A stretch of 64,000 nucleotides of DNA, taken from assembly GCF_010093385.1 (NCBI RefSeq), contig NZ_PDWV01000007.1, positions 1-64,000 of the forward strand, in the 5' to 3' direction. Made by a program: the position numbers and the translations under genes. Positions 1-64,000 of this stretch are shown piece after piece; the first letter of the stretch is position 1; each line of letters starts with the position of its first letter. The notes beneath the pieces were generated by a model. It saw only the letters and a list, made by a program, of their open reading frames with translations, was not told where the DNA came from and ran no database searches. This DNA comes from Pseudoxanthomonas mexicana (GTDB lineage Bacteria; Pseudomonadota; Gammaproteobacteria; Xanthomonadales; Xanthomonadaceae).

Positions 1-232
1 CGTCCCCGGCAAGAGCGCCGGGACGTGTGTCCTCGACCGGCGGCAGCGAGAGTGTTTCCTTGATGCGCTGCGGATCACCGCCTTCGTGCGTGGCGACGGT
101 CTCCGTCGTATCGGGCGCATCATCGCGCTGCGACCACCACCAGGCGCCGGCACCGACCAACAGCAGCGCCACGAAGGCGATCAGGGGGAGACGCAGGCCA
201 GCGGACTGGCGGCGGCGGGAACGTCGGCTCAT
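1..232 (-). CDS. Partial single-pass membrane protein, C-terminus beyond window
   Basis: The frame is open from an ATG at 230-232 to the left edge, so only the first 77 residues are visible. They begin with a short Arg-rich cytoplasmic stretch (MSRRSRRRQS), then one hydrophobic helix at about residues 13-32 ending in three Trp, then an acidic, Thr-rich segment that should be periplasmic. The positive-inside pattern predicts an N-in anchor. The gene starts 7 nt after the stop of the upstream lipoprotein gene on the same strand, so the two are probably co-transcribed. No family is recognised from this fragment. Confidence 0.7.
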   Translation of the reverse strand, partial: MSRRSRRRQSAGLRLPLIAFVALLLVGAGAWWWSQRDDAPDTTETVATHEGGDPQRIKETLSLPPVEDTRPGALAGD

Positions 233-239
233 GCAGCCC

Positions 240-1244
240 TCATTCGGTCAGGAAGCGGCCGCAGCCACGGTAGGTCCGGCCACCCACGGTCAGGGTCGCC
301 GACGCCGGGTAGCGGATGTCGCTCATGCCGTCGTTGCAGGCTTCCCGCTTGGTGGTCAGCGAAACGGCGAGGCCTTCGGCGGTGCTGCCGACGTAACCTT
401 CTTCGGTCCTGCTCGCTTGTGCCACTTCGATCCTGCGTTCGCCATAGTCCAGCTCGGCCAGCAGGCGCGGCGTTGGGCCGCCCCCGATCTCCACGGTCCA
501 GCCGGGCTCGGTACCCAGGCCTCGGAACACGCTGCCACGTGCCCTGGCTGCATCCCAAGGGGAGCCCTGGCTTGCCTGACGGCAGGTGACGGCGGCTCGG
601 CCGGCGAGGGTCAGCGTCGCTTCGTCCCCTTTGCTCCAGAACGCGTTGCCGGCGGCGTCGGCATAGCGTGCGCCCGAGGCGGCAGGTGCTTGCGCCAGGT
701 GCAGGGTATTGCCGTCGATCTCCAGCATCATGCCGCGTGCCGGCGTATCGAAGCGTGCGCCGACGCGCTGATCCCCGCATTGCCACGGGGTCGACGTGGC
801 AGCGGCCGGTTTACCGGTGACACGGATCATGCGGAATTCGACGGGGGCATCCGCACCGGGTGTCACGGGCACCTGCGTATCGGTGGCGAACCACAGCCGC
901 CCTTGCGCGTCGCGCACACCGGCGTGCAGTCCGTACATGCCGTTCGGTCGCAATTTCGACGGATCGTAGGGCAGGGCGAAGGCGAAAGGAGGCCCCTTGA
1001 GATCGCGGAAGTCGGCATTGGCGATCACGGCGGCAGGCGTGTCGGCCAACTGCAGGTCCACCAGTTGTACGCTCAGGACCGCGCCAGGCGGGGGCGCGAT
1101 GCGCTCGAGATAGGAAGCACGGCCCTGGATCTGCGCGGCCGGTCGCGGCGTCGATGTTCCGTCGGCAGGCGGTGGCGCGGTGATCGGCGATTGGCATGCC
1201 GCCAGCCCGAGCAGGCAGGCCGAGGTCAGCAGGGGACGTAGCAT
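240..1244 (-). CDS. Three-domain lipoprotein: YbaY-like, MliC-like and COG3650-like
   Basis: A 334-residue outer-membrane-type lipoprotein. The N-terminus has a signal peptide with a lipobox (LLGLAAC, Cys near residue 17). Residues about 40-145 resemble the YbaY/YscW domain. Residues about 150-222 resemble MliC, the membrane-bound inhibitor of C-type lysozyme, with an N-terminal WQCGDQ segment, a central FWSKGDEA motif and a closing TC. The remainder, from about FRGLGTEPGWTVEI, resembles the C-terminal COG3650 domain, ending in a Cys-containing RTYRGCGR stretch. Likely roles are envelope integrity and lysozyme resistance, inferred from family. It lies 7 nt upstream of the truncated membrane protein gene and is divergent from the GST gene. 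Confidence 0.8.
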   Translation of the reverse strand: MLRPLLTSACLLGLAACQSPITAPPPADGTSTPRPAAQIQGRASYLERIAPPPGAVLSVQLVDLQLADTPAAVIANADFRDLKGPPFAFALPYDPSKLRPNGMYGLHAGVRDAQGRLWFATDTQVPVTPGADAPVEFRMIRVTGKPAAATSTPWQCGDQRVGARFDTPARGMMLEIDGNTLHLAQAPAASGARYADAAGNAFWSKGDEATLTLAGRAAVTCRQASQGSPWDAARARGSVFRGLGTEPGWTVEIGGGPTPRLLAELDYGERRIEVAQASRTEEGYVGSTAEGLAVSLTTKREACNDGMSDIRYPASATLTVGGRTYRGCGRFLTE

Positions 1245-1402
1245 CGCGCAGGCTCCTGGGGTGCGGTGGAGGCGGCCAGCTTAACGGCGTTTCCTGTAAT
1301 GAAGCGTCAACACGCGCCCGGCGGTGAGTCGATCGCGCGTGCCGGGTTGACCAGGCCGCATGGACTGCGCACCCTGCATGCGACTTCGACGGAGCATGGG
1401 AC

Positions 1403-2155
1403 ATGGCGGAGACGCTGACGGTCATCGGCAACTACCTCTCGCCGTACGTGCGCAAGGTGCTGGTCTGCCTTGAGCTGAAGGGCATTCCCTACCGCATCGA
1501 TCCCATCGCGCCGTTCGTGGGCAACGAGGACTTCAGCAGGCTCAGTCCGCTCCGCCGCATCCCGGTGCTGATCGAGGGCGACCTGGTGCTCAACGACTCC
1601 ACCGTCATCTGCGAATACCTGCAGGACCGCTTCCCTGCGCCATCGCTGTACCCCGCGGATCCGGTGGACCGCGCGAAGGCGCGCTGGCTGGAAGAGTACG
1701 CGGATTCCTATCTCGGCGACGTGGTGATCTGGCGGATGTTCTTCCAGAAAGGCGTGCGCCGCTTCCTTTTCAACCAAGGTACGGACGAAGAAGTGGTGCG
1801 CAGGGCGCGCGAGGAGGAGCTGCCGGTCGCGCTGGACTATCTGGAACCGCGATTGCCCGGGGACGGCTGGATCTTCGGCGAGCTGTCCATCGCCGACATC
1901 AGTATCGCCAGCTTCTTCCGCAACGCGGCGTTCGTGAGGTACCAGGTCGATCCGCTGCGGTGGCCGCGGACGGCCGCCTTCGTGGCGCGTGCGCTGGCGT
2001 TGCCTGCCTTCGCCAGGCTGGCGACATTCGAGGACCGCACGTTGCGCACGCCGCTGCCGGAACAGCGTGCCGTGCTTGCGCAGATGGGGGCGCCGCTGAC
2101 CGAAACGACGTACGGCGATGCGGCGCCGCGCTACGGGGTGATGCGGTTGGGGTGA
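1403..2155 (+). CDS. Glutathione S-transferase family protein
   Basis: A 250-residue cytosolic protein with the GST layout. An N-terminal thioredoxin-like domain (residues 1-80) contains SPYVRKV, the cis-proline loop RRIPVL and the glutathione-contacting NDSTVICEYL segment. It is followed by an all-helical C-terminal domain with the SIADISIAS N-capping box. The start follows GGAG with suitable spacing. Substrate cannot be assigned; detoxification or stereospecific isomerase/dehalogenase roles all occur in this family. It is divergent from the lipoprotein gene and convergent with the M14 peptidase gene. Confidence 0.85.
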   Translation: MAETLTVIGNYLSPYVRKVLVCLELKGIPYRIDPIAPFVGNEDFSRLSPLRRIPVLIEGDLVLNDSTVICEYLQDRFPAPSLYPADPVDRAKARWLEEYADSYLGDVVIWRMFFQKGVRRFLFNQGTDEEVVRRAREEELPVALDYLEPRLPGDGWIFGELSIADISIASFFRNAAFVRYQVDPLRWPRTAAFVARALALPAFARLATFEDRTLRTPLPEQRAVLAQMGAPLTETTYGDAAPRYGVMRLG

Positions 2156-2192
2156 AGCAGTCCCTGCCGTTCTGCATGAAGCAGGTCGGCCT

Positions 2193-3947
2193 TTACGGCG
2201 CAGCATCCACTCGCAGCACCGGGTACAGCTGGTAGCGCTCGTCCCACGAGGGATGGCGACGGTAGAAGAACTCCAGGCGTGCGGCAGGACTCTGCGCGAA
2301 CGCCGTGTCTTCGCGCAGTCGGCGCTCGAACTCGGCTTTCACCGCGGGGTCGCGCAGCATCTCGCGTGCGACGGCTTCAGCCACGTAGTCCTCCATGTAT
2401 TCCTTGCGTTCGAAGGCGTTGTTGAACCGCCCCCACGCCAACAGCGAGTCCGGCGCCTTGGGCTCCAGCAGGGCTATCACCAGGCGCGCCCTGGGCTGGG
2501 CGATGGGGACGAACAGTGCGCCCGCGGGCATGGCGCGGGATTCGCGCGTCCAGTCGCCCTCGACCGTGAGGCGCTGGTGGGTTTCCACCGACGCGCTCCC
2601 GAAGCTGCTTTTCGTCGCACGGAACACCTGTGCGTCGTCCTGCCAGGGTTTCCCCAGCAGGCGGTATTCCACGCCATGCGTCTTCAGCACGGCCGCCACC
2701 CAGGAGGCTTCAGCGGCTGGCACCAGGTAGCCCGCGCCGGGCGCTTCGACCACGATGCCCGGACGGATATCGTCCTTCAGCGGCACCTTCCATACCTGCG
2801 GCGTGGTCTCGTCGTAACGCGTCATCAGGGCGCCGGACACGTCCGACGTCGTGCGCGTGTAGGCGTAGCCACGGAACTCCACGGTACGCGCGGCAGGTGC
2901 CGCGACGTAGGTCAGCGGTTCCTGCCGGCCACCCAGGCTGGCCGCGGCGATATCCGCCTGCTTCGCCGTGGTCAGCCATGACGCCCCATCGCGGGCGACG
3001 TGCTCCAGAACGGACATTACCGTGTTGCGGGTGATGCGCACGCGCACCGGATACTCCTTCCAGGAGTGGGTTTCCACCAGCATCGCGATGCGGTTGCGCA
3101 GCAGGAAGTAGCCATGCGAGAAGCGCGGTGGCGGCACGCCGTCCTCGAAGCCCGAGGTGGGATCGTCCTGGACCACGAAGGAGGGGTAGTAGGGCAGGGG
3201 CAGAGATCCCTGCTTCGCCAGATCGTCGATGACGCCCGTGCGCAAGGCCAAGCCGGCCGTGCGCAGCCCGGCATCGCCGGCATGCACGGGCTCGACCTGG
3301 ATCGAGATGTCGTGTTCGAACTGCGCGCCGTTGGTGGCGTGCAGGTCCACGGTCACCAGCGGGTCCCAGCGCTGCACCAGCTGCAGCATCGCCTGCATCT
3401 CGGGCGTGTCGGCCTTCAGGTAGTCGCGGTTGAGGTTGTAGTTCTGCGCGGTGGTGCGCCAGCCCATTTCCTTCGGCCCGCGCTGGTTGGGACGGTTCCA
3501 GGCGCCGAACCGCTCGTGGCCGTCCACGTTGAAGACGGGCACGAACACCCAGACCAGCTTGTCCAGTGCACCGTTGGCCGCCCGACCCTCCAGTACCTCG
3601 CGCAGCGCGAGGAAGCCGGCATCCTTTCCGTCGATCTCACCGGCGTGGATGCCGCCCTGGATCAACACCACCGGCAGGCCGCGCCGCTGCGCCTGCTCCG
3701 GTGTCAAAGCGCCGCTGGTGGAGGCGACTAGGGCCTTCATCGGGCGGCCTTCGGGCGTGGTCCCGAACGTGGTGCAGCGCACGGCTTTCGGATACTGGCG
3801 TGCGAAGGCGTCGCACAGCGCGGTGACTTCCTCGTAGCGTCCGGTCTCGGTGAACCCGGATCGTTCGGCCACGGTGGTCAATGCAGACTGGGCGTTCGCC
3901 GCCGATGCCAGGGCCAGCAGGAAGGAGGCGCAGAGCGGACGCAGCAT
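2193..3947 (-). CDS. Secreted zinc carboxypeptidase, peptidase M14 family
   Basis: A protein of about 584 residues with a cleavable signal peptide (MLRPLCASFLLALASAANAQ). The ATG at 3945-3947 was chosen over the longer frame because it starts the signal peptide and has AGGAA about 7 nt upstream. The M14 zinc ligands are visible: HAGE (His-x-x-Glu) in GGIHAGEIDGKD and a later His in TVDLHATNG. A plausible catalytic Glu lies in AMLVETHSWKEY. It should hydrolyse C-terminal residues or peptidoglycan-type peptides in the periplasm or outside; the substrate is not evident. The gene is divergent from a POT peptide transporter, a plausible peptide-scavenging pairing, though that is inference. Confidence 0.88.
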   Translation of the reverse strand: MLRPLCASFLLALASAANAQSALTTVAERSGFTETGRYEEVTALCDAFARQYPKAVRCTTFGTTPEGRPMKALVASTSGALTPEQAQRRGLPVVLIQGGIHAGEIDGKDAGFLALREVLEGRAANGALDKLVWVFVPVFNVDGHERFGAWNRPNQRGPKEMGWRTTAQNYNLNRDYLKADTPEMQAMLQLVQRWDPLVTVDLHATNGAQFEHDISIQVEPVHAGDAGLRTAGLALRTGVIDDLAKQGSLPLPYYPSFVVQDDPTSGFEDGVPPPRFSHGYFLLRNRIAMLVETHSWKEYPVRVRITRNTVMSVLEHVARDGASWLTTAKQADIAAASLGGRQEPLTYVAAPAARTVEFRGYAYTRTTSDVSGALMTRYDETTPQVWKVPLKDDIRPGIVVEAPGAGYLVPAAEASWVAAVLKTHGVEYRLLGKPWQDDAQVFRATKSSFGSASVETHQRLTVEGDWTRESRAMPAGALFVPIAQPRARLVIALLEPKAPDSLLAWGRFNNAFERKEYMEDYVAEAVAREMLRDPAVKAEFERRLREDTAFAQSPAARLEFFYRRHPSWDERYQLYPVLRVDAAP

Positions 3948-4095
3948 GGGGAATTCCTGAACAGGGCAGGGGCGCATGATGCCCGGCAATCGCGGTCAGT
4001 CCCAGTCCCCGTTCGCCTGCGCGAGGAGTTCCGGCGGTTCGACCCTGCGCGGGCGGATACGGTAACCTTCCGGGACTTTTTCGCCGGAAGATCGG

Positions 4096-5712
4096 ATGAG
4101 CACGACCGCAGAAGCCAGCCAGGGCCGCATGCCCCGCCAGATCCCCTACATCATCGGCAATGAGGCCTGCGAGCGGTTCAGCTTCTACGGGATGCGCAAC
4201 ATCCTGGTGCCGTTCCTGATCAGTTCGGTGCTGCTGGCCTATCTGCCGGACCAGGCCGCGCGCGAGGGTGCCGCCAAGGCCCTGTTCCACAGCTTCGTCA
4301 TCGGCGTGTACTTCTTCCCGCTGCTGGGTGGCTGGCTGTCGGACCGCTTCTTCGGCAAGTACAACACCGTCCTGTGGTTCTCGCTGATCTACTGCGCCGG
4401 CCATGCGTGTCTGGCGCTGTTCGAGAGCAACGCGACAGGGTTCTACACGGGCCTGTTCCTGATCGCGCTGGGGTCGGGCGGCATCAAGCCGCTGGTGGTG
4501 ACCTTCTGCGGCGACCAGTTCGACCAGAGCAACAAGAGCAAGGCGAAGGTCGTCTTCGACGCGTTCTACTGGATCATCAATTTCGGCTCGTTCTTCGCCT
4601 CGCTACTGATGCCGCTGGTGCTGCGGAGCTGGGGGCCGGCGTGGGCGTTCGGCATTCCGGGCATCCTCATGTTCATCGCGACCTTCATCTTCTGGCTGGG
4701 GCGCAACAAGTACGTCAACGTGCCGCCGTCGCGCGGCAACGACCCGGATTCGTTCCTCAACATCGTACGCAGCGCGCTGCTGGGCAAGGGTTTCGGGCCC
4801 GGCACGCTGGTCGCCGCCGTGGGCATGGTGGGCGCGGTGGCGATGCTGCTGCTGTGGGCCCTCAAGTTCGCCGGGGTGACGATCTGGCCGGAGGCATGGG
4901 GCTTCGTCATCACCGCCTGTCTTGCCTTGGGCGCGATCATCGCCGGCGTGGGCTTCGGTGCGTCTCTGCAACTGGAACGTGCGCGTGGCCTGCATCCTGA
5001 TGTCGCCATCGAAGGCGTGCGTTCGGTGCTGCGCATCCTGATCGTGTTCGCGCTGGTCACGCCGTTCTGGTCGCTGTTCGACCAGAAGGCATCCACGTGG
5101 GTGATCCAGGGCAAGGCGATGGTGATTCCCCACGACCTGTGGTGGTGGCCCAGCTGGCTGGTGAAGGACGCCACCCAGATGCAGGCGCTGAACCCGCTGA
5201 TGGTCATGCTGCTGATTCCCTTCAACAACCTGGTGCTGTACCCGGTGCTGCGGAGGATGGGCTTCAACGTCACGGCGCTGCGCCGGATGGGCTGGGGCAT
5301 CGCCATCTCCGCGCTCTCCTGGATCGTGGCCGGCGTGCTGCAGCTGCAGATGGACGAAGGCCAGCAGGTGTCGCTGGCCTGGCAGACGCTGCCCTATCTG
5401 CTGCTGACCTTCGGTGAGGTGCTGGTGTCGGCGACGGCGCTTGAGTTCGCCTACAGTCAGGCACCGATGGCGATGAAGGGCGTGATCATGGCTTTCTGGT
5501 ACCTGACCAGCACCTTCGGCGGCCTTTGGGTGCTGCTGACCAATGCCAGCGTCCGCGACCCGGCCGTGATCGGCTGGATCCAGGCGCAGGGATGGACGGA
5601 GAACGCGTTCTTGATGTTCTTCTTCGCGGGGTTCGCTTTCGTGGCGGCGCTGGCGTTCGCGCTGTACGCCAGGACGTACCCGATGCAGGACAACTACCGC
5701 ACCGCGGCCTGA
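4096..5712 (+). CDS. POT/PTR family proton-dependent oligopeptide transporter
   Basis: A 538-residue polytopic inner-membrane protein of the peptide transporter branch of the major facilitator superfamily. The N-terminal POT signature EACERFSFYG (ExxERFxYYG, proton coupling and peptide binding) is intact, and at least twelve hydrophobic helices are apparent. It imports di-/tripeptides with protons. GGAAG precedes the ATG at suitable spacing. The rhomboid gene starts 10 nt after the stop, indicating an operon. The divergent neighbour is a secreted carboxypeptidase that could supply its substrates. Confidence 0.92.
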   Translation: MSTTAEASQGRMPRQIPYIIGNEACERFSFYGMRNILVPFLISSVLLAYLPDQAAREGAAKALFHSFVIGVYFFPLLGGWLSDRFFGKYNTVLWFSLIYCAGHACLALFESNATGFYTGLFLIALGSGGIKPLVVTFCGDQFDQSNKSKAKVVFDAFYWIINFGSFFASLLMPLVLRSWGPAWAFGIPGILMFIATFIFWLGRNKYVNVPPSRGNDPDSFLNIVRSALLGKGFGPGTLVAAVGMVGAVAMLLLWALKFAGVTIWPEAWGFVITACLALGAIIAGVGFGASLQLERARGLHPDVAIEGVRSVLRILIVFALVTPFWSLFDQKASTWVIQGKAMVIPHDLWWWPSWLVKDATQMQALNPLMVMLLIPFNNLVLYPVLRRMGFNVTALRRMGWGIAISALSWIVAGVLQLQMDEGQQVSLAWQTLPYLLLTFGEVLVSATALEFAYSQAPMAMKGVIMAFWYLTSTFGGLWVLLTNASVRDPAVIGWIQAQGWTENAFLMFFFAGFAFVAALAFALYARTYPMQDNYRTAA

Positions 5713-5721
5713 GGAACACGC

Positions 5722-6336
5722 ATGAGCGCGCCCATCACCCTGCTGCTGATCGCGGCCACCTGCGTGGTCGGCCTGGTCGCCTTCCGCACGCCATCGCTGC
5801 TGATGCGGCTGATCCTGTGGCCACCGGCGATCGACCGCCACCGCCAGTACGACCGGCTGGTGACGTACGGCTTCATCCACGCCGATTTCTGGCACCTGTT
5901 CTTCAACATGTTCACGCTGTTCTTCTTCGGCCGCCAGATCGAGGGTTGGATGGCGGCGCAGAAAGGGCCGTGGGTGTTCCCGCTGTTCTATTTCTCGGCG
6001 CTGGTGGTGTCCATCCTGCCCACTTATCTGAAGCACCAGAAGGATCCCAACTACCGCAGCCTGGGCGCGTCCGGTGCCGTGTCCGCGGTGCTGTTCGCCT
6101 TCATCCTGCTCGCGCCCTGGGCCACGATCGGCGTGTTCTTCATCCCGATGCCGGCCATCGTGTTCGCCGTGCTGTACATCGCCTACAGCATCTGGATGGA
6201 CAAGCGCGGCGGAGACAACATCAACCACGGCGCACACCTGGCCGGCGCGGCTTACGGCGTGCTGTTCCTGGTGGTGATGGATGCCGGCGTGATCGGCCAC
6301 TTCCTGGAAGAACTGACGCACCCCTCATTCGGTTAA
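5722..6336 (+). CDS. Rhomboid family intramembrane serine protease
   Basis: A 204-residue protein with about six transmembrane helices. All rhomboid hallmarks are present: the HxxxN pair (H58, N62) in helix 2, the catalytic Ser117 in GASGAV, and the catalytic His172 in NHGAHLAGA. It cleaves transmembrane substrates within the inner membrane; the target is unknown. GAGGAA precedes the start and the gene is 10 nt downstream of the POT transporter gene, so the pair is likely co-transcribed. Confidence 0.93.
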   Translation: MSAPITLLLIAATCVVGLVAFRTPSLLMRLILWPPAIDRHRQYDRLVTYGFIHADFWHLFFNMFTLFFFGRQIEGWMAAQKGPWVFPLFYFSALVVSILPTYLKHQKDPNYRSLGASGAVSAVLFAFILLAPWATIGVFFIPMPAIVFAVLYIAYSIWMDKRGGDNINHGAHLAGAAYGVLFLVVMDAGVIGHFLEELTHPSFG

Positions 6337-6416
6337 GCGGTCCTTGTGGTTTCGCTCACCTGCGCTGAAGGTGGGCCGTGCTATTTCGACGCCATGTCCC
6401 GTCCCAGGAGCAGCGC

Positions 6417-7127
6417 ATGGCAACGGCACGCAAGGCGGTCCGCAGTCCCCAGGGCAAGAAGGCCGCCCGCAAGGCGGTGAAGAAGACCACGAAGAACGCC
6501 GTCCGCAAGACGGCGGCGCCGACCTCCAAGGGCACGCCGAAGGCGGCCGGTGCCGCGGCCAGGAAAGCCGTGAAGAAGGCGACGGCCGGCAAGGTCGCGA
6601 AGAAGACAGCCACGAAGAAAACGGCTACGAAGAAAACGGCCACGAAGAAAACGGCTGCGAAGACGACGGCGAGGAAGACCACCGCCTCGCGAGGCGACGC
6701 GCTGAAAGCCACGGGCACCCGGGGCGCCGGGAAGACTGCCCGCACGGCGGTGAAGAAGGCGACAGGCAGCGCCTCCCGGGCGCAAGTCGCGAAAGCGAAG
6801 AAGAAAACGGCGAGCAAAGCCTCGTCCCCGGCCCGCAAGACCGCAGCGCGCAAGCGCGCAACGAAGAAGATCACGCCTGCGCGGGCGCTGGCGACTGCGC
6901 GCGCGTTGCTGGAACAGAAACATGAGCATGACCGGCAGCCCGCGCCCTGGCAGCAACTCGACGACCACGACCATGGGGCTGTGCAGGGCGCTGGCTTCGC
7001 ATCACCGGAAGCGGCAGGCAAGGCATTGGAACTGCACGCGGCCGAAAGCCGGATGAAGGCCATCCAGGGCAGCCTGGGAACGCAGGACCGGCGCAACCAG
7101 GGCAAGCGCGATCATCGGGGCGAATGA
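6417..7127 (+). CDS. Histone H1-like Lys/Ala/Thr-rich protein
   Basis: A strongly basic protein of 236 residues. Residues 1-155 are almost entirely Lys, Ala, Thr and Arg, as in eukaryotic H1 tails and bacterial AlgP/Hc1-like proteins. Residues about 63-82 are tandem TATKK units encoded by 15-nt DNA repeats (about 6608-6655). The tail (165-236) differs in being His/Asp/Gln-rich. The start at 6417 was chosen because AGGAG lies 7 nt upstream; an upstream in-frame ATG at 6378 lacks this. It probably binds DNA non-specifically and affects nucleoid structure, by analogy. The repeat length is expected to vary between strains. Confidence 0.8.
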   Translation: MATARKAVRSPQGKKAARKAVKKTTKNAVRKTAAPTSKGTPKAAGAAARKAVKKATAGKVAKKTATKKTATKKTATKKTAAKTTARKTTASRGDALKATGTRGAGKTARTAVKKATGSASRAQVAKAKKKTASKASSPARKTAARKRATKKITPARALATARALLEQKHEHDRQPAPWQQLDDHDHGAVQGAGFASPEAAGKALELHAAESRMKAIQGSLGTQDRRNQGKRDHRGE

Positions 7128-7261
7128 GGGGCGTACGTTGGAGGACGCCCATGGACCCTCCGGCGTGGCCAGGGAGGGACGGGACTCCGGCGCGGCAGTC
7201 GCGCCCGAAGGCGGACCCCTGCGCCGCGCCGGAGCACCCGATGAAGACGGTGTCTAGCGGC

Positions 7262-7465
7262 TCAGTCCACCAGCGAGTGCACGGCGTGCACGCTGCCGAC
7301 TTCGGCGCTGGAGTAGGTGGACATCAGGCGCTCGTATACGGCGTTGTTCAGGCGCTCGAACTCCCAGTCGCTGGTATGGCCCGTGACGGTGAGCTGGTAC
7401 AGGCCTTCCAGCAGGGTGAAATCGCTGGCGCTGGCGACGTCGGGCAGTGCTTCGATCAGGCTCAT
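7262..7465 (-). CDS. Small conserved-looking hypothetical protein
   Basis: A 67-residue soluble protein (MSLIEALPDVASASDF...). It has no signal peptide or membrane segment, is acidic overall, and is predicted mostly helical. I do not recognise a family. The initiator follows GGGAGTTCCACC with good spacing, and it is the only sensible frame in this interval. It lies alone between the H1-like gene (convergent) and a 196-bp gap containing two palindromes. Confidence 0.6.
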   Translation of the reverse strand: MSLIEALPDVASASDFTLLEGLYQLTVTGHTSDWEFERLNNAVYERLMSTYSSAEVGSVHAVHSLVD

Positions 7466-7581
7466 GGTGGAACTCCCAAGTGAAGTCTATGAGCCTGCAG
7501 ACGCAGCAATCGTGCCAACCTGTATTTCGCGAAACCCATCACGTTTCAGGTCCGCGAAGAATCGCTTCACAAGCATGAATG

Positions 7582-7637
7582 TGACGCTCAGCGTCAGTTT
7601 TGCCCGGTCCACCCTGGGCATTGGGTCACAATGCCCA
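7582..7637. promoter_or_regulatory. Two palindromes in the gap upstream of a GNAT gene
   Basis: The gap 7466-7661 carries two perfect inverted repeats. One is a 15-bp palindrome TGACGCT-C-AGCGTCA at 7582-7596. The other has arms TGGGCATT (7615-7622) and AATGCCCA (7630-7637) around a 7-nt loop and ends 24 nt before the GNAT start. Either could be an operator or an mRNA hairpin. No regulator can be named. Confidence 0.35.
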
Positions 7638-7661
7638 TGAGCCCCCTGCCACGGAGATCCC

Positions 7662-7955
7662 ATGACCCACGACGCGCTCACCCCGGATGTGCATCACGAC
7701 CCTGACGCCCGCCGCCTGCACACCCGGGTGGAAGGGCATGAGGCCGAACTGCGGTATTCGCTGCGCGGCGGCCGGATGGTCATCGACCACACCGGTGTGC
7801 CCGATGCGATCGGCGGCCGGGGCATCGCCGGCATTCTGGTGAAGGCCGCGCTGGACCTGGCGCGTGCGCGGGGCTGGCGGGTGGTGCCGGCGTGCTCGTA
7901 CTCCGCCGCCTACGTCCAGCGGAATCCGGAGTACGCCGATCTGATCGAGGGCTGA
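7662..7955 (+). CDS. YidJ-type GNAT N-acetyltransferase
   Basis: A 97-residue mini-GNAT of the COG2388/NATD1-like type. The core reads LRYSLRGGRMVIDHTGVPDA, then the acetyl-CoA loop GGRGIAGILVKAALDLAR, then the strand VVPACSYSAAYVQRNPEY that typifies this subgroup. It presumably acetylates a small molecule or protein amine; no substrate is known to me. GGAG precedes the ATG. The following lipoprotein gene lies 65 nt downstream. Confidence 0.85.
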   Translation: MTHDALTPDVHHDPDARRLHTRVEGHEAELRYSLRGGRMVIDHTGVPDAIGGRGIAGILVKAALDLARARGWRVVPACSYSAAYVQRNPEYADLIEG

Positions 7956-8020
7956 CCCCGCTGGAGGACGCCGGTGGCGCGCCCTAGAATGACGGCCATC
8001 ACACGCGGAAGGAGCCCGAA

Positions 8021-8863
8021 GTGTCCCCCAGCAAGTCCCCCCCCATCCTGCGGACCGCCTGCCTGGCCCTGCTGGTCGCCAGCGCGCTGGCGGCATGCAA
8101 GCGCGAATCCGTCCCCGGCGCGCCGCCGGCGCAGGCCCCCGCCGCATCGTCACCCGCGGCCGATGCGCCGGCCGCTCCGGTAGCCCTGAAGGACGTCATC
8201 GAAACGACCGACCGCTACGTGGTGGGCATCAGTTTTCCGGCTTCGGCCAATCGCTACCCCGGCCTGGCGAAGGCGCTGTCCGACTACGCCGCCGCCGAGC
8301 GGGCCGAGTTGATGCAGGCGGTCGAAGCCTTCGGCAACGACAAGCCCAGCGCACCGTACGAGCTGTCGCTGGCCTTCGAGCAGGTGGTGGACACGCCGCA
8401 GAGCGTCGCCATCGCCGCCGATGGCAGCCGCTACACCGGGGGCGCGCATGGCCAACCGCTGATCGCAAGGTTCGTGTGGCTGCCGCAGCAGGACGCACGC
8501 CTGACGTCGGCTGCGCTGGTGCCCGACGCCAAGGGGTGGCAGGCCATCAGCGATTACGTGCGCGAGCAGCTGCATACGGCCGTGGTGACGCGGGCGGACG
8601 AGGACGAACTGCCCGCGGCCGATCGGGCGGCGCTGATCAAGAGCACGTTCCGGATGATCGACGAGGGCACCAAGCCTGAAGCGGGCAACTTCAGCGAGTT
8701 CGTGCCCGTGCTGGACACCGCAGGCCGCATCAGCGCGCTGCGCTTCGTGTTCCCGCCTTACCAGGTGGGCCCGTACGCGGATGGCACGCAGACCGTCGAC
8801 GTGCCAGCGGCCATCCTGCTGCCCCACATCGCGCCGGAGTACGCGGGGCTGTTCGCCCGCTGA
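8021..8863 (+). CDS. DUF3298/RsiV-like lipoprotein
   Basis: A 280-residue lipoprotein. The lipobox is ALAAC (Cys near residue 26), followed by an Ala/Pro-rich linker to about residue 55. The remainder fits DUF4163/DUF3298, found in RsiV-like anti-sigma factors and lysozyme-binding envelope proteins, and includes the characteristic YTGGAHGQP motif. GTG is the initiator, preceded by AAGGAG. The Cfa-type gene starts 7 nt after the stop, so the two likely form an operon linked to envelope upkeep. Confidence 0.8.
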   Translation: MSPSKSPPILRTACLALLVASALAACKRESVPGAPPAQAPAASSPAADAPAAPVALKDVIETTDRYVVGISFPASANRYPGLAKALSDYAAAERAELMQAVEAFGNDKPSAPYELSLAFEQVVDTPQSVAIAADGSRYTGGAHGQPLIARFVWLPQQDARLTSAALVPDAKGWQAISDYVREQLHTAVVTRADEDELPAADRAALIKSTFRMIDEGTKPEAGNFSEFVPVLDTAGRISALRFVFPPYQVGPYADGTQTVDVPAAILLPHIAPEYAGLFAR

Positions 8864-8870
8864 GTCCGCC

Positions 8871-9989
8871 ATGCCGCACGTCCGCTTCGAGCACAGGATG
8901 CGATCCCTGTTGGCCGAAGCGGATGTGCGGATCGGTGGCGCCCGGCCGTGGGACTTCCAGGTCCGCGATCCTCGCGTGTACGCACGCGTGCTCGGTCAGG
9001 GCTCGCTGGGTCTGGGCGAGAGCTACATGGACGGATGGTGGGACGCCGAGGCGCTGGACGGCCTGCTGACCCGCCTGCTCGATGCGCATCTGGACGAGCG
9101 GGTGCATGGGGCCGGCGAACTGTTCGATGCGCTCCGCGCCCGCCTGACCAATCTGCAGTCGCGCCGTCGCAGTGGCGAGGTGGGGCGGCGCCATTACGAC
9201 CTGGGCAACGACCTGTATGCGGCCATGCTGGGTCGCCGTCTGGTGTACAGCTGCGCCTATTGGCGGAATGCGCAGGATCTGGATGCCGCACAGGAAGCCA
9301 AGCTGGACCTGGTGTGCAGGAAGCTGCGGCTGGCCCCGGGCATGCGGGTGGTCGACGTGGGATGCGGCTGGGGCGAAGCGCTGAAGTTCGCCGCCGAACG
9401 CTACGGGATCAGTGGGGTCGGTGTGACCATCTCGGTCGAGCAGGCCGAGTACGCGCGCCGCCTGTGCGCCGGGCTGCCCATCGAGATCCGCCTGCAGGAC
9501 TACCGCGACCTGGACGAGCGGTTCGACGCCGCGTTCTCGCTGGGCATGTTCGAACACGTCGGGGTGAAGAACTACCCGACCTTCTTCGACGTCGTCCGCC
9601 GCTGCCTGCCGGCCGATGGCCTGTTCCTGCTGCACACCATCGGCACGAACCGCTCGGTGCAGCGGACCGATCCCTGGATCGCGCGCTACATCTTCCCCAA
9701 CTCGATGCTGCCGTCTGCGGCGCAGATCGCCCATGCGCTGGAAGGGCGGTTCGTGCTGGAGGATTGGCACGGTTTCGGTGCCGACTACGACCGCACGCTG
9801 CAGGCCTGGCGCCACAACGTGGAGGCCGCCTGGGACCGCCTGGATGCGCGCTACGACGCGCGCTTCCGCCGCATGTGGCGGTTCTTTCTTGGCGCATCGA
9901 TGGCCACGTTCCGCAGCCGTCGTTCGCAGCTGTGGCAATTGGTGCTGTCGCCGCGCGGCGGGCGGGGCGGCTACGTTGCGCCGCGCTGA
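8871..9989 (+). CDS. cfa: Cyclopropane-fatty-acyl-phospholipid synthase
   Basis: A 372-residue SAM-dependent methyltransferase that adds a methylene bridge to unsaturated phospholipid acyl chains at the inner membrane. Its length is close to E. coli Cfa (382). The N-terminal lipid-binding region contains GLGESYMDGWW. The SAM motif I is VDVGCGWGEAL near residue 160, and the CFA-type segments YSCAYW and FEHVGVKNY are present. The start at 8871 was chosen because the longer frame runs through the upstream gene. A 7-nt gap to the DUF3298 gene suggests translational coupling. It ends before a bidirectional terminator. Confidence 0.92.
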   Translation: MPHVRFEHRMRSLLAEADVRIGGARPWDFQVRDPRVYARVLGQGSLGLGESYMDGWWDAEALDGLLTRLLDAHLDERVHGAGELFDALRARLTNLQSRRRSGEVGRRHYDLGNDLYAAMLGRRLVYSCAYWRNAQDLDAAQEAKLDLVCRKLRLAPGMRVVDVGCGWGEALKFAAERYGISGVGVTISVEQAEYARRLCAGLPIEIRLQDYRDLDERFDAAFSLGMFEHVGVKNYPTFFDVVRRCLPADGLFLLHTIGTNRSVQRTDPWIARYIFPNSMLPSAAQIAHALEGRFVLEDWHGFGADYDRTLQAWRHNVEAAWDRLDARYDARFRRMWRFFLGASMATFRSRRSQLWQLVLSPRGGRGGYVAPR

Positions 9990-10007
9990 AGATGGGCCGG
10001 AAACGGA

Positions 10008-10031
10008 AAGAGCAGGCCAGGGCCTGCTCTT
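10008..10031. terminator. Bidirectional terminator between cfa and the response regulator gene
   Basis: Perfect 11-bp arms AAGAGCAGGCC and GGCCTGCTCTT flank a 2-nt loop, between two convergent genes. The A/T content at both ends of the stem is modest. Confidence 0.65.
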
Positions 10032-10055
10032 CGTGCGTACTGCGCGGCCTTCCCG

Positions 10056-10448
10056 TCAGGCTGCGGGCGGCGAGGGCAGTTCGCGGGCGTTGAAGATGCG
10101 TTCGATGACTTCGGCCAGCTCGTCTTCCGAGAACGGCTTGGTCAGGTAGGCCTTGGCGCCCTGGCGCAGGCCCCACATGCGATCGGTGTCCTGGTCCTTG
10201 GTGGTCACCAGGATCACCGGGATGTGCTTGGTGGTGGCCTCGCGGCTCAAGGTGCGGGTGGCCTGGAAGCCGTTGAGGTTGGGCATCACCACGTCCATCA
10301 GGACCATGTCCGGCAGCTCGCGCTTGGCGACTTCCACGCCCGCGGCGCCGTCCTCGGCGGTGATGGATTCATGCCCCAGTTTCTCGACGATGCGCTGGAT
10401 GCCCAGCAACTGCGAGGGTGAATCGTCGACGATCAGAATCTTTGCCAT
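10056..10448 (-). CDS. pilH: Single-domain CheY-like response regulator, PilH-like
   Basis: A 130-residue stand-alone receiver domain. Landmarks are the acidic pair D8-D9, phospho-acceptor D52 in VLMDVVMP, switch T82/T83 and K104 in YLTKPF. The sequence around NLNGFQATR and VTTKDQDTD closely resembles PilH, the twitching-motility regulator acting with the Pil-Chp pathway. The ATG at 10446-10448 has GGGGAA upstream; the longer frame is unsupported. No pil genes are adjacent, so the PilH name rests on sequence resemblance only. Confidence 0.8.
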   Translation of the reverse strand: MAKILIVDDSPSQLLGIQRIVEKLGHESITAEDGAAGVEVAKRELPDMVLMDVVMPNLNGFQATRTLSREATTKHIPVILVTTKDQDTDRMWGLRQGAKAYLTKPFSEDELAEVIERIFNARELPSPPAA

Positions 10449-10551
10449 GGAGTTCCCCAGTTGTCCCCGGCGTCGATTGTAGAACGTGTTCGGGACAAGA
10501 CAAATGGCAAAGGCGGTCAGGCGGTGACGCCCGTCGTGCCGCGACTGCCGT

Positions 10552-11547
10552 TCATCCCATTCGCACGAGCGTGCGACCGAAGGAGCCGCCGGCCAGCATG
10601 GTCCGGAACACCTCCGCCAGGCCGTCCAACGTGGTTTCCCGGGTGCAGATGGTGTCCAGGTGCGCGGGCTTCCAGTCGCTGGCCAGCCGTTGCCACACCG
10701 TATCGCGGATGTCGCGGGCGGTGCCGGCCGATGCCACGCCCAGCAGGGAGACCCCACGGATGATGAAGGGCATCACCGTGGTCGCCAGGTCCGCGCTGGC
10801 GGCCAGTCCGGCGGTGGCCACGTTGCCGTAGGGGACGGTCTGCGCCAGCAGGCTGGCCAGCATGGGGCCGCCGACGTTGTCCAGGCCGCCGCCGAAGCGG
10901 GCGGTTTCCATCGGGCGGGTGGTGGCCAGCGCGTCGCGCGGCAGGACCTTGCGCGCGCCGATGGCGGTCAGATAGCCGGCATTCTCCGGTTTGCCGCTGA
11001 TGGCATGCACCTCGAAGCCGGCCCTGCTGAAGATGTCCACCGCCAGCGACCCCACGCCACCGGTCGCCCCGGTGACCGCCAGTGGTCCGAGGTCCGGGGT
11101 CTGCCGGTTCTCGCACATGCGGAACAGGGCCAGCGCCGCGGTGAAGCCGGCCGTGCCCAGGATCATGCTCTCACGCAGGGTGAGGCCGGAAGGGAGCGGG
11201 ATGACCCACCTGGCTTCCAGCCGCGCGTACTCCGCGTACCCGCCGTCATGGGTCTCGCTGAGGCCGCAGCCGGTGACGAGCACGGCGTCGCCTTCCTTGA
11301 AGGCGGAATCGGAGGAAGCCACCACATGCCCTGCGACGTCGATGCCACCCACCAGCGGGAACCGACGCAGTATCTTGCCTTCGCCCGTGCCGGCCAGCGC
11401 GTCCTTGTAGTTGACCGACGAGTAGGCGGTCTTGATGACGACTTCGCCGGGGTTCAATGCGTCCAGGGCGATGGACTCGATACCGCTGCGGTAGCCGGCG
11501 GCGTCGTTGTGGATGCGGAAGGCGGTGAAGGGGGTGGACAGGGTCAT
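10552..11547 (-). CDS. acuI: Acrylyl-CoA reductase family (YhdH/AcuI) quinone oxidoreductase-like protein
   Basis: A 331-residue zinc-free medium-chain dehydrogenase. It shows the YhdH/AcuI N-terminus (SSVNYKDALAGTGEGKILRRFPLVGGIDVAG) in pieces such as SVNYKDA and GGIDVAG. The NADPH-binding segment is AVTGATGGVGSLAVDIF, followed by the GARKVLPRD motif. AcuI enzymes reduce toxic acrylyl-CoA to propionyl-CoA with NADPH in the cytosol. A GIY-YIG gene lies 16 nt upstream on the same strand. Confidence 0.88.
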   Translation of the reverse strand: MTLSTPFTAFRIHNDAAGYRSGIESIALDALNPGEVVIKTAYSSVNYKDALAGTGEGKILRRFPLVGGIDVAGHVVASSDSAFKEGDAVLVTGCGLSETHDGGYAEYARLEARWVIPLPSGLTLRESMILGTAGFTAALALFRMCENRQTPDLGPLAVTGATGGVGSLAVDIFSRAGFEVHAISGKPENAGYLTAIGARKVLPRDALATTRPMETARFGGGLDNVGGPMLASLLAQTVPYGNVATAGLAASADLATTVMPFIIRGVSLLGVASAGTARDIRDTVWQRLASDWKPAHLDTICTRETTLDGLAEVFRTMLAGGSFGRTLVRMG

Positions 11548-11563
11548 GAAATGGCTCGTTCAA

Positions 11564-11860
11564 TCAGATGATGTCGGGATAGAGATCGCGCCATATCGGG
11601 TTCGCATCCTCGATGAGTCGGATCTTCCAGACCCGTTTCCACGCTTTCAGGGCCTTCTCGCGCAGGATCGCAGAATCCATCCCGGCGTGGACCTCATACC
11701 AGACCAAAGTATGGACTTGGTAACGCCGCGTAAAGCCATCCACATAGCCCTGCCTGTGCTGCCAGACCCGCCCCCGGAGATCAGACGTGACGCCAATGTA
11801 GAGGGTGCCTCGTGGCTGGCTCGCCAGCATGTAGACACAGGAAATCCTTTCCCGACGCAT
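11564..11860 (-). CDS. GIY-YIG nuclease superfamily protein
   Basis: A 98-residue single-domain protein. The GIY-YIG signature appears as CVYMLASQPRGTLYIGVTSD, followed by the conserved Arg (LRGRVWQH) and the late Glu/Lys helix REKALKAWKRVWK. Proteins of this short type are typically annotated as putative endonucleases of unknown role. GGAGAG precedes the start. It lies between a tandem repeat array and acuI on the same strand. Confidence 0.88.
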   Translation of the reverse strand: MRRERISCVYMLASQPRGTLYIGVTSDLRGRVWQHRQGYVDGFTRRYQVHTLVWYEVHAGMDSAILREKALKAWKRVWKIRLIEDANPIWRDLYPDII

Positions 11861-11932
11861 CGCAGGCTCTCCGTGGCCCGTCGTGTTTCCTGCCGGCCAC
11901 TATAAACCGATTCTGTTGGGCACCACCCGGCT

Positions 11933-12404
11933 CGTCATTCCAGCGCATGTTGGAATCCATGGTCCTTGAGTGCCGCAATCTGCCGGCAAGAGCAAGCTGC
12001 GTCCCAGCTTTCGCTGGGACGACGGTGATGGCTACACGGGTGGGGTGTGCCTCGGCTCGTCATTCCAGCGCATGCTGGAATCCATTGCCTTTGAGTGCCG
12101 CAATCTGCCGGCAAGAGCAAGATGGGTCCCAGCTTTCGCTGGGACGAAGGTGATGGCTACACGGGTGGGGTGTGCCTTGGCTCGTCATTCCGGCGCATGC
12201 TGGAATCCATTGCCTTTGAGTGCCGCAATCTGCCGGCAAGAGCAAGATGGGTCCCAGCTTTCGCTGGGACGACGGTGATGGCTACACGGGTGGGGTGTGC
12301 CCCGGCTCGTCATTCCAGCGCATGCTGGAATTCATTGCCATGAATGCCTTGATCTACCTGCAAGAGGACAATGGTTTCGGGCTCTCGTCGGGACGAGAGC
12401 GCCA
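11933..12404. repeat. Tandem array of 125-bp units with two hairpins each
   Basis: Three near-identical units start at 11933, 12058 and 12183, an exact 125-bp period. A fourth, diverged unit runs from 12308 to about 12404. Each unit has an imperfect or perfect palindrome ATTCCAGC-GCAT-GCTGGAAT near its start and a second stem GTCCCAGC-TTTC-GCTGGGAC further on. In unit four the second stem is replaced by a different perfect one, GCTCTCGTC/GACGAGAGC (12381-12400). Translated on the minus strand the units give the spurious peptide IPACAGMT seen across proteobacterial dispersed repeats. This fills the gene-free stretch 11861-12404. Confidence 0.9.
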
Positions 12405-12998
12405 TCACCGCAACGACTTCCGCCGCTTCTCATCCATCCACTTGTCCGCCTGGGCCGGGGTGTAGGCGCGCATCCAGGCGACCATGGCATCAAGGTCGTC
12501 GCCATGCCACAGGTCGTTGCGCTGTTCCGGGTGCAGGAAGCGTTCTTCGACCATGCGGTCGATCATGCCCATTAGCGGCGTGTAGAAGCCTTCCACGTCG
12601 AGGAAGGCGCAGGGCTTGTCGCCGATGCCGAGCTGGCGCCAGGTCAGCATCTCGAACATCTCGTCCAGCGTGCCGAAGCCGCCGGGCAGGGCGACGAAGG
12701 CGTCTGACAGGTCGAACATGCGCTTCTTGCGCTCGTGCATGTTGGCGACGACTTCCAGCCTGGTCACGCCCTTGTGCGCGACTTCCCAATTGACCAGTTG
12801 CTCGGGAATCACGCCGACCACCTCGCCGCCCGCGGCGAGCACCGCATCGGCGACGATGCCCATCAGTCCGACGTTGCCGCCGCCATAGACGAGTTGCAGG
12901 CCTTCCTTCGCGATGCGGTCGCCCAGGGCGATCGCGCGTTCGGTGTAGGCGGGCTTGCTGCCGGCGTTGGAGCCGCAGTAGACGCAGATGCTCTTCAT
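12405..12998 (-). CDS. LOG family protein (TIGR00730), nucleoside 5'-monophosphate phosphoribohydrolase type
   Basis: A 197-residue cytosolic Rossmann-like protein. It carries both LOG signatures: GGGNVGLMG near residue 40 and PGGFGTLDE near residue 105. Family members cleave cytokinin riboside monophosphate or related purine/pyrimidine nucleotides into base and ribose 5-phosphate. The bacterial role here could be nucleotide salvage or cytokinin production. The start has AGGA 9 nt upstream. It lies downstream of the lpd terminator and ends exactly at the repeat array. Confidence 0.9.
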
Positions 12999-13027
12999 GG
13001 TCGGGGTCCTGTGTTGCCTGTTGTCTG

Positions 13028-13089
13028 AAACGCAAAACGCCAGGCTTGGCCTGGCGCATGCGGATCACGGCGGCGGCCTCGCCGCCGTG
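13028..13089 (-). terminator. Hairpins after the sucA-sucB-lpd operon
   Basis: Read on the minus strand, the first stem (arms 13081-13089 and 13066-13074, nine G/C-rich pairs) lies just past the lpd stop. The second has arms CGCCAGGC (13049-13056) and GCCTGGCG (13038-13045) with a CAA loop and a TTTTGCG tail, the expected form of an intrinsic terminator. Confidence 0.7.
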
Positions 13090-13095
13090 CGGGCC

Positions 13096-14532
13096 TCAAT
13101 TGGCCTTGTGGATCGCGCGCTTGTGCACGGCCATCGCGGCGTCGTGCACCGCTTCCGACAGCGACGGGTGCGCATGGCAGATGCGGGCCAGGTCGTCAGC
13201 GGAGCCCTTGAACTCCATGGGGAGCACGCCCTCGTGCACCAGCTCCGACACGTTGGCGCCGACCAGGTGCATGCCCAGTACGCGATCGGTTTCGGCGTCG
13301 GCGATGACCTTCACGAAGCCTGCGGGCTCGGCCATCGCCACGGCACGGCCTACCGCGCCGAACGGGAAGGAGCCCGCCTTGTAGGCCACGCCTTCGGTCT
13401 TGAGCTGCTGCTCGGTCTTGCCGACCCAGGCGATCTCGGGCGAGGTGTAGATGACCCACGGAATGGTGTCGAAGTTGACGTGTCCCGGCAGGCCGGCGAT
13501 CAGCTCGGCGACCGCGATGCCTTCCTCGAAGCCCTTGTGCGCCAGCATCGGCCCACGCACGCAGTCGCCGATCGCCCACACGCCATCGACGCCGGTATGG
13601 CAGTGCGCGTCCACTTCCACCTGGCCACGCTCGTTGAGCTTGACGCCGGTGCCATCGGCCAGCAGGCCCTTGCTCGCGGCGCGGCGGCCCACGGCGACCA
13701 GCAGCTTGTCCACGGTCAGCGTCTTCTCGCCTTCGGCGTCGCTGTAGGTGACCACGACTTCCTTTTTCTTGCCCTTGCCCGTGACTTCGGTCTTCGATAC
13801 CTTGGCGCCAAGACGGATGTCGAGGCCCTGCTTCTTGAACTCGCGCGCGGCGACCTTCGACACTTCACTGTCGGCGACGGCAAGGAAATCGGGCAGGGCT
13901 TCGAGGATGGTGACCTCGGCGCCGAGGCGCTTCCATACGCTGCCCAGCTCCAACCCGATCACGCCTGCGCCGATCACCGCCAGGCGCTTGGGAACCTCGG
14001 TGAAGTCCAGTGCGCCCACGTTGTCGACGATGTACTCGTTGTCGAACTTGGCGAACGGCAGCTCGATGGAGTCCGAACCGGCGGCAAGGATGACGTTGGT
14101 GCCCTTCAGCTCGACTTCGCTGCCGTCATGCTGCTTCACCTTGACGAGGTTGCCCGGCTGCAACTGTCCGAAGCCGTAGTACGCGGTCACCTTGTTGGCC
14201 TTGAACAGCTGCGCGATGCCGCCGGTGAACTGCTTCACGATCGCGTCCTTGCGGCCGACCATGGTGCCGACATCGATCTTCGCGTCCTTGACGCTGATCC
14301 CGTGCTGTTCGAACTGGTGGGTCAGGTTGTGGTACTGGTGCGAGGAATCCAGCAGCGCCTTGGACGGGATGCAGCCGACGCGCAGGCAGGTGCCGCCGAG
14401 CGCGGGCTTGCCATCCTTGCCCAGCGCGGCGTCGATGCACGCGACCTTCATGCCCAACTGCGCGGCGCGGATGGCGGCGTGGTAGCCGGCCGGACCGGCA
14501 CCGATGACGACGACGTCGAATTGTTCGGTCAT
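13096..14532 (-). CDS. lpd: Dihydrolipoyl dehydrogenase (E3)
   Basis: A 478-residue FAD disulfide reductase. It reoxidises dihydrolipoyl groups of the 2-oxoglutarate dehydrogenase complex with NAD+. Visible are the FAD-binding GAGPAGYHAAIRAAQ at the N-terminus, the redox-active disulfide in GGTCLRVGCIPSK (near residues 45-55), the NAD-binding GAGVIGLELGSVWKR, and a C-terminal interface helix with the catalytic His in CHAHPSLSEA. It is the third gene of sucA-sucB-lpd. It is separated from sucB by about 100 nt carrying a long inverted repeat, which may adjust E3 output. Confidence 0.96.
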   Translation of the reverse strand: MTEQFDVVVIGAGPAGYHAAIRAAQLGMKVACIDAALGKDGKPALGGTCLRVGCIPSKALLDSSHQYHNLTHQFEQHGISVKDAKIDVGTMVGRKDAIVKQFTGGIAQLFKANKVTAYYGFGQLQPGNLVKVKQHDGSEVELKGTNVILAAGSDSIELPFAKFDNEYIVDNVGALDFTEVPKRLAVIGAGVIGLELGSVWKRLGAEVTILEALPDFLAVADSEVSKVAAREFKKQGLDIRLGAKVSKTEVTGKGKKKEVVVTYSDAEGEKTLTVDKLLVAVGRRAASKGLLADGTGVKLNERGQVEVDAHCHTGVDGVWAIGDCVRGPMLAHKGFEEGIAVAELIAGLPGHVNFDTIPWVIYTSPEIAWVGKTEQQLKTEGVAYKAGSFPFGAVGRAVAMAEPAGFVKVIADAETDRVLGMHLVGANVSELVHEGVLPMEFKGSADDLARICHAHPSLSEAVHDAAMAVHKRAIHKAN

Positions 14533-14566
14533 TTCATTCGCTCAAAAATAGAAGTGAGTGGAGAGA

Positions 14567-14612
14567 AGTGAGGAGTGAGGAAGAACAAGAGCCATCGCTC
14601 TCACTCCTCACT
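14567..14612. repeat. Inverted repeat in the sucB-lpd intercistronic gap
   Basis: Arms AGTGAGGAGTGAG (14567-14579) and CTCACTCCTCACT (14600-14612) are a perfect 13-bp match separated by 20 nt. Further CTCACTC/GAGTGAG-like short repeats lie on both sides. The gap is otherwise gene-free. It can form a strong mRNA hairpin and looks like a dispersed repeat inserted between the two cistrons. Confidence 0.75.
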
Positions 14613-14634
14613 CCTGATCACTCGCTCCTCGCTC

Positions 14635-15858
14635 TTACATGCCCAGCAGCATGCGGTGCGGGTTTTCCAGCTGGTTCTTGATGTCCACCAGGAACAGCAC
14701 CGCGTCCTTGCCGTCGATGATGCGGTGGTCGTAGGACAGCGCGATGTACATCATCGGTGCGGCGACGACCTGGCCGTTCTCGACGATGGCGCGCTCCTTG
14801 ATGGCGTGCATGCCCAGGATGGCGCTCTGCGGCGGGTTGACGATGGGCGTGGACATCAGCGAACCGAAGGTGCCGCCGTTGGTGATGGTGAAGGTGCCGC
14901 CCTGCAGGTCTTCCAGGCCCAGCTTGCCGTCGCGCGCCTTCTTGGCGTATTCGGCGATGCCCTTCTCGATGTCGCCGAAACCCATGCGCTCGACGTTGCG
15001 CAGCACCGGCGTCACCAGGCCCTTGTCCGTGGACACGGCGATCGAGATGTCGGCATAGCCGTGATAGATGATGTCGTTGCCGTCGACCGAGGCGTTGATG
15101 ATCGGATGGCGCTGCAGCGCGTTGGCGGCGGCCTTGGCGAAGAAGCTCATGAAGCCCAGCTTGATGCCGTTGGCCTTCACGAAGTCGTCCTGCAACTCCT
15201 TGCGCATTTCCATGACCTTGGCCAGGTTGACCTCGTTGAACGAGGTCAGCATGGCGATGGAGTTCTTGGACTGCATCAGGCGCTCGGCGATGCGCGTGCG
15301 GATGCGGGTCATCGGCACGCGCTCTTCCGGACGCGCGCCGCCGGACACGCCGGCGGTCTTGCCGCTGGCGTAGTTGACCAGGTCTTCCTTGGTCACGGCG
15401 CCGCGGCGACCGGTGCCTTCCACGGCGGCCGGATCGATGCCCTGGGTGATGGCAGTGAAGCGGGCGCCCGGGGGCAGCGCGTCGGCGCCGGCCGGTGCGG
15501 GCTTGGTGCTGGCCGGGGCGGCCGCGTCGGCCTTGGCGGCGTCGGCCTTCGGCTGCACTTCCTGGGCGCCGGCGGCCGGCTTCTTTTCCTCTGCGGCGGG
15601 GGCGGGTGCCGCGGCGGCCGCGCCTTCCTCGATGATCGCCAGCAGCTGCTGGCTGGTCACCGTGTCGCCTTCCTTGAACTTGATCTCCTTCAGCACGCCG
15701 TCGACGGGCGAGGGCACTTCCAGCACGACCTTGTCGGTTTCCAGGTCCATCAGGTTCTCGTCGCGCTTGACCGCGTCGCCCACCTTCTTGTGCCAGGCGG
15801 CGATGGTGGCGTCGGAGACGGACTCGGGAAGAACCGGAACTTTGACTTCAGTGGCCAT
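14635..15858 (-). CDS. sucB: Dihydrolipoyllysine-residue succinyltransferase (E2 of 2-oxoglutarate dehydrogenase)
   Basis: A 407-residue core subunit of the complex that converts 2-oxoglutarate to succinyl-CoA. Domain order is: one lipoyl domain (residues 1-77, lipoylated Lys in ETDKVVLEV); an Ala/Pro-rich linker (about 78-120); a peripheral subunit-binding domain (about 125-165, [14 protein letters not shown]); and the catalytic CAT-like domain ending in the active-site [13 protein letters not shown]. Length matches proteobacterial SucB. It lies 48 nt downstream of the sucA stop and is co-transcribed with sucA and lpd. Confidence 0.96.
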
Positions 15859-15906
15859 GGGATGGGGCGTCCTGGTGTTGTTGTTGTTCGTTGGAAAAGG
15901 GCGGGC

Positions 15907-18791
15907 TTATTCGGCGACGTGGTCGGCGCCGAGCTTGTTGACCAGCGCGTCGGCGACCAGTTTCAGCTGCTCCTCCACGTGCTCGGCGAAATGGCCGGCG
16001 GCGGGCGAGGGCGAGCGCGGACGGCCCGCGTAGTGCAGCGTCTGCTTGTCGGCCAGGCAGGCCTGCAGGTGATGCTTGATCTGGTACCACGCGCCCTGGT
16101 TCTGCGGCTCTTCCTGGCACCACACGACCTCGGTGGCCTTGCCGTAGCGCTTCAGTTCGGCGGTCAGCTGCTCGCGCGGGAACGGGTAGAGCTGCTCGAC
16201 GCGCAGGAGGGCCACGTCGTCCTGGCCGCGCTTCTGCGCGTCTTCCAGCAGGTCGTAGTAGACCTTGCCCGAGCACGCGACGACGCGCTTGACCTTCTTC
16301 GCATCGGCGGTCGCGTCGGGAATCAGATGCTGGAACTCGCCATTGGCCAGTTCGTCCAGCGTGGACACCGCCAGCTTGTGGCGCAGCAGCGACTTCGGCG
16401 TCATCACCACCAGCGGCTTGCGGGTGGTCATGCGCATCTGGCGACGGAGCATGTGGTAGGCCTGCGCCGGTGTGGTCGGCACGCAGACCAGCATGTTCTC
16501 CAGCGCGCACAGCTGCAGGAAACGCTCCAGGCGCGCCGAGCTGTGCTCCGGACCCTGGCCTTCGTAGCCATGCGGCAGCAGCAGGGTCAGGCCGCTGATG
16601 CGGCCCCACTTGGCTTCGCCGGCGGCGATGAACTGGTCGATCACCACCTGCGCGCCATTGGCGAAATCGCCGAACTGCGCTTCCCAGATGCACAGGGGGT
16701 TGGGATCGGTCGTGGAGAAGCCGTACTCGAACGCCATCACCGCCTCCTCGCTGAGCAGCGAGTCGATGACGGTGGCCTGCTCGGGCTGCTCCACCAACTG
16801 GCGCAGCGGCAGGTAGTAGCTGTCGGTCTTCTGGTCGTGCAGGATCGCGTGACGGTGGAAGAACGTGCCGCGGCCGGCGTCCTGGCCTACCAGGCGCAGG
16901 CCGTGGCCTTCGGCCAGCAGGGTGGCGTAGGCCAGGTTCTCGGCGAAGCCCCAGTCGGCCGGCAGCTCGCCGGCGGCCATCTTCACGCGGTCTTCGTAGA
17001 TCTTGGCCACGCGCGGGTGCAACGCGACGCCGGCCGGGATGGTGGTGATGATCTTGGCCAGCGAATCCAGCGCCTTGCGCTTGACCTTCGTATCGACGGG
17101 GTCGCTGAGCTTGCCGGACACGTAGCGCGACCAGTCGATCGCCAGCTCGTCGCTCTTCTGCTTGGCCAGTTCGGTCGTGTAGTCGCCCGAGTCGAGCTTG
17201 TTGCGGAATGCGTCGGCCAGCGCCTTGCCGCCATCGGCGGGAATCACGCCCGCCTCTTCCAGCCTGGCGGCGTACATCTCGCGCGCGGTGGCGTGCTTGC
17301 GGATGGTCTGGTACATGACCGGCTGGGTCGCGGCCGGCTCGTCGGCTTCGTTGTGGCCGTGGCGGCGGTAGCACACCAGGTCGATCACCACATCCTTCTT
17401 GAACTGCTGGCGGAAGTCGTAGGCCAGCTGCGCCACGAAGACCACCGCTTCCGGATCGTCGCCGTTCACGTGGAAGACCGGTGCGCCGACCATCTTGGCC
17501 ACGTCGGTGCAGTACAGCGTGGAACGCGCGTCTTCCTTGTTGCTGGTGGTGAAGCCGATCTGGTTGTTGATGACGATGTGCAGCGTGCCGCCCACGGCGA
17601 AACCGCGCGCCTGCGACATCTGGAACAGTTCCATCACCACGCCCTGGCCCGCGAACGCGGCGTCGCCGTGCATGATGACCGGCAGCACGGCCGGGCGGGC
17701 GGCGTCGTGCGGCGCTCCTGGCGCGAGCGGGCGCTGCCGGCCACGACGGGGTCGACGATTTCCAGGTGCGACGGATTGAAGGCCAGTGCCAGATGCACCG
17801 GACCGCCCGGGGTGGCGATGTCCGCCGAGAAGCCCATGTGGTACTTCACGTCGCCGGCGTGCGCCAGGCTGTTGTCGTGCTCGAACTTGCCCTCGAACTC
17901 GTCGAACAGCTTGCGCGGGTTCTTGCCCAGCGTGTTGACCAGCACGTTCAGGCGGCCACGGTGGGCCATGCCGATCACGATGTCCTTCACACCGCCTTCG
18001 CCAGCGCGCCGGATGGTCGTGTCAAGCAGCGGGATGAGTGCGTCGCCGCCCTCCAGCGAGAAGCGCTTCTGGCCCACGTACTTGGTGTGCAGGTAACGCT
18101 CCAGGCCCTCGGCGGCCGTCAGGCGCTCGAGGGTGCGGCGCTTGGCTTCGTCCGACAGGCCGAACTGGCCGCCCGCGGTTTCAAGGCGCTGGTACAGCCA
18201 CTGGCGCTGCTCGACCTCGGGGATGTGCATGAACTCCACGCCGATCGGGCCGGTGTAGGTGGCCTTCAGGCGGGCCAGCAGATCGCGCAGCTTCATGCGC
18301 GAATGACCACCGACGTTGCCGGTGCTGAACTCGCTGTCGAGATCGCGTTCGGACAGGTTGTGGAACGCCAGGTCCAGGTCGGGCGGATTGACCGGCGGGG
18401 TCAGGCCCAGCGGGTCGAGCTGTGCGCCCAGGTGGCCACGTGAGCGGTAGGCGGTGATCAGGCGGCCGATGTTGCGCTCGCGTTCGTCGCCGCCGCCGGT
18501 CACGACATGGCCGTTGTTGGCGGCCTGGCGCGCGGCGTCGGTGATCTGCTGGATGACCACCGAGTGGGGGACGTCCCCGGCCTCGCGACCCTTGAAGCCG
18601 TCGAAGTAGGCCTTCCACTTGGGCCCCACGCTGTCCGGGGCGACGAGGTACTGCTCGTACAGGTCTTCGACGTAGGAGGCGTTGCCGCCATTGAGCTGCG
18701 AGGATTGCGCGAACTGCTTCAGGAGATTGTCCACGATGGCGATGGCGTGCTGTGGGGTAGTCGAGGGGCGCTTGCGGTCCATGTCGCGCAA
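15907..18791 (-). pseudogene. sucA: 2-oxoglutarate dehydrogenase E1 component, interrupted by a frameshift
   Basis: The thiamine-dependent E1 subunit is encoded here in two frames. The N-terminal part (18791 down to about 17710) reads normally to VVAGSARSRQER. The rest (to 15907) continues from VLPVIMHGDAAFAGQGVV in another frame. Restoring one base near 17709-17710 gives ERRHDAARPAVLPV, matching the E. coli-type order VAGSxRxRxxR...VLPxxxHGDAA. Both halves are otherwise full and conserved, about 942-961 residues in total. The deletion is either a genuine mutation or a base error in a C/G-rich run. The true start may be the GTG at 18734 (MDNLLKQFAQSSQ), as in relatives; 18791 is the outer limit. 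Confidence 0.88.
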
Positions 18792-18821
18792 TGTCTCGGC
18801 GACATGGACGAAAACCGGGAA

Positions 18822-18827
18822 ATTATA
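18822..18827 (-). promoter_or_regulatory. sucA: Candidate -10 element of the suc operon
   Basis: The minus strand reads a perfect TATAAT at 18827-18822, about 31 nt before the first possible sucA ATG. No good -35 hexamer sits at 16-18 nt; TTACGC at a 19-nt spacing is the nearest. The site falls between sucA and the last gene of the next operon on the same strand. Confidence 0.4.
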
Positions 18828-18899
18828 CCCCCATGCCGGGAAGGGGGCGTAACCGGATTGGACTAAAGGCGCAGGCTGCCCGCGCCGCGGGACCCGCGA

Positions 18900-19808
18900 T
18901 CAGAGGCCGAGCGCGCGGTATTCGGAGACCGGACGCGCGCGTTCCCACATCTGGGTGAACTCTTCGCGCAGCTGCCGTGCACGCCCGGCATGTTCCAGGC
19001 CGGCTTCGCCATCGAAGCGGTGGCCCAGCGGCCGGTAGTAGTAGCCATGGTCGTCGTTGGCGACGAAGGCAGCGGCATAGGGCAGGTCCACCGGGTCCTG
19101 CACTTCGCGGAAGCCGAAGATGCTGGGCAGGCGCTGGGCCAGACCGATCAGCGGAGCCAACGCGTGCTGGGGTGCGGCCGCGTCCTGCAACAGGATCTGG
19201 ACCTGCACGCCGGTCCGGTGCGTGGCGAAGCGGCGCAGCGCCTCCATCACCGGCGGGGCGTCCCACAGGCCAGGATCGAGGGCGCGGCTGTAGATCGCCA
19301 GCGAGCGGCGGGCCTGCACGATGATGGCGGTGGTGATGGCGATGGCTTCGGCCCGGTGGGCGATGGTGGCCGTGGCGCCCAGCACCCGGCGCATGCCCTG
19401 GTGCTCGATACCGGCTTCGAAGAAACGCTCGCCCTCGGGCAGGAACCCTTGGCGGGCATAGAACCCTTCGGCTCCCACCTGGGCGTGCAGGGACACCGCC
19501 GGCCACTGGCGTCGGCGGGCCTCGGCCAGCAGCGCGAGCAGCAAGGCCTCGCCCACGCCCCGACCGCGCCAGGCCGACAGCACGGCCATGCGGCCGATCC
19601 GGTGGTCGGGGGTGAGCCGGGCGGTGCCGATGGGCTGGCCTTCGGCGTTGCGGGCGATCACGTGATGGCACAGCGGGTCCAGCGCATCCCGTTCGAGGTC
19701 GCGCGGAACGCCCTGTTCCTCCACGAACACCGCTTCGCGGACCCGGCGGAGATCGTCCTGTGCGGCGGTGTAGTCGACCGCCTCGACGCGATAGTCGGCC
19801 GTGCTCAC
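18900..19808 (-). CDS. GNAT acetyltransferase with extra C-terminal domain
   Basis: A 302-residue two-domain protein. Residues 1-150 are an ElaA-like GNAT fold with ARLTPDHRIGRMAVLSAWRG and the acetyl-CoA loop WRGRGVGEALLLALL. Residues about 150-302 form a separate domain (ITTAIIVQARRSLAIYSRALD, later HGYYYRPLGHRFDGEAGLE) resembling the phospholipase-D-like fold appended to some xanthomonad GNATs. The initiator is GTG. It overlaps the stop of the upstream roxA gene as GTGA, so translation is coupled to the ribosomal oxygenase. A ribosome- or translation-related substrate is a guess from this context. Confidence 0.78.
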   Translation of the reverse strand: MSTADYRVEAVDYTAAQDDLRRVREAVFVEEQGVPRDLERDALDPLCHHVIARNAEGQPIGTARLTPDHRIGRMAVLSAWRGRGVGEALLLALLAEARRRQWPAVSLHAQVGAEGFYARQGFLPEGERFFEAGIEHQGMRRVLGATATIAHRAEAIAITTAIIVQARRSLAIYSRALDPGLWDAPPVMEALRRFATHRTGVQVQILLQDAAAPQHALAPLIGLAQRLPSIFGFREVQDPVDLPYAAAFVANDDHGYYYRPLGHRFDGEAGLEHAGRARQLREEFTQMWERARPVSEYRALGL

Positions 19809-21052
19809 GACTGCGTGTCCCCGGCGCCTGGCTCGTCATCGTCGAGGGCGAGCTGGTAGTGGCCCTGCGCGGCGAGCGCCATGACGGCATCGCGGCCGGC
19901 GTCGCTGAGCGATGCGTAGGCCTCGCCGTCAATCGACTCGGCGGCTGCGAGCAGGCGGGCATCCTTCACCGGCATCACATGGTCCACGCCACTGCAGAAC
20001 AGCGTGGCCTGCGTGCGGCGGCGGCGCCAGGCGAACCGTGAAAAGGGATGGCGGAGCAGGCGGGCGCCCTGCTGCAGGTCCCATTCCAGTTCGATGCGCG
20101 ATGGCGCCTCCGGGCCCGGCATCACCTCGCCCGAGGCCCGGTAGGTGGTGATGAAGCGGCCGAACCAGTCGCCCAGCCGGTCCGGGTCGTTCATCCGCAG
20201 GGCATTCAGCGCCTCCACCACGCGCTCCATGGCGCGGGCGTCGATCTCGTAAGGGTCCTGGGGCGCGGTCAGGTCCTCGTCGTGGTAGCGCACGGCCTCG
20301 TCCGCGTCGGCGACCCGGGTGTCCAGGTAGTCGGCGATCAGTTCCGCCGACGATGGTGCGCGCATGCCCACCGAGAAGGTCAGGCACGGGTTCTCCGCCA
20401 CGCCATGGTGCGGGACCAGTGGCGGCAGGTACAGCATGTCGCCGGGCGACAGCACCCATTCGTGGGTCGGGGCGAACCGCTGCAGCAGCTTGATCGCCAC
20501 GTCCTCCTGGAAGGCCAGGTCAGGTGCGGGCTTCCCCAGCGCCACGCTGGCATCGATCATCCAGCGGCGCTCGCCCTGTGCCTGCAGCAGGAAAACGTCG
20601 TAGTGGTCCACGTGGGCGCCCACCGGGCCGCCGGTGGCCGCGAAGCTGATCATGATGTCGTCCACCCGCCAGCGCGGCAGGAAGCGGAACTGCGCCAGCA
20701 GTTCGCGTACGTCGGCATCCCACTTGTCCACGTCCTGCACCAGCAGGGTCCAGTCGTGGTCGGGCAGGCCGGGGAAATCCTCTTCCTGGAACGGGCCGGG
20801 GCGCACGTCCCAGGCCCCGCTGGCGCGGTCCAGGCTGATCATCCGCGCCAGCGCGCCCTCTTCGCAGGCCAGGCCGGCCAGGTCTTCCGGCTGCACGGGC
20901 GTTTCGAAGCCGGGAAAGGCGTTCCTGATCAGCAGGGGCCGCTTGTGCCAGTAGTCGCGCAGGAAGCGCTCGGCCGGCATGCCCAGCGGATGTTCGCGCG
21001 TGGCGACGATCTCGAAGGGCAGGGCGGCGGTGCGGGACGGGTTCTTCTTCAT
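19805..21052 (-). CDS. roxA: Ribosomal oxygenase RoxA-type JmjC/cupin protein (L16 arginine hydroxylase)
   Basis: A 415-residue Fe(II)/2-oxoglutarate oxygenase of the YcfD/RoxA group, which hydroxylates an Arg of ribosomal protein L16. The iron motif HxD is H147-V-D149 within GAHVDHYDVFLLQ, with the distal His in PPLVPHHGVAEN. The N-terminal RoxA hallmark YWHKRPLLIRNAF is present. The C-terminal winged-helix-like region is intact, making it full length. The ATG at 21050-21052 was preferred to a longer frame with no Shine-Dalgarno sequence. In E. coli roxA also lies near purB. Confidence 0.9.
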   Translation of the reverse strand: MKKNPSRTAALPFEIVATREHPLGMPAERFLRDYWHKRPLLIRNAFPGFETPVQPEDLAGLACEEGALARMISLDRASGAWDVRPGPFQEEDFPGLPDHDWTLLVQDVDKWDADVRELLAQFRFLPRWRVDDIMISFAATGGPVGAHVDHYDVFLLQAQGERRWMIDASVALGKPAPDLAFQEDVAIKLLQRFAPTHEWVLSPGDMLYLPPLVPHHGVAENPCLTFSVGMRAPSSAELIADYLDTRVADADEAVRYHDEDLTAPQDPYEIDARAMERVVEALNALRMNDPDRLGDWFGRFITTYRASGEVMPGPEAPSRIELEWDLQQGARLLRHPFSRFAWRRRRTQATLFCSGVDHVMPVKDARLLAAAESIDGEAYASLSDAGRDAVMALAAQGHYQLALDDDEPGAGDTQS

Positions 21053-21137
21053 GGTGTGGGATCCGCGCAGCGTCACGCCGCGCATGGGAAAGGGAGGCCA
21101 GCGTGGCGGGGTACGCCGCGCGGGGCATTGATGCGCA

Positions 21138-22444
<1,307 letters not shown>

Positions 22445-22464
22445 CGCCGTACCCGCCTCCGAGG

Positions 22465-25391
<2,927 letters not shown>

Positions 25392-25399
25392 GAGTCCGC

Positions 25400-25419
25400 C
25401 TGCCGCGATGCCGCGGCAG
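25400..25419. terminator. Hairpin between convergent fumC and DUF2884 genes
   Basis: Arms CTGCCGCG (25400-25407) and CGCGGCAG (25412-25419) form a perfect 8-bp stem with a 4-nt loop in the 43-nt gap between stops. There is no T-tract, so termination strength is uncertain. Confidence 0.4.
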
Positions 25420-25434
25420 ACGCTGTCGGCCTGA

Positions 25435-26106
25435 TCAGGGCTTGGCGGGCTCGGCAGCGGCGGCGTCGGCTTCCGCCGCCGCATTCGTTGCACCGCTGTT
25501 GTCGCCCTTGACCGCGCGACCGATCGCACGGCCGATGTCCTTGCCGGCTTCATGGTTTTCGTTGTGGCTGGTGCGGCAGTCTTCCGCATCGCCTTCGTCC
25601 ATCGACGCGTAGGGCTGGAAGGCCGGTAGCGCGGCAGCGAGGTCCTGCTGTGCCTTGTAAAGCCCCGGCAGACGGTCGCAGATCTTCATCGCTTCAGCCT
25701 CCACCTTCTTGGCCTCGGCTTCGATCTGCTTGTCGATCTGGTCCGGATTGCCGCTGAAGATGCCCTTCACCGCAGCGCCCACCGCCTTGCCGGCGAGCTT
25801 GGCGCCTTCCTTGCCGGTGGCGATGCCCGCATCGGCGATGCCGCCCAGCTCGCGGTGATAGGCGACCAACAGTGTCCGCTGCGTATCGCTCACTTCCACC
25901 TTCTTGCCGCCGACGATGAAGTCGCCCTTTGCCGAAATTTCAGCCTGTGGATGACCGGTCGCGTTGAGGGTGAGGTTCTGGCCCCACAGCGCACGCGAGA
26001 CGGCGACGCCGTCCCCTTCCCCGGACTCGGGTGCCTTGTCCTTGCCCGAGCAGGCGGACAGCAGCACGAGGGACAGCGCGAGAGCGAGCGGTGCGAATCG
26101 GGTCAT
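25435..26106 (-). CDS. DUF2884 (YggN-like) lipoprotein, paralogue 1
   Basis: A 223-residue lipoprotein with lipobox LLSAC (Cys19). The core aligns with the other two DUF2884 proteins of this locus: AEISAKGDFIVGGKKVEV, an LVAYHRELGGIADAGI segment, and the C-terminal block LPAFQPYASMDEGDAEDC. A unique tail (residues about 175-223) is Ala-rich and low-complexity. AGGAA precedes the ATG at 26104-26106. Function is unknown; the family is periplasmic. It is the last gene of the GntR-ABC transcription unit. Confidence 0.82.
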   Translation of the reverse strand: MTRFAPLALALSLVLLSACSGKDKAPESGEGDGVAVSRALWGQNLTLNATGHPQAEISAKGDFIVGGKKVEVSDTQRTLLVAYHRELGGIADAGIATGKEGAKLAGKAVGAAVKGIFSGNPDQIDKQIEAEAKKVEAEAMKICDRLPGLYKAQQDLAAALPAFQPYASMDEGDAEDCRTSHNENHEAGKDIGRAIGRAVKGDNSGATNAAAEADAAAAEPAKP

Positions 26107-26122
26107 GGTCTTTCCTGGAATT

Positions 26123-26959
26123 TCAGTGATGTTTCGGGATATCGATGGTGCCGGTGACGCCTTCGTGGTCGACATCGCCGCTGCCGAGCGAGCGGACGGG
26201 CAGTGCGCCAGCGACATTGCGCACTTCCACGCCGCCGGATCCGACCGAGCCGACCACCACATCGCCGGTGATGTCGCGCAGCTCGGCGCCGCCGGAACCG
26301 ATCGAGTCTATCTCGGCACCGCCACCGCGCGACAGGCTGAAGCTGCCCGAGCCGATGCTGCCGACGCGGGTACGACCGTGCACGCTGTCGGCCTCCACGT
26401 CGCCCGAACCGATCGAGACGACCTTGAGGCTGCCGGCGACATGGATGTCGATGTCGCCCGAGCCCACCGAAACGGCGGCCAGCCCGCGGATGTCGCGGCC
26501 CACGGCGTGGCCCGATCCCACGTCGGCGCTGAACACGGGGGCGCCCATGACCCTGGCCTCACCTGACCCGACTTTCACCTGCACGGGCAGATGGTCCGGC
26601 AGGGTCGCCGTCAGGTTCATGTAGGCGTAGTTGCTGCCGAAGGAGATGCCGCTGAAGCTGCCCTCCTGGTACAGGCGCACGATCAGTTTGTCGCCAGCGC
26701 GGCGCTGTTCGATCTTCAGCCGCGCCAATCGGTCGGCATGGCTGCTGCAGGCGCGGCCGCTCATCGCGGCGGGGGCCCCTGCGCGCGATTCCACTGTCAA
26801 GTCGTGGGGCCCGACCTCGAATACCACGGCCTTGGCATCGCCGGTGTCCAGCACGAGCTGGCGGGGAGATTCGTGCTTGCAGTACCGGTCGGAGGCCGAC
26901 GCGGGCGCCGACAGCGCCAGCGCGGGGAGCAGGGGAGAAGCGATCAGGACGGTGCGCAT
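26123..26959 (-). CDS. DUF4097-type beta-helix protein with eight GSG repeats
   Basis: A 278-residue secreted protein with signal peptide ending near residue 22 (APASAS). Four Cys-containing N-terminal stretches precede a regular repeat. A Gly-Ser-Gly, preceded by Val/Ile/Leu, recurs at residues 131, 148, 166, 184, 203, 221, 240 and 259, a 17-19 residue spacing typical of a right-handed beta-solenoid (DUF4097/DUF2807 type). It probably acts as a periplasmic or surface scaffold. It lies between DUF2884 genes on the same strand, 16 nt upstream of the start of paralogue 1. Confidence 0.82.
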   Translation of the reverse strand: MRTVLIASPLLPALALSAPASASDRYCKHESPRQLVLDTGDAKAVVFEVGPHDLTVESRAGAPAAMSGRACSSHADRLARLKIEQRRAGDKLIVRLYQEGSFSGISFGSNYAYMNLTATLPDHLPVQVKVGSGEARVMGAPVFSADVGSGHAVGRDIRGLAAVSVGSGDIDIHVAGSLKVVSIGSGDVEADSVHGRTRVGSIGSGSFSLSRGGGAEIDSIGSGGAELRDITGDVVVGSVGSGGVEVRNVAGALPVRSLGSGDVDHEGVTGTIDIPKHH

Positions 26960-27016
26960 TCTGAGTCTCCGGGAGTGATCGTGTCGGATGGGGCCGCGAC
27001 TGCCGGCGAACGCGCG

Positions 27017-27688
27017 CTATCGGCTCGCGAACTCGCGGCGCATCTCGTTCTCGCAGTCCTCGACATCGTCCGCCTCCAGCGTGGCGTAAGGACGGAACGC
27101 GGGAAGCGTGGCGGACAGGCGTTGCTGGCGGTCCCGCAGCGCCGGCAGACTCAGGCAGATCTGCCGCACGCCGGGTTCGACGGTCTCGCGGACGGTCTTC
27201 TCGATGCGCCGCTCCAGGCTGCCGGTCATCGCGCCGAACATCAGACTGAAGAGGCCGCGGTCCACCGCATCCAGTGCCGCCTGGGCACTGCGTTCGCCGA
27301 TGTCGATGCCGGCCTTGGCGATGGCGATGACCTCGCCACGGTAGAGCAGCAGTTCCTGGCGCTGGTGGCGGTCGATGGCGACCGGCTTGCCTTCGATGAG
27401 GAAATCACCCTGCGGGGTGATCTCTGCGCGGGGCAACGCGCGATCCGCATGGGAGGCGCGCGCATCCGACTTGCCGAAGCGAAGACTGTCGCCCAGTTGC
27501 AGGTTGCCCGTGTCGAGTTCGCGACGGGCAGCGGCGAGCTCGGTACGGACTTCACTGCGAGCATCGGCGAGGTCGGCGCTGACCTCGTTGATGCGGGTAT
27601 CCCCGGCGTTCGCCGTCTGTACCGCGAGCGGAAGAAGGCTGGCCAGGAACATCGTCATCAGCATGCGTGGTTTACGCGTGGAGTGCAT
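27017..27688 (-). CDS. DUF2884 (YggN-like) secreted protein, paralogue 2
   Basis: A 223-residue protein with a signal peptide cleaved near TANAG (residue 29); it lacks a lipobox, unlike its two paralogues. Residues about 35-70 are a charged coiled-coil-like helix (DLADARSEVRTELAAARREL). The conserved core follows: LPRAEITPQGDFLIEGKPVA, LLYRGEVIAIAKAGI, and LPAFRPYATLEADDVEDC. It probably resides free in the periplasm. It is transcribed with the ABC genes; function is unknown. Confidence 0.82.
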   Translation of the reverse strand: MHSTRKPRMLMTMFLASLLPLAVQTANAGDTRINEVSADLADARSEVRTELAAARRELDTGNLQLGDSLRFGKSDARASHADRALPRAEITPQGDFLIEGKPVAIDRHQRQELLLYRGEVIAIAKAGIDIGERSAQAALDAVDRGLFSLMFGAMTGSLERRIEKTVRETVEPGVRQICLSLPALRDRQQRLSATLPAFRPYATLEADDVEDCENEMRREFASR

Positions 27689-27765
27689 GGCGTGTCCTCT
27701 TCGTCGTCTGGATCGATGTCGGGGGCGTTGATACGCGGGCTAACGCGCGGGTTGGGTTGGGAACC

Positions 27766-28428
27766 TCAGAAGGTCCAGTTGCCGTCGCCATTGGCGTCGC
27801 CGCAGTCGTCCACATCGGCCTGGTCCATCGTGGCGTAGGGCGCGAACTCGGGCAGGGCGGCGGAAAGCGCCTGCTGTGCCGACAACAGGCCGGGCAGGCG
27901 CGTGCACAGCTGCGCGACCATGGGCTGGATCTTGGTCTTGGCCTGTTCGCCGACCTGCTTGCCGATCTGGTCGCCGTCCTGGCCCGCCAGGACTCCTTTC
28001 AGCGCGGAGGCGGCTGCGTCGATGCCGACGCGCGCTCCCTCCATCCCGATCGCCATGCCATCGCCAACCACGCCAAGCAGTTCGCCGCGGTAGGCCAGCA
28101 CCAGCGCCTTCTGTTCCGGGGTGGTCGCGACCGCCTTGCCTTCGATCAGCAGGTCACCGGCTGGCGTGATCTCGGCCTTGGGCAGGTGCTGTTTCTCGTT
28201 GCGGTTGAGCGAAATGTTCTCGCGGGCCAGCCGGTCGCGTGCGGTGGCGATCTCCTCGCGGGCCTTGTCCATTTCCTGGCTGGCCTCGCCCAGTCCCGTG
28301 GCTGCTTCGTCCATCGCCTTGGCCACCACGCCCGTGGGGGCCTGGTTCTTGTCGGTCGGCTGGCACGCCGCCAGGGCGATCATGCCGAGCACGATGAGGG
28401 GGCGCATCCGTGAAAGAGAGGTGTGCAT
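27766..28428 (-). CDS. DUF2884 (YggN-like) lipoprotein, paralogue 3
   Basis: A 220-residue lipoprotein with lipobox IALAAC (Cys22). An N-terminal helix (AMDEAATGLGEASQEMDKAR) is followed by the shared core LPKAEITPAGDLLIEGKAVA, LAYRGELLGVVGDGM and LPEFAPYATMDQADVDDC. The tail DANGDGNW looks like a short Ca-binding-type loop, but that is speculative. AGGAA is placed well for the ATG at 28428. It follows the ABC permease gene after a 58-nt gap containing a perfect G/C hairpin. Confidence 0.82.
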   Translation of the reverse strand: MHTSLSRMRPLIVLGMIALAACQPTDKNQAPTGVVAKAMDEAATGLGEASQEMDKAREEIATARDRLARENISLNRNEKQHLPKAEITPAGDLLIEGKAVATTPEQKALVLAYRGELLGVVGDGMAIGMEGARVGIDAAASALKGVLAGQDGDQIGKQVGEQAKTKIQPMVAQLCTRLPGLLSAQQALSAALPEFAPYATMDQADVDDCGDANGDGNWTF

Positions 28429-28445
28429 GTCCGGTTCCTGAAAGG

Positions 28446-28467
28446 GGCGGGCCCGGGTGGGCCCGCC
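28446..28467 (-). terminator. G/C hairpin between the ABC permease and first DUF2884 gene
   Basis: Arms GGCGGGCCC (28446-28454) and GGGCCCGCC (28459-28467) pair perfectly over 9 bp with a 4-nt loop. On the minus strand the stem is followed by CCTTTC and lies 17 nt before the next start. It could attenuate transcription or mark an mRNA processing/stability boundary within the operon. Confidence 0.5.
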
Positions 28468-28486
28468 TGGAAAGGCTGACTGGCGA

Positions 28487-29485
28487 TTATTCGCTTTCGC
28501 GCCAGCGACGCAGATGGATCGCGCCGACGATCAGGGCCACGCCGATGGCGGCGCCGATCCACAGATCCGCGGTGGCGAAAGCGTGCCAGCTGCGGGTCAG
28601 GTCGATGGCGTTGGCCAGTTCGTCCGGCGTGTTGATCTCGGTGTGCGGGTTGGCGGCGCCGCCTTCCAGCGTCGGGAACCACGCGCCCGGCACCACGCTC
28701 AGCAGACCGCGGTAGACCACCGTGTACCAGACCAGGTCGTGACGGATATCCAGGCCCGGCAGGATGTCGGTCATGCTGACGATCACGCAGGCCAGCACCG
28801 GCACCAGCACCGCCCACAGGAACGGCTTGCTGCGCGCCCAGGCCGAGCAGAACATCAACCAGCCGACCGCAGGCAGCGACCACATCATGTACACGGGCAG
28901 CGAACTGATCACGCCGCCGATCACACGCAACGGGTGGGAGTGGGTGAACATCGCGCCGCCGGCCGGCAGGCCGTTGACGGTGATGGTCAGCGCCGAGATC
29001 AGCCACATCGCCACGCCGATCAGGATGCCGATACCGATGGCCAGCAGCGGCGCCAGGACCAGCGCCCAGGCCAGCTTGGACAGCACCATGTGGGTGTCGG
29101 AGACCGGCAGCGACTTCCAGAACAGCACGCTGCGGTCGCGGCGGTCGTCGTAGAGGGTGCCCAGGGCGTAGAAGAACACCACGAAGGCCAGTACCACGCA
29201 GGCCAGGATCACACCGCCCAGCAGCATGCCGTCACCGATGCCGCCGACGATCTGGTGCGCCTTCTCCGGTGCATCGTCGATGACGAAACCGCCACCGTCC
29301 ATCGACCGCCGTGCGGCGATGCTGCCGATCACGGCCAGGATCAGGTTCAGTACCAGGAAGATGCCGCCGGTGATCACCGGCGCCCAGAAGAAGCCTCCGC
29401 GGTTCTCCCAGAACTCGCGCTTGATCAGCCATTTGAACGCGCCCGGCTTGGAGGGCTTGCCCAACGTCGAAGTCACGGCGTTCAT
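28487..29485 (-). CDS. ABC-2 type transporter permease
   Basis: A 332-residue inner-membrane protein with about six to seven hydrophobic helices. It has a large loop after the first helix (SIAARRSMDGGGFVIDDAPE) and the ABC-2 element LYDDRRDRSVLFWKSLPVSD, which couples to the ATPase. Its ATG overlaps the stop of the ATPase gene, so the two subunits are made together. By context it exports or removes a substrate from the membrane under control of the GntR regulator; the substrate is unknown. Confidence 0.85.
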   Translation of the reverse strand: MNAVTSTLGKPSKPGAFKWLIKREFWENRGGFFWAPVITGGIFLVLNLILAVIGSIAARRSMDGGGFVIDDAPEKAHQIVGGIGDGMLLGGVILACVVLAFVVFFYALGTLYDDRRDRSVLFWKSLPVSDTHMVLSKLAWALVLAPLLAIGIGILIGVAMWLISALTITVNGLPAGGAMFTHSHPLRVIGGVISSLPVYMMWSLPAVGWLMFCSAWARSKPFLWAVLVPVLACVIVSMTDILPGLDIRHDLVWYTVVYRGLLSVVPGAWFPTLEGGAANPHTEINTPDELANAIDLTRSWHAFATADLWIGAAIGVALIVGAIHLRRWRESE

Positions 29486-30357
29486 GCGTAGGTTCCTTTC
29501 ATGATGGCGACGAACAGGTCGGCCAGGCCAGGGGTACGGGTTTCGCCCAGCGGGGCGAGTTGGGCCTGCGGCACGCCGTCGAACAGCAGGACGGTCTTGC
29601 CGAAGGGCAGGGCGCGCTCGTCGATGGGTTTCAGGGCGCGGGCCTGCTCGACCGCCTCGCCGCTGACGAGCACTTCGGTGTAACGCTCAGCCACTTCGTC
29701 CATCTGCGCGGTCAGCGCGATCCTGCCGTCGCGGATGAACATCACGTCGGTGAGGATGTGTTCGATCTCCTCGACCTGGTGGGTGGTGACGATGATGGTC
29801 TTCTGTTCGTCGAAGTAGTCCTCCAGCAGGCGCTGGTAGAACTGCTTGCGGTACAGGATGTCCAGGCCGAGCGTGGGCTCGTCCAGCACCAGCAGCTTGG
29901 CGTCGATGGCCATCACCAGGGCCAGGTGCAGCTGCACGATCATGCCCTTGGACATCTCGCGCACGCGCAGATTGGGCTTGAGCTGGGTATTGGCCAGGAA
30001 GCGCTCGCACTTGGCGCGGTCGAAGCGCGGGTGCACGCCGTCCACGAAGTCGATGGCTTCCTTGACCTTCATCCAGCGCGGCAGCACGGCCACGTCGGCG
30101 ATGAAGCAGACATCCTTCATCAACTCGTCGCGATCCTTGCGCGGATCCAGGCCCAGTACCTTCAGCTGGCCTTCGAACGGAATCAGGCCCAGGATGGCCT
30201 TCAGCGCGGTGGTCTTGCCCGCGCCGTTGGGACCGATCAGGCCTATGATCTTGCCGGCCTCGATCTGGAAGCTGGTGTCGTTCAGCGCAAGCTTGTTCTT
30301 GTAGGCCTTGCGCAGGCCGTGGGCCGACACCACGGCATTGGCGATTGCGGCGTTCAT
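29482..30357 (-). CDS. ABC transporter ATP-binding protein (YtrB-like)
   Basis: A 291-residue ATPase. Walker A is GPNGAGKTT near residue 45. The ABC signature is divergent, reading REMSKGMIVQL. Walker B is LLVLDEPTLGLD, followed by the switch His in IIVTTHQVEEIE. The C-terminal 80 residues are a regulatory extension common in YtrB-like exporters. AAGGGGAA precedes the ATG, which overlaps the GntR stop codon as TGATG. It energises the adjacent permease. Confidence 0.9.
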   Translation of the reverse strand: MNAAIANAVVSAHGLRKAYKNKLALNDTSFQIEAGKIIGLIGPNGAGKTTALKAILGLIPFEGQLKVLGLDPRKDRDELMKDVCFIADVAVLPRWMKVKEAIDFVDGVHPRFDRAKCERFLANTQLKPNLRVREMSKGMIVQLHLALVMAIDAKLLVLDEPTLGLDILYRKQFYQRLLEDYFDEQKTIIVTTHQVEEIEHILTDVMFIRDGRIALTAQMDEVAERYTEVLVSGEAVEQARALKPIDERALPFGKTVLLFDGVPQAQLAPLGETRTPGLADLFVAIMKGTYA

Positions 30358-30719
30358 CACTTGTTCCCCTTGGATTGCAGCAGATCTTCGATGGACAGGC
30401 CCAGGCGCTCGATGCGCTCGGCGACGGCCGGCCATTCTTCGGTCAGGAACCGCTCGCGCTCGCTGCCGCGCAGCTTCTTGGACGCTTCGTCGGTGACGAA
30501 CATGCCCAGGCCGCGGCGCTTCTCCACCAGGGCCTCGTCGGCCAGTTCCTGGTAGGCGCGCGATACGGTGATCGGATTCAGCTGGTACTCCGCCGCCACC
30601 TGGCGCACGGAGGGCAGGGCGTCACCCGGCTTCAGGATCCCGTCCAGCATCATGGCGATCACGCGATCCTTCAGCTGGCGGTAGATGGGAGCGCCGTCGC
30701 TCCATTGGATGGATGTCAT
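30357..30719 (-). CDS. GntR family transcriptional regulator, YtrA subfamily
   Basis: A 120-residue repressor-type protein. The winged helix (residues 10-75) includes PIYRQLKDRVIAMMLDG, the recognition segment LPSVRQVAAEYQLNPITVSRAYQ in parts, and EKRRGLGMFV. The short C-terminal helix pair is that of the YtrA subfamily, which controls linked ABC transporter genes and responds in other bacteria to cell-wall antibiotics. It overlaps the ABC ATPase gene and probably autoregulates through the dyad at 31010-31033. Confidence 0.9.
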   Translation of the reverse strand: MTSIQWSDGAPIYRQLKDRVIAMMLDGILKPGDALPSVRQVAAEYQLNPITVSRAYQELADEALVEKRRGLGMFVTDEASKKLRGSERERFLTEEWPAVAERIERLGLSIEDLLQSKGNK

Positions 30720-30722
30720 GGC

Positions 30723-30983
30723 TCAGCTCCTCGGACGCAGCGATTGGCCAAAGGAGAAGTAGGGCATGGCCAGCGAGGCCCGGGCCCGACGCTTGTGTTG
30801 CCGTGCCTGCGGGTTGCCGTCATCGCCGGCGACCTCGGCCGCATCGGATTCCAGCGCGCCGACCAGCGCGGTGGAATCCACGTCGGCCGTGCGTGCACCG
30901 GTGACGGTCGCCAGCACGCCGATCGCCAGCAGCAGGCCGCCGACGGCCAGGCTGGGCAGTGTGTGGGTCAGTTTCTGGTTCAT
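30723..30983 (-). CDS. Small membrane-anchored protein heading the GntR-ABC operon
   Basis: An 86-residue protein with one N-terminal hydrophobic helix (SLAVGGLLLAIGVLATVTGA), followed by an acidic stretch and a basic C-terminus (RQHKRRARASLAMPYFSFGQ). AGGGG precedes the ATG. The GntR start lies 3 nt after its stop. It is the first gene after the promoter, so it is tightly co-regulated. No family is recognised; it could be a secreted peptide or a signalling/sensor element. Confidence 0.7.
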   Translation of the reverse strand: MNQKLTHTLPSLAVGGLLLAIGVLATVTGARTADVDSTALVGALESDAAEVAGDDGNPQARQHKRRARASLAMPYFSFGQSLRPRS

Positions 30984-31009
30984 GGCATCCCCCCCTGAGT
31001 TGGGTGAGT

Positions 31010-31033
31010 GGTGTTGTATTCAACTATAACACC
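31010..31033. promoter_or_regulatory. GGTG-N16-CACC operator, probable YtrA-type GntR binding site
   Basis: GGTG at 31010-31013 and CACC at 31030-31033 are separated by exactly 16 nt. The inner arms continue the dyad (GGTGTT on one strand facing AACACC on the other). From memory, this is the motif described for the YtrA regulator of Xanthomonas citri. It covers the -10 box of the promoter reading into the small membrane protein and GntR genes, as expected for autorepression. Confidence 0.75.
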
Positions 31034-31050
31034 AAAACACAGGCCGTCAA
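31023..31050 (-). promoter_or_regulatory. Sigma-70 promoter of the GntR-ABC-DUF2884 operon
   Basis: On the minus strand the -35 box TTGACG (31050-31045) and -10 box TATAGT (31028-31023) are separated by 16 nt. Each matches consensus at five of six positions. Transcription would begin near 31016, about 33 nt before the small membrane protein ATG. The GGTG-N16-CACC dyad overlaps the -10 box. Confidence 0.7.
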
Positions 31051-31117
31051 CAGGGTTGCGGGGTTTTGTCACCCAACTGAAGGCATACTTGTCATGTTCG
31101 TACTAGTGGAGTGGGTC

Positions 31118-31681
31118 ATGACATCCAAGTTGATGAAATCAATAGCTTTTGTTGCGCTTCTGGGCGCCGCGTCAGCGGCCTTGGCGGCGGGTTTGCTGGA
31201 TGTCAGCTATCGGCCGCTGACCGGCAAGACGCCCGTGAACCTGAAGGAACGCTATGCCGGCCAGGTACTGCTGGTGGTCAATACCGCCAGCAAATGCGGT
31301 TACACGCCGCAGTACGAGGGCCTGGAGGCCCTGCACCAGCGGTACACGCCCAAGGGATTCGCCGTGCTCGGCTTTCCCTCCAATGACTTCAGGGGCCAGG
31401 AACCCGGCACCGAAAAGGAGATCCAGGAATTCTGCACGCTGACCTACGGCGTGAAGTTCCCCATGTTCGAGAAGGTCTCCGTGGTCGGCGAAAACGCCAC
31501 GCCGCTGTACAAGGCAATGACGCAGGCGACCGGCACGGCGCCGGGATGGAATTTCCACAAGTACCTGATTTCGCGCGACGGGCGCGTGGTCGCCCAGTTC
31601 CCCAGCAAGACCAAGCCGGACGATCCGGCGCTGGTGGCCGCGATCGAGCGCGAGCTTGCGGCTCCGCGTGCAGTGCGCTGA
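31118..31681 (+). CDS. Periplasmic glutathione peroxidase family protein
   Basis: A 187-residue thiol peroxidase with signal peptide ending near ALAAG. The active site is complete in Cys form: C60 in [19 protein letters not shown]94 in FRGQEPG and W144 in [10 protein letters not shown]. The usual second conserved Cys of the GFPCNQF motif is Ser here (GFPSNDF), while C106 in [14 protein letters not shown] is retained and could resolve. It reduces lipid or organic peroxides, probably with thioredoxin-like donors. The start at 31118 was chosen for GGAG 8 nt upstream and for the signal peptide. Confidence 0.88.
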
Positions 31682-31760
31682 CGCTGCCGTGCAGGGCGAC
31701 AGGCGTGCCACAATAGGCGTTTGGCGCCATCTTCCCGGCGCGGGCTCCAGGAGTGAAAGG

Positions 31761-32696
31761 ATGAAGCGGTCGGTCCGCGGCGTAGCCGCGTTGTTGGGAA
31801 TCTCGTTTTCTATGCTGGGAGGCAGCGTGGCTGCACAGGAAAAAACCGCGCTGGTGACCGAGCGCGACAAGGTCAGCTACGCCATCGGCGTGGACGGCGG
31901 CAATTCGCTGCAGCCGGTGGGTCCGTTCATGGACACCGCGGCGTTCGAGCGGGCGATCGTCAACACGTTCGCCGGCAAGCCGGCGCTGATTTCCGAACAG
32001 GAAGCGCAGGCCACCGACCAGCTGCTGCGCGTGAACCTGGCGGTGGCCGATGGCCAGCCTATCCCCGGCATGCCGCCGGGCAGTACCCCGCCGCCGGTGG
32101 ACAAGACCAAGGTGGGTCTGTTCCTGGGTACCTACGTCGTCGGCCCCTCGCTGATGCCGTTCAAGGACGAGATCGATCCGGCCGTGCTTGCGCAGGCGGA
32201 GCGCGCCGTGGCCGGCAAGACCGGCACGCCGCTGCTGACCGTGGAACAGGCGCAGACGGAGATGAAGGCCTACATGACCAAGCGCCAGGCCGGCCTTGCC
32301 CAGCGCAACCGCGAAGAGGGCGCCAAGTTCCTCGCCGGGAACAAGACCAAGCCGGGCGTGATCACCACGCCGTCCGGCCTGCAGTACATGGTGCTGCGGC
32401 AGGGCAATGGCCAGCGGCCCATGCCGACCAGCCGCGTGCGCGTCAACTACGAAGGAAAGCTGTTGAACGGCGAGGTGTTTGACAGTTCCTACGCCCGTGG
32501 CGAGCCGGCGGAATTCCCGCTCAACGGCGTGATCGCCGGTTGGACCGAAGGCGTGTCGCTGATGCCGGTCGGGGCCAAGTACCGTTTCTGGATCCCGTCC
32601 AACCTCGCCTACGGCGAGGGCGGCGCGCCGGGCGGCAAGATCGGACCGGACGCCACGCTGACGTTCGACGTGGAACTGATGGGCATCCTGCAATAA
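31761..32696 (+). CDS. FKBP-type peptidyl-prolyl cis-trans isomerase, Mip/FkpA-like
   Basis: A 311-residue periplasmic folding factor. It has a signal peptide (to about VAAQ, residue 25), an FKBP N-terminal dimerisation region ([11 protein letters not shown] onward, extended and helical to about residue 205), then a canonical FKBP domain. Motifs in the latter are [39 protein letters not shown] and LAYGEGG. The middle region contains a Pro-rich insert ([13 protein letters not shown]). AGGAG precedes the ATG. Confidence 0.92.
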
Positions 32697-32739
32697 GCGC
32701 CTGATCCAATCACGGTTCCCAAGGGCAGGAAGTCAGCAG

Positions 32740-34092
32740 ATGCGCGTCGCAATTTTCGGCACGGGGTACGTGGGTCTGGTGACGGGCACCTGCCTGGCGG
32801 AGGTCGGCCACGACGTGATCTGCGTCGATATCGACCCGGCCAAGGTGGACGGGCTCAACCAGGGTATCGTGCCGATCTACGAACCGGGCCTGTCGCCCAT
32901 GGTCAAGGCCAACCACGCCGCGGGGCGCCTGCGTTTCACCACCGATGCCGCGTCGGCCATCGCCCACGGCGACGTGGTGTTCATCGCGGTGGGGACGCCG
33001 CCCGATGAGGATGGAAGCGCCGACCTGCAGTACGTGCTGGCGGTGGCACGGACGATCGGCCGCCACATCGGGCGCCCGTGCACGGTGGTGAACAAGTCCA
33101 CCGTCCCGGTGGGGACGGCCGACAAGGTGCGTGCCGCGATCGAGGCCGAACTGGCCGCGCGCGGCGCGGATGTCGCCTTCGACGTGGTGTCCAACCCCGA
33201 GTTCCTGAAGGAAGGCGATGCGGTCAACGACTGCATGCGTCCGGATCGTATCGTGATCGGAGCAGCGCACCCGCAGGCGGTCGAGCGGCTGCGGCGCCTG
33301 TACGCGCCGTTCAACCGCAACCACGAACGCATCGTGGTCATGGACGTGCGTTCGGCCGAACTGACCAAGTACGCGGCCAACGCGATGCTGGCCACCAAGA
33401 TCAGTTTCATGAACGAGATCGCCAACATCGCCGAACGCGTGGGGGCGGATGTGGAGCACGTGCGCCAGGGGATCGGTTCCGACCCGCGCATCGGCTGGCA
33501 CTTCATCTATCCGGGTGCGGGATACGGCGGCTCCTGCTTCCCGAAGGATGTCCAGGCGCTGGCGCGCACCGCGCAGCAGCACGGCTATGTGCCCGAGCTC
33601 CTGCAGGCGGTGGAAGGCGTCAATGATCGCCAGAAGGGCCATCTTTTCGAACTGCTGCAACGCCACTACGACCGTGGCGAGGACGAAGGCGTGCGCGGCA
33701 AGACCTTCGCGGTGTGGGGGCTGGCGTTCAAGCCCAATACCGACGACATGCGCGAAGCCAGCAGCCGTAGGCTGCTGTCCGAGCTGTGGGAGGCCGGTGA
33801 GCGTGTCCGCGCCTACGATCCCGAAGCCCACGGGGAGGCGTCGCGCATCTTCGGCGAACGCGACGACCTGGTGCTGTGCCGGGATGCGTACGCCGCGCTG
33901 GAGGGCGCCGATGCGCTATTCGTGGTGACCGAGTGGAAACAGTTCCGTAGCCCGGATTTCGTCCGCCTGCGCGAGGCGCTGGGCGACGCGGTGATCTTCG
34001 ATGGCCGCAACCTCTACGACCCGGTCGAGGTGGAGGCCGCGGGCATCGCGTATTACGGGATCGGGCGCGGGAGGTCCGTGCATGCAGGCTGA
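32740..34092 (+). CDS. ugd: UDP-glucose 6-dehydrogenase
   Basis: A 450-residue cytosolic enzyme oxidising UDP-glucose twice to UDP-glucuronate, for exopolysaccharide or LPS modification. The N-terminal Rossmann motif is [19 protein letters not shown] and [13 protein letters not shown] follow. The catalytic Cys lies in [10 protein letters not shown] near residue 265, and the C-terminal [14 protein letters not shown] closes the UDP site. Length is typical. The slyX gene overlaps its 3' end by 11 nt. Confidence 0.95.
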
Positions 34093-34318
34093 GCCGACAC
34101 GACAGGGCGATGCACTGGAACGCCGACTGGTGGAACTGGAAACCCGTCTTGCGTTCCAGGAGCACTCGCTGAATGAACTCAGCGAGGCCCTGGCCGACGC
34201 GCGCGCGGAGAACCAGCGTACGGCGCTGCTCCTGCGTCACATGGTGGAAGAGCTGGGCAAGGTACGTACCTCGCTGTTCGAGGACCCGGCCAGCGAGCCG
34301 CCGCCGCCCCATTATTGA
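34082..34318 (+). CDS. slyX: SlyX family protein
   Basis: A 78-residue coiled-coil protein. The heptad-rich segment runs from [20 protein letters not shown] to about residue 62, followed by the family's Pro-rich ending [10 protein letters not shown]. Function is unknown, though the name comes from its position near slyD in E. coli. The ATG lies inside the end of ugd with GGAGG upstream, so translation is coupled to ugd. Confidence 0.9.
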
Positions 34319-34354
34319 TACGCTGCCGCCACGGCACGTCCCCACGAACGACTC

Positions 34355-34984
34355 ATGAGCGATTCCCTTCGAGACCAGTTGCTGGGCCTGGGCTTCAAGC
34401 CGGCGCCCAAGCCCGAACGCAAACCGGAAGCACGCAAGCCGGACGCACGCAGGCCCGGCCCGCGGCCAGCCGGCAAGGGCGCTGCGTCGGCGCCGCGCAC
34501 CGGCCCGGGCGGCAAGCCGCGGCCGTCGCAGGGACAGTCGCGCAAGCCGCGGTCGCAGGAAGAGATCGATCTGGCGAAGGCATATGCCATCCGCGCCCAG
34601 CGCGAGAAGGACGAGCGGATCGAAGCCGAGCGCGTGAAGCAGGAAGAGGCCCGCCTGCGTCGCGAGGCGAAGGCAAAGCTCGAGGCCTTCCTGAAGGACA
34701 AGGCGCTGAACGATGCCGAGGCCGACATCGCTCGGCATTTCCCCTACGGCGGCAAGATCAAGCGCATCTACGTCAACGCCGAGCAGCTGAAGGCGCTCAA
34801 CGCCGGCGAGCTGGGCGTGGTGCAGCAGAATGGACGCTACCTGCTGGTGACGTCCGCCGTGCTGGCCGAAGCCGAAGCGATCTTCGCGGCGGCCGTGGCG
34901 CTGAAGGTCGACCCGCACGCGACTGCCGAGGAAGACCCCTACGCGGATCCGAAGTACCAGGTGCCCGACGACCTGGTGTGGTGA
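34355..34984 (+). CDS. DUF2058 (YaiL-like) protein
   Basis: A 209-residue protein matching DUF2058. It opens with SDSLRDQLLGLGFKP, then a basic Pro/Arg/Lys-rich disordered stretch (to about residue 65). A charged helix follows (EEIDLAKAYAIRAQREKDER), then the conserved HFPYGGKIKRIYVN and GRYLLVTS blocks, ending PYADPKYQVPDDLVW. The family is described as nucleoprotein/polynucleotide-associated; a nucleic-acid role is inferred. It lies 36 nt after slyX. Confidence 0.87.
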   Translation: MSDSLRDQLLGLGFKPAPKPERKPEARKPDARRPGPRPAGKGAASAPRTGPGGKPRPSQGQSRKPRSQEEIDLAKAYAIRAQREKDERIEAERVKQEEARLRREAKAKLEAFLKDKALNDAEADIARHFPYGGKIKRIYVNAEQLKALNAGELGVVQQNGRYLLVTSAVLAEAEAIFAAAVALKVDPHATAEEDPYADPKYQVPDDLVW

Positions 34985-35001
34985 CCCGGGCGGGCGACGG
35001 C

Positions 35002-35688
35002 ATGCGCCTGTGCCTGTTACCGGGGCTGGATGGCACCGGTCGTCTGTATGCGCCGCTGATTCAGGCATTTGGCGATGCGGTCGAGGTCGAGCCCTGGACG
35101 TACGACAGCGGCCATTTCCACAGCTATGCCGCGCTGGCCGATGCGTTCGAGTCCACAATGCGGCGCCATGCGGATGTCGTGCTGGTGGCCGAGTCCTTCG
35201 CCGGACCGCTGGCGGTCATGCTCGCGCACCGGCACCCTGCGAGGGTAAGGGCCGTCGTGCTGGCGGCCAGCTTCGTGCACAACCCGCTTCCGGTCAGCGC
35301 CCTGTTGGCCAACGTGCTGCAGCGGATGCCGGCCATCGCGCCACCGGTATTCGCGCTTGAGCGACTGCTGGCCGGTGAGGGGATGCCGCCGGACCTGCGG
35401 AAAGAACTGGACCTTATCCTCGACGCGATACCGGTGGATGTGCTGCGGTGTCGCGCGCTGGCTGCCCTGCGGGTGGACGTACGTGATGAGCTCGCGGGCC
35501 TGACCATGCCGCTGCTCTATCTGCAGGCCGGGCACGACCGGTTGATCCGGGCCCGTGCGGGACGCGACATCGCACGTCTGGCGCGCAACGCACGGTGGGA
35601 GACGATCCCGGCCCCCCACTTCCTGTTTCAACTCGCTCCCGTAGAAGCCGCAGCGGCGATCCGGCGCTTCCTCCGTCAGATCCGCTGA
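35002..35688 (+). CDS. Alpha/beta hydrolase fold protein
   Basis: A hydrolase-fold protein of 228 residues. It has an oxyanion-type LLPGLDGTGRLYAPL loop, a nucleophile elbow VLVAESFAGPLA (both Gly of GxSxG replaced by Ala), an acidic residue in LQAGHDRLI and a catalytic His in APHFLFQ. Substrate is unknown. A GTG at 34981, overlapping the DUF2058 stop as GTGA, is an alternative start adding seven residues. The gene follows DUF2058 directly and converges with an MFS gene. Confidence 0.78.
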   Translation: MRLCLLPGLDGTGRLYAPLIQAFGDAVEVEPWTYDSGHFHSYAALADAFESTMRRHADVVLVAESFAGPLAVMLAHRHPARVRAVVLAASFVHNPLPVSALLANVLQRMPAIAPPVFALERLLAGEGMPPDLRKELDLILDAIPVDVLRCRALAALRVDVRDELAGLTMPLLYLQAGHDRLIRARAGRDIARLARNARWETIPAPHFLFQLAPVEAAAAIRRFLRQIR

Positions 35689-35707
35689 ATCGACCGGTCC
35701 AGTTGCA

Positions 35708-36892
35708 TCAGGCGATGCGAGAAGACGCCGGACGCACCAGCCACCGCCACACGATGACTGCGGCAAGCAGGGCGGTGGCTGACGACGCCACGAAGGCGGT
35801 CTCGCCGCCGAAGCGCCACAGCTGCCCTGCCAGCAGTGCGCCGCACACCCCGCCGACGCCTGACGACAATCCATAGAACACGCCTTGGCCATGGCCGTTG
35901 AGGCGACCCGGGAAGAACCGCACCAGCAACTGCATGGCAGCCGCGAAGAACGCGCCGAAGTTCAGTGCATGGGTCAGCTGGGCCAACACCATCAGTGGTG
36001 TGTTGTCGGGAAAGAGCGCCGTCATCAGCCAGCGGACGGATGCGCTGAGCAGGGCGAACATCAGCACGCGCGAAGCGTCCCAGCGACGGAAGATGCGGCT
36101 GGAGAGGAAGAACACTGCGATCTCGGCCAGCACGCCGACGGTCCACAGCACGCCCTGCGTTCCGGTGCTGTAGCCGTGTTCGGCAAGGTAGATCGAGAAG
36201 AACGTGTAGAACGGACCGAACGACACCTGGGTCAGGAATGCGGCGACGAAGAACGCGATGACGTGGGGCTGGCGCAGGCGTGCGCGGAAGCCTTCGTCCG
36301 CTGCCGTCCGCGACGCGTCCGGGTCGTGCGCGTACCGGTTGATCAGCGCCGACCCCAGCACGGCCGCCAGCACCGGCAGCATCAGCCAGGGCAGGGCGCC
36401 GATGCCGAGCCGCCTTGCATCGATCAGCCAGCCGAACGAGGCCACGACCACGATGAAGCCGATCGAGCCCCATACGCGGATCAGGCCGTAGCGATCGCTG
36501 CGCGCCGCCAGGTGCGACATGGTGATCGACTCGAACTGCGGCATTACGGCGTTGTAGGCGAAGCAGAACGCCGTCATCACGACGAACAGGCCCACGTAGT
36601 TCCAGGGCAGCAAGAACAGCGCAAAGCTGCCCACGGCCAGCGCGCACCCCAGGTGCAGCCAGCGGATCGGCTGCGGCGAGCGTGCGGCCAGCGTCGTCCA
36701 TAACGAGGGCGAAACGATTCGCGTGGCGTACCACAGGCTCATCAACACACTGATGGCCGTGACGCCCAGCCCGCGCGATTCCAGGTACAGACTCCAGTAC
36801 GGCGTGAACGCGCCCAGCACGGCGTAGTAGAAGAAATAGAAGCTGGACAGCCGCGCGGCGGGATAGCCCGACAAGCCGGTCGTCGCGTTCAT
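35708..36892 (-). CDS. MFS transporter of the HcaT/3-phenylpropionate permease type
   Basis: A 394-residue inner-membrane protein with about twelve hydrophobic helices. The N-terminal SSFYFFYYAVLGAFTPYWSL and the helix 4 and 5 segments QFESITMSHLAARSDRYG and IRVWGSIGFI are characteristic of the HcaT-like branch (MFS_1-like). Transported compound is not evident and no catabolic genes adjoin. It is transcribed alone towards the alpha/beta hydrolase gene. Confidence 0.85.
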   Translation of the reverse strand: MNATTGLSGYPAARLSSFYFFYYAVLGAFTPYWSLYLESRGLGVTAISVLMSLWYATRIVSPSLWTTLAARSPQPIRWLHLGCALAVGSFALFLLPWNYVGLFVVMTAFCFAYNAVMPQFESITMSHLAARSDRYGLIRVWGSIGFIVVVASFGWLIDARRLGIGALPWLMLPVLAAVLGSALINRYAHDPDASRTAADEGFRARLRQPHVIAFFVAAFLTQVSFGPFYTFFSIYLAEHGYSTGTQGVLWTVGVLAEIAVFFLSSRIFRRWDASRVLMFALLSASVRWLMTALFPDNTPLMVLAQLTHALNFGAFFAAAMQLLVRFFPGRLNGHGQGVFYGLSSGVGGVCGALLAGQLWRFGGETAFVASSATALLAAVIVWRWLVRPASSRIA

Positions 36893-37011
36893 GGTGCCCG
36901 GTCCGCGGACGCCGCTGCGGACGTCATCCGGATGGGGCAGCAGGGGAGGGGCGACGGCATGGCGGGACGATCACGGAGAAGGTGGCGCATTCTAGCCGGG
37001 TGCGCGCCGCC

Positions 37012-39695
<2,684 letters not shown>

Positions 39696-39699
<4 letters not shown>

Positions 39700-40781
39700 G
39701 CGGCCTGCTCCAGGCTGGCGGGCAGTCGCCGCGGCGGCAGACCGGCGACGGCCTCGGCGATGGACCGGATGTGGGCGGGCGTGGTGCCGCAGCAGCCTCC
39801 GACCAGGTTGAGCAGGCCGGACTGTGCGAACTCCTTCAGCGTGGCCGCCATTTCCTCCGGCGTCTCGTCGTACTCGCCGAAAGCGTTGGGCAGGCCGGCG
39901 TTCGGATGCGCGCTGACATAGGCATCGGCCACCGTAGCCAGCGTCTCCACGTGCTCGCGCAGGTCCCGGGCGCCCAGCGCGCAGTTGAGCCCCACCGACA
40001 GGGGGCGGCCGTGCGCCACGGACGTGTAGAACGCCTCGGCGGTCTGGCCCGACAGCGTGCGTCCCGACGCATCGGTGATGGTGCCGGAAATCATCACCGG
40101 CAGGCGCCCACCGCGCGCCTCGAACACTTCCTCGATGGCATACAGCGCGGCTTTCGCGTTGAGCGTGTCGAAGATCGTCTCGACCATCAGGGTGTCGGCG
40201 CCGCCGTCGATCAGACCTTCGATGGCCTCGCGGTAGGTGCCGCGCCGTTCGTCGAAGCTTGTATTGCGGAAGCCCGGATCGTTGACATCCGGGCTGATCG
40301 ACGCGGTGCGGCTGGTCGGGCCCAGCACGCCGATCACGAAGCGCGGCTTGTCGGGCGTCGTGGCTTCGACGGCGTCGCAGCACGCCCGTGCGACCTGCGC
40401 GCCGGCCTTGTTCAACTCGTAGACCAGGTGTTCGAGGTGGTAGTCGGCCTGGCTGATGGACGTCGCGTTGAACGTGTTGGTCTCCACCAGGTCCGCGCCC
40501 GCCTCGAGGTAGGCGGTGTGCACGCCGGCGATGACGTCCGGCTTGGTGAGCAGCAGCAGGTCGTTGTTGCCCTTGAGGTCGTGGTCGCAGCCGGCGCCGT
40601 GTTCATGCGCGTGCTGCGCATCGCAGCCGGTGGCGAAGCGTTCGCCGCGGTAGTCGGCTTCCTGCAGGCCGTGGCGCTGGATCATCGTGCCCATGGCGCC
40701 GTCGATGACCAGGATGCGTTCTTCCAGGGCCTGGAGCAGCAGTCCGGCGCGGGCAGGGTGCAGCCAGGGGAGGGTCTTCAT
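39696..40781 (-). CDS. metH: Methionine synthase, homocysteine-binding part
   Basis: A 361-residue protein equal to the N-terminal homocysteine methyltransferase barrel of MetH. It begins [24 protein letters not shown]. The zinc Cys ligands lie in GLNCALG and GGCCGTTP, the latter near residues 330-340. Elsewhere in enteric bacteria this barrel is fused to the rest of MetH; here it is a separate gene with a 4-nt overlap to the second part. It is preceded, again with ATGA overlap, by the ArsR-methyltransferase gene. Confidence 0.95.
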
Positions 40782-41707
40782 GGCTTCACCGCGGTCAACG
40801 AAAGCACTTCGAAATGGGGCGGACGGCGCTCACGGGTGACGGTTTCGGCATTGGCGATCTCCAGCCCGGCCTTCTCGGCGAACTTGCGCAGTTCCTTCTC
40901 CGAGAAACCCAGGTTGACGTGGCCGTAGGCTTCCACGACCGAGCGGTGCTCGTGCTTCGCCAAGCTGCTGAGCAGCAGGCGGCCACCCCTGCGCAGCACG
41001 CGCGCGGCTTCCGCCACGGCCTGTGCCGGCTTGGTGGAATAGGTGAGCGCATGCATCAGGACCACCAGATCGAAACTGGCGTCCTTGAACGGCAAGGCAT
41101 GCATGTCCCCCTCGCGGACTTCCACGTTGGGGAAACGGCGCAGGCGCTCGCCGGCGGCCGCGACGACGCGGGCGCTGGTGTCGATGCAGATGTACCGCTT
41201 GGCGTGCGGCGACAGAAGTTCGGCCAGCACGCCGTCGCCGGAGGCGATGTCCAGCACGTCGCCCGTTTCCAGCAAGGGCAGCGCGGTGCGCGCCAGCGCT
41301 TCCCAGGTACGCCCGGGGGAGTAGTGGCGCTCCATGTCGCCGGCCACGCTGTCGGCCCAGTTCTGGTCGGCGGCACGATTGGCCAGCACGCCGGCCACGC
41401 GTTCGGCGTCCTGGCGCAGCAGCGGATCGTCGCTGCCGTCGCGCAGGCTGCGCCAGAGCTCGCGCTGGACCGTGTCCAGGTTGTCCTCGTCGAAGCGGTA
41501 GTAGGCCGAAACCCCCGCGCGGCGATCGCGCACCAGGCCGGCTTCCTTCAGCTTGGCCAGATGGGTGGATACGCGCGGCTGCGCCAGCTGGGTGATGGCG
41601 GACAGTTCGGCCACGGTCAGCTCCTCGCGGGCCAGCAGGGCCAGCAGGCGGACGCGGGTGGCGTCGGCGAACACCTTCAGCCGGGTCGACCAGGCTTCCA
41701 GATCCAT
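40778..41707 (-). CDS. ArsR-type regulator fused to a SAM-dependent methyltransferase
   Basis: A 309-residue fusion. Residues 1-95 are an ArsR winged helix ([24 protein letters not shown] in parts, recognition segment [17 protein letters not shown], wing [10 protein letters not shown]). Residues about 130-300 are a class I methyltransferase with [15 protein letters not shown] and [16 protein letters not shown]. The position directly before metH suggests a SAM/SAH-sensing repressor of methionine synthesis, like SahR-type regulators; the methyltransferase fold may serve as the ligand sensor. Its ATG abuts a 32-bp palindrome, implying autoregulation. Confidence 0.88.
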
Positions 41708-41739
41708 AAATATCTTCCTATCGCGATATAGAGATATTT
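41708..41739. promoter_or_regulatory. 32-bp palindrome covering the RBS of the ArsR-MT/metH operon
   Basis: Outer arms AAATATCT (41708-41715) and AGATATTT (41732-41739) are perfect. An inner perfect palindrome TATCGCGATA spans 41719-41728, with three-base spacers that do not match. It sits directly next to the ArsR-methyltransferase start and contains its AGGAAG ribosome site. On the minus strand TTGACC (41765-41760) and CAAAAT (41741-41736), spaced 18 nt, could be its promoter. It is the obvious operator for this ArsR protein. Confidence 0.72.
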
Positions 41740-41836
41740 TGACGGTCTGCCCCCGGCCGGGTCAACCCACGGCATACGGCCACGCATGGTCGCGGGTTAC
41801 AATTGGTATTCAATGTTTGTCTGTCGAGGGGTAGCC

Positions 41837-42985
<1,149 letters not shown>

Positions 42986-43002
42986 GTTCTGCCCGCATCC
43001 GC

Positions 43003-43038
43003 CGAAGAAGGACGCCGCCGCAGGGCGGCGTTCTTCGT
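43003..43038 (+). terminator. Terminator after the acyl-CoA dehydrogenase gene
   Basis: Stem arms ACGCCGCC (43011-43018) and GGCGGCGT (43023-43030) extend outward through GAAGAA and TTCTTC pairing with a 2-nt bulge, followed by a T-rich tail. Confidence 0.8.
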
Positions 43039-43152
43039 TCTGGGCACGGGTACGCACGCCCCCCGTCTTTGGTCATGGGACCACGGGGCCGACCGTCCGC
43101 TAGAGTGGCACGATGCGGGGGTGCGTCCCCCGTTTTCCTCCTGGAGACCCCG

Positions 43153-45027
43153 ATGCGCAAAACCCTGATCGTCTGTGCCCTCACCCTGGCGCTCGCCGCC
43201 TGCGACAAGGGCAATGCCCCGGCGGCCGGCGCTGCCGACACCGCGGCCCCGGCGGCGTCCGCCGCCGACATCGCCGCCGAGAGCAAGCGGCTGAACGAGT
43301 GGTTCGACAAGAAGTACGAGGAACAGTTGAAGTTCAGCCCGATCCAGCTGACCTTCCAGGGCCGCAAGGACCTGTACGACCAGGTCGACGACATGTCCGA
43401 ACAGGCCCAGCGCGACCAGGTCGCCTGGCAGAAGGCCAGCGTCGAAGAGATGGAGAAGACCTTCGATTACGCCAAGCTCGACGACGAGGCCAAGCTGTCC
43501 TACGACCTGTGGAAGCTGCAGTACGAGAACGCGCGCGACGGCCTGCCGTTCATGGTGGACGGCTACGCCTTCGACCAGATGAACGGCGCGCAGGGCTTCT
43601 GGCCCACGTTCCTGATCAGCTTCCACAAGGTGGAGGAGGAATCCGACTACACCGCCTACATCGCACGCCTGAACGCCACCAGTCGCGCATTCGACCAGTT
43701 GCTGGAACGTGCGCGCGCCTCGGCCGCGCAGGGGATCCGTCCGCCCAAGTTCGCCTACGAGGGCGTCATCGATCAGGCGAAGAAGGTCATCACCGGCGCC
43801 CCCTTCTCTGCGGGCAAGGACGCGGCGATCTGGGCCGACGCCCAGGCCAAGGCGGACGCGCTGGTGAAGGCGGGCAAGATCGACGCCGCCCGCGCCACCG
43901 CGCTTAAGGATGAGGCGCGCAAGGCGCTGCTCGAGCAGTTCAAGCCTGCCTACGATCGCGTGATCGCATGGAGCGAGGAGGAGCTGCCGAAGGCCGCGGT
44001 CAACGCAAGCGGCGTGGGCAGCACGCATCCGAACGGCAAGGCCTACTACGAGTACCAGCTGCGCCAGATGACCACCACCGGCATGACGGCCGAGGAGATC
44101 CATGCGCTGGGCCTGAAGGAAGTGGAGCGCATCAAGGGCGAGATGACGGCACTGAAGGACAAGGTGGGCTTCAAGGGCGACCTGGATGCCTTCTTCGCCT
44201 TCATCGACAGCGACAAGCAGTTCAAGTACCCCAACACCGATGCGGGCCGCCAGGCCTATATCGACGACGCCACGCGCGCCATCGACAACATCAAGAAGGT
44301 GCTGCCGGAGTACTTCGGGCTGCTGCCGAAGGCGGACCTGGTGGTGAAGCGCGTGGAGGCGTTCCGCGAACAGGACGGCGCCGCGCAGCACTATTACCCC
44401 GGCACGCCGGACGGTTCGCGCCCGGGCATCTACTACGCCCACCTGTCCGACATGAACGCGATGCCGAAGCCCGAGCTGGAAGTCATCGCCTATCACGAGG
44501 GTCTGCCGGGCCACCACATGCAGATCTCCATCGCGCAGGAGCTGACGGGCGTGCCGAAGTTCCGCACCCAGTACAACACCACGGCCTACGCCGAGGGCTG
44601 GGGCCTGTACGCGGAATGGCTGGCCAAGGAAATGCCGAGTACCTACCAGGATCCGTATTCGGAATTCGGCCGCCTGAGTTCGGAGATGTGGCGTGCCATC
44701 CGCCTGGTAGTGGATACGGGCCTGCATGCCAAGGGCTGGACCGAGCAGCAGGCGGTGGAGTACTTCGACGCCAACAGCGCGGTGCCGCGTGCCGCGATCG
44801 AGTCGGAGGTGATGCGTTACCTGACGAATCCTGGCCAGGCCACCGGCTACAAGGTGGGCATGATCAAAATCCAGGAACTGCGCCGGAAGGCGGAAGCCGA
44901 GCTGGGCGGGAAGTTCGACATCAAGGGCTTCCACGACACCGTGCTGAGCGGCGGCGCGCTGCCGCTGACGCTGCTGGAGCGGCGCGTGGACCAGTGGATC
45001 GCGAAGGAGAAGGCCAAGCAGGCCTGA
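43153..45027 (+). CDS. DUF885 family zinc-peptidase-like lipoprotein
   Basis: A 624-residue protein with lipobox ALAAC (Cys17), then an Ala-rich linker to about residue 40. The DUF885 region fills the rest. The putative metal site HEGLPGHHMQ lies near residues 448-457, with a later Glu-containing AYAEGWGLYAEW, arranged like HExxH-type metallopeptidases of the M32-like group. Hydrolase activity is inferred. GGAG precedes the ATG at 43153. It ends before a UUCG-loop terminator shared with the convergent gene. Confidence 0.87.
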   Translation: MRKTLIVCALTLALAACDKGNAPAAGAADTAAPAASAADIAAESKRLNEWFDKKYEEQLKFSPIQLTFQGRKDLYDQVDDMSEQAQRDQVAWQKASVEEMEKTFDYAKLDDEAKLSYDLWKLQYENARDGLPFMVDGYAFDQMNGAQGFWPTFLISFHKVEEESDYTAYIARLNATSRAFDQLLERARASAAQGIRPPKFAYEGVIDQAKKVITGAPFSAGKDAAIWADAQAKADALVKAGKIDAARATALKDEARKALLEQFKPAYDRVIAWSEEELPKAAVNASGVGSTHPNGKAYYEYQLRQMTTTGMTAEEIHALGLKEVERIKGEMTALKDKVGFKGDLDAFFAFIDSDKQFKYPNTDAGRQAYIDDATRAIDNIKKVLPEYFGLLPKADLVVKRVEAFREQDGAAQHYYPGTPDGSRPGIYYAHLSDMNAMPKPELEVIAYHEGLPGHHMQISIAQELTGVPKFRTQYNTTAYAEGWGLYAEWLAKEMPSTYQDPYSEFGRLSSEMWRAIRLVVDTGLHAKGWTEQQAVEYFDANSAVPRAAIESEVMRYLTNPGQATGYKVGMIKIQELRRKAEAELGGKFDIKGFHDTVLSGGALPLTLLERRVDQWIAKEKAKQA

Positions 45028-45051
45028 TCCGTTTTCCGTGCAGCGAGACAC

Positions 45052-45075
45052 GAACCCCGGCTTCGGCCGGGGTTC
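45052..45075. terminator. Bidirectional terminator with TTCG loop
   Basis: Perfect 10-bp arms GAACCCCGGC and GCCGGGGTTC flank a TTCG tetraloop between the convergent DUF885 and quinone reductase genes. Confidence 0.8.
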
Positions 45076-45087
45076 CTGTTTCAGCGG

Positions 45088-45984
45088 TCAGTGCGCCTTG
45101 GTGAGGAGGGCGAGGTTCGCAGGAAGCCATGCATCGAAAGTCGACGGCGCGCGGCCGGTCAGCGTGGCGAAATCATCCGTCACCTCGGCCAGATCGCCCG
45201 CGGCCGTGGCCACATCGAACGAGGTGAAGACGTCCGCCAACACGGGCGGGAAGCCATGCGCGCGCAGTCCCTCTGCGAGTTGCTCCGCGGTGACGTCGAC
45301 GACGGTCAGCGGCCTGTCCGTGGCGGCACTGACTTTCGCGGCAATCTCGCGTGCGTTCAGCGCCTGGGTGCCGGTCAGCGTGAAGGTGCGGTTCCCGTTG
45401 CTGTCGGAGGCAAGCGCGGCGGCGGCAGCAAGGGCCAGGTCTTCGCGGGCGATGTAGGCGACGCCCCCCGCACCGGCGGCGGTGACCCATTCGCCCGACG
45501 CGAGCGCCGACGGGAGTGCGTAGGCCAGGTTCTCGGCATACCAGGCGTTGCGCAGGAGCGTCCACCCCAGGCCCGACGCCGCCAGTGCCTGTTCGGTGCC
45601 CAGATGATCGGGCGCAAACGACACGTGCGAGGTGTCCGGCGAGGGCAGCGAGGTGTAGACGACATGCTTCACCCGGGCTTCCACCGCCGCCTGCACGGCG
45701 GCGCGATGCTGCATCAGGCGCTTGCCCGGCTCCAGCAGGGCGTCGGTGCTGACCAGCAGCAGGCGGTCGGCGCCGCGGAACGCCTCGGCCAGCGTGTCGG
45801 GCCGGTCGAAGTCGGCGGCGCGCACGGTCACGCCCTGGGCGGCGAGGTCGGCCAGCGCCTCGGGCTTGCGGCTGGTGGCGATGACGCGGGCCGGGTCGAT
45901 ATTCAGGGTGTCCAACAGGTGGCGCACGACGGCGCGGCCAAGTTGGCCGGAGGCGCCGGTGACGAGCAGGGTGGGGGCGGACAT
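45088..45984 (-). CDS. NAD(P)-binding atypical SDR, quinone oxidoreductase 2-like
   Basis: A 298-residue protein. The Rossmann motif TGASGQLGRAVV is at residues 9-20. The segment VKHVVYTSLPSPDTSHVSFAPDH (in parts) and later LLRNAWYAENL match QOR2/NmrA-like reductases that reduce quinones with NADPH. AAGGAG lies 6 nt before the ATG at 45982-45984. It is divergent from an HxlR regulator, the usual arrangement for redox-inducible qor2-type genes. Confidence 0.87.
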   Translation of the reverse strand: MSAPTLLVTGASGQLGRAVVRHLLDTLNIDPARVIATSRKPEALADLAAQGVTVRAADFDRPDTLAEAFRGADRLLLVSTDALLEPGKRLMQHRAAVQAAVEARVKHVVYTSLPSPDTSHVSFAPDHLGTEQALAASGLGWTLLRNAWYAENLAYALPSALASGEWVTAAGAGGVAYIAREDLALAAAAALASDSNGNRTFTLTGTQALNAREIAAKVSAATDRPLTVVDVTAEQLAEGLRAHGFPPVLADVFTSFDVATAAGDLAEVTDDFATLTGRAPSTFDAWLPANLALLTKAH

Positions 45985-46069
45985 GGAAACTCCTTGGCTT
46001 GGTAATGGAAAGGACATTGGTTATCCTATGGTAGTAAAGCCATGTGCGCCCACAAGCAGGGCGTTCGAA

Positions 46070-46094
46070 GTAACCCGGTTACTGCGCGGTAACC
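46070..46094. promoter_or_regulatory. Palindromic GGTTAC/GTAACC boxes between qor2-like and HxlR genes
   Basis: A perfect palindrome GTAACC-C-GGTTAC spans 46070-46082. A further GGTAACC lies at 46088-46094, and GGTTATCC occurs at about 46019-46026. These sit in the 126-nt divergent gap and are the best candidates for HxlR operators. Confidence 0.55.
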
Positions 46095-46110
46095 GACCCC
46101 GGAGTCCTTC

Positions 46111-46494
46111 ATGACCCTGCACCGTCAATCGCTGATCTTCGTCGAAAACTGCCCGATCCGGGACGTGCTGGACCGCCTCGGCGACCGCTGGACCGTGCTG
46201 GTGCTGCATGAACTCGCGACCGGAACACTGCGCTTCTCCGAGATCCGCAAGCGGGTGGCGGACATATCGCCACGCATGCTCGCGCAGACGTTGCGTCACC
46301 TCGAGCAGGACGGACTGGTCCGCCGTGAAGTGTTCCCGACGGTACCGCCACGCGTGGACTACGCGCTGACACCGCTGGGCGAGTCCTTCTTCGAGCGCGT
46401 GAAGATGCTGGCCCAGTGGGCAGCCGATCACCACGACGAGGTCCGCGCCGCACGCAAGGCCTACGTGGCGCCGGTGGCGAACGCGCCGAAGTAG
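46111..46494 (+). CDS. HxlR family transcriptional regulator
   Basis: A 127-residue winged-helix regulator. The HxlR hallmark Cys is C14 in ENCPIRDVLDRLGDRWTVLV, followed by LRFSEIRKRVADISPRMLAQ and RREVFPTVPPRVDYALTPLG. HxlR proteins of the QorR/YodB kind sense quinones or disulfide stress through this Cys. Control of the divergent quinone reductase gene is the expected role. The stop is directly followed by a strong terminator. Confidence 0.93.
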   Translation: MTLHRQSLIFVENCPIRDVLDRLGDRWTVLVLHELATGTLRFSEIRKRVADISPRMLAQTLRHLEQDGLVRREVFPTVPPRVDYALTPLGESFFERVKMLAQWAADHHDEVRAARKAYVAPVANAPK

Positions 46495-46498
46495 GCGC

Positions 46499-46530
46499 AA
46501 AAAAAGCCCCGGCATGCCGGGGCTTTCTCA
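46499..46530. terminator. Bidirectional terminator between HxlR and first RND operon
   Basis: Nine-bp arms AGCCCCGGC (46505-46513) and GCCGGGGCT (46516-46524). On the minus strand a run of seven T follows, ending the RND operon; the plus-strand tail is shorter. Confidence 0.88.
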
Positions 46531-46551
46531 TTGCATCGACCGCACGACGGG

Positions 46552-49500
46552 TCAGTGTCCGGGCGCGGTTTCGCCCTCCACGGACGGCGCCGTCTCGTCG
46601 GCATCCTGGCGGTCGTGCGCATGATCGCGCGCCAGGTACAGGTAGAACGCCGGCAGCACGAACAGGGTGAACATCGTGCCGATGGTCATGCCCGAGGCGA
46701 TCACCACGCCCATCGAGAAGCGCGAGGCGGCACCCGGGCCGCTGGCGATCAGCAGCGGGATCATCGCGAACACCAGCGCCGCGGTGGTCATCAGCACCGG
46801 GCGCAGGCGGATGGCCGCCGCCTCCTCGATGGCCTCGCGCTTGGACAGGCCACGCTCGACCTGCAGCTTGTTGGCGAACTCCACGATCAGGATGCCGTGC
46901 TTGGAGATCACGCCGACCAGCGTCACCAGGCCTACCTGGGTATAGATGTTGATGCTCATGCCCGGGAACGCTTCGATCTGCATGAATCCCAGGATGCCGC
47001 TGAGCAGCGCCAGCACGTTGAGCGTCAGCAGTGCGCCGCAGATGGCCATCGGCACTGTCAGCAGCATGATCAGCGCATCGCGGAAGCTCTCGAACTGCGC
47101 TGAAAGCACCAGGAAGATGACGATCAGCGCCAATGCCAGCGTCACCAGCATCGCCGCGCCTTCCTGCTTGAACTGGCGCGACTCGCCGGCGTAATCCACC
47201 GAGTAACCCTGCGGCAATACCTCCTTTGCCGCCTGGTCGAGGATGGCCAGCGCCTCGCCCTTGCTCACGCCGGGGCGCGGGGCGAAGGTAATCGACACCG
47301 CGTTCAGCTGCTGGAAGCGCTTGAGCGATTGCGGCTGCGCGCTTTCCTTCAGGGTCACGATGGTCGACAGCGGGATCAGCTCGCCGTCGCGGGTGCGGGT
47401 GTAGTAGTTCTCCAGGTCGCTGGCATTGAGGCGGTCGCTGCGTTGCACCTGCGGGATCACCAGGTACGAGCGGTTCTGCATCGCGAAGCGGTTGGTGTAG
47501 CCGCCCGACAGCATCGCCGCCATGTCGGCCGCCAGCGTACGCATGTCGATGCCCAGGCTGGCCGCCTTATCGCGGTCGATGTTGACCTCGATGCGCGGCT
47601 TGTCGATCTTCAGGTCCTTGTCGAGGAAGATGAAGCGCTTGCTCTCCATCGCCTTCATCAGGATCTGGTCGGCCAGCTCGGCCAACTGGCTCAATTCGCC
47701 GACGCCGCCGATGACGAACTCACCGCCACCGCCGTCGCCGCCTGCGCTCGGCAGCGAGGGGGGCACCAGCGCGAAGATGTTCAGACCGCTGACCTGGCTC
47801 ATCTTCGGCTGCAGTTCCTGCTGCAGCACCGCATTGGTCGAGCGATCGCGCTCGCTCCACGGCTTCAGCACGAAACCGGCCATCGCCATCGGGCTGGCGC
47901 CACCACCGCTGCCGCCGAAGCCACCGTTGAACAGGAAGTAGTCCTGCACTTCCGGCACGCCCTTGGCGATCGAGGTGACTTCCTCGGTGTAGCGCTCGAC
48001 GTAGTCCAGGGTGGAGTAGGGGTCGGCGCTGGCGACCGAGAAGATGAAGCCCTCGTCTTCCAGCGGTGCCGGCTCCTTCGGCGCGGTGATGTACAGGAAC
48101 ACGCACGAGACCAGTACCAGCAGACCGAACACGCCGACCACCGACTTCGTTTCCAGGGTGCCGTGCAGGCGCCGCTGGTAGCTGGCGTTGAGCTTGTCGA
48201 AACGCGTGTCCAGCCACTTCTCCAGCTTGCCCTTGCCGCCCTCGCTGTGGGGCTTGAGCATCTTGGCGCACATCATCGGGCTGAGCGTCAGTGCGATCCC
48301 GCCGGACAGCCGCACCGAGCCGGCGAGGGTGAAGGCGAACTCGGTGAACAGCACGCCGGTCAGGCCGCCCTGGAAGCCGATCGGCAGGTACACCGCGACC
48401 AGCGTGGTGGTCATCGCCACGACCGGCCAGGCCAGTTCCCGTGCGCCCTTGATCGCCGCATCGTAGGGCGACATGCCTTCCTCGATGTGGCGGTGGATGT
48501 TCTCCAGCACGATGATGGCGTCGTCCACGACGATGCCGATCGCCAGCACCATCGCCAGCAGGGTAAGCAGGTTGATGGTGAAGCCCATCAGCAGCATCAG
48601 GAACAACGAGCCGACCAGCGACAGCGGCACGGTCACCGCCGGGATCAGCACGCTGCGCAGCGATCCCAGGAACAGGAAGATCACCACGATGACGATGACC
48701 ACCGCTTCCACGATGGTGCTGACCACTTCGTCGATGGCGTCCTGGATCTGCTCGGTGCTGTCGTAGGGGATCGTCGCCTTGATGCCTTCCGGCAGCTGCG
48801 GGACGATCTCGTTGTCCCACAGCGTGCGCACGTTCTTGATGACGTCCAGCGAGTTCGCGTCCGGGGACACGAAGATGCCCATGAAGGTCGCGGCCTCGCC
48901 GTTGATGCGCACCGACGTGCCGTAGCTTTCGGAACCCAGCTGCACGTCCGCCACGTCGCCGAGCCGCACGATGGCCCCGTTCTGTTCTCGGATGATCAGT
49001 TGGCGGAACTCGTCGGCGTTGCGCAGGTCGGTACGGGCCGTCATGTCGATGGCGACCATCTGGCCTTTCGTGGAACCCACCGCTGCCAGCACGTTGTTCG
49101 ACGACAGGGCGTTGGACACATCGCTGGCCGTCACCTGCAGGGCGGTCATGCGGTCGGGCTTCAGCCAGATGCGCATGGCGAACGTGCCCGCGCCCAGGAT
49201 GTCGGCACGCTGCACGCCCGACACGGTGACCAGCTTGGGCTGGACCACGCGGGTCAGGTAGTCGGTGATCTGGTTGTTGTCAAGCGTCTCGCTGGCGAAG
49301 GACACGTACATGGCTGCGATCTGCTGGCCCTGCTGCAGGTCGATCACCGGGTCTTCCGACTCCGGCGGCAGCTGGCCGCGCATCTTGTTGACCTTCGCGG
49401 CGATCTGGGTGAGCGCCTCGTTCGGGTCCTGGTCCAGGCGGATGTAGGCCTGGATCTGGCTGACGCCGGCCGAGCTGGTCGAACTGAGGTACTCGATGCC

Positions 49501-49725
49501 TTCCGCGCTGGCGACTTCCCGTTCCAGCGGCGTGGTGATGAAGCCCTGGATCAGGTCCGCGTCGGCGCCGTAGTACACGGTGCTGATGTTGACCACGGCG
49601 TTGCGCAGTTCGGGGTACTGGCGCACGTTCAATTCGGTGAACGAGCGCAGGCCGAACAGCAGGATGAACAGGCTGACGACGATCGCCAGTACCGGTTTGT
49701 TGATGAAGATGTCGGTGAATTTCAT
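46552..49725 (-). CDS. RND multidrug efflux permease (HAE1 family), system 1
   Basis: A 1057-residue inner-membrane proton-drug antiporter of the AcrB fold. It begins MKFTDIFINKPVLAIVVSLF. It has the twelve-helix layout with two large periplasmic loops and the proton-relay acidic pair in TM4 (GIVVDDAIIVLEN). The N-terminal FTDIFI type resembles MexK/MuxB-like pumps rather than AcrB itself. No outer-membrane factor gene is adjacent, so it must share a TolC-like channel encoded elsewhere. The adaptor gene lies 12 nt upstream on the same strand. Confidence 0.93.
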   Translation of the reverse strand: MKFTDIFINKPVLAIVVSLFILLFGLRSFTELNVRQYPELRNAVVNISTVYYGADADLIQGFITTPLEREVASAEGIEYLSSTSSAGVSQIQAYIRLDQDPNEALTQIAAKVNKMRGQLPPESEDPVIDLQQGQQIAAMYVSFASETLDNNQITDYLTRVVQPKLVTVSGVQRADILGAGTFAMRIWLKPDRMTALQVTASDVSNALSSNNVLAAVGSTKGQMVAIDMTARTDLRNADEFRQLIIREQNGAIVRLGDVADVQLGSESYGTSVRINGEAATFMGIFVSPDANSLDVIKNVRTLWDNEIVPQLPEGIKATIPYDSTEQIQDAIDEVVSTIVEAVVIVIVVIFLFLGSLRSVLIPAVTVPLSLVGSLFLMLLMGFTINLLTLLAMVLAIGIVVDDAIIVLENIHRHIEEGMSPYDAAIKGARELAWPVVAMTTTLVAVYLPIGFQGGLTGVLFTEFAFTLAGSVRLSGGIALTLSPMMCAKMLKPHSEGGKGKLEKWLDTRFDKLNASYQRRLHGTLETKSVVGVFGLLVLVSCVFLYITAPKEPAPLEDEGFIFSVASADPYSTLDYVERYTEEVTSIAKGVPEVQDYFLFNGGFGGSGGGASPMAMAGFVLKPWSERDRSTNAVLQQELQPKMSQVSGLNIFALVPPSLPSAGGDGGGGEFVIGGVGELSQLAELADQILMKAMESKRFIFLDKDLKIDKPRIEVNIDRDKAASLGIDMRTLAADMAAMLSGGYTNRFAMQNRSYLVIPQVQRSDRLNASDLENYYTRTRDGELIPLSTIVTLKESAQPQSLKRFQQLNAVSITFAPRPGVSKGEALAILDQAAKEVLPQGYSVDYAGESRQFKQEGAAMLVTLALALIVIFLVLSAQFESFRDALIMLLTVPMAICGALLTLNVLALLSGILGFMQIEAFPGMSINIYTQVGLVTLVGVISKHGILIVEFANKLQVERGLSKREAIEEAAAIRLRPVLMTTAALVFAMIPLLIASGPGAASRFSMGVVIASGMTIGTMFTLFVLPAFYLYLARDHAHDRQDADETAPSVEGETAPGH

Positions 49726-49737
49726 GCCGGCGCTCCG

Positions 49738-50934
49738 TCAGCGGTTCTCGGGCTTCGGCTGTGCCTCGCTGACCGGCTGCACCTTGTTGTTGACCACCAC
49801 CTCGGCATCGTTGCGCAGCTTCAGCAGGCCGCTGGTGGCGACGCGTTCGCCCGGCTTGAGGCCTTCGGTGACGGCGATCAGGTCACCACGGGTGGCGCCG
49901 GTCTTCACGAAGCGCTGGCGCACCACCAGCTTCTTGCCGGTCAGGGGCTTGCCCTGCATGTCCTTCTCGCCTTCGGCACGCTGCACTTCCTGGATCACGT
50001 ACACCGCATTGCCGTAGGGGTTGAAGCTGATGGCGGTCTGCGGCACCACCACCACCTTGCGGCTGTCGCCGGTGTCGAAACCGACGTGCGCGAACGCGCC
50101 GGGGCGCAGGTTGTACTCGGGGTTGTCGAGCGTGGCCTGGACCTTGAAGTTGCGGGTGGCGGCATCGACCTGCGGCTCCACCGCGGTGACCTTGCCTTCG
50201 AAGACCTGGCCCGGCAGCGCATCGACCGTGGCGCGGATGACGGTACCCGGCAACACCTGGCCGACCTGGCGCTCGGGCAGGGTGAAGTCCAGGTAGATCG
50301 GGTCCAGCGCCTGCAGGCTCACGATGGGATCGCCCGGGTTGATGAACTGGCCCAGGTTGACCTGGCGGATGCCGAGCACGCCGTCGAACGGCGCGCGGAT
50401 GGTCTTCTGCGCGATCAGCGCACGCTGCGCCTCCACCTGGGCCAGCGAAGTCGCCGCCACCGTGGCGCGCTCCTCGGCTTCGGCCTGCGAGACCAGCTTG
50501 TCGCGCGCGAGCGCCTGCCAGCGGTCGCGCTGGACCGCGGCCAGCCTGGCCGAGGCTTCCAGCGACTTCAGCACGGCCAGTTCATTGGCGGTGTTGAGCT
50601 GGGCCAGCACTGTCCCGGCCTTGACCGGCTTGCCCACGTCGATGGACAGGCTGCGCACCACGCCCCCGGCTTCGGTGGTGACGTCGGTGCCGTTGACGGC
50701 CACGAACGTGCCCACGGCCTGCTGCGCGTCGACCCATTCCTCTTCCTTCGCGGTCCAGTCGGTCACCGTGGAGGCGGGTTGGGGCATGTTGTCGAAGAAG
50801 TCGTTCATGCCCTTGCCCATGATGGCCTTTACGGCGAATACGCCGCCAAAGATCACCACCACGCCCACGAGCATCAGGATCATGCGCTTGGTCGTGGAGG
50901 GCGTTTTCCGTGCGTTGGGGTCTTTCCGTGTCAT
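49738..50934 (-). CDS. RND efflux periplasmic adaptor subunit, system 1
   Basis: A 398-residue membrane fusion protein with an N-terminal uncleaved-looking anchor (MILMLVGVVVIFGGVFAVKA, about residues 18-37). The lipoyl/barrel halves are VGTFVAVNGTDVTTEAGGVV and TIRAPFDGVLGIRQVNLGQF, with an intervening helical hairpin (LKSLEASARLAAVQRDR). The C-terminal beta-barrel and proximal domains are complete. It links the downstream permease to an outer-membrane channel. No regulator gene adjoins this operon. Confidence 0.92.
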   Translation of the reverse strand: MTRKDPNARKTPSTTKRMILMLVGVVVIFGGVFAVKAIMGKGMNDFFDNMPQPASTVTDWTAKEEEWVDAQQAVGTFVAVNGTDVTTEAGGVVRSLSIDVGKPVKAGTVLAQLNTANELAVLKSLEASARLAAVQRDRWQALARDKLVSQAEAEERATVAATSLAQVEAQRALIAQKTIRAPFDGVLGIRQVNLGQFINPGDPIVSLQALDPIYLDFTLPERQVGQVLPGTVIRATVDALPGQVFEGKVTAVEPQVDAATRNFKVQATLDNPEYNLRPGAFAHVGFDTGDSRKVVVVPQTAISFNPYGNAVYVIQEVQRAEGEKDMQGKPLTGKKLVVRQRFVKTGATRGDLIAVTEGLKPGERVATSGLLKLRNDAEVVVNNKVQPVSEAQPKPENR

Positions 50935-51160
50935 CGGGGAGGTCTTCGGCAGTCAGGGGAGGTCGTCGGGGCGACGAACGGGCGGGGGCCGGTTCGACAG
51001 CATGAAGCGCCGGATTATCACGATTTGAGACGCCGGCTAGAAGTGCGGATGGTTTACCCGGCCCGCGCCGCCTGCAGTTCATGTAAGGCGAGGGCGCCCC
51101 GTACGACACGCGGACAACGGGTCATCGCGGTCAAACGTCAGGCTAGGCTGTCCTGGATGC

Positions 51161-51187
51161 AAAAAAAGCCCCGGCAGCGCCGGGGCT
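51161..51187 (-). terminator. Terminator of the TetR-led RND operon
   Basis: Nine-bp arms AGCCCCGGC (51167-51175) and GCCGGGGCT (51179-51187). On the minus strand a seven-T run follows. The flanking 50935-51209 interval holds no gene and should also contain the promoter of the system-1 adaptor. Confidence 0.9.
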
Positions 51188-51209
51188 CTCTCGTGGGCCA
51201 AGGCCGGCA

Positions 51210-54200
51210 TCAGCGGGAAGCCGGCTTGCCCTGTTCCTCCAGGTATTCCTTCGACGGCTCGTCCATCCGGTCGCCCAGCATCCGCCGGACCGATACGAAG
51301 AAGACCGGGATCAGCAGCAGGCCGAGGAACGTGGCGAAGAACATGCCGCCGATGACGCCGGTGCCGATGGCATGGCGGGCGTTGGCGCCCGCACCGGTCG
51401 AGATGGCCATCGGCAGCACGCCCATGATGAAGGCGAACGAGGTCATCAGGATGGGACGGAAGCGCAGGTGCGACGCCGAGATCACCGCCTCGCGCAGCGT
51501 CTTGCCCTGCTTGCGCTCCATGACCGCGAACTCCACGATCAGGATGGCGTTCTTGGCCGCCAGGCCGATGATGGTGATCAGGCCGATCTTGAAGAACAGG
51601 TCGTTCGACAGGCCACGCAGCATGGTGAACAGCACCGCGCCCAACGCGCCCAGCGGCACCACCAGCAATACGGCCACCGGGATGGACCAGCTCTCGTACA
51701 GCGCCGCCAGGCACAGGAACACAACCACGATCGACAGCACCATCAGCAGCGTGGCGCTGTTGCCGGCCAGGATCTCCTGGTACGACATGCCGCTCCAGTC
51801 GTAGCCGAAGCCCTGCGGCAGCTGGTCGGTCACGATGTTCTCCATTGTCGTCATCGCCTGGCCGGACGAACTGCCCGGCGCCGCCGAACCATTGATGTTC
51901 ACCGCGGAGTAGCCGTTGTAGCGGGACAGCGAGGGCGGCACCGACGCCCACGACGACTGCACCACGTTGGACAACGGGATCATGGCGCGGCCACCGCTGG
52001 CATCGGTCTGCTGGCTGCTGGGCGAGTAGATCCTCGCCAGCGATTCGGCACCGGTGCGGTACGGCGCGTCGGCGCGCATGTTCACGCGCTTGATGCGGCC
52101 TTCGTAGAAGAAGTCGTTGACGTATACCGGCGCCAGCATCAGCTGGATGCCGTTGTAGATGTCGCTCAACGACATGCCCATCGCCTGCGCCTGCACGCGG
52201 TCCACGTGCAGTTGCAGCTGCGGGGCATTCTCCAGCGTGTTCGGGCGCACCGCCATCAGGCTCGGGTCCTGCGCGGCCGCGCCCAGCAACTGGTTGCGCG
52301 CCGCCATCAGGGCCTGCTCGCCCAGTCCGGCACGGTCCTGCAGCCACATGTCGAAGCCGCCGAACTGGCCCAGGCCCTGGATCGTCGGCAGGTTCACCAC
52401 GAAGATCTGCGCGCCCTTGATGCCGTAGAAGCGCTGGTTGGCCTGCTGGATGAACTCCGGCACGGTGATATCGCGCTCGTCCCAGGGCTTGAGCCGGATG
52501 AACGCCATGCCGACGTTCTCGCCGCGACCGAGGAAGCTGAAGCCGGCCACTTCCATGACGCCGTCGAACCCGTCCATCTGCTGCAGCGTGCCGCGGACCT
52601 GGTTGAACACCTGCTTGGTCTTCTGCAGCGAATTGCCGGGTGGCAGCTGGACGATGGCCAGTGCGTAGCCCTGGTCCTCTTCGGGCACGAAGCTGCTGGG
52701 CAACCGGGTGAACAGGAAGCCCGCCAGCACCGTCAGCAGTGCGAAGACGATCATCCAGCGCGGAGCATGCTTGATCGCCGCGCCGATGTGACCCACGTAG
52801 GTCTTCTCGAGCTTGCCGTAGTACTTCTCGAACGTGCGGAAGATGACGTTCTTCTTCTCGTGGCTGTCATGCTCGTGCTGCTTGAGAAAGGTCGCGCACA
52901 GCGCCGGGGTGAAGCCCAGCGCCAGGAACGCGGAGAACGCCATCGAAATGGCGATGGTCAGCGCGAACTGTTTGTAGATCTCGCCCGAGGCACCGCCCTG
53001 GAGGGCGGACGGAATGAACACCGCCGCCAGCACCACGGTGATCGCGATCACGGCGCCGGTGATCTGGCCCATCGCCTTGATGGTCGCTTCGCGCGGCGGC
53101 AGCTTTTCCTCGGCCATGATGCGTTCGACGTTCTCGATCACCACGATGGCGTCGTCGACGACGATGCCGATCGCCAGCACCAGCGCGAACATCGTCAGCT
53201 GGTTGATGGTGAAACCGATGACACTCAAGCCCCAGAACGTGCCCAGCAGGGCGACCGGAATGACGAGGGTGGGGATGATGGTGGCGCGGAAGTTCTGCAG
53301 GAACACCAGCATCACCAGGAACACCAGGATCACCGCCTCGATCAGGGTCTTGACCACTTCCTCGATCGAGATCTTGACGAAGGTGGTGGTGTCGTACGGC
53401 GAGAACCAGGTGACGCCCGGCGGGAAGCTGGGCTGCAGCTCGTCCATCTTGGCGCGCACGGCCTCGGCCACGTTCAGCGCGTTGGCGCCCGGCAGCAGCT
53501 GGATGGCGAACGCGCCGACCGGCTTGCCGTTGAACTGGGTGTCGAAGCCGAAGTTCTGCGCGCCGAACTCGACTCGGGCGACATCCTTCAGGCGGACCGT
53601 GGAGCCGTCGTTGTTGGCGCGCAGGATGATCTGCTCGAACTGCTCCGGCGAGGTGAAGCGGCCTTCGGCCGACACCGTCGCCGTGAACGCCTGGCCTTCG
53701 GGTGCGGGATCGGAACCGATCGAACCGGCGGCGAACTGCACGTTCTGCGCGCGCACGGCGGTCAGCACGTCCGTGGCCGACAGGTTGAAGCCCTGCAGCT
53801 TGCCCGGGTCCAGCCACAGGTTCATGGCGTACTCGGACCCGAAGTGCTGGGTGCTGCCGACGCCCGGCACGCGCGCGATCTGGTCCAGCCCGCGCGAGGC
53901 GACGATGTCGTTCAGGCGGTTGCGGTCGATGCTGGCGTTCTCGGACTGCAGGCCCACCACCATCAGGAAGCCGGCGTTGGCCTTGGCCACCACCACGCCC
54001 TGGGCGGTGACTTCGCTGGGAAGGCGCGGGGTCGCCAGCGACACCTTGTTCTGCACCTGCACCTGGGCGATATCCGCGTCGGTGCCGGTCTGGAAGGTCA
54101 GCGTGATCGAGGCCTGGCCCGACGAACTGGAGCTGGAACTGAAGTACAGCAGGTTGTCGATGCCGGTGAGCTGCTGCTCGATGACCTGGGTGACCGATCG

Positions 54201-54374
54201 CTCGGTGGTTTCGGCGCTGGCGCCGGGATAGGTCGCGCTGACCGTGACCTGTGGCGGCGCGATCGAGGGATAGGATTCGACGCCCAGGTTGAGGATCGAG
54301 ATCACGCCGGCCAGCGAGATCAGGATCGACACGACCCAGGCGAAGATCGGATGGTTGATGAAGAACTTGGGCAT
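51210..54374 (-). CDS. RND multidrug efflux permease (HAE1 family), system 2
   Basis: A 1054-residue AcrB-like antiporter starting MPKFFINHPIFAWVVSILI. It includes the AcrB-type porter motif YPGASAETTERSVTQVIEQQ and the TM4 acidic pair in GIVVDDAIVVIEN. Ser-rich SSSSSSSGQ in the first porter loop is a local oddity. Full length for the family. It is preceded by its adaptor and TetR genes in one leftward operon; no outer-membrane factor gene follows before the terminator. Confidence 0.94.
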   Translation of the reverse strand: MPKFFINHPIFAWVVSILISLAGVISILNLGVESYPSIAPPQVTVSATYPGASAETTERSVTQVIEQQLTGIDNLLYFSSSSSSSGQASITLTFQTGTDADIAQVQVQNKVSLATPRLPSEVTAQGVVVAKANAGFLMVVGLQSENASIDRNRLNDIVASRGLDQIARVPGVGSTQHFGSEYAMNLWLDPGKLQGFNLSATDVLTAVRAQNVQFAAGSIGSDPAPEGQAFTATVSAEGRFTSPEQFEQIILRANNDGSTVRLKDVARVEFGAQNFGFDTQFNGKPVGAFAIQLLPGANALNVAEAVRAKMDELQPSFPPGVTWFSPYDTTTFVKISIEEVVKTLIEAVILVFLVMLVFLQNFRATIIPTLVIPVALLGTFWGLSVIGFTINQLTMFALVLAIGIVVDDAIVVIENVERIMAEEKLPPREATIKAMGQITGAVIAITVVLAAVFIPSALQGGASGEIYKQFALTIAISMAFSAFLALGFTPALCATFLKQHEHDSHEKKNVIFRTFEKYYGKLEKTYVGHIGAAIKHAPRWMIVFALLTVLAGFLFTRLPSSFVPEEDQGYALAIVQLPPGNSLQKTKQVFNQVRGTLQQMDGFDGVMEVAGFSFLGRGENVGMAFIRLKPWDERDITVPEFIQQANQRFYGIKGAQIFVVNLPTIQGLGQFGGFDMWLQDRAGLGEQALMAARNQLLGAAAQDPSLMAVRPNTLENAPQLQLHVDRVQAQAMGMSLSDIYNGIQLMLAPVYVNDFFYEGRIKRVNMRADAPYRTGAESLARIYSPSSQQTDASGGRAMIPLSNVVQSSWASVPPSLSRYNGYSAVNINGSAAPGSSSGQAMTTMENIVTDQLPQGFGYDWSGMSYQEILAGNSATLLMVLSIVVVFLCLAALYESWSIPVAVLLVVPLGALGAVLFTMLRGLSNDLFFKIGLITIIGLAAKNAILIVEFAVMERKQGKTLREAVISASHLRFRPILMTSFAFIMGVLPMAISTGAGANARHAIGTGVIGGMFFATFLGLLLIPVFFVSVRRMLGDRMDEPSKEYLEEQGKPASR

Positions 54375-54389
54375 GGGGGAGGGTCCTTC

Positions 54390-55571
54390 TTACTCGGCCT
54401 TGCCTTGCGTGGGCGCAGGTTTGGCCTGGGCCGCCTTCGCGGCGGCGGCCTGCTCGGCGGTCACGCCCTTGGCCGGCGCGCCTTCCTTGACCTTCTGCAG
54501 GCCCTCGACGATGACCTGGTCGCCAGCGGCAAGGCCTTCGGTGACCAGCCAGTCGGCGCCGACTGCCTGCTGCGTGATGACGTTCTTGCGCACCACGTTG
54601 CCGTCCTTGCCGACCACCATCGCGTAGGCGCTGACGGTATCGCGCTGGATCGCACCCTGCGGGATCAGGAACGCGCCCTTCTGCTCGCCCAGCGTGGCGC
54701 GCAGGGTGACGAACGTGCCCGGCAGCAGGGTACGGTCGGCATTCGGTACGGTGGCACGCAGCGAGACGCTGCCGGTCGCGGGGTCGACGACGGTGTCGGA
54801 GAAGTCCAGTGTGCCGGTCCGGTCCAGCGCCCGCCCGTTCGGCAGCACGATCTGCACCGTGCGCTGGCCCGCGCTGGCCAGTTCGACCTTGCCTTCGCCC
54901 TGGGCTTGCTGGATCGCCTGCAGCTCGCTGGAGCTCATCGAGAAGTTGGCGTACAGCGGATCGATCTGGTCGATCGTGGTCAGCAGCGTGGCGTCGCCCT
55001 GGCCGACCAGCGCGCCTTCGGTGACCTGCTGCTTGCCCGCGCGGCCGGCGATCGGCGCGGTGACGCTGGCATAGCCCAGGTTGATGCGGGCGGTCTCCAC
55101 GTTGGCGCGCGCCTGCTGCACGGCGGCGGCGGCGCTGCGTTCGGCGGCCTCGGCGTTGTCGAGGTCGGACCGGGAAACGAACTTCTGCGGCGCCAGCTGC
55201 CGTGCGCGGTCCGCGGCGACCTTAGCGTTGGCATAGGTGGCCTGCGCCGAGGCGAGGTTCGCCTGCGCCGCGCTGAGCGACGCCTGCAGTGGCGCGGGGT
55301 CGATCAGGAACAGCACCTGGCCTTCCTTCACGTCGCTGCCTTCCTGGTACACGCGCTTCTGCACCACGCCGGCCACCCGGGCGCGCACGTCGGAGCTGCG
55401 GTAGGGCGACAGGCGGCCTACCAGGTCACGCTGCAGCGGCACGTCCTTTGGCGTGGCGGTCATCACCACGACCTCCGGCGGCGGCATCTGCGGCTGTTCG
55501 GGCTTGCTGCAGGCAGCCAGGACCGCCAGCAGGGCGCTGGCCAGGGCGAGGGAACGGATGGGGGACGTCAT
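54390..55571 (-). CDS. RND efflux periplasmic adaptor lipoprotein, system 2
   Basis: A 393-residue AcrA/MexA-like lipoprotein with lipobox VLAAC (Cys21). The first barrel/lipoyl segment is RVAGVVQKRVYQEGSDVKEG; the helical hairpin spans about residues 95-165 (SLSAAQANLASAQATYANAK). The second lipoyl half is ASVTAPIAGRAGKQQVTEG. An Ala/Lys-rich tail closes it. The ATG at 55569-55571 overlaps the TetR stop (ATGA) and has GGAG upstream. Confidence 0.93.
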   Translation of the reverse strand: MTSPIRSLALASALLAVLAACSKPEQPQMPPPEVVVMTATPKDVPLQRDLVGRLSPYRSSDVRARVAGVVQKRVYQEGSDVKEGQVLFLIDPAPLQASLSAAQANLASAQATYANAKVAADRARQLAPQKFVSRSDLDNAEAAERSAAAAVQQARANVETARINLGYASVTAPIAGRAGKQQVTEGALVGQGDATLLTTIDQIDPLYANFSMSSSELQAIQQAQGEGKVELASAGQRTVQIVLPNGRALDRTGTLDFSDTVVDPATGSVSLRATVPNADRTLLPGTFVTLRATLGEQKGAFLIPQGAIQRDTVSAYAMVVGKDGNVVRKNVITQQAVGADWLVTEGLAAGDQVIVEGLQKVKEGAPAKGVTAEQAAAAKAAQAKPAPTQGKAE

Positions 55572-56278
55572 GGGGAAGCTCCGTTTCTTTTTCTTGGAGA
55601 CATGGGGAGGGGGTGCAGCGGGTGGATCCGGCGACCCGGCACCGGTCTTGGCGAGCTGGCGTGCTCGTCGTCGCGCGGCGCGAACGCACGCAGGAAGGTG
55701 TCCACCGCGAACGTGGACCACCGTTGACGCGCCAGGCGGCCGGCGCGATGGGGCACGCCGAAGCGCTGTCGCTCGAAATCCGTTCCCACGATCATGCTGA
55801 GCAGCAGCTCCGCGGCGTAGTGAGGATCGTCATGCCTGAGCCGGCCCTGGTCCATCGCGTGCTGCAGCCAGGTGGCCAGGCGCCGCAGGAGAGTATCGCA
55901 GGCGTCGCGGTACAGGTCGCGCGCTTCCTGCGGAAATTGGTGCGCTTCGGCGGCCAGCAGCTGACTGGCGGCGACCACGGAAGGATCGGACAGGTGGCGC
56001 AGGTGCTCTTCCGCGAAAGCCAGCAAGGCTTCGCGCGGCGCCTCGGGCGTGGGGGACAACCGTGCGGTGGCCAGCTCCTGGTGCTCGGCGATCACGCTGC
56101 GCAACAGTTCCTGCTTGCTGCCGAAATGCGCATACAGGGTCTGCTTGGAGCAACCGGCGCGCGCCGCGACCGCCTCCATGCTGATGCGGAAGCCCTGTTC
56201 GGCCATGAGTTCGCGCACGGCCTGGTGGACACGGCTACGACGTCGATCGAGCGCGGAGAGGGGGGAGGAAGGGCGCAT
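55568..56278 (-). CDS. TetR/AcrR family regulator of the RND operon
   Basis: A 236-residue regulator. The helix-turn-helix (residues about 32-60) reads ISMEAVAARAGCSKQTLYAH then FGSKQELLRSVI. The C-terminal ligand domain is helical (residues 80-200), followed by an unusual basic, Pro/Arg-rich tail (SPRPVPGRRIHPLHPLPMSP). It heads the adaptor-permease operon and overlaps the adaptor start, so expression is coupled and autoregulated. Confidence 0.92.
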   Translation of the reverse strand: MRPSSPLSALDRRRSRVHQAVRELMAEQGFRISMEAVAARAGCSKQTLYAHFGSKQELLRSVIAEHQELATARLSPTPEAPREALLAFAEEHLRHLSDPSVVAASQLLAAEAHQFPQEARDLYRDACDTLLRRLATWLQHAMDQGRLRHDDPHYAAELLLSMIVGTDFERQRFGVPHRAGRLARQRWSTFAVDTFLRAFAPRDDEHASSPRPVPGRRIHPLHPLPMSPRKRNGASP

Positions 56279-56284
56279 GCGGAT

Positions 56285-56300
56285 TGGACTATACCGTCCA
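56285..56300. promoter_or_regulatory. TetR-type operator upstream of the RND operon
   Basis: TGGAC (56285-56289) and GTCCA (56296-56300) form an inverted repeat around a 6-nt centre, 6 nt before the TetR start. A TATAGT -10-like box on the minus strand (56293-56288) overlaps it, suiting autorepression. Confidence 0.6.
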
Positions 56301-56564
56301 GTTTAGAAATTTAACAGCCTTGATTCCGCGCCATTTCCGTGTACAGCGCGGGCCACACGCGCGTCGAAGCATCAAGGCGACACCGGCTTCCGCCATGCGC
56401 CACCGCATGGTGTCCGCAGGCGCGCGCATCCTGTGGTGCATGCGCGGGCAAACAAATCCGGCCAAGGTTTGCAAGCATTGCTTATGTGGCCGCGCAACAA
56501 GTCTTGTCATGGTGTCGGGGGATACAATGACCATTCGACTACCACTTGTTGAGCCACTCTCTGC

Positions 56565-59500
56565 ATGAACGCTGCACGCAGCCCGAAGAAAGCCTCGAAA
56601 CAGACGTCCAAACCGGAAGCCTCCCAGGCCACCCAGGCGGTGACCCCGAAGGCGACGCCCACCAAGAAGGTGGCCGCCCGACCGGTGCAGGCGGCGAAGG
56701 CCGCGAAGGGCAAGGCAGGGGTGGCCTCGACGGCGGAAGCGTTCACGCTGGCCCCGATCCTGGACGCGATCCGCAAGCGCATTTCCGGCGCCAGCGCCCA
56801 GGCGGAGGCGAGGACCTTCGCCGAAGCCTTCTACAAGCGCATGGAGGAAGACGAGTACCCGCACCACGGCGCCGAGGGCTGGGCCGCCATCGCCACGGAC
56901 ATGCTGGCGTTCGCGCGCCTTCGCAAGCCGGGTGCGGCGAACGTGCGCGTGTTCAACGCCACGCAGAAGTCGCACGGCTGGGATTCGCCGCACACGGTGC
57001 TGCAGATCGTCAACGACGACATGCCCTTCCTGGTCGATTCGGTGAGCATGGCGCTGGCCGAGATGGGCGTGGGTGTGCACGTGCTGGGACATCCGCTGGT
57101 GCGTTTCACCCGCGACCGGGCGGGCAAGGTCACTGCCGTGGGCGAGGGCAAGCACGAGTCGCTGATGCTGCTCGAGATCGACCGCCTGCCGCCGGAGGAG
57201 ATGGCGCAGGTCGAGAAGCGCATCCGCAGCGTGCTGGACGAAGTGCGTGCCATCGTGCGCGACTGGTCCGCCATGCGCGAGAAGATGCTGGCCCTGGCCG
57301 ACGACATGGCCACCCGCCGCATGCCGGCCGATGACGAAGGGCGTCGCGAGGCGCAGGAGTTCCTGCGCTGGGCTGCCGCCGATCACTTCACGTTCTTCGG
57401 CTACCGCGAGTACCGCGTGGAGAAGGGCACGGGAATCCTGGCGGCCGTCGAGGACAGCGGCCTGGGCCTGCTGCGCGAGGGCGACACCACGCCGCCGCGC
57501 AACATCAAGACGCTGGCCGCGCACTACCTGCCGCAGGGCGGCTCGGTGGACGCGCTGATCCTCACCAAGACCAACCGCCGTTCCACCGTGCACCGCCCGG
57601 GCAACATGGACTACATCGGCGTGCTCGAGTTCGACGCCAAGGGCAACCCGATCGCCGAGCAGCGTTTCATCGGCCTGTACACCTCCAGCGCCTACAACCG
57701 CCGCCCGTGGGAGATCCCGCTGGTGCGCGAGCGCCACGAATACGTGATGCAAAAGTCCGGGCTGTCGCCGAGCGGCCACAGCGGCAAGGCCCTGCGCCAC
57801 ATCCTGGAAACCCTCCCGCGCGAGGAACTGTTCCAGTCCAGCGATGAGGAGCTCTACCGCACGGCGATGGGCATCCTGGGCCTGCAGGAGCGCGTGCGCA
57901 GCAAGCTGTTCCTGCGCCGCGACCGTTACGGCCGTTTCTATTCGGCGCTGGTCTACATCCCGCGCGAACGCTTCAATACCGACGTGCGCCTGCGCATCGA
58001 GTCGCTGCTGAAGGACGCCATGCGGGGAGAGTACGTCGACAGCAGCGTACTGTTGGGCGAATCGCCGCTGGCGCAGCTGCACATCACCATCCGTCCGAAG
58101 GCGGGCGAGCAGGTCGAGGTCGACACCTCGGCGCTGGAAGGCGACATCGCCCACCTGCTGCGCAACTGGCAGGACGACCTGCGCGAAACCCTGATCTCCC
58201 GCCATGGCGAATCCAAGGGCCTGCTGCTGGCCGGTGGCTATGGCCGTGCCCTGCCGGCGGGCTACATCGAAGTGGTGTCGCCGGAAGGCGCCGCGCGCGA
58301 CGTCGAGCACCTGGCCGCGCTGACCGGCAAGGACGACCTGCGCCTGAGCCTGCATGAGTCGCGCCGCAAGCGTCCGGGGCAGGGTCGCCTGCGCCTGAAC
58401 CTGTACCGGCAGGAAACCGACATCCCCCTGTCCGACGCGCTGCCGCTGATGGAGAACATGGGCCTGCGCGTGATCTCCGAGCATCCGTTCCGCCTGGAGA
58501 CCGCACAGGGTGCGCGCTACATCCAGGAGTTCGAGGTCGAACCGGTCAACGGCGCATTCGATGTCGAGCGCCTGGCGCCTGCGTTCGAGGAGGCCTTCGC
58601 GCGCATCTGGCGCGGCGACGCGGAGAACGACGGCTTCAACAAGCTGGTGCTGGGCGCCGGGCTGGCCTGGCGCCAGGTCGCGCTGCTGCGCGGCTACTGC
58701 AAGTATTTGCTGCAGACCGGCGTGCCGTTCTCGCAGAGCTACGTGGAAGAAACGCTCAACCGCTATCCCCTGTTGGCCCGCCTGCTGGTGGAGCTGTTCG
58801 AGGCCCGTTTCGATCCGGCGACCGGCAGCGAGAGCAAGGCCCAGATCAAGGAAGGCCAGGACCGCTTCGCCGAGCAGCTGAAGGCGCTGGCGGGCGACGA
58901 CGAGGCGGCCGCCAAGACGCTGGCGGCCCTGGTCGAAGCCCGTGGCGGCAAGCGCGAGCAGCAGATCGAAGCCGCGCACAGGGCGCTGCTGAAGCTGATG
59001 GACCGCGTGTCCAGCCTGGACGACGACCGCATCCTGCGCGGTTTCATGGGCGCGATCGAAGCCACGCTGCGCACCAGCTTCTACCAGCGCGGCAAGGACG
59101 GCCAGCCGGCCCACACGATCAGTTTCAAGTTCGATTCGGCCAAGGTGCCGGACCTGCCCAAGCCGCGTCCGTACCGCGAGATCTTCGTGTACGGCCCGCG
59201 CGTGGAAGGCGTGCACCTGCGCTTTGGTCCGGTGGCCCGTGGCGGCCTGCGCTGGTCCGATCGACGCGAGGATTTCCGCACCGAGGTGCTGGGCCTGGTG
59301 AAGGCCCAGATGGTGAAGAACACCGTCATCGTCCCGGTCGGTGCGAAGGGCGGCTTCTTCGTCAAGCGTCCGCCGGTGGGCGGCGACCGCGATGCGGTGC
59401 TGGCTGAAGGCATCGCCTGCTACAAGCTGTTCATCCAGGGTCTGCTGGACATCACCGACAACATCGTGGGCAACAGGATCGTGCCGCCCGTGGACGTGGT

Positions 59501-61634
59501 GCGCCACGACCAGGACGACCCGTACCTGGTGGTCGCGGCCGACAAGGGCACGGCCACGTTCTCCGACATCGCCAACGGCCTGGCCCTTGCGCACGGCTTC
59601 TGGATGGGCGACGCCTTCGCGTCCGGCGGGTCGGTGGGCTACGACCACAAGGGCATGGGCATCACCGCCCGCGGAGCCTGGGAATCGGTCAAGCGCCACT
59701 TCCGCGCGCTCGGCCGCGATTCGCAGACGCAGGACTTCACCTGCGTGGGCATCGGCGACATGTCCGGCGACGTGTTCGGCAACGGTATGCTGCTGTCGGA
59801 GCACATCCGTCTGGTCGCGGCGTTCGATCACCGCCATATCTTCCTGGATCCAAACCCGGATGCGGCCAGGTCGTTCAAGGAACGCGCCCGCATGTTCAAG
59901 GTGCCGCGCTCCAGCTGGGCGGACTACGACGCCAAGCTGATCTCCAAGGGCGGCGGCATCCATCCGCGCAGCGCCAAGTCCATCGACATCACGCCGGAAG
60001 TGCGGGCCGCGCTCGGCATCGCCGACGGCGTGAAGTCCATGACGCCCAACGAGCTGATGAGCGCCATCCTGAAGGCGCCGGTGGATCTGCTGTGGAACGG
60101 CGGCATCGGCACGTACGTGAAGGCCAGCAACGAGACGCACGCCGACGTCGGCGACCGCGCCAACAACGGCCTGCGCGTCGACGGCCGCGACCTGCGCTGC
60201 AAGGTGGTGGGCGAGGGCGGCAACCTGGGCCTGACCCAGCTGGGCCGCATCGAGGCCGCGCAGCACGGCGTGCTGCTCAATACCGACTTCATCGACAACT
60301 CCGCCGGCGTGGACACCTCCGACCATGAGGTGAACATCAAGATCCTGCTCAACGGCGTGGTGCAGGCGAAGAAGCTGTCGATGGACGCCCGCAACAAGCT
60401 GCTGGCGGACATGACCGGCGAAGTGGCCGACCTGGTGCTGTGGGACAACTACCGCCAGAACCAGGCCATCAGCCTGATGGAGCGCATGAGCGTGTCGCGC
60501 CTGGGTTCCAAGCAGCACTTCATCCAGACCCTGGAATCGCAGGGCCTGCTGGACCGCCAGATCGAGTTCCTGCCATCCGACGCCGAGCTGGCCGAGCGCA
60601 AGGCGCGCGGGCAGGGGCTGACGCGGCCGGAGCTGTCGGTGCTGCTGTCGTACTCCAAGCTGGTCGCGTTCCAGCAGCTGCTGGAATCCGATATCCCCGA
60701 GGATCCGTACCTGTCCAAGGAGCTGCAGCGCTACTTCCCGCAGCCGCTGCAGAAGAAGTACGCCACGGAGATGGAGAAGCACCGCCTGAAGCGCGAGATC
60801 ATCGCCACGGCGGTCACCAACACCACCATCAACCGGATGGGCGCCACGTTCCTGCTGCGCATGCAGGAAGACACGGGCCGTTCGCCGGCGGAAGTGGCCC
60901 AGGCGTTCACCATCCCCCGCGAGACGCTGGATGCGCGGGCGCTGTGGAACCAGATCGACGCGCTGGACGGCAAGGTGCCGGAGTCGGTGCAGATCGACGC
61001 TTTGCAGGTCATCTGGCAGGTGCAGCGCAACTTCACCCGCTGGCTGCTGACCCGGCAGGGTCCGATCCCCGCTATCGCCACGGCGGTGGAGCGCTACCAC
61101 GATGGCTTCAACGAGATCCGCGCGGCCGATGGCGTGCTGCCCGACTCGCTGCGCCCGGCGTACAACGCCAGCCTGCAGGCGTGGAAGGACAAGGGCCTGC
61201 CTGCTGGGCTGGCCGGCCAGATCGCGGCGCTGCCGTATCTGGAGCCGTCCTGCGACATCATCGAGCTGGCGCGTGCGCGCAAGCTCAAGCCGGTCGAGGT
61301 ATCGAAGGTCCACTACCGCCTGGGCGAGGCGCTGCACCTGCCCTGGCTGCAGGACCAGATCGAGGCCCTGAAGGTGGATGGCCGCTGGCATGCGGTGGCG
61401 CGAGGCGTCTTGCGCGACGAACTGGCCGCCCACCAGCGCACCCTGACCAACCAGGTGCTGTCGCTGCCGGGCGGCAACGCCGACGCGAAGGTCAGGGCTT
61501 GGCTGGGCCGCGACGATGCGGGCTTGCGCTTCACGCTGAACATGCTCGACGAGCTGGCGGCGCAGAAGACGCTGGACTACCCGACCGCATCGGTGGCGGT
61601 GCAGCGCCTGGGGCAGCTGGCCTCGCAGGGCTGA
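56565..61634 (+). CDS. gdhB: NAD-specific glutamate dehydrogenase, large (about 180 kDa) type
   Basis: A 1689-residue enzyme of the GDH180 class, deaminating glutamate to 2-oxoglutarate with NAD+. A Lys/Ala/Thr-rich leader (residues 1-55) precedes the N-terminal ACT-like/regulatory region ([20 protein letters not shown] near 155). The catalytic domain holds [21 protein letters not shown] in parts and [14 protein letters not shown] near residues 910-935. Then come NAD-binding [32 protein letters not shown] and a C-terminal helical domain. Full length for the family. A strong terminator follows the stop. Confidence 0.95.
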   Translation: [1689 protein letters not shown]

Positions 61635-61655
61635 GCATCGCCTGCATGTGTCGAC

Positions 61656-61683
61656 AAGGCGGCCTTCGGGCCGCCTTTTTTGT
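61656..61683 (+). terminator. Intrinsic terminator after the glutamate dehydrogenase gene
   Basis: Stem AAGGCGGCC (61656-61664) and GGGCCGCCTT with a TTC-type loop, followed by a run of six T. A textbook rho-independent site. Confidence 0.9.
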
Positions 61684-61790
61684 GGCCGCCCTTCATGGCA
61701 GCCACCCGGTGGGCCCACGCGACGCGTCGTCAGAAAGCGCTCCCGACGTTTTTTTATGTACGCTGTGCAGGCCCGACGATGGAGCCACGG

Positions 61791-62558
61791 ATGACCACAC
61801 CCCGCATCGCCTTCCTCGCCAGCCCCACGCCGGAGGCGCAGCAGGCATTGGCCGTGCTGCAGGCCGAGCATGGCGCGCATGCGCCCGACCAGGCCGATGT
61901 CCTGTGCGCGCTCGGTGGCGATGGTTTCATGCTGCAGACGCTGCACCGGCATGGCGCGCTGGGCAGGCCGGTGTTCGGGATGAAGCTGGGTACCGTCGGT
62001 TTCCTGATGAACCAGTACCGGCCCGACGGACTGATCGAGCGTATCGCCGCGGCGGAACCTGCCAAGCTGCGCCCGCTGGAAATGACGGCGATGACTGAAT
62101 CCGGTACATCGATCTCGTCGCTCGCGTACAACGAGGTGTCGCTGCTGCGCCAGACCCGCCAGGCCGCGCACATCCGTATCGACCTCAACGGTGAGACGCG
62201 GCTGGACGAACTGATCTGCGATGGCGTGCTGACCGCCACGCCGGCCGGCAGTACCGCATACAACTTCTCCGCCCATGGGCCGATCCTTCCACTCGGGTCG
62301 AACACCATCGCGCTGACGCCGATCGCGCCGTTCCGTCCGCGCCGCTGGCGGGGCGCCATCCTCAAGGCCGACACCGAAGTCCGCTTCCGTGTGCTCGACC
62401 CCTACAAGCGGCCGGTCAGTGCCACCGCCGATTCGCACGAGGTGCGTGATGTGGTGGAAGTGACCATCCGCGAATCCCGCGACCGCATGGTCACCCTGCT
62501 GTTCGATCGCGAACACAACCTCGAAGAGCGCATTCTCAGCGAGCAATTCATGACCTGA
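61791..62558 (+). CDS. nadK: NAD kinase
   Basis: A 255-residue cytosolic enzyme phosphorylating NAD to NADP. The GGDG motif is G42-G43-D44-G45 in [11 protein letters not shown]. The second conserved segment is [20 protein letters not shown], followed by [12 protein letters not shown]. Length matches the short xanthomonad NadK. The ATG at 61791 with GGAG upstream was preferred to a longer frame beginning in the terminator region. Confidence 0.94.
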
Positions 62559-62677
62559 GTCGCAATGTCTCCGGGACAGCGCGATTCCGCCGCACTGCGG
62601 CTTGCCGCCCTTTGCCGGCGCGTGTTATCCAGCGCCGCGTAGCGGTCCGGTTCGCATCCACCCGGGGAGGGGTTCAG

Positions 62678-63169
62678 ATGCAGTTGACATGCACGTTGGC
62701 GATCTTCGCCTGTCTGATCGTGGCCGATGCAGCGGCCTGCAACCTGTCCACCGGCACGGCGCCGTTCGCCGTCGCCGCCGTTCCGTCAGCGGAGGCGGGC
62801 GATGCCCTGCGCGCGCCGGCGCTGGAGATGGTCAGCCTGACGCGCGGCATCAATGGCCGGGCGTCCTGTGACGCCAGCGGCCTGCTGACGATGAGCGTGG
62901 AGTGGCCGCGGGGCACAGACTACAAACTGCGTGAGCTGGGCTTCGAGTTCCGCGTGGTAGGGGGCGAGGACAGGCTGTCCATCTTCCCGAAGGCCCCGGT
63001 GACCGGTCGCGTGGACGGGCGGCGCAGCGAGTTCGTCTTCCTCTGGCAGGACGGGCCACCGGCGCAGCAGCAGCCGATCGACCTGGTGGTGGAAGTGCGT
63101 GCGGTGACGCCTGATAACCGGCGCGGACCGCCAGCCCAGTTGCGCATTGCGGCGCCGCCGGGGAGCTAG
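62678..63169 (+). CDS. Secreted hypothetical protein
   Basis: A 163-residue protein with a signal peptide (MQLTCTLAIFACLIVADAAAC); the Cys at its end could be a weak lipobox. The mature part has a Cys at about residue 66 and beta-rich character (LRELGFEFRVVGGEDRLSIF, SEFVFLWQDG, IDLVVEVRAVTPDNR), suggesting a single small beta-sandwich. No family is recognised. GGGGAGGGG precedes the ATG at 62678. It is not obviously linked to its neighbours. Confidence 0.72.
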   Translation: MQLTCTLAIFACLIVADAAACNLSTGTAPFAVAAVPSAEAGDALRAPALEMVSLTRGINGRASCDASGLLTMSVEWPRGTDYKLRELGFEFRVVGGEDRLSIFPKAPVTGRVDGRRSEFVFLWQDGPPAQQQPIDLVVEVRAVTPDNRRGPPAQLRIAAPPGS

Positions 63170-63190
63170 CGTCTCACGCAGGGCGCGCGG

Positions 63191-64000
63191 ATGACGGATA
63201 CTGTGCGCATGGCCGACACCCCTCCCCGCCTGCTTACCGTCGCGGTCACCTCGCGTGCGCTGTTCGACCTGGAAGAGAGCCACGCCCTGTACGAGCGCGA
63301 GGGTGTGCAGGCCTACAGCGACTACCAGCGCACGCACGAGGACGACGTGCTGGCGCCCGGCATCGCGTTCCCGGTGGTGCGCAAACTGCTGGCACTGAAC
63401 GCCGGCGCGCCGCCCGATACGCCGCGGGTGGAGGTGATCCTGCTGTCGCGCAACTCGGCCGATACCGGGCTGCGCATCTTCAATTCCATCCAGCACTACG
63501 GCCTGGGCATCGTGCGCGCCACGTTCACGGCCGGCGAACCCACCTGGCCCTACGTGAAGCCGTTCGGCACCGATCTGTTCCTGTCGGCGAACCCCGAATC
63601 CGTACGCCGCTCGCTGGAACATGGCATCGCCGCGGCGACGATCCTGCCAGCCAGTGCGCCCCAGCAGCAACGCCACGAGCACCAGCTGCGCATCGCCTTC
63701 GATGGCGACGCGGTGATCTTCGGCGACGAGAGCGAACGCATCTCGCGCGAACAGGGCGTGGAGGCTTTCGGCAAGCACGAGCAGGCGCGTGCGCGCGAGC
63801 CGTTGTCCGGTGGTCCCTTCCGCAACTTCCTGTCGGCGCTGCACCAGCTGCAGCAGGTGTTCCCGGCCGATGAACGTTCGCCGATCCGCACGGCGCTGGT
63901 CACCGCGCGCTCGGCGCCCGCGCACGAGCGGGTCATCCGCACGCTGCGCGAGTGGGGTGTGCGCCTGGACGAAGCGCTGTTCCTGGGCGGCCGCCACAAG
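63191..64000 (+). CDS. 5'-nucleotidase (cytosolic NT5C1-like family), C-terminus beyond window
   Basis: The first 270 residues of a 5'-nucleotidase (Pfam 5-nucleotidase type). The start region reads PRLLTVAVTSRALFDLEESH. Then VEVILLSRNSADTGLRIFNS, VKPFGTDLFLSAN, and the HAD-like acidic motif RIAFDGDAVIFGDESE follow. The enzyme dephosphorylates nucleoside monophosphates. The ATG at 63209 is an alternative start six residues in; neither has a strong Shine-Dalgarno sequence. The frame is open to the right edge. Confidence 0.85.
   Translation, partial: MTDTVRMADTPPRLLTVAVTSRALFDLEESHALYEREGVQAYSDYQRTHEDDVLAPGIAFPVVRKLLALNAGAPPDTPRVEVILLSRNSADTGLRIFNSIQHYGLGIVRATFTAGEPTWPYVKPFGTDLFLSANPESVRRSLEHGIAAATILPASAPQQQRHEHQLRIAFDGDAVIFGDESERISREQGVEAFGKHEQARAREPLSGGPFRNFLSALHQLQQVFPADERSPIRTALVTARSAPAHERVIRTLREWGVRLDEALFLGGRHK

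Follow-up and report, generated by a model that had tools for sequence, protein, structure and literature searches.

The 24-bp sequence at positions 31010-31033 of the DNA analysed here, a 64,000-nucleotide stretch of Pseudoxanthomonas mexicana (the window), is in all probability the operator of the GntR-type regulator encoded at 30357-30719, whose bound dimer would repress the whole operon until a signal releases it. We put the probability of this reading at about 0.85. Sequence, conservation, gene order and the number of sites were read directly, and from them we infer binding, repression and the signal. A motif noticed by eye thus becomes a well-bounded predicted operator with a testable prediction that covers this operon and two others, and the prediction extends to bacteria other than the plant pathogens from which YtrA is known. 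This kind of operator and regulator switch is already known from Xanthomonas citri. The new part may be a conserved small protein which is encoded directly behind the operator and is found across the bacterial family.

Read directly from the window, the letters of 31010-31033 are GGTGTTGTATTCAACTATAACACC. The initial annotation had described a GGTG and a CACC exactly 16 nt apart over the -10 region of a leftward promoter, TTGACG-N16-TATAGT, and its coordinates and spacings of both site and promoter agree with the letters. The fuller symmetry is a 24-bp dyad, GGTGTT-N12-AACACC. On the minus strand, the -35 hexamer TTGACG (31050-31045) is followed after 16 nt by the -10 hexamer TATAGT (31028-31023), which has TG before it and lies within the left arm of the dyad. 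In a consensus scan of 30700-31200 this pair was the sole sigma-70-like site, with 10 of 12 matches and the TG before the -10, and shuffled sequences gave a mean of 0.1 sites. In the comparison of 80 orthologous loci described below, TTGAC is kept in 75 and TATAGT in all 80. From the -10, a minus-strand transcription start is predicted at 31015-31017; a start near 31016, as initially proposed, fits this invariant -10.

With the predicted start at 31016, the site spans about -17 to +7, and its left arm takes in the extended -10. A GntR dimer on the GGTGTT...AACACC dyad would cover this same region and should exclude RNA polymerase from the operon promoter. Repression would extend to the small first gene, gntR, the ABC ATPase, the permease and probably the genes behind, and release of the dimer by a signal would induce the operon. 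The most plausible role of the complete 24-mer, GGTGTTATAGTTnnATACAACACC, is that of an operator for the YtrA-subfamily GntR protein encoded in the same operon, which is most likely an autorepressor.

The short motif does not carry this reading by its number. GGTG-N16-CACC is found once in the window, where 1.88 copies are expected. A genome scan had been proposed for further copies; these exist, but at 137 against 198 for the reversed pattern in the 3,965,100 bases scanned they are not enriched. The 4+4 motif was accordingly dropped as evidence of its own, being above chance neither in the window nor in the genome, and the significance of the site comes from its conservation. In all 30 same-genus loci examined, which stem from 30 of the 61 genomes searched for the regulator, GGTG-N16-CACC stands without mismatch 299-326 nt ahead of the gntR match, and the best regulator match in 36 other same-genus genomes is 80-100% identical. 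For a wider comparison, 80 loci were kept from 250 relatives belonging to Pseudoxanthomonas, Xanthomonas, Stenotrophomonas, Luteimonas, Lysobacter and unclassified Lysobacteraceae, a set from which the X. citri and X. campestris loci are absent, and the best 24-mer within 700 nt upstream of gntR was taken per locus. It has at most two mismatches to GGTGTTATAGTTNNATACAACACC in all 80 loci and none in 66, and in 78 loci no mismatch falls in GGTG or CACC. The mean information per column is 1.85 bits inside the site and 0.54 and 0.55 bits in the two 60-nt flanks. The right arm of the dyad is as conserved as the rest of the site, and as it sits downstream of the -10, no promoter element explains its conservation.

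Regarding the regulator, the minus-strand gntR gene (30357-30719) encodes 120 amino acids with a GntR winged helix-turn-helix at residues 13-75 (PF00392, 55.6 bits, cut-off 27). The protein is short and has a small C-terminal part, as have its solved relatives of 113-134 amino acids, 3tqn (E 3e-33) and 2du9/2ek5 of Corynebacterium glutamicum (E 5e-9). Orthologs in Xanthomonas, among the relatives, are 86-90% identical. Compared with the NCBIfam PmtR equivalog it scores 56 bits, which is below the cut-off of 200. For the YtrA subfamily, excerpts of PMC6746942 and PMC4494728 describe as typical a 24-bp site whose half-sites lie far apart and a single operon for an ABC transporter. Here gntR does lie in an ABC-transporter operon, the ABC gene being present in 79 of the 80 loci, and the operator of about 24 bp with distant half-sites is seen as a conserved sequence, as distinct from a bound one.

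The operon continues on the minus strand with the ABC transporter ATPase (29482-30357; PF00005, 77.8 bits), found behind the operator in these same 79 of 80 loci, and a probable ABC-2 permease (28487-29485; PF13346, 20.3 bits, below the cut-off of 25), likewise in 79 of 80. Behind them, and also on the minus strand, stand two DUF2884-like proteins as probable operon members (27766-28428, PF11101, 39.2 bits; 27017-27688, PF11101, 25.4 bits, below the cut-off of 30.6). Two possible members follow: a weakly LiaG-like protein (26123-26959; NCBIfam LiaG, 21.2 bits at a cut-off of 285; relatives in 69 of 80 loci) and another DUF2884-like protein (25435-26106; its longer frame, 25435-26262, scores 56.3 bits with PF11101). 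Relatives of the DUF2884-like and weakly LiaG-like proteins of 25435-28428 occur behind the permease in 69-76 of the 80 loci, in varying order.

The YtrA of Bacillus subtilis is the prototype of the subfamily. It differs from the present case in motif and gene set. According to an excerpt of PMC4730234, its sites in two promoters hold inverted repeats separated by 13 bp, and a title cited there has it respond to cell-wall antibiotics. There is a close likeness to X. citri: the initial annotation had given the motif of its YtrA correctly, as PMC6746942 cites GGTG-N16-CACC for the YtrA-like regulator there. In the window, this motif lies at the promoter of the regulator's own operon. PmtR of Staphylococcus aureus resembles the switch proposed here in being a YtrA-subfamily repressor of its own ABC operon with a site over the transcription start, but it has a different motif, and its inducers are exported PSM peptides (excerpt of PMC5080381). 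In the case of YtrASa of Sulfolobus acidocaldarius, the regulon is small, with the own operon and one more membrane-protein locus, and the site again lies over the transcription start; the core site, however, has 14 bp instead of 24 and the promoter is archaeal (excerpt of PMC6746942).

Several other readings of the site have to be weighed. One is that the regulator binds 31010-31033 but activates, or does both, like HpaR1 of X. campestris at gumB; in PMC7831014 and PMC11173191, as far as excerpted, the regulator is written HpaR1/YtrA. The excerpt of PMC4730234 describes HpaR1 as activating gumB from a bound region of -21 to +10, nearly the position found here, and as aiding the binding of RNA polymerase, so that position alone is no proof of repression. 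The gumB site is also described there as an inverted repeat linked by 1 bp and not by 16; both points count against the operator reading as we word it. On the other side, HpaR1 is said in the abstract to repress its own expression, and the near-consensus -35 and -10 of our promoter need no help from an activator; we regard activation as unlikely. Somewhat different is the idea, compatible with the main reading, that the divergent glutathione peroxidase gene (31118-31681, plus strand; PF00255, 118 bits), which begins 84 nt beyond the operator, is under its control too. The two face away from each other in 78 of the 80 loci, but the gene was found in only 2 (L165, L180) of 30 further loci (L158-L187), 20 of which have gntR in reach, and sites of the YtrA subfamily almost never lie between divergently transcribed operons as far as the excerpt of PMC4494728 goes. 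Such a double role has a small but real chance.

Another YtrA-like protein could also be the one that binds, since a search with the regulator gives five hits in the genome at E <= 0.001. Upstream of the gene for the nearest paralog (41% identity, C28:57291), however, stands another dyad, TGTG...CACA, which was read by eye and whose odd length kept it out of the scripted dyad search, whereas GGTG...CACC travels with this gntR; binding by a paralog is thus very unlikely. As for a promoter that carries a GGTG/CACC pair by accident, the expected 1.88 copies in the window and the missing enrichment in the genome would suit it, but both arms are conserved in every one of the 80 loci, which reduces its probability to almost nothing.

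Across the order, the site and gntR are conserved together, which counts for the operator reading. An exact copy of GGTGTNNTANNNNNNTANNACACC (0 mismatches) was found in 72 of 121 genomes and its reversed control in none of the 121, and 117 of these genomes have a regulator ortholog at E <= 1e-25. In at least 48 genomes the exact site lies 269-698 nt upstream of the gntR ortholog, as counted among 75 sites listed for 62 of the 72 genomes. Counting against it are the 46 of 117 ortholog-bearing genomes without an exact 24-bp match and, among the four genomes without an ortholog, one (G150) with two exact sites; the other three have no site. Either a regulator of more remote similarity or a gap in the assembly may account for the two sites of G150.

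With up to one mismatch, three matches occur in 34 of 38 genomes of the genus and two in the other 4, and the reversed control totals one. Exactly three matches with 0-1 mismatch were also obtained in all 13 named genomes tried, where the reversed control was counted at 2 mismatches and was then similar in number in several. Scans at 2 mismatches were dropped, as sites and reversed control were inseparable in some genomes (6 vs 6 in G157, 5 vs 6 in G158). The matches used have 0-1 mismatch, and the neighbours were inspected for part of them.

In the P. mexicana genome, the three matches stand before the ytrA-type operon (site 1), before genes for an XAC0231-like protein and a methyltransferase (site 2) and before an efflux membrane-fusion gene (site 3). 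Going by the matching sites, the regulator probably represses the operons behind sites 2 and 3 as well. In X. citri, YtrA reportedly regulates three operons directly through GGTG-N16-CACC, one of which is said to contain trmL and XAC0231; the same work, by Zhou et al. of 2017, reportedly notes the motif in Stenotrophomonas, Pseudoxanthomonas and Frateuria too. The three sites of this genome may well correspond to that three-operon regulon. If that list is right, the published regulon was recovered here independently, and the finding is of a known kind.

Site 2 (contig C34, 26238-26261) precedes a protein of 129 amino acids, which matches NCBIfam XAC0231_fam with E 4e-19 and 69 bits, below the cut-off of 140. 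It is followed by a gene of a SpoU-family methyltransferase, for which 'TrmL' is the label given in this analysis. Among 6 loci compared, the own genome included, the methyltransferase follows site 2 in 5, and tblastn locates the XAC0231-like protein in 4, with such a frame read by script in a fifth (L207). Behind the site-2-like motif of the remaining Luteimonas locus (L208), neither the methyltransferase nor an XAC0231-like protein was found. A genome of the same family (G064) has a protein above the XAC0231 cut-off that begins 31 nt from its site 2. Of 61 genomes searched within the order, 8 have a match to XAC0231_fam, 3 of them above the cut-off. We found no mention of TrmL within a YtrA regulon in reviews of tRNA modification, and none of XAC0231 in the literature searched.

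Site 3 (contig C43, 385-408) precedes a HlyD/CusB-type membrane-fusion protein, and the frame after it reads, by eye, like an RND pump. The membrane-fusion gene is present behind site 3 in 5 of 5 loci including the query itself, i.e. in two Pseudoxanthomonas, one Xanthomonas, one Stenotrophomonas and one Luteimonas, with the match split over two frames in the Xanthomonas locus (L211). A second conserved box, CATGACC[TA][TA][TC]GG[CG]GCAT, was seen upstream of site 3 in the same 5 of 5 loci (at 354 in L210, 4674 in L211 and 4499 in L213, and on the minus strand in L212 and L214); it is perhaps the site of another regulator or a part of the promoter.

The first gene of the operon deserves separate description. 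Between the operator and gntR lies a minus-strand open reading frame of 86 amino acids (30723-30983) with a hydrophobic N-terminus and the tail MPYFSF, preceded by a likely ribosome-binding site, AGGGGGG (30990-30996, minus strand), in conserved G-rich columns. No Pfam or NCBIfam family was matched at E <= 0.001. The tail, as [LMV]P[YF]FS[FL], is present in 79 of the 80 loci, the frame being shifted in the other one (L150), and in 76 of these 79 the start lies 22-27 nt after the operator. Over the 79 loci with the tail in frame, its codons vary synonymously, which speaks against the idea that the frame is nothing more than a leader or an RNA element. From its hydrophobic N-terminus, judged by eye, the protein is probably exported. 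It may give a clue to the material that the YtrA-type transporter handles and to the way in which repression is relieved.

Among loci of other families, with gntR located by tblastn, 20 have gntR in reach. Of these, 12 show a tail of similar form, 7 have a closed small frame that lacks it and 1 has no such frame, so the tail is not universal there. In the 12 (L165, L170-L180), the protein behind the ytrA operator carries both an XAC0231-like repeat and a tail of the form MPY[YFD][SA]F, for which these two-module proteins had been picked. A profile built from them matched the site-2 proteins with a best E of 4e-19 and the site-1 proteins of Xanthomonadaceae with a best E of 8e-8, and the best shuffled controls gave 0.07 and 0.14. 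Within Xanthomonadaceae, a direct similarity of both small proteins was unconvincing (a site-2 profile run on the site-1 proteins gave a best E of 0.05), so that their link is visible only through the 12 two-module proteins. By this comparison, the first genes of two or more of the regulated operons appear to encode small proteins that are related to each other or are halves of a single one.

This leads to a speculative proposal, to which we give low odds: the regulon may be built round small, probably exported two-module proteins, the tail protein being a substrate or partner of the transporter that feeds back on the repressor. In Xanthomonadaceae the modules would be divided over two operator-controlled genes, so that the ytrA operon starts with the tail protein and the methyltransferase operon with the repeat protein. 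If this were true, the operon would sense its own product, as with the PSM peptides on PmtR.

As a minor observation, one Xanthomonas phaseoli record, represented by L150 and L211, has frame shifts in the small first gene as well as in the match to the efflux gene, and these are perhaps assembly errors.
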